A stretch of DNA of 38,575 bases, taken from the IMG/VR virus record IMGVR_UViG_3300020027_000021, positions 1 to 38,575 of that record; one strand, written 5' to 3'. How positions within the stretch are numbered: position 1 is the stretch's first letter; every line of letters starts with the position of its first letter. Under the pieces are notes generated by a model. That model made no database searches and was not told where the DNA came from. It was given only the letters and a program-made list of their open reading frames with translations. This DNA comes from a virus. Positions 1 to 38,575 of this stretch are shown here, piece by piece. The position numbers were made by a program, and so were the translations under genes.

Positions 1-2
1 TA

Positions 3-1076
3 AGAGGACTTCGTAGTGCGCAAACGGGTGAAGCAGGGGCGCGAACTGGATTACTTGGTGAACAAACTAAGGGCGCACGCATAGAAAATCAATACATGCC
101 TGAAAAGATGAAAGCCCAAATTGCCGAAGCCCAAGCCGGAGCACAGAAAGCACGCTTAATGCAAATGATACGTGAACAGCTTATGAGTGGGGGGCAAATG
201 GGTGGCCAAGGTCAAGCAGGTGGACAAATGGGCGGTCAAGGACAGCCAGCACCACAACCAGGACAAGGCGGTGGTATGTTCCCTCAAGGTCAACAAATGC
301 CGCAACAGCAAGAACAACAGCAACCACAACAACCCCAAAATCAGGGTATGGGTTATGCTCAGGCTGCGACAGCTATGCAACTTTTGGGATTAGGTAAACC
401 CCATGTGGTCGATGCCAACGGCAAATACATGGCCATCACTCCTTTTGGTAATATTGATACTGGCGTACATGGACTTAGTGAGCGCGATAAGCAATTAAGC
501 AAAGAAGATGCCAAGGTAATTACTGGATTAGACAAAGTTGTTTTGGATAGCTCATCTAAATTAGACACCTTCAATGAATTAAACGGAATTTTGGGTAGTG
601 ATGAGTTTGCAAAAATGCGTCAAAACCCTTTAGCCGGAAATCTTGAAATGTGGCTTAACGGTAAAGTTGGCTCTAAAGCACAACAAGAAATGGTTGGTAA
701 AGCTCAAACGTACATGGGTCATATTATTAAAGACTCAGCTCGTGACTTTGCCGGACAATTCAGGGTAGGGGAACAGGCATTGCTTAACAACATGAAGCCT
801 AACCCTGGTGATAGCTTAGATGTTATGAAAGGTAAGGCTGAGGCGCTCACCTTCTTAACGACTATGATGAGCAAACGGGCTGAACTTGAAGCAGATTACA
901 TGCGTAATTCTAATTTAAGTCCTCTGCAAGCGAAGATTGCGGCTGATAAGATGCTCGATCCAAAAGCACTTAAGCAGGAAATAAGAACCATATTACACCC
1001 AGCTAAGAAAGTGGAAATTACGGCTGACCAAGCAATAGCAGAATTACAAAGACGACAAGCAGCGGGGCAACAATAA
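3..1076 (+). CDS. DNA ejection protein, 3-prime part (gene continues from 38259)
   Basis: This is the C-terminal part of a gene broken by the arbitrary opening of the circle. Joined to 38259-38575 through the terminal overlap it encodes about 420 aa. The open frame runs from base 3 with no stop; the first in-frame ATG (96) lies inside the joined protein and is not the true start. After a helical N-terminus comes a Gln/Gly/Met-rich segment with repeated GGQ units, then a mainly helical charged C-terminal half. No catalytic motif is visible. It lies between a 202-aa ejection-type protein and a 425-aa glycine-rich protein, in the slot held in P22 by internal ejection proteins (gp7, gp20, gp16). 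The stop overlaps the next start (TAATG). The role is inferred from position and composition; low-complexity Q-rich proteins match poorly by sequence. Confidence 0.7.
   Translation, partial: RGLRSAQTGEAGARTGLLGEQTKGARIENQYMPEKMKAQIAEAQAGAQKARLMQMIREQLMSGGQMGGQGQAGGQMGGQGQPAPQPGQGGGMFPQGQQMPQQQEQQQPQQPQNQGMGYAQAATAMQLLGLGKPHVVDANGKYMAITPFGNIDTGVHGLSERDKQLSKEDAKVITGLDKVVLDSSSKLDTFNELNGILGSDEFAKMRQNPLAGNLEMWLNGKVGSKAQQEMVGKAQTYMGHIIKDSARDFAGQFRVGEQALLNNMKPNPGDSLDVMKGKAEALTFLTTMMSKRAELEADYMRNSNLSPLQAKIAADKMLDPKALKQEIRTILHPAKKVEITADQAIAELQRRQAAGQQ
5..130 (+). repeat. terminal direct repeat, start copy
   Basis: Same 126 bases as 38450-38575. It is more likely an assembly end-overlap than a biological terminal repeat, because it lies inside a coding gene. 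Confidence 0.9.
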
Positions 1077-2353
1077 TGGCTGATATCGATTTCTCAAAAT
1101 ATTCTAATGAAGAGTTGATGAAAATCGCTCAAGGTGCTCAAGCGCAAAAACCATCCTCGCAACAAGAGGAAGAAGAGCCAGGATTTTTTAAATCAGCTTT
1201 GCAAGGTTATGGAAATTATGCCAAAGGTGTTTTAAAAGGTGGTGGCCAAGCTTTGGGTGATTTAGGCGCCTCAGCAGTCAACTGGCCTATTTCTGGCATT
1301 GAAAAGCTATCAGGCCATAAATTACCACATGTGCCTCATCCTCATTTATTAGATAAAGAATCTGATTCATTGGGGGAAACGATTGGACGCACTATTGGAC
1401 AGGTTGGCGCAGGATTTGCATTACCTGGTGGTGTTGGAATGAAAGCCGCTCAACTCGCAGGGAAAGGCTATCAAGCTTTACGTGCTGGCAAACAATTGCC
1501 ACTTATTGGCAAGTTATTGGCTGGTGGAGCTGGCGGTGCTTTAGAAGGAGCAGCAGGTAATGAAGAAAATCGTGGCCTTGGTGGTGCTCTTGGTTCTATC
1601 GCAGGAACCGCAGGCTATGCGTTACCCGCAGCATACAATTTTGCTAAATCACTGGGTTCTAAAAGTATAGCTAAAAATATTCAAGAAGAAGTAGGGCGAT
1701 TAGGCCAGCACTTCAATGAACGGTTCACAAGTCATTTACAAGCTGGTGAAGAAGCCGGAGCAAATAAATTTCTGCGTGGTGAAAAAGGAAATGTTAAATT
1801 ATTGAAAAAAGCCGGAGAAGGGAAACTTGCTTATGGGCTAGAAAAATTTAACGAAAATCCTACATTAACCAACGCGCATAAAGCTCAAAGTGATTTAAAT
1901 AAAATTGTTTCAAAATATTCTCGATCTAAAGAAGGAAGTCTTGAGGCCGATGTTCATTCAGAAGCATTAAAACTTAAGAATCGTTTATTAAAAAAGATTT
2001 CAGAAAGTTTTGAGAAAGCCGGAGTGAAAGAACATGGCGCAGGATATCAGCAATCACGTGTAGATTATGCCAATGAAATGGCTCCTTATCTTGATAGCCA
2101 AACTATTAACGGATTGCTTGGTAAAAATAAACGTGGTGTACAAACGGTACGTCCTAAAGAATTTGCTGATAAATTATTGCAAGAAGAAGAATTTCTCGCT
2201 CAAGCAGGAAATAAACATCCTGACTTATTAAGGCGTGAGAAGTACAATAAAATTAAGAAAAATAAATTAGCTCAAGGGGCTGCTTTAGGTGCTGCAACGA
2301 TTGCTACGGGATTTTTGCCCTATGAAATTAGAAAGCTTCTTGGAACGCATTAA
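1076..2353 (+). CDS. putative ejection/injection protein with hydrophobic segments
   Basis: This 425-aa protein begins at an ATG overlapping the previous stop (TAATG), so translation is probably coupled. Residues ~90-190 contain Gly/Ala-rich, weakly hydrophobic stretches that could insert in membranes. Residues ~195-390 are charged and helical, and the C-terminus carries another Ala/Gly-rich hydrophobic stretch ending near PYEIRKLLG. This pattern is common in podovirus internal proteins that leave the capsid with the DNA and form a channel across the cell envelope. It is the last gene of the head/injection block before the fibres. The order matches the gp16 place in P22, but I see no direct motif, so the function is inferred. 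Confidence 0.65.
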   Translation: MADIDFSKYSNEELMKIAQGAQAQKPSSQQEEEEPGFFKSALQGYGNYAKGVLKGGGQALGDLGASAVNWPISGIEKLSGHKLPHVPHPHLLDKESDSLGETIGRTIGQVGAGFALPGGVGMKAAQLAGKGYQALRAGKQLPLIGKLLAGGAGGALEGAAGNEENRGLGGALGSIAGTAGYALPAAYNFAKSLGSKSIAKNIQEEVGRLGQHFNERFTSHLQAGEEAGANKFLRGEKGNVKLLKKAGEGKLAYGLEKFNENPTLTNAHKAQSDLNKIVSKYSRSKEGSLEADVHSEALKLKNRLLKKISESFEKAGVKEHGAGYQQSRVDYANEMAPYLDSQTINGLLGKNKRGVQTVRPKEFADKLLQEEEFLAQAGNKHPDLLRREKYNKIKKNKLAQGAALGAATIATGFLPYEIRKLLGTH

Positions 2354-2410
2354 TGTTTACTTATTATCCAAATGACTATAAAATGCCCATCCTATTATAG
2401 GAGACCATAA

Positions 2411-2551
2411 ATGTTATCTGGAATAATGATGTTATTTTTCTTCGCAGCGGTCATGTCTTTATTTTTTGGTGATGAAAGTAGTCAAATTATAGTAAAAAAT
2501 AATTACATAGATGATGAAGATGATGTACGGTGGAAATATATTGACTGGTAA
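2411..2551 (+). CDS. small single-TM protein
   Basis: A 46-aa reading frame with a very good ribosome binding site (AGGAG, 7 nt before the ATG). Residues 4-19 form one hydrophobic, Phe/Met-rich segment; the rest is acidic and aromatic, with DDEDD near residues 34-38. It sits alone between the last ejection gene and the first tail-fibre gene. It is too short for a family call; a small membrane protein made late in infection is the most that can be said. Confidence 0.6.
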   Translation: MLSGIMMLFFFAAVMSLFFGDESSQIIVKNNYIDDEDDVRWKYIDW

Positions 2552-2583
2552 ATAAAGTCACAATAGTTTAATCAAGGACGATT

Positions 2584-4491
2584 ATGCCAATTAACCCAGA
2601 TTTATTAATAGCAGCACCTATGCTACAGGATAGTTTCGTTGATAAAAATGGCGAACCTATGGCAGGAGGAGTGATTACCTGCTATCAGGATAACAGCAGG
2701 ACTACTTTAAAGAATTGGTATTATCAGTCTGGGTCTCCTGGAAATTATACTTATATTAGACTGCCAAATCCTTTAACACTTAGTGCGGCTGGCACCATTT
2801 GTGATATTAATGGCGTTGATACAATTCCCTTTTTCTATCCTTACAGTGAATTAGACCAGACAGTAAAACAGCCTTATTACATTACGATTGTAAATCACAA
2901 TCAAACAAACCAAATTACCCGTGCCAACTTTCCATTTATTGCCAATGAAGACAATGAGCCTGGTCAAGGTTCGCATGAAAATTACATCATTAATAATGGA
3001 TTTTGGCGCAACATTGGTACAGCCAATCTCACTAATGTATTGGATATGGTTGTTGCTCCAAGTCAACATGATGGCTTTGTTTCACCTGATATTCACTTCA
3101 TTAAAAATGTTACAGGTGGTCAAGATACGCTTACCTTTACCAAGTTTCCTTTAACCAACACGCCTATTTTAGACGATGATATAACGCCTGAGTTTTATAT
3201 AAACCATGTGTGCGCAAACAGTCCTACTGGTGAAACTCAGAAAGCCTATCAATTCCCTATATCACTCCATGTAAATACTTTAGCAGCCGTTCCTTACACT
3301 GTGACCATACAAGCACAAAATTTAGGTGGTACGGCTCCTGGTCAAAACACAATTAATTTATTTATTTTGCAAGATACGGGAACCGGAACCACATCACCCG
3401 CACCATTTTTGATTGGGTCTATTGCGCTGAATAGTTCTTGGGAGAGATATCAATTCTCTACGGTTTTCCCAGGTACAGCGGGTCTTACTTTAGGAAATGG
3501 CGGTGATGATGCCTTGTATTTATTAGTTCAAATGCCATTAGATATTAGTTGTAATATTAACTTCACAAGACCATCTATTTATTTAAGTGATGATCCACCT
3601 TCTAATAGTTTTTTAACATACGATCAAGTTGATTCTGTGATTAGCACTGCCAGAACTGGGGATATTAGAACAAGTATTAATAGTTTCTATCCTTATGGAT
3701 GGGTGCCAATGAATGATGGAACTATTGGTAATGCAAGCTCTGCTGGTACTGCTCGCGCAAATACCGATACATGGCAACTCTATAATTTAATATGGGCAAT
3801 AGCCCAGCCTTATGATTCAGGTTCAAACTCCAATCCAATTGCCCAGATGTACACGAGTGGTGGCGCTGCTACTAATTATGGTGCTTCTGCAATTGCTGAT
3901 TTCAACGCCAATAAAGGACTTGCTTTAACAAAAAGCATGGGTCGGGTGATGATGGGCAGTGCGCCAGCATCTATTTTACAAAGTGTCTTTAAAAACACAT
4001 TCACGGCCAGTAATTCAACAGGATTATTGGTAACGACTCCAAGTCCTTTTTATCTCTTTGTGGGAATGCCTGTTTATGTAACAAACGTTGGTGGCGCATT
4101 ACCTGGAAATTTAGTGGCCAATGCGATTTATTATGTAACTAATATAGCGACTTTAAGCACATTCCATTTGGCGACAAGTTATACCAATGCTATTGCAGGA
4201 ACCGCAATAGCCTTTAGTACTGCGGGTACTGGCACTCAAACCATTACTTCAATGTATGAAGGAACATTCATTGGTGAATATGGACACGTTCAAACTCTAG
4301 CGGAATTAGCAAACCATCAACATACAACCACATTGAATGTAAATATTACAACAGCAAGTACAAGTGGCCCAGGAACACATGTGGCATGGGATCCAGGCGC
4401 ACAAGTATTTCCTTCCAGCTTTGTAGGAGGCAATGCGGCTATGAACCTTATTCAGGCTAGTGTATTCTATAACATATTTATGAAGCTATAA
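2584..4491 (+). CDS. tail fibre with C-terminal collar domain
   Basis: A 635-aa late structural protein, likely a receptor-binding fibre. The first ~110 residues (DKNGEPMAGGVITCYQD and following) resemble the N-terminal anchor segment of many podovirus and myovirus fibres, where a short beta module carries the words for additional fields of a fibre tip. The middle is beta-rich with Thr/Gly repeats. Residues ~370-450 (YPYGWVPMNDGTIGNA, then a Trp/Leu motif) and the C-terminal NHQH region with the ending VFYNIFMKL are typical of phage tail-collar domains that bind metal through His residues. It is followed by a hairpin and then two more fibre-related genes. Fibre assignment is confident; receptor unknown. 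Confidence 0.8.
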   Translation: MPINPDLLIAAPMLQDSFVDKNGEPMAGGVITCYQDNSRTTLKNWYYQSGSPGNYTYIRLPNPLTLSAAGTICDINGVDTIPFFYPYSELDQTVKQPYYITIVNHNQTNQITRANFPFIANEDNEPGQGSHENYIINNGFWRNIGTANLTNVLDMVVAPSQHDGFVSPDIHFIKNVTGGQDTLTFTKFPLTNTPILDDDITPEFYINHVCANSPTGETQKAYQFPISLHVNTLAAVPYTVTIQAQNLGGTAPGQNTINLFILQDTGTGTTSPAPFLIGSIALNSSWERYQFSTVFPGTAGLTLGNGGDDALYLLVQMPLDISCNINFTRPSIYLSDDPPSNSFLTYDQVDSVISTARTGDIRTSINSFYPYGWVPMNDGTIGNASSAGTARANTDTWQLYNLIWAIAQPYDSGSNSNPIAQMYTSGGAATNYGASAIADFNANKGLALTKSMGRVMMGSAPASILQSVFKNTFTASNSTGLLVTTPSPFYLFVGMPVYVTNVGGALPGNLVANAIYYVTNIATLSTFHLATSYTNAIAGTAIAFSTAGTGTQTITSMYEGTFIGEYGHVQTLAELANHQHTTTLNVNITTASTSGPGTHVAWDPGAQVFPSSFVGGNAAMNLIQASVFYNIFMKL

Positions 4492-4497
4492 AATAGG

Positions 4498-4531
4498 TCG
4501 ACACAATAGACATAATGTTGAAATGTGTCGA
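4498..4531 (+). terminator. 8-bp hairpin after the first fibre gene
   Basis: TCGACACA (4498-4505) pairs perfectly with TGTGTCGA (4524-4531) around a 17-nt loop. A run of six T lies 10 nt downstream (about 4542-4547). The distance is long for a classical intrinsic terminator, so it may instead be an mRNA-stabilising or processing hairpin between two late genes. Confidence 0.4.
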
Positions 4532-4564
4532 AGAAAAAGGATTTTTTAAACATAAGGATATGGA

Positions 4565-4912
4565 ATGTCTACTCCACTTAGTTTTGGACGTGACGTACAA
4601 GGCTACAATGCCTATGCGCCTATGCCCTGTACCAACACCTCATCAGTAACTTTGGCTGCTGCTACTGCTGCTAATGTGACTGTTCCTTCTAATTTTCCAG
4701 TATGGATTGCGAGTTTCAATTACAGTTCTGCGGCTAAGGTTTATGTGGATTTTAGCGGAGCAACAGCCGCAGTTCCCGCAGGAGCTACATTTGCAGCTAC
4801 CACTTCTACACTTAATCCAGGACAACGCACCGTACTTGCTGGAAGCAATATCAGTGTGATTAGTGCGGGCATTGCAGATGTCGTGATTGAACTTTATCCC
4901 ACTAATTATTAA
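4565..4912 (+). CDS. small putative fibre-associated structural protein
   Basis: A 115-aa Ala/Thr/Val-rich protein, predicted to be almost wholly beta strand. It has no signal peptide or membrane segment and no catalytic motif. Its ATG follows an AAGGA site. It lies between two large fibre genes, which suggests a virion decoration or fibre accessory part. The composition resembles the neighbouring fibre proteins. I do not recognise a family. Confidence 0.6.
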   Translation: MSTPLSFGRDVQGYNAYAPMPCTNTSSVTLAAATAANVTVPSNFPVWIASFNYSSAAKVYVDFSGATAAVPAGATFAATTSTLNPGQRTVLAGSNISVISAGIADVVIELYPTNY

Positions 4913-4921
4913 GGATGAATC

Positions 4922-5032
4922 ATGGATCGAGCAGATAATACCTCACCTGGCGCAAATGATAGAACCCAAGATTTAAAATTAGATAGGCTGTTTCGTTTTG
5001 GTTCGGACAGTGCGATTAACAAGAAAACCTAA
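4922..5032 (+). CDS. 36-aa hypothetical protein
   Basis: A short polar reading frame with a good AAGGA site about 7 nt before its ATG, ending at TAA 30 nt before the next gene. It is rich in Asp, Asn and Arg and has no hydrophobic segment. Tight packing between two late genes and the ribosome binding site are the only support. Function unknown. Confidence 0.45.
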   Translation: MDRADNTSPGANDRTQDLKLDRLFRFGSDSAINKKT

Positions 5033-5061
5033 AACTATTATGTCTAATAAAAGGATTTATT

Positions 5062-7620
5062 ATGGCTATTGAACAAATGTTTACAGAATTACCTACCGTA
5101 TCAAACTCAACAATGAGTGATATTATTTGTGCGGTACAAGGCTATGTAAGTCCTTCGGTTTTAGGTCTTTCTACGCAACAAACGTTACAACAAGTTTTCA
5201 GTTTATTTCAATCGAATGTGATTTTGTCTTTTGCTGGTAGCCCAAATGGCAATGTGGCAGGAACTACTTATCAGTTTTGCTGGGATTCTCTAAACTCCAC
5301 ACTTTATATTTGTGTAAGCTCTGGTACGGTCTCAACAGCCGTTTGGGTTCGAGCAGATATTAATGATGGTTATACTACTATGGCTACTGCTGGTGCGACT
5401 ACCACATTAACTTTAATCAGCACGTACTGGCAGTTCTTTACTGGCGTTCTCAGTCAAACTGTTGTAATGCCTGTAGAAAGCACCTTATCTGCTGGAATGA
5501 CTTGGCAAATAGTAAATAACTCAAGCGGGTCGGTCACTATTCAATCATCAGGATTGAACACGATAGCCACATTGAGTGCTGGGCAAGTAGCAGAAGTGAC
5601 CTGTATTTTAAATTCAGGTACAAGTGCGGCATCTTGGAACGCCAATGTTTCAGCTCTGGGCGGTGGTGTTACCTCTATTACCGGAACTGCAAATCAAGTG
5701 ATCGCATCATCTTCCACTGGCGCGGTTACTTTAAGTCTTCCACAAGACATTGCAACAACAAGTTCACCGACTTTTGCCAACGTTACCTTTGGTTCCGGTG
5801 GACAAATTCGGGGTGCAAATGGCTTGCCCGTAATGAATGTCTTGTCATTGGCCAGTGCGGTTAACTGGATTTCAATGAATAACCAAATTACAGGAGTTAA
5901 CCCAGGATTTGTAGCAATAGGTAGTGATACCAATGTGGGAATTGGATTTGTAACTCAAGCTGCGGGATTTTATACGTTTGCTACTACTGCAAGCAGTGCG
6001 ATTCAATATCAAACAGGAACCGGATATCAGCATAATACTAATTTTGTGTTCCCTAATACAGCAGCAACTCGAACTCTCACTTATCCTGATGCCGATGGCA
6101 CAATTGCTCTGACTTCTGGCGCATCAGGTATTGTAAACCCTGGTCTAATTAATCAGTTAGCTTATTATGCCGCAGCGGGTAGCACTATATCAGGTCTTAC
6201 TACAGCAAATAATGGCGTGTTGGTTACAAGTGCTGGTGGTGTTCCCTCAATAAGTACCACGTTGCCTTCTGGTTTAACTATTCCTGGTTATGCTCATTCA
6301 GGTGCTAATAGTGATATTACATCTTTGACAGGTTTGACTGGAGTCATTCGTGCGCCTACCGCAATCACTGATTCTCTTGGTAATCTGAATTTACAATTTA
6401 TTTATGCGGCTTCTGCTGTCAACTTCATTGGTTCATTTAACTCAGACACAGGTATGCCCCTTGGATTTGCTGCTGCTGGTGCTGATGCTGATATTATATT
6501 TCGTATTAATACAAAAGGTAATGCGCCATTTGTGTTGATAACGGCTGCCACGACAATTCCTTTGCAAATATGTAATGGAACTGCAAATCAGCATCTTACA
6601 CAATTCCAGTTTTCTAATACTGCTGCTACAAGAACGGTCACTTTCCCTGATGCCGATGGAACGGTAGCTTTTACCTCTAGTCTTCCAACTCCTTCAGCAT
6701 TAACTAAAACAGATGATACCAATGTCACTTTAACCCTAGGTGGAAGTCCTACTGTAGCCTTACTTGCTGCCACGTCTTTAACTTTAGGATGGACTGGGCA
6801 ACTTGGTTTAACAAGAGGGGGATCTAATGCTAGTTTAACTGCCAGTAATGGAGGTATTGTCTATAGTACGGCTTCTGCAATGGCTATATTAGCAGGAACC
6901 GCAACCGCAAATCAGATGCTCTTGTCAGGAGCAAGTGGCGCACCTTCTTGGTCAACCGCTACTCATCCTGCAACCACAACTATTAATCAAATACTTTATA
7001 GTTCAGCGGCTAATGTGATCTCAGGACTGGCAACTGCTAACAGCGGAGTGCTTGTAACGAGTGCTGGCGGAGTTCCTAGTATTAGCACTACTTTGCCGAA
7101 TGTGGCTCATGGTACACCTACTTCGATTACACTGACCAATGGTACTGGATTACCAATAGCCGGAATAACAGGATTAGGTACTGGTGTTGCAACTGCTTTA
7201 GCGGCTAACGTTGTGGGTTCCGGTGGGATTGCTTTAGATACAGACACCACTTGGACGCCCGTTCTATCGTTCGGAGGAGCAAGTGTCGGGATTACCTATA
7301 CGACTCAACTAGGACACTATACAAGAATTGGTAATGTGGTGACCTTTACATTGCAACTTCTATTATCTAATAAAGGATCTTCGACAGGAATAGTGGCAAT
7401 ATCATTGCCTGTGGCACAAAGAGCAGGCACAGCCTTTACAAGTTTTAGTATTATTCCTGGATTTACTTATACGGTGCCAACGATTGTTGCGTATGGCAGT
7501 CCTGGTGCTGCTGTAATAGGAATTCAAACTTATTCAGTCACAGGTGTTGCTGCAACACTAACAGATACAAATTTTAGCAATACTTCGCTAATAATTATCT
7601 CTGGAAGTTACTTAGTATAA
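5062..7620 (+). CDS. large tail fibre / receptor-binding protein
   Basis: An 852-aa beta-rich fibre with several internal duplications. A block with TAATRT(L/V)T(Y/F)PDADGT occurs twice (residues ~330-350 and ~530-550). A second block, ISGL-TAN-GVLVTSAGGVPSISTTLP, also occurs twice (near residues 375-400 and 655-680). The first ~100 residues probably attach it to the virion. The last ~125 residues (WTPVLSFGG, then GHYTRIGNVVTF, KGSSTG) match a C-terminal domain found on many phage fibres. The repeats look like a rod built by duplication with a distal binding head. Together with the 635-aa fibre it gives two separate adhesins. Confidence 0.75.
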   Translation: MAIEQMFTELPTVSNSTMSDIICAVQGYVSPSVLGLSTQQTLQQVFSLFQSNVILSFAGSPNGNVAGTTYQFCWDSLNSTLYICVSSGTVSTAVWVRADINDGYTTMATAGATTTLTLISTYWQFFTGVLSQTVVMPVESTLSAGMTWQIVNNSSGSVTIQSSGLNTIATLSAGQVAEVTCILNSGTSAASWNANVSALGGGVTSITGTANQVIASSSTGAVTLSLPQDIATTSSPTFANVTFGSGGQIRGANGLPVMNVLSLASAVNWISMNNQITGVNPGFVAIGSDTNVGIGFVTQAAGFYTFATTASSAIQYQTGTGYQHNTNFVFPNTAATRTLTYPDADGTIALTSGASGIVNPGLINQLAYYAAAGSTISGLTTANNGVLVTSAGGVPSISTTLPSGLTIPGYAHSGANSDITSLTGLTGVIRAPTAITDSLGNLNLQFIYAASAVNFIGSFNSDTGMPLGFAAAGADADIIFRINTKGNAPFVLITAATTIPLQICNGTANQHLTQFQFSNTAATRTVTFPDADGTVAFTSSLPTPSALTKTDDTNVTLTLGGSPTVALLAATSLTLGWTGQLGLTRGGSNASLTASNGGIVYSTASAMAILAGTATANQMLLSGASGAPSWSTATHPATTTINQILYSSAANVISGLATANSGVLVTSAGGVPSISTTLPNVAHGTPTSITLTNGTGLPIAGITGLGTGVATALAANVVGSGGIALDTDTTWTPVLSFGGASVGITYTTQLGHYTRIGNVVTFTLQLLLSNKGSSTGIVAISLPVAQRAGTAFTSFSIIPGFTYTVPTIVAYGSPGAAVIGIQTYSVTGVAATLTDTNFSNTSLIIISGSYLV

Positions 7621-7626
7621 AATGAT

Positions 7627-7660
7627 ATCTTCCCATTATTTATTTAGATGGTGGGAAGAT
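7627..7660 (+). promoter_or_regulatory. 9-bp hairpin covering the start of the putative holin gene
   Basis: ATCTTCCCA (7627-7635) pairs perfectly with TGGGAAGAT (7652-7660) around a 16-nt loop. The 3-prime arm contains the purine-rich ribosome binding region and the first two bases of the ATG at 7659. It begins 6 nt after the fibre stop codon and has no following T-run, so it looks like a translation-limiting hairpin rather than a terminator. Confidence 0.5.
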
Positions 7661-7787
7661 GAGAGCAAATAATATAGTTGGTTTAATATTAGGACTTATA
7701 GTAGGGGTAAGAGTCTTAAGACGCGATCCATTTCACTATATGGATGGTGTCCTTTTAGGAATTAGCGCACTATTAATTTACGTGTGA
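7659..7787 (+). CDS. putative holin, two TM segments
   Basis: A 42-aa protein with two hydrophobic segments (residues ~5-19 and ~31-42) joined by a short charged turn containing RRDPFHYMDG. It lies 50 nt before a coiled-coil gene and about 300 nt before the endolysin. That topology and position fit a class II-like holin, which would make the membrane holes that release or activate the muramidase. It is shorter than most holins. Its start codon is inside a 9-bp hairpin, so its translation may be kept low. Alternative: a small accessory membrane protein. Inference from topology and context only. Confidence 0.5.
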   Translation: MRANNIVGLILGLIVGVRVLRRDPFHYMDGVLLGISALLIYV

Positions 7788-7838
7788 TTTGCTATGATGG
7801 ACACGGATGTTTTTCATTAACTTATAAGGAAGTTTTAA

Positions 7839-8063
7839 ATGAATCTTGTTGAATTAGAACAACGTGTAGCTATGTTACAAACAGAATCACAAAAAGCAAC
7901 GGGTCAAGTTGCCTCTTTTGCTGAGAATCTTGAAAAGGCTAAAATTCACTTACACACTATCAATGGCCATCTTAACGAAGCAAATTATCAATGGGAAGTT
8001 GCTAAACAAGAATCAATGAAGCCTAAAGTTGAGGAACCATGTGAGCCAGTCGAAGAAGTATAA
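7839..8063 (+). CDS. 74-aa coiled-coil protein of the lysis cassette
   Basis: Begins at ATG 7839 after an AAGGAAG site. Residues 3-60 form a long heptad-like helix rich in Glu, Gln and Leu; the tail is acidic with Pro-Val-Glu repeats. There is no signal peptide and no membrane segment, so it is not an obvious spanin. It sits between the putative holin and the endolysin. Proteins of this kind are common next to phage endolysins but have no agreed function. Confidence 0.65.
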   Translation: MNLVELEQRVAMLQTESQKATGQVASFAENLEKAKIHLHTINGHLNEANYQWEVAKQESMKPKVEEPCEPVEEV

Positions 8064-8102
8064 ACTTCCCTAACGGACTAGGTTTTCTAGCAAAGGATTG
8101 CT

Positions 8103-8648
8103 ATGACGGACGAGAAACTCACACCTGCGGAGCGTTATAACTCCGCAGTTATAGTATTATTAAATCATGAAGGTGGTTATTCAAATCATCCTAAAGACCC
8201 AGGTGGTGCGACCAATTTCGGTATCACACAAAGGGAATTAACCCGCTGTTATGCCCGCTTAAAATTACCTTCCGATGTAAAGAGCCTGACAAAAGTTCAT
8301 GCTAAAATCTATTACAAATCTGAATGGTGGGATAAATATCATTATGAAGCCATTAATTCCCTGTACATTGCCACAAAGATATTTGATATGGCAGTCAACA
8401 TGGGTGCTGAGGAAGCAGCAATCCTCACCCAGCGTGCCTGTAATGCCTGTGGACACAACCTCAAAGTAGATGGCATATTAGGCGGTAAAACGCTTGGTGT
8501 GATTAATGAAATTAATCTACACAATCGAGAAGAAGATTTAAAATACGAGCTTCAAGAAGAACAAAAGTGGTTTTATGAACACCTTTGCGAAGAAAAACCC
8601 ACACTTAAAGTGTTTCTAAAAGGCTGGTTGAGTCGCGCAGAATGGTGA
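8103..8648 (+). CDS. endolysin, GH108-family N-acetylmuramidase
   Basis: 181 aa, the usual length for this family. The GH108 signature is at residues ~20-38: HEGGYSNHPKDPGGATNFGI, where the Glu of EGGY is the expected catalytic residue. The C-terminal half (from about residue 95, NMGAEEAAILTQRA) fits the associated peptidoglycan-binding domain. There is no N-terminal signal or anchor, so export would depend on a holin. The ATG has an AAGGA site 6 nt upstream. The stop overlaps the start of the RusA gene. It cleaves the glycan strands of peptidoglycan at the end of infection. Confidence 0.88.
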   Translation: MTDEKLTPAERYNSAVIVLLNHEGGYSNHPKDPGGATNFGITQRELTRCYARLKLPSDVKSLTKVHAKIYYKSEWWDKYHYEAINSLYIATKIFDMAVNMGAEEAAILTQRACNACGHNLKVDGILGGKTLGVINEINLHNREEDLKYELQEEQKWFYEHLCEEKPTLKVFLKGWLSRAEW

Positions 8649-8992
8649 TTGAATTGCCATGGCCTCCAAGTGTTAATCACTATTGGAGAAGGCAAGGAAG
8701 CCGCTATTTCGTGAGTTCTGAGGGTAAGGCATATAGAGACAGCCTTTATTATCTATGCGCTGAATATAGGGGTCTATTTGGGGCTGAACGGAGACTATCA
8801 GTCGTTATTAATGCCTTTCCACCAGACAAAAGGCGCAGAGACCTTGATAACATATTAAAAAGCTTACTTGACTCGCTGCAATATGCGAGGGTCTATGAGG
8901 ATGATAGCCAAATTGATTGCCTTACCATCAAAAGAAATTCCTCTCGTGATGGCAAGGTAATTGTTACGATTACCGAATTAAAACGGAATTGA
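8642..8992 (+). CDS. rusA: RusA-type Holliday junction resolvase
   Basis: 116 aa, close to the 120 aa of E. coli RusA. The N-terminal PWPPSVNHYWRR motif is typical. The metal-binding acids are present: RRDLDN-x-LK (the DxD pair and conserved Lys, near residues 62-70) and a further Asp in YEDDSQID (~80-87). RusA dimers cut four-way junctions, here probably those formed during recombination or branched replication, before packaging. Unusually the gene is the last one of the lysis operon, overlapping the endolysin stop by 7 nt, and converges on the SSB gene of the recombination operon with a 15-nt tail overlap. Confidence 0.88.
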   Translation: MVIELPWPPSVNHYWRRQGSRYFVSSEGKAYRDSLYYLCAEYRGLFGAERRLSVVINAFPPDKRRRDLDNILKSLLDSLQYARVYEDDSQIDCLTIKRNSSRDGKVIVTITELKRN

Positions 8993-9397
8993 ATCATTCA
9001 GATCATCATAGTCAGTGCTGTACTTTTTAGCAGCTGGTTTTTCTTGACTGGGTTTTGATTCAGCGTCCTTTTTCTTGCCACCTGGTAGAAATTTTATGTC
9101 TTGCGCGGTCACTGAGTACATGTACTGGCCAGCACGTTCACCTGATTCAATCTTCTTATTATTGATTTCACCGCGAATATAAATCAGGTCTCCGACATGA
9201 ACATATTTTGAAGCAATATCCGATAATTTACTGAAACAATTAATGTTGTGCCAGGTAGTACGGGTCTGCTTTTCACCGCTAGAGTCCGTATATTTCGTGG
9301 TTGTAGCAATAGAAAGCACGGTAATATCCGTGCCATTTTTTAATGTTTTGGTGTCCTTTTTCCCGACATTACCCACGAGAATTGCTTCATTAATCAT
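8978..9397 (-). CDS. ssb: single-stranded DNA-binding protein
   Basis: 139 aa with an OB fold over residues 1-105 (NEAILVGNVGKKDTKTLKNG, then WHNINCF and GDLIYIRGE) and a disordered linker. The acidic tip ends DSIPF, matching the conserved SSB C-terminus that recruits partner enzymes. It is the last gene of the leftward recombination operon; its ATG overlaps the Bet stop (TAATG). It coats single strands made by the YqaJ exonuclease and during replication. Confidence 0.93.
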   Translation of the reverse strand: MINEAILVGNVGKKDTKTLKNGTDITVLSIATTTKYTDSSGEKQTRTTWHNINCFSKLSDIASKYVHVGDLIYIRGEINNKKIESGERAGQYMYSVTAQDIKFLPGGKKKDAESKPSQEKPAAKKYSTDYDDLNDSIPF

Positions 9398-10275
9398 TAA
9401 ATTTTCTCCAAGTTAAATATAAATTTACGAGCATTAGCATCTGTTAATTGTTCTAGTTTTTCTATTTCATAAATAGCAAAAGCTTTCTTGACTCGTTCTT
9501 GACTCAATTTTTTTTGGTTAATCAAATATTGAATTTCTTTGAGTTGCTCATCACTAGCTGAAATGTCATTACTACCTTCGACAAATGCGGGCTTAGGTGG
9601 TTCAATCACTTCCCCTGTAGATTCATCAACCACTGATTCATTGAGCAGGTTATTAAGCTTCTCAGTCTGTGTATTGCCTTTGACTATGTGGAAACTTGGT
9701 TTTTCTTCCTGTGGGATTTCCGCATCAGAATAAGTGCCAGCAAGAACTTCTTGGAAGCTTTGTCGCAATGCTTGGGCTTCGGCTACCTTCTTAATCATCG
9801 TTTCAGGCTTGGACTTCCATAAGCTTTGAGGCAGTGAATATTCTTCCATTGTTACCATGACATAGGTGTATTTAGACGAACTTTTACGCTTAACAATACA
9901 ATAAGCACCGACTAAATCACCACGGTTAGAGAAACCATAATTATGCTGAATCTCATCGTTAGCAATCCTAAATTCATCTTTAGAGTACACCGCATTAACT
10001 TGGTGGTACTCGTAGTCTTTTTGACGTTGTGCGGCCTTCCGATATCCATCACGGCCTATAAATATACTGGCTGGAACACCGTTTTTGTATTTAACAGCCC
10101 ATATTTCCCTCATAAAGGGATTGAGTTGTGTCGCTCGTCCAAGCTCTACCATAAAGCTAAATTCGATATCCGTAAGCGGTGCGGTTGGAGACACTAATTT
10201 GCGTATTTCGGCTAACTTAGATTCGTTACTCCACATATCAATTGTGGTGTTGTTCAATGCAATTACGTTATTCAT
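9397..10275 (-). CDS. bet: Bet/RecT-family single-strand annealing protein
   Basis: 292 aa from the ATG at 10275, chosen because a GAGGTG site lies just upstream; an in-frame ATG at 10293 has no such site. Residues ~20-190 carry the Bet pattern (FSFMVELGRATQLNPFMREIW, VKYKNGVPASIFIGRDGYRKAA, KVAEAQALRQSF). The C-terminal ~90 residues are acidic and variable, as in other members. It anneals complementary single strands, working with the exonuclease three frames upstream and with SSB. Its start overlaps the stop of the 59-aa gene by 8 nt, so the operon is tightly coupled. Confidence 0.92.
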   Translation of the reverse strand: MNNVIALNNTTIDMWSNESKLAEIRKLVSPTAPLTDIEFSFMVELGRATQLNPFMREIWAVKYKNGVPASIFIGRDGYRKAAQRQKDYEYHQVNAVYSKDEFRIANDEIQHNYGFSNRGDLVGAYCIVKRKSSSKYTYVMVTMEEYSLPQSLWKSKPETMIKKVAEAQALRQSFQEVLAGTYSDAEIPQEEKPSFHIVKGNTQTEKLNNLLNESVVDESTGEVIEPPKPAFVEGSNDISASDEQLKEIQYLINQKKLSQERVKKAFAIYEIEKLEQLTDANARKFIFNLEKI

Positions 10276-10447
10276 GTGATTCACCTCGTGCAAATTTAAT
10301 GCCTTGTATAAACGATTGGGCTGCTATGGCTGCTTCTTTTTCACTAGCGAACTCACCGACTAAGCCAGTGAGAAAATCGCTATTTGCTCTGATATCCGCA
10401 AACCATATGTCTTGGGTTTCCCATACAGTGAAGTGATAATTAATCAT
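10268..10447 (-). CDS. 59-aa protein of the recombination operon
   Basis: A small reading frame wedged between the exonuclease and Bet genes, overlapping the exonuclease stop (ATGA) and the Bet start. It begins MINYHFTVWETQDIWFADI and has an alternating hydrophobic pattern that suggests a small alpha/beta protein, followed by an Ala/Glu-rich helix. No family is recognised. The coupling on both sides supports it being a real gene with a role in, or with, the recombination module. Confidence 0.65.
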   Translation of the reverse strand: MINYHFTVWETQDIWFADIRANSDFLTGLVGEFASEKEAAIAAQSFIQGIKFARGESHE

Positions 10448-11286
10448 TGCGTCATTCCTTTCATTAAGAAGGTTCGTGTACCTCTTTTGTTAGCCTTCCA
10501 TGAAACGATTGGTCGTCCTGATTCGTCTGTGAGACATTCTGCGTCTTTCATAAATTGCATGATGTTAAATTTGTACTTTTCCTCAACCTCACTCAAAGCC
10601 TTTATCTTAAAGCGTGTGTCGGCTAAAGTTGTTAATTGTTCGGCAACATCTGGTTCAATTGTTACAGTCTTTTCGGGATCATGTTTTGGGTACATGAGTT
10701 TTAAATCAACTTGATTGATTGGTTTAGGAGGGGTTTTAGTTTGGACACAATGCCAGAACTCTTTGGCAGCATCGATAATCTTTGATTCTAGCTCGAAGTT
10801 ACGAGTGTATTTGAACTCACGGTAATCATTACCACCGATTAATACAGCAATGTAGGCAAAATCCGCATCGAGTACAGCGCAATAATGAGCTACTTGTACA
10901 AGATATTGCATTGGTATGACGTCTGAACCGTCTTCACCCCATTCATGTGCCATGAAACCAGCCGAACATTTGACTTCGAGCACTGCGTTCCATTCACGGA
11001 TATATCCGTCAACGTTTCCCCTGAGAAATTCGTGGAAAGGGTGAACGAGAGTATCAGGTAATTCAACGGCCACATTGTTGCGTTTAGAAAATTCATCACG
11101 GATAACACCTTCTAATTGATTGCCCCAATATTGAAATGGTGTTTCTTCCTGAGTTGATTCAGTTTCGCCAATCTTCTCAAGGTATAATTGATAGGGTGTT
11201 TTGTAGTTTGATAGACCTAGAATAATGGGCATATCACTACCGCCAATACCTAGTTTACGTTCTGCGCGTTGTTGTTCTGTAATCAT
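10444..11286 (-). CDS. YqaJ/lambda-type exonuclease
   Basis: 280 aa. The N-terminal LGIGGSDMPIILGLSNYKTPYQLY motif is typical of the YqaJ viral recombinase family, and the nuclease core follows: an Asp in GNVDGYI (~residue 93) and LEVKCS (~103-108), the ExK element that binds metal. Such enzymes resect double-strand ends 5-prime to 3-prime and hand the single strand to Bet. First gene of the leftward operon. Its ATG follows the GAGAGAG ribosome binding site that forms part of the conserved leader element at 11292-11325. Confidence 0.9.
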   Translation of the reverse strand: MITEQQRAERKLGIGGSDMPIILGLSNYKTPYQLYLEKIGETESTQEETPFQYWGNQLEGVIRDEFSKRNNVAVELPDTLVHPFHEFLRGNVDGYIREWNAVLEVKCSAGFMAHEWGEDGSDVIPMQYLVQVAHYCAVLDADFAYIAVLIGGNDYREFKYTRNFELESKIIDAAKEFWHCVQTKTPPKPINQVDLKLMYPKHDPEKTVTIEPDVAEQLTTLADTRFKIKALSEVEEKYKFNIMQFMKDAECLTDESGRPIVSWKANKRGTRTFLMKGMTQ

Positions 11287-11345
11287 AATAGCTCTCTCTG
11301 GTTAAATAATTTATCTATGGTTAAATAAACAATTCCCTCGTTCAT
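11283..11345 (-). CDS. possible 20-aa leader peptide
   Basis: A short frame with the best ribosome binding site of the region (AAGGAAGG, 5 nt before ATG 11345). It runs through the whole conserved leader element and its stop overlaps the exonuclease start (ATGA). The peptide contains FNQRE, also read from the third leader copy. It could couple translation to the exonuclease gene or make ribosome position affect the leader RNA. It may also be fortuitous. Confidence 0.4.
   Translation of the reverse strand: MNEGIVYLTIDKLFNQRELL
11292..11325 (-). promoter_or_regulatory. conserved leader element, copy A (before exonuclease gene)
   Basis: On the - strand: TTTAACCATAGATAA, then ATTA overlapping into TTTAACCAGAGAGAG, 5 nt before the ATG. 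The same two-part block, with the same spacing, lies before genes starting at 18829 and 19203. The purine run doubles as the ribosome binding site. Confidence 0.7.
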
Positions 11346-11391
11346 GTTACCTTCCTTAGTCGCCTTCGTGGCCCTATTCAGCATTACTGCC

Positions 11392-11420
11392 TTGACACAT
11401 AATGCCTAATTGGTTATAGT
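11392..11420 (+). promoter_or_regulatory. rightward early promoter
   Basis: TTGACA (11392-11397), a 17-nt spacer and TATAGT (11415-11420): a near-consensus sigma70 promoter. Transcription would start near 11427, about 28 nt before the cro-like gene. It occupies the same DNA as an opposing leftward promoter (11399-11427). Confidence 0.8.
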
Positions 11421-11427
11421 TTGTCAA
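11399..11427 (-). promoter_or_regulatory. leftward early promoter for the recombination operon
   Basis: On the - strand: TTGACA (11427-11422), a 17-nt spacer ending in ATTAGG, and CATTAT (11404-11399). It would give an mRNA with a ~105-nt leader before the exonuclease gene. The block ATTAGGCATTATG recurs with one change at the other leftward promoter (19249-19261). Confidence 0.75.
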
Positions 11428-11454
11428 TCGAATTATACAAAAATACGGGTTTAT

Positions 11455-11637
11455 ATGAAATTCTCCGAAGTAATGGCACATTATGATTATAAGATGATTA
11501 AGATTTCAAAAGCACTAAAAGTGGCTCGCGATACCGTTACATCTTGGAAAGAAAAAGACAAGATACCCTTCACGAAACAATGTGAGTTACAGGTTATTAC
11601 CAACAACAAACTCATAGCAGACAGGGAACATGAATAA
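11455..11637 (+). CDS. P22 Cro-like transcriptional regulator
   Basis: 60 aa from ATG 11455; the longer frame to 11410 would overlap the promoter and is unlikely. The pattern EVMAHYDY...KISKALKVARDTVTSWKEKDKIP, then an amphipathic helix ending in KLIADRE, follows P22 Cro closely (helix-turn-helix at residues ~14-34, WKE after the recognition helix, length 60-61). It is the first gene of the rightward operon and probably binds the overlapping promoters just upstream to set the balance between the two directions. No CI partner was found. Confidence 0.8.
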   Translation: MKFSEVMAHYDYKMIKISKALKVARDTVTSWKEKDKIPFTKQCELQVITNNKLIADREHE

Positions 11638-11883
11638 ATGGAATTGACGGAAAAATGGGTGGCTCGTTTTAAAGACCCGAACGGAAGCGATAATATGGGT
11701 ATAGCAAATCACCACATGGCCTTAAATCAGCTTGTGGCACATATTTTAAGTTACGGTGGTACAAACATCGTCATCACTGACGAAACGTGTAGGCCACGCA
11801 TTATAGAAGGGGAAATAAACCATGAACAACGCAGCGAAGTACACGCAAGAACAGATGGATATAGCAGTCTTGAAAAATACTAA
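11638..11883 (+). CDS. 81-aa hypothetical protein
   Basis: Starts immediately after the Cro-like stop codon, with AGGGA about 10 nt upstream. Mixed alpha/beta composition with no cysteine pair, membrane segment or recognisable domain. Its last 62 nt overlap the next gene in another frame, an unusually long overlap for this genome, so the true 3-prime portion or the next start may differ. Confidence 0.5.
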   Translation: MELTEKWVARFKDPNGSDNMGIANHHMALNQLVAHILSYGGTNIVITDETCRPRIIEGEINHEQRSEVHARTDGYSSLEKY

Positions 11884-12052
11884 TGAAGGAATTTTAAGAA
11901 GTATTTCAGACCTAAGAGACGATATGAAAACTGAATTGAGTGCTATTCGAGCTGAAATGAAAAGCCAAGGCCATATGAACCTTGGGTTAAGTTTGGGTAT
12001 TTACGGCATGATTGGAGCAGCAGCATTAGCTAAAATATTTGGGGTTATGTGA
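11822..12052 (+). CDS. 76-aa coiled-coil protein with C-terminal TM segment
   Basis: ATG 11822 has a strong AAGGGGA site. Residues ~25-48 form a charged helix (ISDLRDDMKTELSAIRAEM); residues ~52-74 are a hydrophobic, Gly/Ala-rich membrane segment. This architecture resembles XhlA-like and other small tail-anchored phage proteins. It is made early, so a lysis role is less likely than a membrane-anchored accessory role. Confidence 0.6.
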   Translation: MNNAAKYTQEQMDIAVLKNTNEGILRSISDLRDDMKTELSAIRAEMKSQGHMNLGLSLGIYGMIGAAALAKIFGVM

Positions 12053-12138
12053 TGACTGGTGACGGAACAGCAGCCATACTTTTTATTTGTGTAGCAGCAG
12101 TAATCATTACTTACATAATCTGCAATAGGGATAGATAA
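12052..12138 (+). CDS. 28-aa single-TM microprotein
   Basis: Its ATG shares a base with the previous stop (TGATG) and its stop is 1 nt before the next ATG. Nearly the whole chain (residues 6-24) is one hydrophobic helix with a basic end, CNRDR. Very short, supported by coupling on both sides. Function unknown. Confidence 0.45.
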   Translation: MTGDGTAAILFICVAAVIITYIICNRDR

Positions 12139-12139
12139 C

Positions 12140-12685
12140 ATGAGTTGTATTACAGAAATATTAAAATTAAAAGGTGATCAGGATGTTCTTGTGCCTGATG
12201 GGGAGTGGATTGCTGTTGAAGGTGGTGGCATTTACAAAGACCATGAGTACATTATTGTTTTAAACACTAATGGCCACCGTTGCGGATATGTCGCCATTCC
12301 ACCTGAGCACCCTTATAGCCAAACACCAGAAGAAACCCGCGAATTTATGGGCGGTCGTCCTTATAAATATTACGATTATGACAGCTTGGATATAGATGTT
12401 CATGGTGGTTTAACATTCATGTCACCAGAACATGGCTTAAAGGATTTATTAAAAACGCCATGTAACGATATGTGGATTGGGTTTGATTGTGGCCATCACG
12501 GTGATATGTGTGATGTAACAATGTTTAAAAAATACTTTGGTGAGAAAGAAGAAGAAAAGAAACAGTCCTTTTTTAAGGCTATGAATCATTCGGATATTAA
12601 CCTGGGGCAGACTGTAAAAGAATATGATTATGTAAAAGAACAATGTGAGTTTGTTATCGACCAACTGATACAGGTGGCAGCATGA
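12140..12685 (+). CDS. conserved phage protein of unknown function, 181 aa
   Basis: The central segment VHGGLTFMSPEHG and, further on, WIGFDCGHHGDMCDV resembles a widespread uncharacterised phage/mobile-element family with an HGGLT...GFDC-H-GD core, usually ending with a helix like VKEQCEFVIDQL as here. The conserved His, Asp and Cys suggest metal binding or catalysis, but no activity is established to my knowledge. Not membrane-bound. It lies in the early operon among tiny genes. Confidence 0.75.
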   Translation: MSCITEILKLKGDQDVLVPDGEWIAVEGGGIYKDHEYIIVLNTNGHRCGYVAIPPEHPYSQTPEETREFMGGRPYKYYDYDSLDIDVHGGLTFMSPEHGLKDLLKTPCNDMWIGFDCGHHGDMCDVTMFKKYFGEKEEEKKQSFFKAMNHSDINLGQTVKEYDYVKEQCEFVIDQLIQVAA

Positions 12686-12891
12686 GTTGGCATAGTTTTT
12701 TGGCACACACAATCCCAATTATCCTCAATAGTACTTCAATTGTGATTCTAGGGGTTTGGTTTCGTAGGTTAAGTAATCGAATCGATGCTATAGAAAATGC
12801 TGCGTACATTCGTCAATGGCTTGAATCAATTCAAAGCGGCGAATCGTTATCTGATTTAGCCTACATGAAAGAGAAGGGCTTTTTGAAATGA
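12682..12891 (+). CDS. 69-aa N-terminal TM protein
   Basis: ATGA overlap with the preceding gene. Residues ~5-27 are hydrophobic (one membrane helix); residues 28-69 form a charged helix with RIDAIENA. Probably an inner-membrane protein with a cytoplasmic tail. No family recognised. Confidence 0.65.
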   Translation: MSWHSFLAHTIPIILNSTSIVILGVWFRRLSNRIDAIENAAYIRQWLESIQSGESLSDLAYMKEKGFLK

Positions 12892-13070
12892 AATTAAAAC
12901 AAGAAGATGTTTATGATTCATTCCATTACATGACCGAAGTAGAAATACACGCAGCAATATGCGCAATTAAAAAAGGTGAAGAAAAAGACCAGTTAATGGG
13001 TCAAGCTTACATATTAGCTGTAGAGCGCTGTAGAACGCTTCTTAGGTCGATTATGAAGGATGTTGAATGA
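12888..13070 (+). CDS. 60-aa hypothetical protein
   Basis: Coupled by ATGA overlap at both ends. Helical and charged throughout, with two cysteines far apart and no membrane segment. It belongs to a chain of four small genes sharing 4-8 nt overlaps (12682-13598), which supports real translation. Function unknown. Confidence 0.6.
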   Translation: MKLKQEDVYDSFHYMTEVEIHAAICAIKKGEEKDQLMGQAYILAVERCRTLLRSIMKDVE

Positions 13071-13264
13071 TAGATAAAAAGACGAAATATAAAGCCGTAG
13101 GGTGTGCCAATAAGTCATTGCATTTTTTGCAACAACTCAAAAAACACACACAAATAGGGGAAGGATTTACCCAAGCACGCGCAGCATATGGACTCATGCT
13201 TATCGAAGCCTATTTAAACGGGCAATTTTTAACAGAAGTACAGGAGTTTACGGATTATGAGTGA
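13067..13264 (+). CDS. 65-aa hypothetical protein
   Basis: Coupled to its neighbours by short overlaps (4 nt upstream, 8 nt downstream). The N-terminus is basic (KKTKYKAVG); the rest is an amphipathic helical pair. No recognised motif. Confidence 0.6.
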   Translation: MIDKKTKYKAVGCANKSLHFLQQLKKHTQIGEGFTQARAAYGLMLIEAYLNGQFLTEVQEFTDYE

Positions 13265-13598
13265 TGCTATTGCAGAGTGGTATAGAGCTACAAAGAAGAT
13301 GATAAAGCAGGTAAAAGACGATTCAAAAGGCAATGTAGAACCCATACAACATATGATTAATGATTGGAATCAAGCGCTAGAAACAATGGAAGCAGCTTGT
13401 CCAGGTCTTAGAGAACAATACGAGCGAAGACAAGAAGTAGAGCAATCATTTAATGAAAAACAAATAGACCATATCTGCTATATTATTGGTGAATGGTACA
13501 TCGAATGGAAAGATAAAATGTGGGTTGATGGGAAGCCGAATCAACACCGATTAGGAATAGCCAAAGAGAAGCTAAAAACAATGATTTGCGGGGATTAA
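13257..13598 (+). CDS. 113-aa hypothetical protein
   Basis: Helical, rich in Trp, Glu and Lys, with no membrane segment. AGGAG lies about 14 nt before the ATG inside the upstream gene. The segment IDHICYIIGEWYIEWKDKMW is notable for aromatic residues and may form a packing core. The stop abuts the next ATG directly. Function unknown. Confidence 0.65.
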   Translation: MSDAIAEWYRATKKMIKQVKDDSKGNVEPIQHMINDWNQALETMEAACPGLREQYERRQEVEQSFNEKQIDHICYIIGEWYIEWKDKMWVDGKPNQHRLGIAKEKLKTMICGD

Positions 13599-13892
13599 AT
13601 GAGTAAATATTTATGTCTGTGTGGCAGGGATTTTAAGAGAAAAAAACATGCTGATAAACACGCAGATTTGTTTAAAGATTGTGATGAATTGACGCAACAT
13701 TATCATATTATTGTAAAAAAGTTATGGCGTGCGCGTTTGATTGATTTAGCCTTAGAATATCCATGGGGTAGATTCTTTCGTGTGCTTGGTGGTTATATGA
13801 TTTGGTTGACTTTAAGTCATCACTTTCAAATAAATTTAAATATGTGGGAAGCTACATTTATGGGCTTAGGATTGGGACTTTATATTGACTAA
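13599..13892 (+). CDS. 97-aa protein with zinc-finger-like N-terminus and TM segments
   Basis: Residues 4-29 hold CLCGRDFKRKKHADKHADLFKDC, a C-x-C...H-x3-H...C arrangement that could bind one zinc ion. Residues ~63-95 contain one or two hydrophobic segments (GGYMIWLTLSHHF and ATFMGLGLGLYI). A membrane-anchored metal-binding protein would be unusual; the function is unknown. Confidence 0.6.
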   Translation: MSKYLCLCGRDFKRKKHADKHADLFKDCDELTQHYHIIVKKLWRARLIDLALEYPWGRFFRVLGGYMIWLTLSHHFQINLNMWEATFMGLGLGLYID

Positions 13893-13902
13893 TGGACTTT
13901 AC

Positions 13903-14289
13903 ATGAATTGGCTACAGGATGAGCGCTATACATGGAGGCAAGAAATAATTCATGGTATCTGGTACGAGCCTTATGTGTTACAACAATACAGAGCACACAG
14001 AGATTCCAACCTCTGGCGTTCTACAAGGGAAGTAGAGAAGTTATGCGAATATATTTTATTCTTAGAAGGAGCTAAACCCATGTCTGAGTCAATCAAAACC
14101 ATTTGTGACAACTGCGAAAAAGATTTAAGCCAAAGCGATAAATACCCTGAGTTTGCCCTTAGACTCTCAGAAAGTATGATGGCAGTCGCACCTGATGCCG
14201 TTCAAGATCCCGAATCAGTTCCAGAATTAGACCAGATTAAAAACTTTTGTAATCTTCATTGCTTGAAACAATGGTCTAACAAAGAATAA
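13903..14289 (+). CDS. Cys-rich protein, 128 aa or 69 aa
   Basis: The frame is open from ATG 13903 but the best ribosome binding site (AGAAGGAG) precedes the in-frame ATG at 14080. The region after 14080 carries CDNCEKDL and CNLHC, a four-cysteine zinc-ribbon-like pair. Either the short form (14080-14289, 69 aa) is the main product, or both a long and a short form are made from one frame. The N-terminal part is Trp/Tyr-rich and of unknown function. Confidence 0.6.
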   Translation: MNWLQDERYTWRQEIIHGIWYEPYVLQQYRAHRDSNLWRSTREVEKLCEYILFLEGAKPMSESIKTICDNCEKDLSQSDKYPEFALRLSESMMAVAPDAVQDPESVPELDQIKNFCNLHCLKQWSNKE

Positions 14290-14298
14290 GGAACCCTC

Positions 14299-14640
14299 GT
14301 GGCTGAAAAATACAACACAGCACATTTTGTGGTGGGTGAAACTGCGCCTACCACAGAACCACAGAAATCGTTATCTGATATTGTTTTCCTAGTTAAATCA
14401 CGTTTAGCTGATGCGCTGGACGACCCTAATGCGGGGCTTGCTGGCACTCATCCCAGAGTGATTATCTCTATGGTAGTAACTAACATTCTCGTTAATTTAA
14501 TGTTCCATTCTGTAGCCGTCACTGATGTAAAAAGACGGTTATTTATGGTTAAAGAAACATTGGATGAAATAAATGAAATGACGTTTCAATTGTGGAACGC
14601 CTTGGAAGCAGGAAGAGCCGATACCAGCACGGCACATTAA
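14299..14640 (+). CDS. 113-aa hypothetical protein, GTG start
   Basis: Begins at GTG 14299 with AAGGA 8 nt upstream. The first ~25 residues are polar; residues ~60-80 contain a moderately hydrophobic helix (VIISMVVTNILVNLMF), followed by a charged helix. It looks soluble rather than integral. No family recognised. Confidence 0.6.
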   Translation: MAEKYNTAHFVVGETAPTTEPQKSLSDIVFLVKSRLADALDDPNAGLAGTHPRVIISMVVTNILVNLMFHSVAVTDVKRRLFMVKETLDEINEMTFQLWNALEAGRADTSTAH

Positions 14641-14653
14641 AAGAGAGGTATTT

Positions 14654-14872
14654 ATGACGCATCATATCGTTGAACCATTTGGTACGCTTACACTACCCGC
14701 ATATACTGGGAAAGAGTTAGTCAAGATAAAATTAAATACTGAAAGTTTGACGACTTTATTACGCTCAAATATGTCTTGTCACATGAACAAAACGTTGACC
14801 CAAGAACTAATGGAACAATTAACTGCGCAAATAATTGAATCTATTGATTATTTTATAAACAAGATTGAATAA
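14654..14872 (+). CDS. 72-aa hypothetical protein
   Basis: ATG with GAGAGG 5 nt upstream. Short beta N-terminus, then amphipathic helices (LRSNMSCHMNKTLTQELMEQL). It is the last gene before the long replication leader. Function unknown. Confidence 0.6.
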   Translation: MTHHIVEPFGTLTLPAYTGKELVKIKLNTESLTTLLRSNMSCHMNKTLTQELMEQLTAQIIESIDYFINKIE

Positions 14873-15133
14873 TAAATGTTATTGGTGATTTCAATTTGCG
14901 AAGATAAGGGGTATTATCAGTAGGAAGTTTTAGAGGCTTCCTGCCTCACTACTTTTTTTTATTAGTGCTTGAATCAAAATCCACCAAGATACCATTCAAG
15001 CTGCACATGTTCCGCGAAACACAAAAAGTTTTGGCTTCGGGCTTTTTGTTATGGACTACACATCCTTTCGCGCTTTTACCATAACAAGTTTATCGCAAGG
15101 GCGATTAACCTATACGACAAAGGCGATTATACT
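14873..15133 (+). promoter_or_regulatory. replication-gene leader with competing hairpins
   Basis: A 261-bp stretch with no supported gene. Four stems are visible. AGGAAG (14922-14927) pairs with CTTCCT (14937-14942); this excludes GAGGC (14933-14937) pairing with GCCTC (14943-14947), which is followed 5 nt later by eight T (14953-14960), an intrinsic-terminator layout. Downstream, ACAAAAAG (15021-15028)/CTTTTTGT (15042-15049) excludes TTGTTATGG (15046-15054)/CCATAACAA (15079-15087). This is how attenuators and riboswitches look. A frame is open through the second half from a TTG at 14969, but it lacks a ribosome binding site. Confidence 0.5.
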
Positions 15134-15982
15134 ATGACTCACTATGTGAATACAAACATTGCAATCGAATATGATGTAAATGTTGCACTATTCTGCGAGC
15201 ATCTCAAAAATTGGACATTTAACAACCTAGCAAATAAACGAAATGTGTTTGATGGATTTTGCTGGACGTACAATACTCTCGAAGCTTTTTTAATACAATT
15301 TCCTTTCTGGACGCGAAGACAACTCGAAACAGTCATCAACAGAGCAGTATCTACAGGGCTTGTGCTCAAAGACAACTACAATAAAAACCGCTATGACCGT
15401 ACATGCTGGTACGCATTATCGTATAAAGCATATGACTATTTCCCTGAACTGAAAAAACCTGAATTTGCAGAAAGCCTGTATCTATCGATTTCACCAAAAT
15501 GTGAAATCAATTTCTCGGAGTGGGGAAATCAATTTCTCGGTATTGTGACACCTATACCAATACTAATAACCAATACTAATAACAATAATACTATAGGCAC
15601 TTCTGACGAAGTGGCCGAAGAACCCGAAATTCAAGAAGTTAAAAAAAGAAAAAGAAATGTCAAACCAGCATTTGGAATTGAAGATTTACAGGCCGATAAT
15701 CCACATTTGATTGAGACTTCGATGCTCAATGACTGGTTGGAGGTGCGAGCAAGTAAGAAAAACAGAGTAACTCAAACCGCTTGGAATAAAATTAATCGAA
15801 CATTAACTCTTATTGAAAATGAGGCCAAAATACCCGCAAGAGAAGCCTTTGAAACAATGGTTACAGGGGCTTGGCAATCTTTAGAGCTTAAATATTTCTT
15901 AAATAATTCAGGACGTGCTGGCAATGATTCCCAAGGATCAGGGATAAAAAACTCATCTGGTCAAAATATAACTTGGGATTAA
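15134..15982 (+). CDS. replication initiator-type protein
   Basis: 282 aa from ATG 15134. Residues ~1-110 look like a winged helix-turn-helix (AIEYDVNVALFCEHLKNW, then a Phe/Trp-rich region and WTRRQLETVINRAVSTGLVL), typical of phage replication proteins that bind the origin. A low-complexity Asn/Thr linker (residues ~140-165) follows, then a basic KKRKR stretch and a C-terminal helical domain. It directly precedes the primase-helicase, so it probably opens the origin and recruits it. As in lambda O, the repeats of the likely origin lie inside the linker-coding region. Confidence 0.75.
   Translation: MTHYVNTNIAIEYDVNVALFCEHLKNWTFNNLANKRNVFDGFCWTYNTLEAFLIQFPFWTRRQLETVINRAVSTGLVLKDNYNKNRYDRTCWYALSYKAYDYFPELKKPEFAESLYLSISPKCEINFSEWGNQFLGIVTPIPILITNTNNNNTIGTSDEVAEEPEIQEVKKRKRNVKPAFGIEDLQADNPHLIETSMLNDWLEVRASKKNRVTQTAWNKINRTLTLIENEAKIPAREAFETMVTGAWQSLELKYFLNNSGRAGNDSQGSGIKNSSGQNITWD
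15487..15582 (+). other. candidate replication origin inside the initiator gene
   Basis: GATTTCAC (15487-15494) and GTGAAATC (15501-15508) form an 8-bp inverted repeat. A 16-bp block, GAAATCAATTTCTCGG, occurs at 15503-15518 and 15525-15540 (22-bp period). CCAATACTAATAA is then tandemly repeated at 15557-15569 and 15570-15582, leading into very AT-rich DNA. Iterons beside an AT-rich unwinding element within the initiator gene are the lambda-type origin layout. Confidence 0.6.
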
Positions 15983-15985
15983 AAC

Positions 15986-17818
15986 ATGATATTAGCTAAG
16001 GAATTATCGGAACGATTATCACAACGAGCCGAAGACTTCGCACGGTTTTTGTTTCCTAATGGGAAGAAATCAGGCAATGAATGGTGTATTGGTAGTCTTC
16101 AAGGTGAGAAAGGTACGTCATTAAAAATTCACACAAAAGGCGTGAAGGCTGGTGTTTGGTGTGACTTTGCGACAGGTGCAAGCGGTGATTTGATTGACCT
16201 TTGGGCGCATAAAGAAGGCGTGTCGTTACTTGAGGCAATGAAAGGCGTTAAGGCTTATTTAGGGCTTAAGGATGTGAAGTTTCAGCCGGACAGGAAAATA
16301 AAATATACTTTGCCAAAAGTACAGGCGGTTGAAAGTCCTAAGAAAAACTCAAAAGTATTGGATTACCTCACGAAAGAACGTGGCTTAACACTAGAAACAT
16401 TACAGGCGTATCAGATTGGCGATGAAGGCAATGAGATTGTGTTTCCTTTTGTGCGTGATGGAAAAATCGTTAACCTCAAGTATCTTAAGCTTGAAAGACC
16501 GAACGGAAAGAAATTAATTCGCACTGAATCAAATTGTGAACCGTGTTTGTTTGGCTGGCAGAATGTTCCTAAAAATGCGCGGGAGATTACAATTTGTGAA
16601 GGCGAAATTGATGCTATGAGTTTGTATCAATGTGGTATTGCTGCGTTATCGATTCCCTTTGGTGCTGGCAGCGGTAGTAAAAATGAATGGGTAGAAAATG
16701 ATTTTGATAGGCTAGCTGTATTTGATGTGATTAATGTGTGTATGGATGATGACGAGGCCGGACACCTAGCCCGAGACAGCATTGTACAAAGACTTGGCAA
16801 TGTTAGGTGTCGTATAGTTACGCTACCCATGAAAGACGCTAATGATTGCTTATTGAATGGCTATGATAGTGAAGACCTGAAACAGTGTATCAAAGAGGCT
16901 AAAAGCATTGATCCTCATGAATTAAGACGTGCTAGCGAATATCTGCAAGAGGTACTCGACAGATTATACCCTCCTGATGGAAAGCAACCAGGCTATGAAT
17001 CAGCATGGGATAAATCAAATAACAAAATTCGCTTTAGACCCAGTGAATTATCCGTATGGACGGGAACTAACGGCCACGGTAAAACTCAGTTTCTAGGTCA
17101 TTTAATGCTGGGATTAATGAAACAAGGTGCTAGGGTATGTATTGCGAGTCTGGAATTAAAACCAAGTTTGTTATTGACTCGATTAGCTAAACAAGCAACA
17201 GGGATGGCATTACCAAGCCCCGATTATGTCAAAGAAGTAAATCAATGGTATTACGATAAGCTATGGATATTTGACCTAACAGGCACAGCGAAGGCACAGC
17301 GATTGATTGAGGTATTTATCTATGCTCATCAACGGTATGGGATTGATACATTTGTGATAGATTCATTTGCTAAGCTTGATATGGCTGATGATGACTACAA
17401 AGGGCAAAAGATATTGATGAACGCCTTATGTGATTTCAAGAATGATTATAATTGCCATGTCCACTTAGTGGTACATCCTAGAAAAGGTGCGGATGAGTCT
17501 TCAATGCCTGGGAAACTGGACACTAAAGGCAGTGGATGTATTACAGACTTAGCGGATAATTGCTTCACGGTATGGCGTAACAAAGCAAAGGAAAGCATTG
17601 TTAATAAAGTGAATAAAAATGAACCAATTACTGATAAAGAGCAAGAAAAGCTATTGATGCCTGATTGCTTATGGTGCTGTGATAAACAACGTGATGGCGA
17701 TTGGGAAGGTAATTTATCCTTTTGGTATCATGGGGCATCTTTTCAGTATTTGAGTTATGAGAATCAAAAACCACAAAGGATTGTGCCATTTTCATGCCTA
17801 GAAGACTCACAGACGTAG
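15986..17818 (+). CDS. bifunctional primase-helicase (TOPRIM + DnaB-like)
   Basis: 610 aa, resembling T7 gp4/Twinkle-type enzymes. Residues ~30-70 (WCIGSLQGEKG...GVWCDFATGASGDLIDL) are the N-terminal primase module but hold only two Cys, so a four-Cys zinc finger is missing. TOPRIM: CEGEIDA at 204-210 and MDDDEAG at 253-259. RecA-like helicase: Walker A GTNGHGKT at 360-367, Walker B DTFVIDS at 454-460, and HVHLVVHPRKG near 490. It would make primers and unwind the fork with the upstream initiator. It overlaps the next gene by 25 nt. Confidence 0.88.
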   Translation: MILAKELSERLSQRAEDFARFLFPNGKKSGNEWCIGSLQGEKGTSLKIHTKGVKAGVWCDFATGASGDLIDLWAHKEGVSLLEAMKGVKAYLGLKDVKFQPDRKIKYTLPKVQAVESPKKNSKVLDYLTKERGLTLETLQAYQIGDEGNEIVFPFVRDGKIVNLKYLKLERPNGKKLIRTESNCEPCLFGWQNVPKNAREITICEGEIDAMSLYQCGIAALSIPFGAGSGSKNEWVENDFDRLAVFDVINVCMDDDEAGHLARDSIVQRLGNVRCRIVTLPMKDANDCLLNGYDSEDLKQCIKEAKSIDPHELRRASEYLQEVLDRLYPPDGKQPGYESAWDKSNNKIRFRPSELSVWTGTNGHGKTQFLGHLMLGLMKQGARVCIASLELKPSLLLTRLAKQATGMALPSPDYVKEVNQWYYDKLWIFDLTGTAKAQRLIEVFIYAHQRYGIDTFVIDSFAKLDMADDDYKGQKILMNALCDFKNDYNCHVHLVVHPRKGADESSMPGKLDTKGSGCITDLADNCFTVWRNKAKESIVNKVNKNEPITDKEQEKLLMPDCLWCCDKQRDGDWEGNLSFWYHGASFQYLSYENQKPQRIVPFSCLEDSQT

Positions 17819-18048
17819 AATGTAAAGATATAATCCGAAGACTTGGCAAACGTTTAAACGTAGAACCGAAGCTTATCACTACTCGATTAATGAGTGAGGA
17901 TGATAAACAAGACATGCGTGAAGACAATTTACCTGTTAAGTCTTTGGAGTGTCATATCAAAGTATGGATGGCTGCTGAAATGCCTGACTATGCTCATGGT
18001 AAAACTGTACCCCTTGCGCTAGAAGATACGCAAAGGGTATTAATTTAA
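17794..18048 (+). CDS. 84-aa hypothetical protein
   Basis: Last gene of the rightward operon; its ATG lies 25 nt inside the primase-helicase gene. Basic N-terminus (MPRRLTDVECKDIIRRLGKRL), helical, no cysteine pairs, no membrane segment. The end converges on the 18045 gene with 4 nt overlap. Function unknown. Confidence 0.6.
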   Translation: MPRRLTDVECKDIIRRLGKRLNVEPKLITTRLMSEDDKQDMREDNLPVKSLECHIKVWMAAEMPDYAHGKTVPLALEDTQRVLI

Positions 18049-18233
18049 GCAGCTAAATATTGTTGAAGTTGCTTTAAGAGTAGATTTTCATCTTTATCAC
18101 AAAACGTTTTCCTGCGCTTACCGAGTAAAATATTAACGGTAAGTTTGTTTTCAATAGAACTAATGTTAACAGCACATTTTCTTTTTTCTATGATTGCCCA
18201 GAGTGTAGGCAACATTCTATTAATAAATTCCAT
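18045..18233 (-). CDS. 62-aa hypothetical protein
   Basis: ATG 18233 is chosen because GAGAAGG lies 6 nt upstream; an in-frame ATG at 18254 is inside the preceding gene. A hydrophobic helix near residues 8-16 is followed by a basic LGKRRKTFCDKDE region. Last gene of the leftward accessory operon. No family recognised. Confidence 0.55.
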   Translation of the reverse strand: MEFINRMLPTLWAIIEKRKCAVNISSIENKLTVNILLGKRRKTFCDKDENLLLKQLQQYLAA

Positions 18234-18234
18234 T

Positions 18235-18444
18235 TTAACCTTCTCCATTTTCAAGTAACGAAATATGTCCTATAGCTGCAAATCCTGCTTGAGCTTCACT
18301 ATCAAACCATTCTTCGGACTCTCTCACAATCTTATCCGTTTCTTTTTTATAAATTGTGTAGGCATAACCTAAACATTTATCACGATGACAATCTGGCCAA
18401 TACTCATAAACTTCATAATCATAATAACTGTGTGTTTTTCTCAT
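18235..18444 (-). CDS. 69-aa hypothetical protein, Tyr-rich
   Basis: ATG overlaps the previous stop by one base (TAATG). The N-terminal half is rich in Tyr, His and Trp (HSYYDYEVYEYWPDCHRDKC); the second half ends in a helix. His/Cys content suggests possible metal binding. Function unknown. Confidence 0.6.
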   Translation of the reverse strand: MRKTHSYYDYEVYEYWPDCHRDKCLGYAYTIYKKETDKIVRESEEWFDSEAQAGFAAIGHISLLENGEG

Positions 18445-18590
18445 TATGCTGCCTCCTCATCACGCCAAGCTTCATAGGCATCATCACAAGATTGATAGTA
18501 GCGATCATCACAATCGCTACACAGCCCACAATTACCATGACATTCGTTTTCATCACCGTGCCAACCGTCCATCATTCCTTTGTAACTCAT
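18444..18590 (-). CDS. 48-aa Cys/Asp-rich protein, possible zinc binder
   Basis: ATG 18590 has GGAGGT upstream and overlaps the previous stop (ATGA). The core CHGNCGLCSDCDD holds four closely spaced cysteines, with a fifth near residue 35, and the protein is very acidic. This spacing can hold a metal ion. It is conserved in context (four coupled genes), but no function is known. Confidence 0.6.
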   Translation of the reverse strand: MSYKGMMDGWHGDENECHGNCGLCSDCDDRYYQSCDDAYEAWRDEEAA

Positions 18591-18829
18591 GCTGCTACCT
18601 CCATGTTTAATTCACACAACATTTTAAATTTGGGAATCATTCCCACTAATTCATCAAGACTTGTGCTTTTTTTATGAATGAGACCATCTACCCATACACT
18701 GTACTCGGTTGATTCTTCTTCGGAACTAGTATGACACCAAACGCTCATATCTATGTTGGCAGTTTTACCGATATGTACGCGAACCCAATGAGCAAATTCG
18801 CGCAATAAATTGAATTGTTCGTTAATCAT
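18587..18829 (-). CDS. 80-aa hypothetical protein with its own conserved leader
   Basis: Begins at ATG 18829, preceded by AGAGGAAA within leader copy B. A small alpha/beta protein with the core FAHWVRVHIGKTANIDMSVW, no membrane segment. It is downstream of the 18928 gene in the same direction, with an inverted repeat between them (18882-18923), so it may be separately controlled. Confidence 0.65.
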   Translation of the reverse strand: MINEQFNLLREFAHWVRVHIGKTANIDMSVWCHTSSEEESTEYSVWVDGLIHKKSTSLDELVGMIPKFKMLCELNMEVAA

Positions 18830-18837
18830 GGTATTTC

Positions 18838-18873
18838 CTCTATCTATGGTTAAAAAATCTTTCTATGGTTAAA
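18838..18873 (-). promoter_or_regulatory. conserved leader element, copy B
   Basis: On the - strand: TTTAACCATAGAAAG (18873-18859) then TTTAACCATAGATAGAG (18854-18838), 8 nt before ATG 18829. Same arrangement as copies A and C; here the purine run reads TAGAGGAAA. Confidence 0.7.
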
Positions 18874-18881
18874 ATTTGTAT

Positions 18882-18923
18882 TAATAAAGACGATGACCCT
18901 AAAAATGGCTACCGTCTTTATTA
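18882..18923 (-). terminator. 11-bp inverted repeat between two leftward genes
   Basis: TAATAAAGACG (18882-18892) pairs with CGTCTTTATTA (18913-18923) around 20 nt. On the - strand it follows the stop at 18928 by 4 nt and is followed by AATACAAATTTT. It may be a weak terminator or an RNA-processing hairpin that separates two genes with similar leaders. Confidence 0.45.
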
Positions 18924-18927
18924 TTGG

Positions 18928-19203
18928 CTAGTAGGTTCCCCATGCTGAAACGTATTTAGGCTTTCTATCGTATTTGGAATAGCCACAGCTTCCCCATTTA
19001 TTGAATCTCTTTTGGAATTTCTCGCTCTTGAAGTCATTAGCAACAGGCTCAACGCTAGTGTCAGTTACATAATGTTTTGATACTTTTCTAAATTCTATTG
19101 TTTTAGCAGATACAACACGTACCACTTGGAAAAACTCTACCAATGTTGCGTCATATCCGTAGATATCATAGAAAAAATCGCCTACTTTAATTTCATCACT
19201 CAT
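18928..19203 (-). CDS. 91-aa hypothetical protein, first gene of leftward accessory operon
   Basis: ATG 19203 is chosen over 19278 because the upstream part lies inside the promoter and leader. The start MSDEIKVGDFFYDIYGYDATLVEFFQVVRV has the SH3-like beta pattern of many small phage accessory proteins, where GDFFY-DIYGY-x-V(E)FFQV recurs; a Lys/Tyr-rich C-terminus follows. Function unknown, probably soluble. Confidence 0.7.
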   Translation of the reverse strand: MSDEIKVGDFFYDIYGYDATLVEFFQVVRVVSAKTIEFRKVSKHYVTDTSVEPVANDFKSEKFQKRFNKWGSCGYSKYDRKPKYVSAWGTY

Positions 19204-19209
19204 TTTATT

Positions 19210-19239
19210 CTCTCTCTGGTTAAAGTTGTTATCTATGCT
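19210..19239 (-). promoter_or_regulatory. conserved leader element, copy C
   Basis: On the - strand: AAGCATAGATAA (ending 19229), CAAC, TTTAACCAGAGAGAG (19224-19210), then 6 nt to ATG 19203. The second half is identical to copy A over 15 nt. Here the element forms almost the whole predicted 5-prime UTR. Confidence 0.7.
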
Positions 19240-19249
19240 TGAAGTAGTC

Positions 19250-19278
19250 ATTATGCCTAATCGACTGCACATAGTCAA
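19250..19278 (-). promoter_or_regulatory. leftward promoter of the accessory operon
   Basis: On the - strand: TTGACT (19278-19273), a 17-nt spacer ending in GATTAGG, CATAAT (19255-19250). The start point would be near 19243, giving a ~40-nt leader. It shares ATTAGGCATwATG with the leftward promoter at 11399-11427. Confidence 0.75.
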
Positions 19279-19369
19279 GCACTTTATACAAAAAATATTT
19301 ATTTAGTCTTTATGCCAGTTAAACAGTGTGTTAGACTTTACGAATTGATTAAGCTAAGGATTGGCTATA

Positions 19370-19615
19370 ATGACGCTATGTATTAGATGCGGGGGTTCTG
19401 GAAAGTACCTAGGCAATGGAATGATGATGACAGACTGTAATTTGTGTGATGAAGATAATAATGAAGTAAGCGAGAACAAGCCGAAAATAACACCAAAGAT
19501 AGACAGGAAGTCAAAATCATATCAAGCAGCTATAAAAGATATTATGGCTCTAAACCCTACCATTACTAGACCAGAAGCCGTTAAAATGTTTGATGAGGCA
19601 TATCATAAAGATTGA
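19370..19615 (+). CDS. 81-aa protein with DnaJ-like zinc motif
   Basis: ATG 19370 is chosen (AAGGA 9 nt upstream) over the in-frame TTG at 19361. Residues 4-25 read CIRCGGSGKYLGNGMMMTDCNLC, a C-x2-C-x-G-x-G ... C-x2-C zinc motif like a single DnaJ repeat. The C-terminal half is a basic, helical segment (ITPKIDRKSKSYQAAIKDI) that looks like a small HTH or protein-binding domain. It directly precedes the small terminase gene. DnaJ-like zinc proteins next to terminases occur in several phages; role unknown. Confidence 0.7.
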   Translation: MTLCIRCGGSGKYLGNGMMMTDCNLCDEDNNEVSENKPKITPKIDRKSKSYQAAIKDIMALNPTITRPEAVKMFDEAYHKD

Positions 19616-19623
19616 GGTCAAGG

Positions 19624-20091
19624 ATGACTAAGAAACGAGATAAACCAGGGCAACCAACAAAATATACACCTGAAATGGGGCAAAAGATTTGTGATTTAAT
19701 ATCAACTCATCCTCATGGATTACCTACTTTGGTGAAAATGTTTAATTTACCGGATAGGACTTGTATTTATAATTGGATGAATAAAAATGTAGAATTCTTT
19801 GACAGTTACATGCGTGCAAAAGAGAAACAAGCGCATTTATTAGCTGATGAAGTGCTTCAAGTGGCCAATGATGTGCCAACTTATGAAGACAAAGAAGGCA
19901 ATGAACGAATTGACAATGGTATGTTAGGCCGAGCCAAATTACAGATGGACGCTTTGCGTTGGAGTGCTGCGGTTCTTGCGCCTAAATTCTATAAAGATAA
20001 TAAGCAAGCTGAAACCACTAATTCTGAAATTCATACTGATGCTATTAAACGCAAGCAAGAATTAGATGAGAAGAACAAGAAGGAATTTTGA
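19624..20091 (+). CDS. terS: terminase small subunit
   Basis: 155 aa from ATG 19624 (AGG 6 nt upstream). N-terminal GQPTKYTPEMGQKICDLISTHPHGLPTLVKM and DRTCIYNWMNKNVEFFDSYMRAKEK is the Sf6/P22-type small-terminase HTH, and WSAAVLAPKFYKDNKQ is the expected C-terminal conserved stretch. The protein recognises the packaging site and regulates TerL. The large subunit gene is unusually far away (about 3.9 kb, with tRNAs and small genes between). Confidence 0.88.
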   Translation: MTKKRDKPGQPTKYTPEMGQKICDLISTHPHGLPTLVKMFNLPDRTCIYNWMNKNVEFFDSYMRAKEKQAHLLADEVLQVANDVPTYEDKEGNERIDNGMLGRAKLQMDALRWSAAVLAPKFYKDNKQAETTNSEIHTDAIKRKQELDEKNKKEF

Positions 20092-20438
20092 TGAGTGAAG
20101 ATGACATCATTGACCAACTGATGGCTTTTAATGATAGGTGTGCTGAAACCGAAAATAGGCTTAATGATGTGCTGGCTGAATTTAACGAAGGCATGATTTC
20201 CAACCAACAAGGATTGGCTAATGTGTACGCTAAGTTTTTAACACTAGAGAAAAGACAACAAGACATTGAAGACATGCTTAAGAGTGATCGCATTGTTGAA
20301 TTGGTTAAAAATATACCTACTGATCAAGACATTCGAGATATGCTCTGTAAGGTAGAACAAACTGATGTAAGTAAACTAGCTAAGAATGTGAAAAGAATAA
20401 GAAATGACTTAGAAGAGTTGTTAGAGAAGTTTAGCTGA
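20091..20438 (+). CDS. 115-aa coiled-coil protein
   Basis: ATG 20091 shares a base with the TerS stop (TGATG). Nearly all helical, with repeated Leu/Ile heptads and many Glu, Lys and Asn (NRLNDVLAEFNEGM, RIRNDLEELLEKF). No membrane segment. Probably an oligomeric soluble protein; its place beside TerS hints at packaging but that is only inference. Confidence 0.6.
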   Translation: MSEDDIIDQLMAFNDRCAETENRLNDVLAEFNEGMISNQQGLANVYAKFLTLEKRQQDIEDMLKSDRIVELVKNIPTDQDIRDMLCKVEQTDVSKLAKNVKRIRNDLEELLEKFS

Positions 20439-20640
20439 TCACCCATGACGGTGAAACAGTACTCGGGTTCCTCAAGGGGTTCCCAGCGAAATCCGCAGCC
20501 TTCGGGTATGTGGTCGGTAACGGGTTGTGGCGCACTCGTTCGCTAGCATAAAGGGTAAAGGCTCCGTATGGTTTTCTTTACCTTTGCGCCACATTTATCT
20601 TATCTACCCATGGTAGAAAAAGCTGAGTAACCGCTATGCG
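20439..20640 (+). ncRNA. structured gene-free region before tRNA-Tyr
   Basis: No reading frame is supported. GTGGCGCA (20527-20534) pairs perfectly with TGCGCCAC (20585-20592), and just inside AAGGGTAAAG (20551-20560) pairs with CTTTACCTTT (20576-20585, one G-U). CACC/GGTG and TCTACC/GGTAGA hairpins lie near each end, and a GC-rich section (CGAAATCCGCAGCCTTCGGG) sits between. The region is richer in G+C than its surroundings. This supports a folded RNA of about 200 nt, perhaps cut from the same transcript as the tRNA. Confidence 0.5.
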
Positions 20641-20647
20641 CGAACTC

Positions 20648-20733
20648 GGGGCAAACGCATAATAGGAAGTGCTCTCGGCTGTAACCCGATGGACGGACAG
20701 CCCGTGTTGGTTCGACTCCAGCTTGCCCCACCA
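20648..20733 (+). tRNA. tRNA-Tyr (GTA)
   Basis: Acceptor GGGGCAA (20648-20654) with TTGCCCC (20723-20729), anticodon loop CTGTAAC giving GTA, a long variable arm (ACGG/CCGT, class II as expected for bacterial Tyr), T-arm GTTGG-TTCGACT-CCAGC, and encoded ACCA at the end. The D-arm is short and irregular (GCA/TGC), and the anticodon stem has one mismatch. Confidence 0.85.
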
Positions 20734-20746
20734 TTAAGGATTGTAA

Positions 20747-20947
20747 ATGAGTCTTTTAAGTTTTGATAAAGAAGAATTAATAGAAATAGGGAAAGTGCTG
20801 GTTTCATTTTATTGTGACCCAAAAAATCCAGTAGATGAGAATTTAATAAAAAAAATTGAATATCAAATAGAACATATTGAACGCCAAGAAAAGACAGTAG
20901 CTAAATTTCTAGGATGGGGAAGACAGTTAAGCGAACAAAAGAAATAA
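20747..20947 (+). CDS. 66-aa hypothetical protein
   Basis: ATG with AAGGA 6 nt upstream, only 13 nt after the tRNA-Tyr CCA end, so it would be exposed after tRNA processing. Helical and charged, with the pattern IGKVLVSFYCDPKNPV near residue 13, then a Glu/Lys-rich helix. Function unknown. Confidence 0.55.
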   Translation: MSLLSFDKEELIEIGKVLVSFYCDPKNPVDENLIKKIEYQIEHIERQEKTVAKFLGWGRQLSEQKK

Positions 20948-20952
20948 TTTAG

Positions 20953-21014
20953 TTTCTTACCCAGCGGTAAGGAATCAATAGAGGCCAGCACCGAGCCAGC
21001 ATAGCGAATCGGTG
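20953..21014 (+). ncRNA. two strong hairpins between small genes
   Basis: TTTCTTACC (20953-20961) pairs with GGTAAGGAA (20966-20974, one G-U) around a CAGC tetraloop: 9 bp. CACCGA (20989-20994) pairs with TCGGTG (21009-21014) around 14 nt. Neither is followed by a T-run. Possibly a small RNA, or a leader of the 52-aa gene at 21040. Confidence 0.45.
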
Positions 21015-21039
21015 AGACCATATAGAGGATATGCGCGGA

Positions 21040-21198
21040 ATGGCTATAGATTATGAAAAGATAGCTAAGGCATTAGATATATTTAAAACACCTATCAAAG
21101 TGCAAGAGGGTGATTGGGCTATTATTGAAGGCGTTCAATACCTATACCGAAATGGTGAATGGATTATAAAAGAACCACCAAAAGATGATAATAGTTAA
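21040..21198 (+). CDS. 52-aa hypothetical protein
   Basis: Starts at the second in-frame ATG (21040); the ATG at 21031 is too close to its AGAGG site. The core VQEGDWAIIEGVQYLYRNGEWII is a small beta pattern with a Gly-Trp turn. Weakly supported by a spaced AGAGG site. Function unknown. Confidence 0.5.
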   Translation: MAIDYEKIAKALDIFKTPIKVQEGDWAIIEGVQYLYRNGEWIIKEPPKDDNS

Positions 21199-21244
21199 AG
21201 TGTACTAGCACTAACTGAGCGATTTAGTTTGAAAAGGATGTTAA

Positions 21245-21505
21245 ATGAGTATTACAAAGGAAGCTCAAGAGATTGTAGACGGTGAACGCCAACAAGATTA
21301 TGGTCACATGGGTGATTCATTCAAACGTATTGCTGGCCTTTGGTCTGCGTATCTTGGGGTTCATGTAGATTCGTTTGATGTAGGCAAGATGATGATATTG
21401 CTTAAAGTATCACGAGCCAAAGCACAGAATCACCGTGATAGCTATGTGGACATTGTGGGTTATGTTGAGTGTATCGATAAACTATTGCAGGAAGCAAAAC
21501 AATGA
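21245..21505 (+). CDS. DUF6378-like phage protein
   Basis: 86 aa with AAAAGGA before the ATG. The start EAQEIVDGERQQDYGHMGDSF and the KMMILLKVSRAKAQNHRDSYVDIVGYVEC segment fit a widespread phage family (DUF6378) that resembles MazG-like all-alpha nucleotide-binding proteins through its conserved Glu/Asp and Arg. No enzymatic role is established here. Coupled by ATGA overlap to the next gene. Confidence 0.75.
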   Translation: MSITKEAQEIVDGERQQDYGHMGDSFKRIAGLWSAYLGVHVDSFDVGKMMILLKVSRAKAQNHRDSYVDIVGYVECIDKLLQEAKQ

Positions 21506-21666
21506 GCCTACAAGATTGGATTGATAGCAAATTTAAGTTGATAGCAGAGAAGTTACCAACACTTGTTCACACTGAACCCGCAAGCTTTGCGTGTGGTCAT
21601 AACATGGGGTACAAGCAAGCACTGCTCGACCTTGATAGATTTTTAGAAGATGAGGCAACGGAGTAA
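21502..21666 (+). CDS. 54-aa hypothetical protein
   Basis: ATGA overlap with the DUF6378-like gene and TAATG overlap with the next. Contains FACGHNMGYKQALLDLDRFL, a pattern seen in many small phage frames just after MazG-like genes. Soluble, function unknown. Confidence 0.65.
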   Translation: MSLQDWIDSKFKLIAEKLPTLVHTEPASFACGHNMGYKQALLDLDRFLEDEATE

Positions 21667-22001
21667 TGAGCTTGGATTTATATATGCGTGAAACACCGTG
21701 TGAAACATGCGGTCATCAACGCGAAGACTTGAACATCAATTACACCTATAACGTATCTCATATGTGGTACAAGATTTACCCTGATGATGATGGAATGGTG
21801 AACATTGAAGGCATGACAGGCGAAGAAGCTTATAAGAAATTGATTCATGCTCGTCAATACATGGAAGAACACAAAGAAGAAATGATAGTCCTTGAGCCTC
21901 CGAACGGATGGGGCAGCTATAACGGCTTTCTTGAGTTCATCAATAAATGTATCGATGCGTGTTTGGAAAACCCTAAACTAGTATGGGAAGCATGGCGATG
22001 A
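21666..22001 (+). CDS. 111-aa hypothetical protein, conserved phage type
   Basis: N-terminus MSLDLYMRETPCETCGHQRED carries a CxxC pair. The central NYTYNVSHMWYKIY...GMTGEEAYKKLIHARQYMEEH and GWGSYNGFLEFINKCIDAC segment is a recurrent phage pattern of unknown role, known from many cyanophage and coliphage-like genomes. Coupled at both ends. Not membrane-bound. Confidence 0.7.
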   Translation: MSLDLYMRETPCETCGHQREDLNINYTYNVSHMWYKIYPDDDGMVNIEGMTGEEAYKKLIHARQYMEEHKEEMIVLEPPNGWGSYNGFLEFINKCIDACLENPKLVWEAWR

Positions 22002-22270
22002 GCTACTTAGACAAAACATTCTGCGCTAGCCCAAAGTGTAAAAATGATTGTGGCAGAATGATGACAGACCAGCAACGAAAAGGGTTAGATTACCATAACG
22101 AAAAATATGTATCGTATGGTTATTTCTGTGGAGAACCACAATTTGCAGTCAGTAGGGTTGGCGATCCAAATAGTTTTGATTTACCTAATGATGTAACAGT
22201 GATTGATTTGACACCACCATTACCGGACTACGTGAAAATAATTGACGGTGTTCAAGAATTATCTGAATGA
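21998..22270 (+). CDS. 90-aa protein with Cys-rich N-terminus
   Basis: ATG 21998 overlaps the previous stop (ATGA), so MSYLDKTF is the start rather than the longer frame at 21983. CASPKCKNDCGRMM and a later Cys in YFCGEP could bind zinc. Ends with a Pro/Asp-rich tail. Function unknown. Confidence 0.65.
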   Translation: MSYLDKTFCASPKCKNDCGRMMTDQQRKGLDYHNEKYVSYGYFCGEPQFAVSRVGDPNSFDLPNDVTVIDLTPPLPDYVKIIDGVQELSE

Positions 22271-22500
22271 AAGACATAAATAAAATGCGCTTAGGCGTAT
22301 TACGTGAGTTAAAGAATGTACATCAGTTCTTTGATAACATGGAACGCAGCGTCAAGAGTCGAAACCCAGAGGCTGTACAACGTGCCTACATGTTCTTAGT
22401 TCACATGGTTCGAGAAATGAACGAAGGGTTTTTATCTCCAGACAGTATTGCGCTTGATGTTGAACTGGTTAGAGCATTGCAATATTTAGAAGAAGATTAG
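22267..22500 (+). CDS. 77-aa hypothetical protein
   Basis: ATGA overlap with the gene before it. Helical, charged (VLRELKNVHQFFDNMERSVK). Ends 5 nt before the tRNA-Asn acceptor arm. No family recognised. Confidence 0.6.
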   Translation: MKDINKMRLGVLRELKNVHQFFDNMERSVKSRNPEAVQRAYMFLVHMVREMNEGFLSPDSIALDVELVRALQYLEED

Positions 22501-22505
22501 TTTAT

Positions 22506-22581
22506 TCTCCGTTAGCTCAGTTGGTAGAGCATTTGACTGTTAATCAAGTTGTCGGTGGTTCGAGTCCATCACGGAGAGCCA
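22506..22581 (+). tRNA. tRNA-Asn (GTT)
   Basis: Acceptor TCTCCGT/ACGGAGA (7 bp), D-arm GCTC/GAGC, anticodon stem TTTGA/TCAAG with loop CTGTTAA giving GTT, T-arm GGTGG-TTCGAGT-CCATC, discriminator G and encoded CCA. All arms canonical. Confidence 0.95.
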
Positions 22582-22807
22582 GAGCATGACCGAAAACAAG
22601 CCGACTGCGAGAAGTAAGTAGCGCAGCCACCAGATAAGTGTGCGTGGAACTAGCTACTATAAAAACGCCCGCTTGTGATTAGGTCGCCAGAACTAAGCAG
22701 CCTAGGTAATGCTTAGAGGGTTTGTTGCCTAACCCACAGAAAGCGCAACGTGCAAGGGTCGGCACTAATAGGGATCGGAGCGAGTGAAAGCCTCGCATTA
22801 ATGTTAT
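22582..22807 (+). ncRNA. multi-hairpin RNA between tRNA-Asn and tRNA-Gln
   Basis: 226 bp with no supported frame and visibly more G+C than the genes around it. An outer stem ACAAGC (22596-22601)/GCTTGT (22671-22676) encloses GTAGC (22618-22622)/GCTAC (22653-22657), which encloses CCAC (22627-22630)/GTGG (22644-22647). Downstream come a 7-bp hairpin CTAAGCA/TGCTTAG (10-nt loop), GGGTT/AACCC, GTGC/GCAC and GCGAG/CTCGC. Co-transcription with flanking tRNAs would give defined ends by RNase P and 3-prime processing. No known RNA family is recognised. Confidence 0.6.
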
Positions 22808-22881
22808 TGGGCTATGGTGAAGTGGTATCACACTAGACTTTGACTCTGGTATCTCACGTTCAAATCGTGATAGCCCTGCCA
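22808..22881 (+). tRNA. tRNA-Gln (TTG)
   Basis: Acceptor TGGGCTA with TAGCCCT (position 1-72 is a U-U mismatch; bacterial tRNA-Gln usually has a weak first pair), D-arm GTG/CAC, anticodon stem CTAGA/TCTGG with loop CTTTGAC giving TTG, T-arm TCACG-TTCAAAT-CGTGA, discriminator G and encoded CCA. Confidence 0.9.
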
Positions 22882-22917
22882 GTTAGGGGTGTTTTTTGTA
22901 CCCGTTATGAGGATTTA

Positions 22918-23166
22918 ATGAAAGAACGTATAGGCCCAATGACAGACAGAGAAGAGGCGCTAAAGCACGCAATGATTGATGCTATGGACGCTTTCATTAA
23001 AGAACACGGCAGCATAGACCGAAGTGAGTTTATGGCAGTTTACAGTTTCCTTGCAAGAATATTATTTACAGTACAGACGCCGATCAAAGAAGTGGACGCA
23101 CAATGTATCGAGATCGATGCGTTTTGTGAGTTCCTTAAAGGTGTTGCGAGAAGGGCGATAACATGA
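22918..23166 (+). CDS. 82-aa hypothetical protein
   Basis: ATG 22918 is chosen because GAGGA lies 4 nt upstream and the longer frame would run through tRNA-Gln. Helical; IKEVDAQCIEIDAFCEFLKG near the end. Ends with ATGA overlap into a membrane microprotein. Function unknown. Confidence 0.65.
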   Translation: MKERIGPMTDREEALKHAMIDAMDAFIKEHGSIDRSEFMAVYSFLARILFTVQTPIKEVDAQCIEIDAFCEFLKGVARRAIT

Positions 23167-23288
23167 CGATACAACATTATTTAGAAGCATTATTGGTCAT
23201 TGCTGCCACATGTTCTGTGGGAATATTAGTGGCTATAACATTTGTCATTTTCTGTTTTTTCTTCAAGGTGTTCCATGAAATGGATTAG
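23163..23288 (+). CDS. 41-aa single-TM protein
   Basis: ATGA overlap with the preceding gene and 14-nt overlap with the next. One long hydrophobic helix (residues ~8-33, containing FVIFCFFFK). Bitopic membrane microprotein of unknown function. Confidence 0.6.
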   Translation: MTIQHYLEALLVIAATCSVGILVAITFVIFCFFFKVFHEMD

Positions 23289-23619
23289 TGTTGAACAAGA
23301 ATTACCGAATTTATTAAAAAAGGTTTTATTCCACTGGATTTGTCCAGGTGGAAACCGCAATGTTTCTATGGGTTATTTATGTAATGATGGTTGGGATATT
23401 TATTTGCCTTATCATTCCTATAAAATGTGTCCACAAAAACTAAAGGTAACGCATTGGATGGAATTACCTGATTTCCCTCATTATGATGGTGACTTGCCAT
23501 TTACTGGGTCTTTGTTTATCGATGAACCCGAAAAGGCAGATGATGAAAAGGTGAAGGCATTCGCTAAAAAGTTTTGCGAAGACAATAAAGATATGCTGAA
23601 AAGGCTAGCCGATAGATGA
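23275..23619 (+). CDS. DUF551-like protein
   Basis: 114 aa from ATG 23275 (AAGGTG 5 nt upstream). The N-terminus MKWISVEQELPNLLKKVLFHW and later VTHWMELPDFP are the DUF551 hallmarks (W-I/V-x-x-x-LP ... THWMPLP). Common in enterobacterial phages and prophages; role unknown. Soluble. Confidence 0.8.
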   Translation: MKWISVEQELPNLLKKVLFHWICPGGNRNVSMGYLCNDGWDIYLPYHSYKMCPQKLKVTHWMELPDFPHYDGDLPFTGSLFIDEPEKADDEKVKAFAKKFCEDNKDMLKRLADR

Positions 23620-23987
23620 GTAAGTTAAAAAAGCTGGAAGCTATTTACAAGAAGATACCCGATATCGATTGCAAAGGTCTTTGCTATGAATCATGTACAA
23701 TAGTGCCAGCAGCAAAGATTGAGATTAAGCGGGCTAAGTCTCGCATGGGTGGTAAAAATCCATTCAATCCGATTGCTGCTATTAAAGGATTGCAAGAAAA
23801 AGTACCGCATGTGCCATCCTGTGCTGCATTAAAAGATAAAAAATGCTCCATTTATACCGCAAGACCTGCTATATGTAGACTATATGGTGTGGCCGATGGG
23901 CTTGATTGTCCTTTTGGCTGTCAACCGAAAAAGAAAATTAGTAAGCAGGAAGCTTACGCAATAGTAAGGGAAACCGAAGCCCTATGA
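23616..23987 (+). CDS. YkgJ-like cysteine-cluster protein
   Basis: 123 aa. Cysteines at CKGLCYESC (N-terminal), CAALKDKKCSIYTARPAICRLYG and CPFGC follow the YkgJ/UPF0153 pattern, thought to bind zinc or an Fe-S cluster. Coupled by ATGA to both neighbours and directly before TerL. Such genes are common in this position in podoviruses, but their job is not known. Confidence 0.75.
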   Translation: MSKLKKLEAIYKKIPDIDCKGLCYESCTIVPAAKIEIKRAKSRMGGKNPFNPIAAIKGLQEKVPHVPSCAALKDKKCSIYTARPAICRLYGVADGLDCPFGCQPKKKISKQEAYAIVRETEAL

Positions 23988-25528
23988 CAGAAACCGCTGA
24001 CAAGGAACAGTTGGCATCAGAGTTACGGTCAAGTTTGATAGAGTTCACAAAGTTCTTCTATCCATTATTGACTGGCCGACAATTTATCATATCTCAGCCT
24101 GTGGGTCGTGAGTCGCATCACATTACGATTGCTCGTGCTCTTTCCAGTGCTTCAAGGCTTGAAATACCAGACCATAGATTGTTAGTAAATATCAGCCCAG
24201 GCTCGGGGAAGTCAACATTGCTGGCCATGTGGGTTGCGTGGACACTTGCTAAATACCCTGATTCTCGATTCTTGTATATTTCATACTCCAAAGTATTAGC
24301 CGCAAAACACACCGAAACCATCAAGCGTATTATGCAATTAGCACATTACGTTTATCTATTTGATGTAAGGATTAGACATGACTCAAAAGCAAGAGAATAT
24401 TTCCAAACAACCGCTGGTGGAGCTGTTGCAGCATTTGGAAGTGGTGGCGCAATTACTGGGCAAGACGCTGGATTGCCGGGATTGGACAGATTTACAGGGG
24501 CAGTTATCATTGACGACGCGCACAAACCAGATGAAGTCCATTCTGACACTATCCGACTCTCAGTTATCGATAACTATAGAGAGACCATCCAGCAGCGTGC
24601 CCGTGGTATCAACGTCCCGTTTATCTTCATTGGCCAGCGACTCCATGAAGACGACCTCGCAGCCTATTTGCTAGCGGGTAAAGATGGTTATCAGTGGACT
24701 ACCGTTATTCTCAAAAGTATTGATGCTGCTGGAAACGCACTCTATCCAGAAGTTAATACCCTTCAATCGTTATTAATTAAACAAGAACGCGACCCTTATG
24801 TGTTCTCATCTCAGTATCAACAAGAACCAATTCCAGCGGGTGGCGCATTATTTAAACCTGACTGGTTTGTGATTCTTGAAGAAGAGCCAGACGTATTGTA
24901 TAGCTTCATTACAGCAGATACCGCAGAGACCGCCAAGAGTTACAATGACGCGACCGCTTTTAGCTTCTGGGGAATTTATGAGATAGAATCGTACGGTGTA
25001 AAAACTGGTCAATATGGGCTACACTGGATAGATACATTAGAGACTCGTATCGAACCTAAAGATTTAAAGCCAACATTCTTGGATTTTTGGCAACAATGTA
25101 TGAGATACAAAAAACCTCCACAAATGATTGCTATTGAGAAGAAATCAACAGGCGGAACACTATTAAGCTTATTGGATGAGATTAGAACTGTTAAGCTCAT
25201 GGATATACCAAGAACAAGGGAACAAGGAAACAAAACAAAACGATTCCTTGATGTTCAACCGTATATTGCTGAACGAAGGGTGTCATTTCCGTTGTATGGT
25301 CGGCACGTTAAAATTTGTCTCGATCACATGAGCAAGATAACGGCCAATGAAACACACCGATGGGATGATATTGCAGATACCGCAGCCGATGCTATAAGGA
25401 TGGCATTAATAGACAAAACAATTATATCATCACATATCAATATAACTGATTACTCTGGAATGGCCAAAAGTATGATGGCTCCGAGTAATAAAATAAATAG
25501 GTTAAGGCAAAGTGCTTATACACGATAA
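23984..25528 (+). CDS. terL: terminase large subunit
   Basis: 514 aa. Walker A SPGSGKST at residues 71-78; Walker B AVIIDD at 173-178; coupling region FIFIGQRLHEDDL (~213-225). The nuclease domain begins at ITADTAET (309-316), continues with AIEKKSTGGTLL (~383-394) and ends with WDDIADTAADAIRM, whose Asp residues bind metal. It is the ATP-driven motor and headful nuclease. The ATG overlaps the YkgJ-like stop. Confidence 0.93.
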   Translation: MTETADKEQLASELRSSLIEFTKFFYPLLTGRQFIISQPVGRESHHITIARALSSASRLEIPDHRLLVNISPGSGKSTLLAMWVAWTLAKYPDSRFLYISYSKVLAAKHTETIKRIMQLAHYVYLFDVRIRHDSKAREYFQTTAGGAVAAFGSGGAITGQDAGLPGLDRFTGAVIIDDAHKPDEVHSDTIRLSVIDNYRETIQQRARGINVPFIFIGQRLHEDDLAAYLLAGKDGYQWTTVILKSIDAAGNALYPEVNTLQSLLIKQERDPYVFSSQYQQEPIPAGGALFKPDWFVILEEEPDVLYSFITADTAETAKSYNDATAFSFWGIYEIESYGVKTGQYGLHWIDTLETRIEPKDLKPTFLDFWQQCMRYKKPPQMIAIEKKSTGGTLLSLLDEIRTVKLMDIPRTREQGNKTKRFLDVQPYIAERRVSFPLYGRHVKICLDHMSKITANETHRWDDIADTAADAIRMALIDKTIISSHINITDYSGMAKSMMAPSNKINRLRQSAYTR

Positions 25529-25584
25529 TTAATTAAGATACAATTGTGTAAAGGGAAAGGATTTCTCTACAAGGAGCTACAATA

Positions 25585-27684
25585 ATGAAGGATGTAGCAA
25601 AACGCTATCAAGATAATCTTGCGCGTATTAAAAAAACCGTACGCAATGCGCATGATTATTTCAAAGATAACTATGACCGCTATAATGAATTTAGACGATT
25701 TGTATTTGACTCATCCTTAAAAGAAGATGAAATAACGCTTCTCATGACGATGAATCGACCGCAACTCGAATTTAACGTACTTGAAGCCTATATTAGCAGA
25801 CTTCTTGGTGAGTTTTCAAAGCAAGAACCTGACATTGCGGTAAATGCTTATGATGAAGACAAAGCAGATCCAATCACTATCAAGGTTGTTGAGCAACATC
25901 TAAAGCATGTGTTCATGGATGATAACAATGAACATACCCGATACGAAGTCTATAAAGACTTGTTATCCGGTGGCTTTAGTACCATGAAAGTCTTCACAGA
26001 CTATGAACACCCTATGTCCATGAGTCAAGCTATTCGTGTTGAACGTTGTGAGCCTACACTCTGTGGATTTGATAAACTAGCTAGATTTAGTCATAAAGGT
26101 GACGGCCAGTTCTGCTTTCAGTTATTTCCCCGTGATAAAGACGAATTTGAAGAAGAAAATCCAGAAATCCCCGTAAATACTTTAAGTTTCAGACGTGATT
26201 TTGCAGGGTTTAATTGGTCATACCAGAATGATAATAGCAAAATTATTGTTGTAGCCGATTACTACGAGAAAAAACGCAAAGAAGAAACCATTGTTGAAGT
26301 ACGCGACATGGGTGTAATGACCATGACCAAGTATCGCAAGTTGGTTGATACTTGGAATGATATCACTGTACCGCCTTCAACAGTTGGAAAGCCTCGTAAA
26401 ACTATGCTCGATAGAATTAATCGTTATCGCTGTATTGAAAACCAAGTAATTGAATTTGAGGAAACCGATTTCACGCACTTGCCTCTCGTCTTCGTTGACG
26501 GTCATTCGCTCATGATTAAGACGCCTAAAAACGGTAACATCAGACAGGTGACTAGACCCTATGTGTATCATGCCAAAGGTGCGCAACGCCTTAAAAACTT
26601 TGCAGGTATTTCTCTGGCAAATGAGATTGAGAATACGGTACAGCATAAATTCATGGTGGCAAAAGAGGCTTTACCTAAAGAGGAAGAGTTTCTCGATGCT
26701 TATAAAAATACACAAAAAGAGTCTGTACTGGTCTATAATTCTGTTCACGAGTCCAATCCTGACTTGCCAATTAGCAATCCAATCCGTGAAATCCAACGTG
26801 TTCCGTGTCCTCCTGAAATTGCGCAAGCTTTTACAGGCGCTGATTCCTTAATCCAAAATGTCTTAGGTTCTTATGATGCTAGCCTTGGTATTAATAATAA
26901 TCAACTCTCAGGAATCGCCATAGTCGAAGCTGCAAGCCAATCTAATGCTACGGCTATGCCTTATATTGTCGGTTGTCTACAAGGCTTCCAAAGGGTTGCT
27001 GAAATATATGTAGACTTAATGCCCAAATACTTTACTACCCCACGCACTTTGCCCATCCTCGATGAGAAAGGAAAACGCCATTTTGTCAAAATCAATCAGC
27101 CAGAAGGATTGCCGATGGACTTTGATACCAATTCACTCAATGTTTCATTGAAAGCTGGCGCTAGTTTCCAAGTACAAAAGAATCGCACTATCATGATGGT
27201 CAAGGAAATTATGGGCATGTCTCCGTTATTTGGTCAATTTATGGCCGAAAAAGGATTGAATTTCATCCTAGACAACATGGAAGGTAAAGGAATCGAGCAG
27301 CTTAAAGACCTAACGGATGAATGGATAAAACAATATCAGCAAGAAAAACAAGCCGCACAACAAGCTCAACAACAAAATCCTGCTGCAATGAAAGCTCAAA
27401 TCGATATGGCCAAAATGCAGCAACAAGGACAAATCGACCAAGCCAGATTGCAAATTGATATGGCTAAGCTCCAACAAGACCAGCAAAAGGTGATGGCTGA
27501 TTTACATCTTGGCCAGCAAGCTTCACACGTTCAATTAGTGAAGGCACAAACTGAACGCTATGCCAAGCATGTAGATTTGGAAATTAAAAAGCATGACATG
27601 AAACATCGTCACGTAAAGGAAGTGTTAGAAACACATCATCGATTAAGTCAAAAACAACAAGGAAGTAGAGCCAATGCGCACTAG
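25585..27684 (+). CDS. P22-like portal protein
   Basis: 699 aa, near the 725 aa of P22 gp1. The N-terminal RRFVFDSSLKEDEITLLMTMNRPQLEFNVLEAYISRLLGEF motif is diagnostic of the P22-type portal family. Long helical stem and crown follow. From residue ~580 the chain is Gln/Ala-rich helix (QQQNPAAMKAQIDMAKMQQ), resembling the C-terminal barrel of P22 portal, which reaches into the capsid. It forms the dodecameric DNA gate; TerL and gp4 bind it. An AAGGAG site precedes the ATG. Confidence 0.9.
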   Translation: MKDVAKRYQDNLARIKKTVRNAHDYFKDNYDRYNEFRRFVFDSSLKEDEITLLMTMNRPQLEFNVLEAYISRLLGEFSKQEPDIAVNAYDEDKADPITIKVVEQHLKHVFMDDNNEHTRYEVYKDLLSGGFSTMKVFTDYEHPMSMSQAIRVERCEPTLCGFDKLARFSHKGDGQFCFQLFPRDKDEFEEENPEIPVNTLSFRRDFAGFNWSYQNDNSKIIVVADYYEKKRKEETIVEVRDMGVMTMTKYRKLVDTWNDITVPPSTVGKPRKTMLDRINRYRCIENQVIEFEETDFTHLPLVFVDGHSLMIKTPKNGNIRQVTRPYVYHAKGAQRLKNFAGISLANEIENTVQHKFMVAKEALPKEEEFLDAYKNTQKESVLVYNSVHESNPDLPISNPIREIQRVPCPPEIAQAFTGADSLIQNVLGSYDASLGINNNQLSGIAIVEAASQSNATAMPYIVGCLQGFQRVAEIYVDLMPKYFTTPRTLPILDEKGKRHFVKINQPEGLPMDFDTNSLNVSLKAGASFQVQKNRTIMMVKEIMGMSPLFGQFMAEKGLNFILDNMEGKGIEQLKDLTDEWIKQYQQEKQAAQQAQQQNPAAMKAQIDMAKMQQQGQIDQARLQIDMAKLQQDQQKVMADLHLGQQASHVQLVKAQTERYAKHVDLEIKKHDMKHRHVKEVLETHHRLSQKQQGSRANAH

Positions 27685-27898
27685 GACGTTAATTACGATA
27701 GGGAAGCCCATTGATAAAGATGAGTGGGTAGTGTGTCTGAGCGATCAATTAAATCGTTTCGTTATTCCCTGTTCTCGCGTTGAATGGGCAGTACCTTGTT
27801 ACGGTAAAGAGCTTCACCCTGATGAAGTGAAAGAATTGATAGGTTTTTTACAACAATCGCTAGAAGGAAGAGACCATGAGCAAAGTAACGTGGAATGA
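27674..27898 (+). CDS. 74-aa hypothetical protein
   Basis: Overlaps the portal stop by 11 nt and its own stop lies 23 nt inside the next frame. A small alpha/beta protein (VCLSDQLNRFVIPCSRVEWAV). No membrane segment. Function unknown. Confidence 0.6.
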   Translation: MRTRTLITIGKPIDKDEWVVCLSDQLNRFVIPCSRVEWAVPCYGKELHPDEVKELIGFLQQSLEGRDHEQSNVE

Positions 27899-28043
27899 TT
27901 TACACAATGCCACTCCTAAAGAGCTTCAAAAAACATACAAGCTTAATGATAAACAGCTTGAAGTTTCTGTGCGCAAACATATGGACGGGGCTTCGATGGA
28001 GCAGCGTAAAGACCTTTATAAAACTGTATGGAGCAAGAAATGA
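27876..28043 (+). CDS. 55-aa hypothetical protein
   Basis: GGAAGAGA lies 5 nt before ATG 27876. Helical, basic and Lys-rich (KELQKTYKLNDKQLEVSVRKH). Ends with ATGA overlap into the next gene. Confidence 0.6.
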   Translation: MSKVTWNDLHNATPKELQKTYKLNDKQLEVSVRKHMDGASMEQRKDLYKTVWSKK

Positions 28044-28222
28044 TATCCATTCAAGACTTGGAAAAACGCCGTGACATTCTGTCAACTACGCTTCAAAGCA
28101 GCGAAAATACCCTTACTGACCTCAAAGAACGGTCTAAAATTATCCGTAAGGAAGTTGCAAATATTAGAGGCGCTATTATCGAGTTAGATAGGCTTATTGA
28201 TGGGGTGGATTATGCCGCTTAA
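28040..28222 (+). CDS. 60-aa coiled-coil protein
   Basis: ATG 28040 overlaps the previous stop. Almost entirely a single helix with Leu/Ile heptads (LEKRRDILSTTLQSSENTLTDLKER). Probably oligomeric. Function unknown. Confidence 0.6.
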   Translation: MISIQDLEKRRDILSTTLQSSENTLTDLKERSKIIRKEVANIRGAIIELDRLIDGVDYAA

Positions 28223-28361
28223 TAAAGGTGCTAAGCCTGGTTCTAAAAAGTTTGGACAAAATATAGCGACTGAGGTGAAGGCTGGAAAACCTAGAAACCA
28301 AGCGATTGCTATTGCGTACTCTGAGGCAAAACAAGGTAAAAAAAGGAGCAAGAAGAAATGA
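28212..28361 (+). CDS. small basic phage protein (DUF6496-like)
   Basis: 49 aa. The end AGKPRNQAIAIAYSEAKQGKKRSKKK is recurrent in phage genomes (QA(I/V)AIA(Y/L)SEA motif). Very basic C-terminus. Overlaps the coiled-coil gene by 11 nt and the next by ATGA. Possibly a DNA-binding or virion-packaged peptide. Confidence 0.65.
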   Translation: MPLNKGAKPGSKKFGQNIATEVKAGKPRNQAIAIAYSEAKQGKKRSKKK

Positions 28362-28474
28362 AAATGAAGAAAAAAGATATTAAATCGCGTGAAAAGAAAA
28401 TGTCTAAGCACATGGACGCTAAAGAAGACAAAAAGCTCGTTAAGAAAATGGTCAAGAAGGATTGTATGAAATGA
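28358..28474 (+). CDS. 38-aa lysine-rich microprotein
   Basis: ATGA overlap with both neighbours; GGAGCAAGAAG is upstream. About 40 percent Lys, with Met interspersed (KKLVKKMVKKD). No fold can be predicted; nucleic-acid binding is possible. Confidence 0.5.
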   Translation: MKMKKKDIKSREKKMSKHMDAKEDKKLVKKMVKKDCMK

Positions 28475-28635
28475 GTGATTTAGAGCAACGGTTAGATGCC
28501 GTATGTGACTCAATGGAATCTGCCCAAGCTGAGTTTAATCAGGCTACGCAGTGCTTAGTAGAAGCCTTAACGGGCATTCATGAACGATTGGAGAGAATAG
28601 AAAAATGGATAGACAGCCAGCCAAAAAAGGATTGA
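28471..28635 (+). CDS. 54-aa helical protein
   Basis: ATGA overlap with the microprotein before it. Acidic helix with heptads (LDAVCDSMESAQAEFNQATQ, LERIEKWIDS). Its 3-prime end overlaps the next gene by 31 nt. Confidence 0.55.
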   Translation: MSDLEQRLDAVCDSMESAQAEFNQATQCLVEALTGIHERLERIEKWIDSQPKKD

Positions 28636-28847
28636 GTAAATCCTTGGATAAAAGTCCCTACATGCGTGAGCCTGAAAAAAAGACTAAGAAAGCTTTTGAA
28701 GGCGTTGAGAAATCAGTCAAGCCTGTAGCCAGAGACACAAACAAAACCCGTAGGACTTCTACTAAAGCAAGAAAAGTTGGTGTGACTGTTAAAAAAGAGT
28801 TACCCGTTTCTAGTCAGAAGAAAAAGTCCATGAATGAGAAATGCTAA
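28605..28847 (+). CDS. 80-aa basic disordered protein
   Basis: Rich in Lys, Arg, Thr and Ser with little hydrophobic core (KTRRTSTKARKVGVTVKKEL), so probably disordered and nucleic-acid binding. GGAGAGA precedes the ATG. Part of the run of tiny basic genes between portal and scaffold. Confidence 0.6.
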   Translation: MDRQPAKKGLSKSLDKSPYMREPEKKTKKAFEGVEKSVKPVARDTNKTRRTSTKARKVGVTVKKELPVSSQKKKSMNEKC

Positions 28848-28862
28848 CAAGGAGCGTGAATC

Positions 28863-29048
28863 ATGAGTCTATTAAGTTCAGTTATTTTGCCTCATTTAGA
28901 AAAACAATTAGTAGCACTTGAACCTGCGATTGCTGATTTCATTCTGAAAGAGATTCATGTTATTGGTAGCCAATTAATCTCTTATGTTGAAGGTAAATTA
29001 GGCGCTAATCCACATCTTCCAGTAGAAGATAAGTCTGAGGAAAATTAA
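28863..29048 (+). CDS. 61-aa hypothetical protein
   Basis: Strong AAGGAG site before the ATG. An amphipathic, mildly hydrophobic helix (VILPHLEKQLVALEPAIADF), then a short acidic tail. Function unknown. Confidence 0.65.
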   Translation: MSLLSSVILPHLEKQLVALEPAIADFILKEIHVIGSQLISYVEGKLGANPHLPVEDKSEEN

Positions 29049-29050
29049 TC

Positions 29051-29230
29051 ATGGCTGAGAAATGGATTAAAGGTGCTATTAAACATCCAGGAAAACTTCA
29101 CCGTGAGTTAGGCGTTCCAGAAGGCAAGAAGATACCCGAGAAAAAATTGGCAAAGGCTGCAAAAAGTAAATCGCCAACCATTCGTAAAGAGGTAGCACTT
29201 GCCAAGACTCTAAAGAAGATGAAAAAATGA
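29051..29230 (+). CDS. conserved 59-aa basic phage protein
   Basis: Contains KWIKGAIKHPGKLHRELGVP and EGKKIPEKKLAKAAKSK, a highly recurrent signature of tiny phage proteins (KWI-x-GAIK-x-PGALH). Basic and helical; function not established. The previous stop is 2 nt upstream; ATGA overlap with the next gene. Confidence 0.8.
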   Translation: MAEKWIKGAIKHPGKLHRELGVPEGKKIPEKKLAKAAKSKSPTIRKEVALAKTLKKMKK

Positions 29231-29454
29231 AAAGTGTTTATTATGATATTGATGGACACTTAATTGTTCCAAAGAAAAAAACTCCGAAGCGAAAATTGCC
29301 TTACAAAACGATAATTAATCGCAAGATGAAACAATATGTTATCGAATTAGAGCAAAAATTGCCCAACGAGTTCAAGGGTTGTATCAGTAACTATAACCAT
29401 CTTAATGCGGGTGGGTATGGTAATATAGATGAAAACGAGTACAATTTCTTTTAA
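29227..29454 (+). CDS. 75-aa basic hypothetical protein
   Basis: ATGA-coupled. Lys-rich first half (PKKKTPKRKLPYKTIINRK), then a Tyr/Asn/Gly-rich end. Function unknown. Confidence 0.6.
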   Translation: MKSVYYDIDGHLIVPKKKTPKRKLPYKTIINRKMKQYVIELEQKLPNEFKGCISNYNHLNAGGYGNIDENEYNFF

Positions 29455-29477
29455 ACATTATTAATAAGGATATTAAT

Positions 29478-29666
29478 ATGAAAGACGGAATGATCGACAA
29501 CCGCAAGGTAAACGATAATCACCAAGGTGGTATTGAGCGCGTTATACAACGAAAAGGCGATACAACTCGCGCAGACGTTGAAGGCCATAATGGAAAAATG
29601 GGTAGAAATATTCCCAGCATGTCCAATTGGAAACGCGGTGATTCACTAACCCCACGCAAAGCATAA
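29478..29666 (+). CDS. 62-aa hypothetical protein
   Basis: AAGGA site before the ATG. Polar, Gly/Asn/Arg-rich and probably flexible (DNRKVNDNHQGGIERVI, GHNGKMGRNIP). It precedes a beta-rich structural gene. Function unknown. Confidence 0.6.
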   Translation: MKDGMIDNRKVNDNHQGGIERVIQRKGDTTRADVEGHNGKMGRNIPSMSNWKRGDSLTPRKA

Positions 29667-29684
29667 TTATAAGGATATAATATC

Positions 29685-30545
29685 ATGCCCACTATTTATC
29701 AATTGCCCACACAAGTACCTGGTTTAGTGGACGTGTTCCCTAATCAGAAATTTGCAGTGTTTGGCGATAACTTAGCTACAATTACAACTGCTGGATATTT
29801 GAATCAAGTTAATCTTGAATCTAATCCAATCTCTAAGACCGATATTCTTCAAGTACTTTACTCGTTCAATAACGTCACTAAAGCCGGAACTTATGGTGTG
29901 TTCACTGTAAGCATTAGCAATAGTGGAGTCATTACATTGAACTCATGGGCTAACCCAGGTGACGTATTATTACCCGTTGTTAGTGGTGATTTTGCTAACT
30001 TCAATGGAACCACTGGACAGATTCGCGATGCTGGATTTTCACCAACTGATGCGACAAAAACCAAAGTGGTTATGCTTAATGCCGCACCAACCATTAACCA
30101 CGTGGCCATTTTCACCAATGCCAATGGTACAATTGGAGATGGTGGCGTACTCGGTACTGCCGCTGCTAAAGCTGCCTCTAACAATGCTTTATCAACGGTT
30201 GCGTCTACTGCGGGTTCTGGATTTACAGCCGGACACGTAGTTACTGCTGCTGATGCTGCTGGAACCATACAAGATTCTGGAATTGTAGCTACAGCGCTTC
30301 AATTATCTGCTAATATTAAAGCAGCTAGAACTGCAAATATTGGCGGCGGTGGTGCTGGCCCAATTTCTGTAGTTGTTGCAGGTGTTACGGCTGCAAGTAT
30401 CATCACTGGTACTATACAAGCCTCATCTAACCCAGTTGATATACAGAAAATAACTGCTACTGCCACTGGATTTGATATTCTATTTAGTGCCGATCCAGGT
30501 GCCACTTGTACTGTGAACTATGTAGCGTTTGTCGTTAGTCAGTAA
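29685..30545 (+). CDS. putative virion structural protein
   Basis: 286 aa, Ala/Thr/Gly/Val-rich and mainly beta, with AAGGA before the ATG. Fibre-like units FNGTTGQIRDAGF and ANGTIGDGGVLG, GTIQDSGIV recur (three related GT(I/G)xD-G blocks at residues ~105-205), as seen in decoration and fibre proteins. It lies between the small-gene string and scaffold. The HNH gene of the opposite strand overlaps its last 11 nt. Confidence 0.65.
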   Translation: MPTIYQLPTQVPGLVDVFPNQKFAVFGDNLATITTAGYLNQVNLESNPISKTDILQVLYSFNNVTKAGTYGVFTVSISNSGVITLNSWANPGDVLLPVVSGDFANFNGTTGQIRDAGFSPTDATKTKVVMLNAAPTINHVAIFTNANGTIGDGGVLGTAAAKAASNNALSTVASTAGSGFTAGHVVTAADAAGTIQDSGIVATALQLSANIKAARTANIGGGGAGPISVVVAGVTAASIITGTIQASSNPVDIQKITATATGFDILFSADPGATCTVNYVAFVVSQ

Positions 30546-30957
30546 GATATTTAATCGCATTCTCTAGGGCTATAATTGAATCATTAAAAAGCCCTAGAGC
30601 TTGATTACATTTACCACAAAGTAAACCTCGTATTTTTTGTGTTTTATGACAATGGTCTATGGATAAACGTCTTACTTTATTTCTTCTTTTGTCTGCTGTG
30701 CTTTCATTGTTTTTACAAATAGCGCATACATTGTTCTGTTGTTTTAATAATTCATTAAATGATTCTAGGGTTATATTTGATTCTTCTAATCTCTTTTCTG
30801 AACGCTTGTTGATTCTATATTTAATCCATCGTTCTTTATCTTTTTGTTCATATTTTAATTGCCATTCGTACTGACATTTTTTACAAACATTATTTTTATA
30901 TACCTCTGTTTTATCAAGAGAACCATGTACCTTGCAAACCTTTATATATTCAGTCAT
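30535..30957 (-). CDS. endonuclease VII-type HNH nuclease (moron)
   Basis: 140 aa from ATG 30957, chosen because a promoter lies just upstream; the frame extends to a TTG at 31002 inside that promoter. N-terminal CKVHG...CKKC zinc motif; VCAIC, LSIDHCHKT and GLLCGKCNQALGLFNDS form the endonuclease VII/HNH core with DHCH catalytic residues. Free-standing HNH genes of this type usually act as homing endonucleases or junction resolvases. It is transcribed against the late operon and overlaps the preceding gene, so it looks like an insertion. Confidence 0.85.
   Translation of the reverse strand: MTEYIKVCKVHGSLDKTEVYKNNVCKKCQYEWQLKYEQKDKERWIKYRINKRSEKRLEESNITLESFNELLKQQNNVCAICKNNESTADKRRNKVRRLSIDHCHKTQKIRGLLCGKCNQALGLFNDSIIALENAIKYLTD
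30562..30599 (+). repeat. 10-bp inverted repeat near the HNH 3-prime end
   Basis: CTCTAGGGCT (30562-30571) and AGCCCTAGAG (30590-30599), 18-nt loop, inside the C-terminal codons of the HNH gene and 17 nt after the late-gene stop. No T-run follows on either strand. May mark the edge of the inserted unit or fold in late mRNA. Confidence 0.5.
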
Positions 30958-30981
30958 ATTGATAGTTGTAACAAATAAGCC

Positions 30982-31010
30982 ATTATAATTACTACTGAAC
31001 AAGTAATCAA
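30982..31010 (-). promoter_or_regulatory. promoter of the HNH gene
   Basis: On the - strand: TTGATT (31010-31005), 17-nt spacer, TATAAT (30987-30982). The spacer holds one arm of an inverted repeat (TACTACTGA 30990-30998 / TCAGTAGTA 31022-31030), which may be an operator. Confidence 0.7.
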
Positions 31011-31035
31011 TTATTATTGGCTCAGTAGTACTGTC

Positions 31036-31071
31036 TGGACTTGGGATTTTTTCTCCTTTTACCCAAGTCCA
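31036..31071 (-). repeat. 10-bp inverted repeat between HTH and HNH genes
   Basis: TGGACTTGGG (31036-31045) pairs perfectly with CCCAAGTCCA (31062-31071), loop 16 nt. It begins 4 nt after the HTH-gene stop on the - strand. Likely a terminator-type hairpin or an insertion boundary. Confidence 0.55.
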
Positions 31072-31075
31072 ACTT

Positions 31076-31270
31076 TCATTGAGCTGTCTTCAAATTATCT
31101 TTGAACCATCTATCAACATTTTCTTCGGTGTAATATACCTTCCCATTTAATTTATGATATTGAGGGCTTTTGCCATCGTATCGAGCTTTTCTAAACCAAT
31201 GAACAGATAACCCATATTTTGCAGAAAGTTCTTTTTCTACTAAATACTTCACTCCGTCTAATATAAGCAT
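31076..31270 (-). CDS. HTH DNA-binding protein, excisionase/AlpA-like
   Basis: 64 aa. The pattern YLVEKELSAKYGLSVHWFRKARYDGKSPQYHKLNGKVYYTEENVDRWFKDN is the small MerR/HTH_17 type: helix-turn-helix in residues ~12-30, then a wing (GKVYYTEENVDRWF). AAGGA lies 6 nt before the ATG. Such proteins regulate genes or serve as excisionases, but no integrase was found here. Probably controls the moron or the nearby late genes. Confidence 0.75.
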   Translation of the reverse strand: MLILDGVKYLVEKELSAKYGLSVHWFRKARYDGKSPQYHKLNGKVYYTEENVDRWFKDNLKTAQ

Positions 31271-31573
31271 AATTATCCTTAATTAAGTTATAAAACCTAA
31301 TAAACATCATATTTCATCTACTTACTTTATATAAGTACAAAGTTTTACTACCGCTTCATATTCTTTCATACCGCCTCATACGCTGCATTGTTGGGAAGCC
31401 TCTAATTGACTACATTTAACATGTGAAATCGCAAATGGTGCAATGGACTGCAACTTCACAACGAGACCCATGCGTAATTGGGGAATGTATTTCAGCGTGA
31501 TGGCGTAATAATCCGAGACCTGTTCGATAGGCAGAGGTATTACCGTAGCGGGGCAATAGCTAGAAGGAATGTT
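31271..31573. promoter_or_regulatory. 303-bp gene-free region before scaffold
   Basis: TACCGC(T/C)TCATA occurs twice, 20 bp apart (31349-31360, 31369-31380), a spacing of about two helical turns, as for an operator. Then TGTGAA (31422-31427)/TTCACA (31455-31460) encloses TGCA/TGCA (31439-31442, 31449-31452), and GTAATA/TATTAC flanks ACCT...AGGT near 31504-31552. The first half is AT-rich and may carry the HTH promoter; the second half is a structured leader of the scaffold mRNA. No supported frame. Confidence 0.45.
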
Positions 31574-32275
31574 ATGGATAACAGTGTTATGGACAATGCG
31601 TCTGATATGACTCAGACACCTGTGGAAACTGCTCAACAAACACAAGAACGTTTGTTTAAGCAAGCAGAGTTAAACGAAATTGTAGGACGAGCCAAGCATG
31701 ATGCGGTTGAAAGCTATAAACGCCAACAACAGCAAACGCAACAACAAGCCCCGCAACATAGTCAAGCTCCGGCTTCTAAAGCATTATCGGAAGATGATGT
31801 TAAGCGGTTAACTGGCGAAGAACTGAATAGGTATCGTGAAGAATGGACTCGTGAGAGCCAAGAACGCATGAATGCCGAAGCGGCAGAGCGCATAGTGAAC
31901 AGCTATAAAGAGAAGATTTCTGCTGGTAAAGAGAAGTATGAAGATTTTGAGGCCGTCACTAATAATGTCGACATGAGATATTATCCTAACGTAGTTCAGC
32001 TTCTAGCCGAGTACGTGGATAACTCACACGATGTTCTATATGACCTGGCGAAAAACAGATCGAAGCTTTATCAGCTAGAGTCTACATGCCAGCACAACCC
32101 TCAAGATGCAATCTATGAGATTAAACGTTTGTCAGATTCTATCAAAGCAAATGAAACACACTCACAGATGACGACAGCCCGAACACCATTATCACAGCAA
32201 CGACCTTCTAATACCGGAACGGATTCAGGTAATACTCTGTCGATGCGTGATTTGAAGGCTAAATATCGCGCATAA
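31574..32275 (+). CDS. putative scaffolding protein
   Basis: 233 aa from ATG 31574 (AAGGAATGTT upstream); an in-frame ATG at 31478 would cross the structured leader. Highly charged and helical, with a Gln-rich linker (KRQQQQTQQQAPQHSQAP). The basic C-terminal stretch MRDLKAKYRA fits a short helix that docks on coat protein, as in P22 gp8. It lies directly before the coat gene, the P22 order portal-scaffold-coat. Confidence 0.75.
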   Translation: MDNSVMDNASDMTQTPVETAQQTQERLFKQAELNEIVGRAKHDAVESYKRQQQQTQQQAPQHSQAPASKALSEDDVKRLTGEELNRYREEWTRESQERMNAEAAERIVNSYKEKISAGKEKYEDFEAVTNNVDMRYYPNVVQLLAEYVDNSHDVLYDLAKNRSKLYQLESTCQHNPQDAIYEIKRLSDSIKANETHSQMTTARTPLSQQRPSNTGTDSGNTLSMRDLKAKYRA

Positions 32276-32291
32276 GGCGCTAAATCCTGAG

Positions 32292-32317
32292 TCCTAACTT
32301 AATGGATAAAGTTAGGA
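32292..32317 (+). promoter_or_regulatory. hairpin over the coat-gene ribosome binding site
   Basis: TCCTAACTT (32292-32300) pairs perfectly with AAGTTAGGA (32309-32317), loop 8. The 3-prime arm contains most of the AGGAG site (32314-32318) of the coat ATG at 32327. It may stabilise or limit translation of coat mRNA. Confidence 0.5.
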
Positions 32318-32326
32318 GTTATTAAC

Positions 32327-33643
32327 ATGGCTGTTTTCCCGAATAACATTTTGCAGACCGTACAAACCTATCAACGGTCAGGTCTAGCATTACTACAAAA
32401 CCTTTGCTGTCACATCGCCACTGCAAATACGAAGTTCAAAGATTTCGACAAAATACAAGCGAATCTTGGTTCAGCAGTGACATTTGATTTGCCACCACGT
32501 GCGACAACTGTTGCCGGATTGGTTGCTTCATTTCAACCAGCGGTTCAACGTGTTCAACAATTGGTATGTGATCAGGCTAACAACAGTTCGTTCGCTGTTA
32601 CCTCTCAACAACGTATATTCAACTTGGAAAAAGGTGAAGAAGACTACATGCGAGTTTTCGGAAAATCCTTTATTGCTGAGTTGGCGACACAAGTTGAAGG
32701 CAACGTTGCTAAGAACTGGGATAGCTCTGTAAGAAGCCAATTAGACGGTACATTAAATACTTTTAGTGGCCCCTATCGATATTTCGGAAATGGATCGACC
32801 GCACTCACATCATATCAACAATTAGCGCAAGCCATTATGTTCTTCAAGAACTACGGCTCTGTAGCAGAAGGAATCAAGGTTTATTTACCTGATACTGTGG
32901 TTCCTGCTGTTGTGGGTAATGGTCTAAACCAATTTGTACCACATCGTAACGATGAAATTGCGATGTCTTGGGAAATTGGGGATTTCGGAACTCCGTTAGT
33001 TTCTTATTACCAGTCAAACTTAATGCCTATTCACGTTTCAGGTAATACTGGCGTGTTACAGCAAACTTTGACTGTAATTTCCACTAACGATCCAACTGGA
33101 CAAAACGTCACACAAATCACTGTAAGTGGTGCGACTGCTAGTGATGCCTCCGCGGTGTTCTCAGGTGACTTATTCCAATTCCAAGATGGCGTAAGTGCTC
33201 AACCTAATATGCGTTATTTAACATTCATTGGTCACTTCCCAAGTGCTAACCCCGTCCAATTCAGGGTTACTGCTGATGCGGCTGCCAATGCGTCTGGTAA
33301 CGTTGTGTTGAACATTACACCAGCTTTGAACTGGGCAGGTGGTCAAAACCAAAACCTGAACAATCCAATTGCTGCTGGAATGCAAATCCTTGGGGTTCCT
33401 TCTCACAGGGCTGGCGGTATTTTAGGTGGTGATGCGTTCTACTTAGCAATGCCTCAGTTGCCAGAACAAAGTCCTTACGACACAGCAAATGAGTATGACG
33501 AAGACACAGGCGTATCAATGCGTTTGACCTATGGTTCTCTATTTGGTCAAAACCAGACTGGTATGGTCTATGACGAGACTCACGGTTCAGTAATCGTGCC
33601 TGAGTACTCCATGCGTTACGTCATACCTTTGTCACAAGGTTAA
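32327..33643 (+). CDS. major capsid (coat) protein
   Basis: 438 aa, close to the 430 aa of P22 gp5. The first ~45 residues are helical (ILQTVQTYQRSGLALLQNL); the body is mixed alpha/beta with a Val/Thr-rich inserted segment (~residues 235-330) that could be an insertion domain as in P22. It is preceded by scaffold and followed by tail genes, the P22 order. No internal protease gene was seen. Assignment rests on size, position and composition. Confidence 0.8.
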   Translation: MAVFPNNILQTVQTYQRSGLALLQNLCCHIATANTKFKDFDKIQANLGSAVTFDLPPRATTVAGLVASFQPAVQRVQQLVCDQANNSSFAVTSQQRIFNLEKGEEDYMRVFGKSFIAELATQVEGNVAKNWDSSVRSQLDGTLNTFSGPYRYFGNGSTALTSYQQLAQAIMFFKNYGSVAEGIKVYLPDTVVPAVVGNGLNQFVPHRNDEIAMSWEIGDFGTPLVSYYQSNLMPIHVSGNTGVLQQTLTVISTNDPTGQNVTQITVSGATASDASAVFSGDLFQFQDGVSAQPNMRYLTFIGHFPSANPVQFRVTADAAANASGNVVLNITPALNWAGGQNQNLNNPIAAGMQILGVPSHRAGGILGGDAFYLAMPQLPEQSPYDTANEYDEDTGVSMRLTYGSLFGQNQTGMVYDETHGSVIVPEYSMRYVIPLSQG

Positions 33644-33649
33644 TTGGTT

Positions 33650-33669
33650 GAGCGGTGTAAAAACCGCTC
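33650..33669 (+). terminator. hairpin after the coat gene
   Basis: GAGCGGT (33650-33656) pairs with ACCGCTC (33663-33669), loop GTAAAA, then TCTTATAAACGTTTT. 7 GC-rich pairs with a weak T-run; a partial terminator or an mRNA-stabilising end would increase coat mRNA over downstream genes. Confidence 0.55.
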
Positions 33670-33699
33670 TCTTATAAACGTTTTAGTAAGGACATTAAA

Positions 33700-34557
33700 A
33701 TGCCAACTCCACAAGTACAAAATGACCCGATTTATTCATTACCACATTTGTATATCAGTGGTTTGAATATCTCTATAGCTTCTACCACCGTGCTAGCAAT
33801 CGCACCTGGTCAAGCTCGTGATAGCAATGACAACATCGATATGCCTGTTGGTTTCCCCAATTTACAAGGCTTAAGTGTTCCTGCTGTTCAATTCCAAAAC
33901 TACCAACCAGGTCTTTTAATTAATGCTGCGGTTAACGGTGCTAATGGTCTTGATGTGGGTTCTTTAGCTGCAAGTACACAATATGCCGTGTATTTGATTG
34001 GTGATTCTCGCGGTTATCTTCCCGTAGCAGGTATCTTAACTCTAACTAGCAATATTTTACCTAAATTGCCATTGGGTTATGACTCCTACATATTGCTTGG
34101 TTTTCAGGCTACAGGTGGTTCTTCTACATTCGTGTATGGGACATCCAAACCTCAAAACATGAAGAACGCACTACAGTACATAAATCAGCCTCCTTTGTCT
34201 GTTTTAGCTGGTGGTAATGCGACTACCTTCACAGCAATTGACTTAACCACTAATGCTGCGGTTCCTACAACTACACTGCAAAATGTGATTGTTACTTTAC
34301 TCGTAACCTTCACTCCGTTAGCTGCTAATGACATTGTTCAATTCAGACCTACAGGAAGTACTGCTACTGCTGGATTGCCAACAATTTCAGGTGCTGCTGC
34401 TGGTATCGCTCAAACTCAATACTTAACAATGATTGCTGGCGTTGGTTCATCCAAACCTGAAATTGATTACTTGGTATCTGTGTCTGGTGATGCGGTTTCC
34501 GTATCTGTAGTGAGCTGGACTGGTGTTTCTAACTCTGCTTACCCAGCGTTAGTTTAA
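33700..34557 (+). CDS. putative head decoration or fibre protein
   Basis: 285 aa, beta-rich. Segments LYISGLNISIASTTVLAIAPGQARDSND and GLDVGSLAASTQYAVYLIGDS are characteristic of a domain found in many phage fibre and head-fibre proteins. Ends with a Val/Ser-rich beta region. It sits between coat and gp4, where P22 has no equivalent, so an accessory virion role is likely. Confidence 0.65.
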   Translation: MPTPQVQNDPIYSLPHLYISGLNISIASTTVLAIAPGQARDSNDNIDMPVGFPNLQGLSVPAVQFQNYQPGLLINAAVNGANGLDVGSLAASTQYAVYLIGDSRGYLPVAGILTLTSNILPKLPLGYDSYILLGFQATGGSSTFVYGTSKPQNMKNALQYINQPPLSVLAGGNATTFTAIDLTTNAAVPTTTLQNVIVTLLVTFTPLAANDIVQFRPTGSTATAGLPTISGAAAGIAQTQYLTMIAGVGSSKPEIDYLVSVSGDAVSVSVVSWTGVSNSAYPALV

Positions 34558-34576
34558 TCCCTACAGGAGCGAACCT

Positions 34577-35332
34577 ATGCCTTATACAGCACAAGAGTTA
34601 GTCACTCGCTCCTGGTTTTTATCAGGAATTGTGGCAAGAAATTTACAAGTACCAACAGGTGATCAAATTTATGATGGCCTACAGATGCTTAATGACTTGC
34701 TCAATTTCAAACAAATTGAAACCGATTTAATTCCATATTGGACTTACATCGAGATGCCCCTTGTGGCCAATCAAGAGTTCTATTTTCTTCCTTATGTAGC
34801 AGCGATTGAGTCGGCCACCTTTAATATTGATGTAGTGCGTTACCCAATGGATAACACATCCAGGCGCATGTATTTCGGCTCAAGCAGGGTCGATAATATT
34901 TCAACACTACCGTTTAACTGGAACTATAACCGCGCACTTGGTGGCGGCAACTTAGCGCTCTATTTTAAGCCTGAGTCCAATTATCCTTGTAAAATGATGG
35001 TTAAAATATTTTTGGTTGATGTGGATTTAACCACTGATTTAACCAACCTTACTGAGAGTGTGCCATACACATTCATCAATAGCTCAAATCAAGGCTTAGA
35101 TACCTCGTACATCGAATATCTTCGCTACGCACTCGCACAATATATGTGCTCTGAATATGGGGTTCTATTTAATCCTGAGTCTGAAAAAATACTGACGAGT
35201 TATAAACGTAAACTGATGTATGTATCACCTCCTGACTTAACCGTTACTAAAACGTCCATTCTTTGTGCTGAAAATGCAGGTGGCGTGAACTGGGGTGATG
35301 TGAATATTGGTAGAGGATGGAGACCAAGTTAA
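34577..35332 (+). CDS. P22 gp4-like tail adaptor / DNA stabilisation protein
   Basis: 251 aa. The start YTAQELVTRSWFLSGIVARNLQVPTGDQIYDGLQMLNDLLN is characteristic of the gp4 family, and the C-terminal DTSYIEYLRYALAQYMCSEYGV continues it. The P22 protein is 166 aa, so this is longer. gp4 binds the portal after DNA packaging and starts tail assembly. AGGAG precedes the ATG. Confidence 0.88.
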   Translation: MPYTAQELVTRSWFLSGIVARNLQVPTGDQIYDGLQMLNDLLNFKQIETDLIPYWTYIEMPLVANQEFYFLPYVAAIESATFNIDVVRYPMDNTSRRMYFGSSRVDNISTLPFNWNYNRALGGGNLALYFKPESNYPCKMMVKIFLVDVDLTTDLTNLTESVPYTFINSSNQGLDTSYIEYLRYALAQYMCSEYGVLFNPESEKILTSYKRKLMYVSPPDLTVTKTSILCAENAGGVNWGDVNIGRGWRPS

Positions 35333-35526
35333 TGACAGAAGTAGAGGCTATGAATAATTATAATCTGTTGGTGGAATCACGATTAACAAAAGTTGAAGTT
35401 AATTCAACCTCGATGGCAGATGACATAAAAGAAATAAAGCGTAATTTACGTTGGTTAATGGGCTTAGTGTTTAGCATTAACACGACAATCATAGGTTTAT
35501 TAGCCAAGGGCTTTAACATCGTTTAA
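35332..35526 (+). CDS. XhlA-like small membrane protein
   Basis: 64 aa from ATG 35332 (TAATG overlap with gp4). A coiled-coil part (LLVESRLTKVEVNSTSMADDIKEIKRNLRWLM) is followed by one C-terminal hydrophobic helix (GLVFSINTTIIGLLAKGF), the hemolysin XhlA/holin-associated architecture. Placing it inside the tail-adaptor block is unusual. It may help lysis or insert during DNA injection. Confidence 0.65.
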   Translation: MTEVEAMNNYNLLVESRLTKVEVNSTSMADDIKEIKRNLRWLMGLVFSINTTIIGLLAKGFNIV

Positions 35527-35535
35527 GGACATTTG

Positions 35536-37260
35536 ATGGTGGCTAGAGGGCAGAATTTCAGACAGTTTCCATTAAATATTGTGGGTTCAAGCATCTTTGG
35601 TCGTTATCCAAAGATTAGCATTGAAAAAACCTACAATATGTTTATGTCCGATCAATTCATGGTTCCTTATGCTGGTTATAACATTGGTATTACAGCAAAC
35701 AATTTTCTTGATGCCATTGAAGGACGCGCAATTTTCACCAGCACGAAGTTCGACCAATTGGTAGTAGTTGAAGGAAGTAGCGTATTTCTTGTGAATATTG
35801 TTTATTCACAAACCCAAGAAAAGGTTTCATTCTTTCAAGTGTTTCGTATTGGAGCCTTACAGACTCAAACGGGTGTGGTTTATATTGCTGAAAATAATAA
35901 GCCACAGATTGGTATATCTGATGGCACAGCATTTTATATTTACGATCCAAATCCTCCGCTAGGTCATACAACATTTGAAGCCGTTCCTTTAAATTTTACG
36001 CCTGGATATCTTACATTCCATGATACCTATTTTATTTTAGCAGCATCAAATGATAATACGTACACGCCACCAGCAAACAATACATGGCGACTATCCGGCA
36101 ACAATGATGGGTACACATGGAATGACGACAGTGCCAGCGTAGGATTATTACAAACAAAGCCTGATAACGTACAAGCAGTGGTTCGCTTCCCGTCTAAAGG
36201 TAATATGATATTTGTGATGGGCAGCATTGTAACCGAAGCCTGGTTTGATACTGGCGCACAATTATTCCCCTATCAACGCAACAACCAATTTAATATTGAC
36301 TATGGATGTCTTCAACCTGCTACTGTTGCTTATATGGATGAGTTTGTTGTTTGGTTGGCGCAGAATGAGAAAAGTGGGCCAATTATTGTATATTCTGATG
36401 GCGGAATGCCCAAAAAGATTACTACAGATGGTATCGACTATCTGTTTTCCACACTTGAAAATCCGGCCGATTCCCAAGCTTTTCTTTATCGACAAGATGG
36501 CCATTTGTTTTATCATATTAACTTTTATACTGATAATTTATCCCTTTTTTATGATTTCTCAACACAGAAGTTCTATCACGCCTGTGATCAAAATCTTAAT
36601 TACTTCATTGCCTCCGAAGTAGCATTTTTCAAGAATCAGTACTATTTCATTACTAAAAATAACGGTAATTTATTCGTATTTGATACATCCATCACGACCT
36701 ATGAAGATGTGGACAGTGTAGGCAATAGGACAATCAATGAAATTCCAAGAATTAGAACTTGCGCTAATATTAGAACGCCTGATCAGAACTACGAAATCAT
36801 TAATGATATTGGCTTCACCATTGAATCAGGTGAAACAGATTACCAACAACAATCACTGGGCGCGATTATATTAATTACTCAAGATGGGGCGCATTTAATT
36901 ACTCAAGGTGATTTCTTAGGGTTTATTTATCAAAATGGCAACAATGTTATCACTCAAGATGGTTTGTTCTTAGTGAGCCAACAAAATGCGGAAGGTTCAG
37001 AGGCCACATTAATCGCACAACAAAAGGCCAACACTGGAACCTCAAATCTGTCTTTGCCCCATGTCGATTTATCCATCTCCACTGATGGTGGGGCATCTTT
37101 TGGTAATGAATGGGCTTATTACCTACCGCCAATAGGGCATAGGAAAAATAGGCTTATGTGGTGGCAAATCGGTATCGCTAATGATTTTGTACCTCAGTTT
37201 AAATTCTGGGGATTAGGGCGATTTGTCGTCACGGATGGCGTTGTTAATACGAGGGTTTAG
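35536..37260 (+). CDS. P22 gp10-like tail hub / DNA stabilisation protein
   Basis: 574 aa from ATG 35536 (AAGGA upstream; TTG 35533 is also in frame). The N-terminus FPLNIVGSSIFGRYPKISIEKTYNMFMSDQFMVPYAGY is diagnostic of P22 gp10, and VRFPSKGNMIFVMGSIVTEAWFDTG is another conserved stretch. It forms the hexameric hub between gp4 and tail needle. About 100 aa longer than P22 gp10, mostly through an inserted segment with repeated ITQDG/LITQ units (~residues 440-490). Confidence 0.88.
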   Translation: MVARGQNFRQFPLNIVGSSIFGRYPKISIEKTYNMFMSDQFMVPYAGYNIGITANNFLDAIEGRAIFTSTKFDQLVVVEGSSVFLVNIVYSQTQEKVSFFQVFRIGALQTQTGVVYIAENNKPQIGISDGTAFYIYDPNPPLGHTTFEAVPLNFTPGYLTFHDTYFILAASNDNTYTPPANNTWRLSGNNDGYTWNDDSASVGLLQTKPDNVQAVVRFPSKGNMIFVMGSIVTEAWFDTGAQLFPYQRNNQFNIDYGCLQPATVAYMDEFVVWLAQNEKSGPIIVYSDGGMPKKITTDGIDYLFSTLENPADSQAFLYRQDGHLFYHINFYTDNLSLFYDFSTQKFYHACDQNLNYFIASEVAFFKNQYYFITKNNGNLFVFDTSITTYEDVDSVGNRTINEIPRIRTCANIRTPDQNYEIINDIGFTIESGETDYQQQSLGAIILITQDGAHLITQGDFLGFIYQNGNNVITQDGLFLVSQQNAEGSEATLIAQQKANTGTSNLSLPHVDLSISTDGGASFGNEWAYYLPPIGHRKNRLMWWQIGIANDFVPQFKFWGLGRFVVTDGVVNTRV

Positions 37261-37261
37261 C

Positions 37262-37633
37262 ATGGTCGCTTCAACAATACGATTACAATCGATATTTCCC
37301 GACCTTCCACGGGAAGTTCCCGTAGTTAATAAGGATGGAGACTTCAGTCCTTTATGGTCGCTTGGATTGTCGGCACTGTTCCAGGCTTTACAAGAAAACT
37401 TTAAGAACGAAGGCATTATATTTCCTCGATTAAGTGCGTCAAATATTGCGGATATTCAAGCAATTTACACGCCATTAATTGGCTCGCCACTACCTCAGAA
37501 CATACCTGATATCAGTGGTCAAACTGTGTTTGATACGACCAATAGAGTGTCAAAACAATTTGTTATAACGTATGATGGGGCTGTGCCGCCAAATATTGTA
37601 ACGGCGACATGGAGAACATTTGTTTACCTATGA
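37262..37633 (+). CDS. 123-aa putative virion protein
   Basis: Starts at ATG 37262 with GAGGG upstream; earlier in-frame codons lie inside gp10. Segments LQSIFPDLPREVPVVNKDGDFSPLWSLGLSALFQALQENFKNEGI and YTPLIGSPLPQNIPD suggest a compact mixed fold. It holds the place where P22 has the needle gene gp26 and gp14, but it is too short and has no obvious coiled coil to be a needle. Conserved in this position in related podoviruses; function unknown. Confidence 0.7.
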   Translation: MVASTIRLQSIFPDLPREVPVVNKDGDFSPLWSLGLSALFQALQENFKNEGIIFPRLSASNIADIQAIYTPLIGSPLPQNIPDISGQTVFDTTNRVSKQFVITYDGAVPPNIVTATWRTFVYL

Positions 37634-37647
37634 TTCAAGGATGAATT

Positions 37648-38256
37648 ATGAGCTGGTTAAGCGACTTTTTTAAAGGTGGGAAGAACCCCGCTGACGCTGC
37701 AATGCCTTATCTGAACCAGATACCTGGGCAGACACAACAATATCAACAACCCTTCTTTGATGCTGGAAAAAGTCAATTGCCAGGTCTACAAGACCAATAT
37801 GGTAAATTGATGAATGACCCTGGCGGTCGTATGAATGATATTGGCAAGTCATTTCAACAATCACCAGGCTTTCAATTTGCTATGGATCAAGCAATGCAAG
37901 GTGGAAATCATGCGGCTGCTGCTGGCGGTATGGCAGGTTCCCCACAACACGAACAACAAAATATGCAAATGGCCACCAACTTAGGCAACCAAGATTATAA
38001 CAATTGGATGCAAAATGCGCTGGGAATGTACGGTCAAGGTTTGCAAGGTTCCCAAGGTATGGCGAATCAAGGCCAACAGGCAGGACAAAGTATGGCCGAC
38101 ATGATTGCTCAAACCCTGGCACAACAAGCCAACTTACAATTCCAAGGTTCACGTCAACAAAACCAAAATAAAAATGACCTTATGGGCAATATTTTTAAAT
38201 TAGGTGGTTCGGCTCTTGGCGCGTTTAACCCATTTAGTGGCTTTGGTGGAGGTTAA
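37648..38256 (+). CDS. putative DNA ejection protein
   Basis: 202 aa, rich in Gln, Gly, Met and Asn. The segment QSPGFQFAMDQAMQGGNHAAAAGGMAGSP resembles the pattern in gp7-like ejection/transfer proteins (GFxFxxxQ...AAARG). It ends with a hydrophobic Gly-rich tail (GSALGAFNPFSGFGGG). First of three consecutive probable ejection genes. AAGGA precedes the ATG. Confidence 0.7.
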   Translation: MSWLSDFFKGGKNPADAAMPYLNQIPGQTQQYQQPFFDAGKSQLPGLQDQYGKLMNDPGGRMNDIGKSFQQSPGFQFAMDQAMQGGNHAAAAGGMAGSPQHEQQNMQMATNLGNQDYNNWMQNALGMYGQGLQGSQGMANQGQQAGQSMADMIAQTLAQQANLQFQGSRQQNQNKNDLMGNIFKLGGSALGAFNPFSGFGGG

Positions 38257-38258
38257 TC

Positions 38259-38575
38259 ATGACTTTTTCATTTACTAATTATGCTGCTATTGAGCCACAA
38301 GCATCACCTTGGCAAGATATGGTCGGAAAAGTCCTGGGTGGCTATACCGATATGACCAAAGCCAAATACTTGCAACCTGGACTTGAAGAAGCATTGAAAA
38401 AAGAGAAATTGTTTAACCAATATTACGGCAAAGATATGGAGTCTAAGATAGGACTTCGTAGTGCGCAAACGGGTGAAGCAGGGGCGCGAACTGGATTACT
38501 TGGTGAACAAACTAAGGGCGCACGCATAGAAAATCAATACATGCCTGAAAAGATGAAAGCCCAAATTGCCGAAGC
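38259..38575 (+). CDS. DNA ejection protein, 5-prime part (continues at 1-1076)
   Basis: The first ~106 codons of the gene cut at the window end. ATG 38259 follows GGAGG. Beginning MTFSFTNYAAIEPQASPWQDM, it is helical and Gly/Gln-rich. Through the 126-bp terminal repeat it joins the reading frame at base 3 without a break, giving about 420 aa. Confidence 0.75.
   Translation, partial: MTFSFTNYAAIEPQASPWQDMVGKVLGGYTDMTKAKYLQPGLEEALKKEKLFNQYYGKDMESKIGLRSAQTGEAGARTGLLGEQTKGARIENQYMPEKMKAQIAE
38450..38575 (+). repeat. terminal direct repeat (126 bp), assembly overlap
   Basis: Identical to bases 5-130. Upstream the copies differ (TAAGA-GG at the start, TAAGATAGG at the end), a two-base difference that would shift the frame of the ejection gene; the end copy is the coding one. 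The overlap marks a circular or circularly permuted genome of 38,445 bp. Confidence 0.9.

Follow-up and report, generated by a model that had tools for sequence, protein, structure and literature searches.

Start-associated sequences (SAS), whose function is not known, were described in Cluster K mycobacteriophages (PMC3203893) and again in Cluster EF Microbacterium phages (PMC7302621). A SAS consists of one 13-mer, GGGATAGGAGCCC, that includes AGGAG and is found in 11–19 copies per genome at non-structural genes; the ESAS, found upstream, is a 17-bp imperfect inverted repeat whose consensus varies by subcluster (PMC3203893, PMC7302621). The translational operator of gene 32 in T4/RB69 is an unstructured leader at the SSB gene: its repeated UUAAA units cover the ribosome binding site, a folded element (a 5′ pseudoknot) precedes them, and its reader is the single-strand binding protein (PMC535899). 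The repeats analysed here lie in a 38.6-kb virus record (38,575 nucleotides, hereafter the window) that encodes a portal, terminase, primase-helicase, recE-recT-ssb, a P22 Cro-like gene and three tRNA genes (tRNA-Tyr, tRNA-Asn and tRNA-Gln at 20648–20733, 22506–22581 and 22808–22881, + strand, among packaging genes). Start-codon repeats were previously described in actinobacterial phages, and the present group, which has no close cultured relative, is an independent case. As with SAS, we find a conserved non-palindromic sequence near start codons in one orientation, its second copy 7–14 nt from the ATG. The unit, TTTAACCAKAGA, has no AGGAG core (AGGAG or AGAGG, where present, comes after it), there are 3 sites in the window and 2–3 in relatives instead of about 11–19, and the repeat is direct where ESAS is a 17-bp imperfect inverted repeat.

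In the window the leader unit, TTTAACC-A(K)-AGA, is present twice with a period of 19 nt before each of three leftward (− strand) starts, 11286, 18829 and 19203, the repeat sitting 8–13 nt 5′ of these start codons (Table 1). The exact bipartite pattern CATAGAWARNNNNTTTAACCAKAGA matches three times, always on the − strand (11295–11319, 18843–18867 and 19213–19237), and never in 100 dinucleotide-preserving shuffles, which confirms, more strongly than first stated, the original observation of a leader shared by three leftward genes. A search for the period-19 double motif, allowing up to 4 mismatches in 24, returned the same three places only and nothing in 40 Markov shuffles, and all exact repeat copies within the window are on the − strand. 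The leader had been described as two halves at constant spacing; the spacing holds, but the halves are not distinct elements, both being copies of one 12-mer. Both copies at 11286, and likewise at 18829, match TTTAACCAKAGA exactly, and the first copy of the 19203 leader is TTCAAGCATAGA. Equating the purine run with the ribosome binding site was right only in part, since at 18829 an AGAGG sits 3′ of the motif. The genes do fall into two operons, regrouped such that 11286 heads one and the other opens with 19203 followed by 18829; no protein family links them, as had been claimed. The repeat is direct, not inverted, and lacks the palindromic half-sites of a two-fold symmetric DNA operator. Most of the leader is predicted to be unpaired at two of the three sites.

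Table 1. Features of the two leftward operons and their leaders (window coordinates).
Feature	Position	Strand	Basis
recE leader, start-proximal copy TTTAACCAGAGA	11295..11306	−	sequence
recE leader, distal copy TTTAACCATAGA, 19 nt from proximal copy	11314..11325	−	sequence
Second-operon leader, start-proximal copy TTTAACCAGAGA	19213..19224	−	sequence
Second-operon leader, distal copy TTCAAGCATAGA, starts 6 nt past −10 box	19232..19243	−	sequence
Internal leader, distal copy TTTAACCATAGA	18862..18873	−	sequence
Internal leader, start-proximal copy TTTAACCATAGA	18843..18854	−	sequence
recE-like YqaJ exonuclease, first large gene of recE-recT-ssb	10444..11286	−	protein family
20-codon upstream ORF, holds both repeat copies; TGA overlaps recE ATG	11283..11345	−	sequence and relatives
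Shine-Dalgarno AAGGAAGG of recE upstream ORF	11350..11357	−	sequence
recE promoter TTGACA-17-CATTAT, within TTGACA...TGTCAA palindrome	11399..11427	−	sequence
Second-operon promoter TTGACT-17-CATAAT	19250..19278	−	sequence
First gene of second operon, 91 aa; non-homologous between relatives	18928..19203	−	comparison
Second gene, 80 aa, alpha-beta-beta-beta-alpha model	18587..18829	−	predicted structure and relatives
Intercistronic hairpin without U tract, 8 nt 5′ of internal leader	18882..18923	−	predicted fold

The gene at 11286 encodes a YqaJ/RecE exonuclease, with RecT and SSB genes after it. Its upstream ORF (translation MNEGIVYLTIDKLFNQRELL followed by a stop, 11345–11283), which directly precedes it behind a strong Shine-Dalgarno sequence and is absent from the earlier ORF reading, is probably translated. 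An upstream ORF with a Shine-Dalgarno sequence is found in 28 of the 31 relatives examined, 18 of which have the ATGA overlap with the recE start. Among nine repeat-sharing genomes, synonymous change among same-residue codons amounts to 9.6% in the upstream ORF against 41% in recE (first 50 codons, same nine genomes), the lowest 11-codon window of recE reaching 21.8%, and amino-acid changes are commoner in the upstream ORF than in recE (26% versus 16%). Low synonymous change combined with high residue change indicates selection on the nucleotides and not on the peptide, bearing out the view that conservation lies outside the protein. Nor can coding explain the recE repeat, because its copies fall in different frames (19 nt is not a whole number of codons). 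The upstream ORF (mostly 16–25 codons), probably coupled in translation to recE, is kept in nearly all relatives, even those that have no repeat. Divergent promoters at 11392–11427, for recE (−) and for the gene of a P22 Cro-like regulator (+) at 11455, have a single TTGACA...TGTCAA palindrome in common; the arrangement is also conserved in relatives, with a short hairpin directly past the recE start site.

The second operon encodes small proteins, for which Pfam gave no match. A zinc-ribbon-like gene, together with the small terminase of the opposite strand, anchors the operon. No relative of its first gene was found among the viral contigs searched; this gene is swapped between genomes (L147, L150, L170 and L180 in addition to the window) with promoter and leader retained. 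Orthologues of the 18829 gene mostly carry the leader whether they come first or second in the operon: where the orthologue is first there is a single leader, and where another gene is inserted a leader stands before each. The listing of sigma-70-like sites has none close to the internal leader at 18829, and the hairpin before this leader is a possible processing point. A strong hairpin near the internal leader also occurs in four relatives (L156, L158, L180 and L184).

Searching the motif in related phages, the check proposed originally, shows it kept before equivalent starts. A related recE is encoded by 37 viral contigs; stretches of 23 of these were fetched and oriented, and further contigs came from pattern scans. 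We count 28 repeat sites including the three of the window, located before recE, before the 18829 orthologue and behind the second-operon promoter. At all 28 the second copy ends 7–14 nt before the ATG, and the period is 19 in 21 of them (range 18–22); promoter and repeat are separated by about 6 nt in the second operon and by about 55–75 nt at recE. In L116 both copies of one site have changed alike (TTTAAATATAGA twice). With a loose pattern, the scan of viral contigs yielded 104 stretches, mostly unrelated to the window and near chance level. Cultured phages provide recE relatives only below 60% identity and terminase relatives at no more than about 35%, and the leader has no match there over most of its length. 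Scanning genome contigs produced one phage-like contig only, in a metagenome bin, which gives no host; the contig L193 (CAIRZD010000252.1) belongs to this phage group and was assigned to the bin of an uncultured Bacteroidetes genome, which may be a binning artefact.

More distant relatives have different leaders (TTACGCATATTTACTAGGAG is the type of one lineage), yet their recE and second-operon leaders are alike in G010, G017, G021, G024 and G025, and weakly in G018. Within-genome leader pairs, for which second-operon leaders were picked by hand, score 29.1 against 19.3 for re-paired leaders (sd 1.4; 24 genomes; permutation p about 5e-5). One representative per leader type (n = 14) gives p about 4e-5, and the same set without the 12 nt nearest the start (the Shine-Dalgarno part) p about 5e-4; these permutations assume exchangeable genomes, and common ancestry makes the p-values optimistic. 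When the recE leader is compared with all start-codon leaders of its genome (31–127 per genome), the best match is a second-operon leader in 12 of 17 genomes. For G017 the ORF caller picked a longer ORF, and its leader pair, at 30, scores above the best listed value of 18; the exceptions are G005, G006, G008 and G020, with G008 a mosaic whose recE leader is of one type and second-operon leader of another. Leaders of recE and the second operon are without match in G005, G006, G011, G019, G027 and G030. No such within-genome excess is expected if an old duplication had left two copies that then evolved independently. The joint change of both leaders in several relatives suggests that one common factor recognises both, perhaps on the mRNA; this is natural evidence, and it makes the question of a trans reader testable. 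Promoter spacers likewise match within genomes (p about 3e-4), so some of the within-genome signal could be DNA-level, and an added DNA-level layer of shared control is likely. Small repeats can also be homogenised by recombination, which counts against a trans-acting factor.

We favour a model, which we hold at about even chances, where an mRNA leader recognised in trans controls translation initiation at both leftward operons. The leftward mRNAs would carry a 5′ leader with two UUUAACCAKAGA units 19 nt apart, the second of them coinciding with or closely followed by the ribosome binding site. A phage-made or phage-used factor would bind this tandem repeat in the RNA, setting how frequently translation begins at recE and at the genes that lead the second operon. 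The shared leader would place the recombination operon and the small-protein operon under joint control, exerted at recE via the short, translationally coupled upstream ORF and at 18829 on an internal start behind the hairpin. We infer that a trans-acting factor exists; it may repress rather than activate, repression by covering the ribosome binding site being the simplest direction of control.

That the leader acts as RNA rather than DNA also appears probable: RNA is favoured because the distance from repeat to ATG is kept, the distance to the promoter is not, and the copy spacing drifts between 18 and 22. A double-stranded DNA operator, at which a phage regulator would bind the direct repeat downstream of the leftward promoters and control transcription initiation or early elongation, is unlikely in our estimate. 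It would account for a first copy only 6 nt past the −10 box at the second operon and for the within-genome matching of promoter spacers, and a candidate regulator, the P22 Cro-like protein, is encoded divergently from recE. The predicted operator just after the promoter nevertheless loses ground at 18829, which has no recognisable promoter nearby, and at recE, where the repeat lies ~70 nt downstream; a spacing drift of 18–22 bp would moreover alter helical phase, the fixed distance is the one to the ATG, and a direct repeat is not two-fold symmetric. Quite unlikely, too, is that the leader itself aids 30S binding as a cis-only translation enhancer with no trans factor. Location at the ribosome binding site, a largely unpaired prediction at two of the three sites and a need of early genes for strong starts would all fit such an enhancer, but the element is absent from other genes of the same phage, and the unrelated leaders of relatives match within each genome, a pattern that a contact common to all ribosomes does not call for.

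Cassette exchange at short repeats, possibly by the phage RecE/RecT, could have made the leaders alike as recombination boundaries. Consistent with this, the swapped first gene of the second operon, where present, has leader copies on both sides, and G008 is a mosaic; we nonetheless rate it very unlikely, as it leaves unexplained the fixed ATG position, retention in the recE upstream ORF and the joint change of both copies in one site (L116). The phage sRNA that had been proposed, or a host small RNA, pairing with both copies is scarcely credible: sRNAs typically target the ribosome binding site, where the leader lies, but complementary runs elsewhere in the window do not exceed 11 A/T-rich nt, leaving no antisense RNA candidate there, and Rfam covariance models at the gathering threshold detect only tRNAs in the window.

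For the trans-read mRNA leader, the originally predicted phage RNA-binding repressor is upheld indirectly as far as a trans partner goes, given leaders that vary between genomes and match within them; an RNA-binding protein may be that partner, and searches by family and by fold gave none. Candidate readers are SSB, RecT and two conserved small second-operon proteins (18045–18829, −). Both small proteins give confident alpha-beta-beta-beta-alpha models (pLDDT about 91), and their families are unrelated by profile comparison. Structure searches with the two models gave no significant match (best E 0.014 and 0.048, TM mostly <0.5), and we set the fold aside as evidence for a reader; both models also had many weak matches to dsRNA-binding domains and SRP9/14, which hint at RNA-binding folds without reaching significance. 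A tentative extension, which we doubt more than we believe, is a lineage-specific translational code: leaders would differ by lineage, each recognised by a phage RNA-binding protein that evolves along with it (possibly a small alpha-beta-beta-beta-alpha protein of the second operon, or SSB) and that links production of the recombination enzymes with production of small early proteins.

Antitermination sites of the boxA/nut type contain UUUAAC and are located in early leaders, with YGCTCTTTAACA as the boxA consensus. We rejected this identity: the GCTC part is absent, the bases 5′ of TTTAAC are unconserved across the 28 sites (GCUCU is not conserved here), and the leader is tied to start codons. 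The leader falls outside the full definition of SAS/ESAS and probably also outside that of the T4 gp32 operator, in line with the earlier statement that no described element has this sequence. The Cluster K SAS is the closest described kind. The leader resembles SAS/ESAS as a short, non-palindromic, phage-specific sequence of one orientation, in ribosome-binding position a few nt before starts of unrelated non-structural genes, and differs from SAS as a tandem direct repeat at 2–3 sites, one of them overlapping a coupled upstream ORF. Like the gp32 operator it has repeats covering the ribosome binding site; one of the three sites has a hairpin on its 5′ side, and an ssb gene lies in the recE operon. 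The repeat unit here is longer and evenly spaced, and the leader precedes recE, not ssb. The gp32 operator may serve as a working analogue of the leader.
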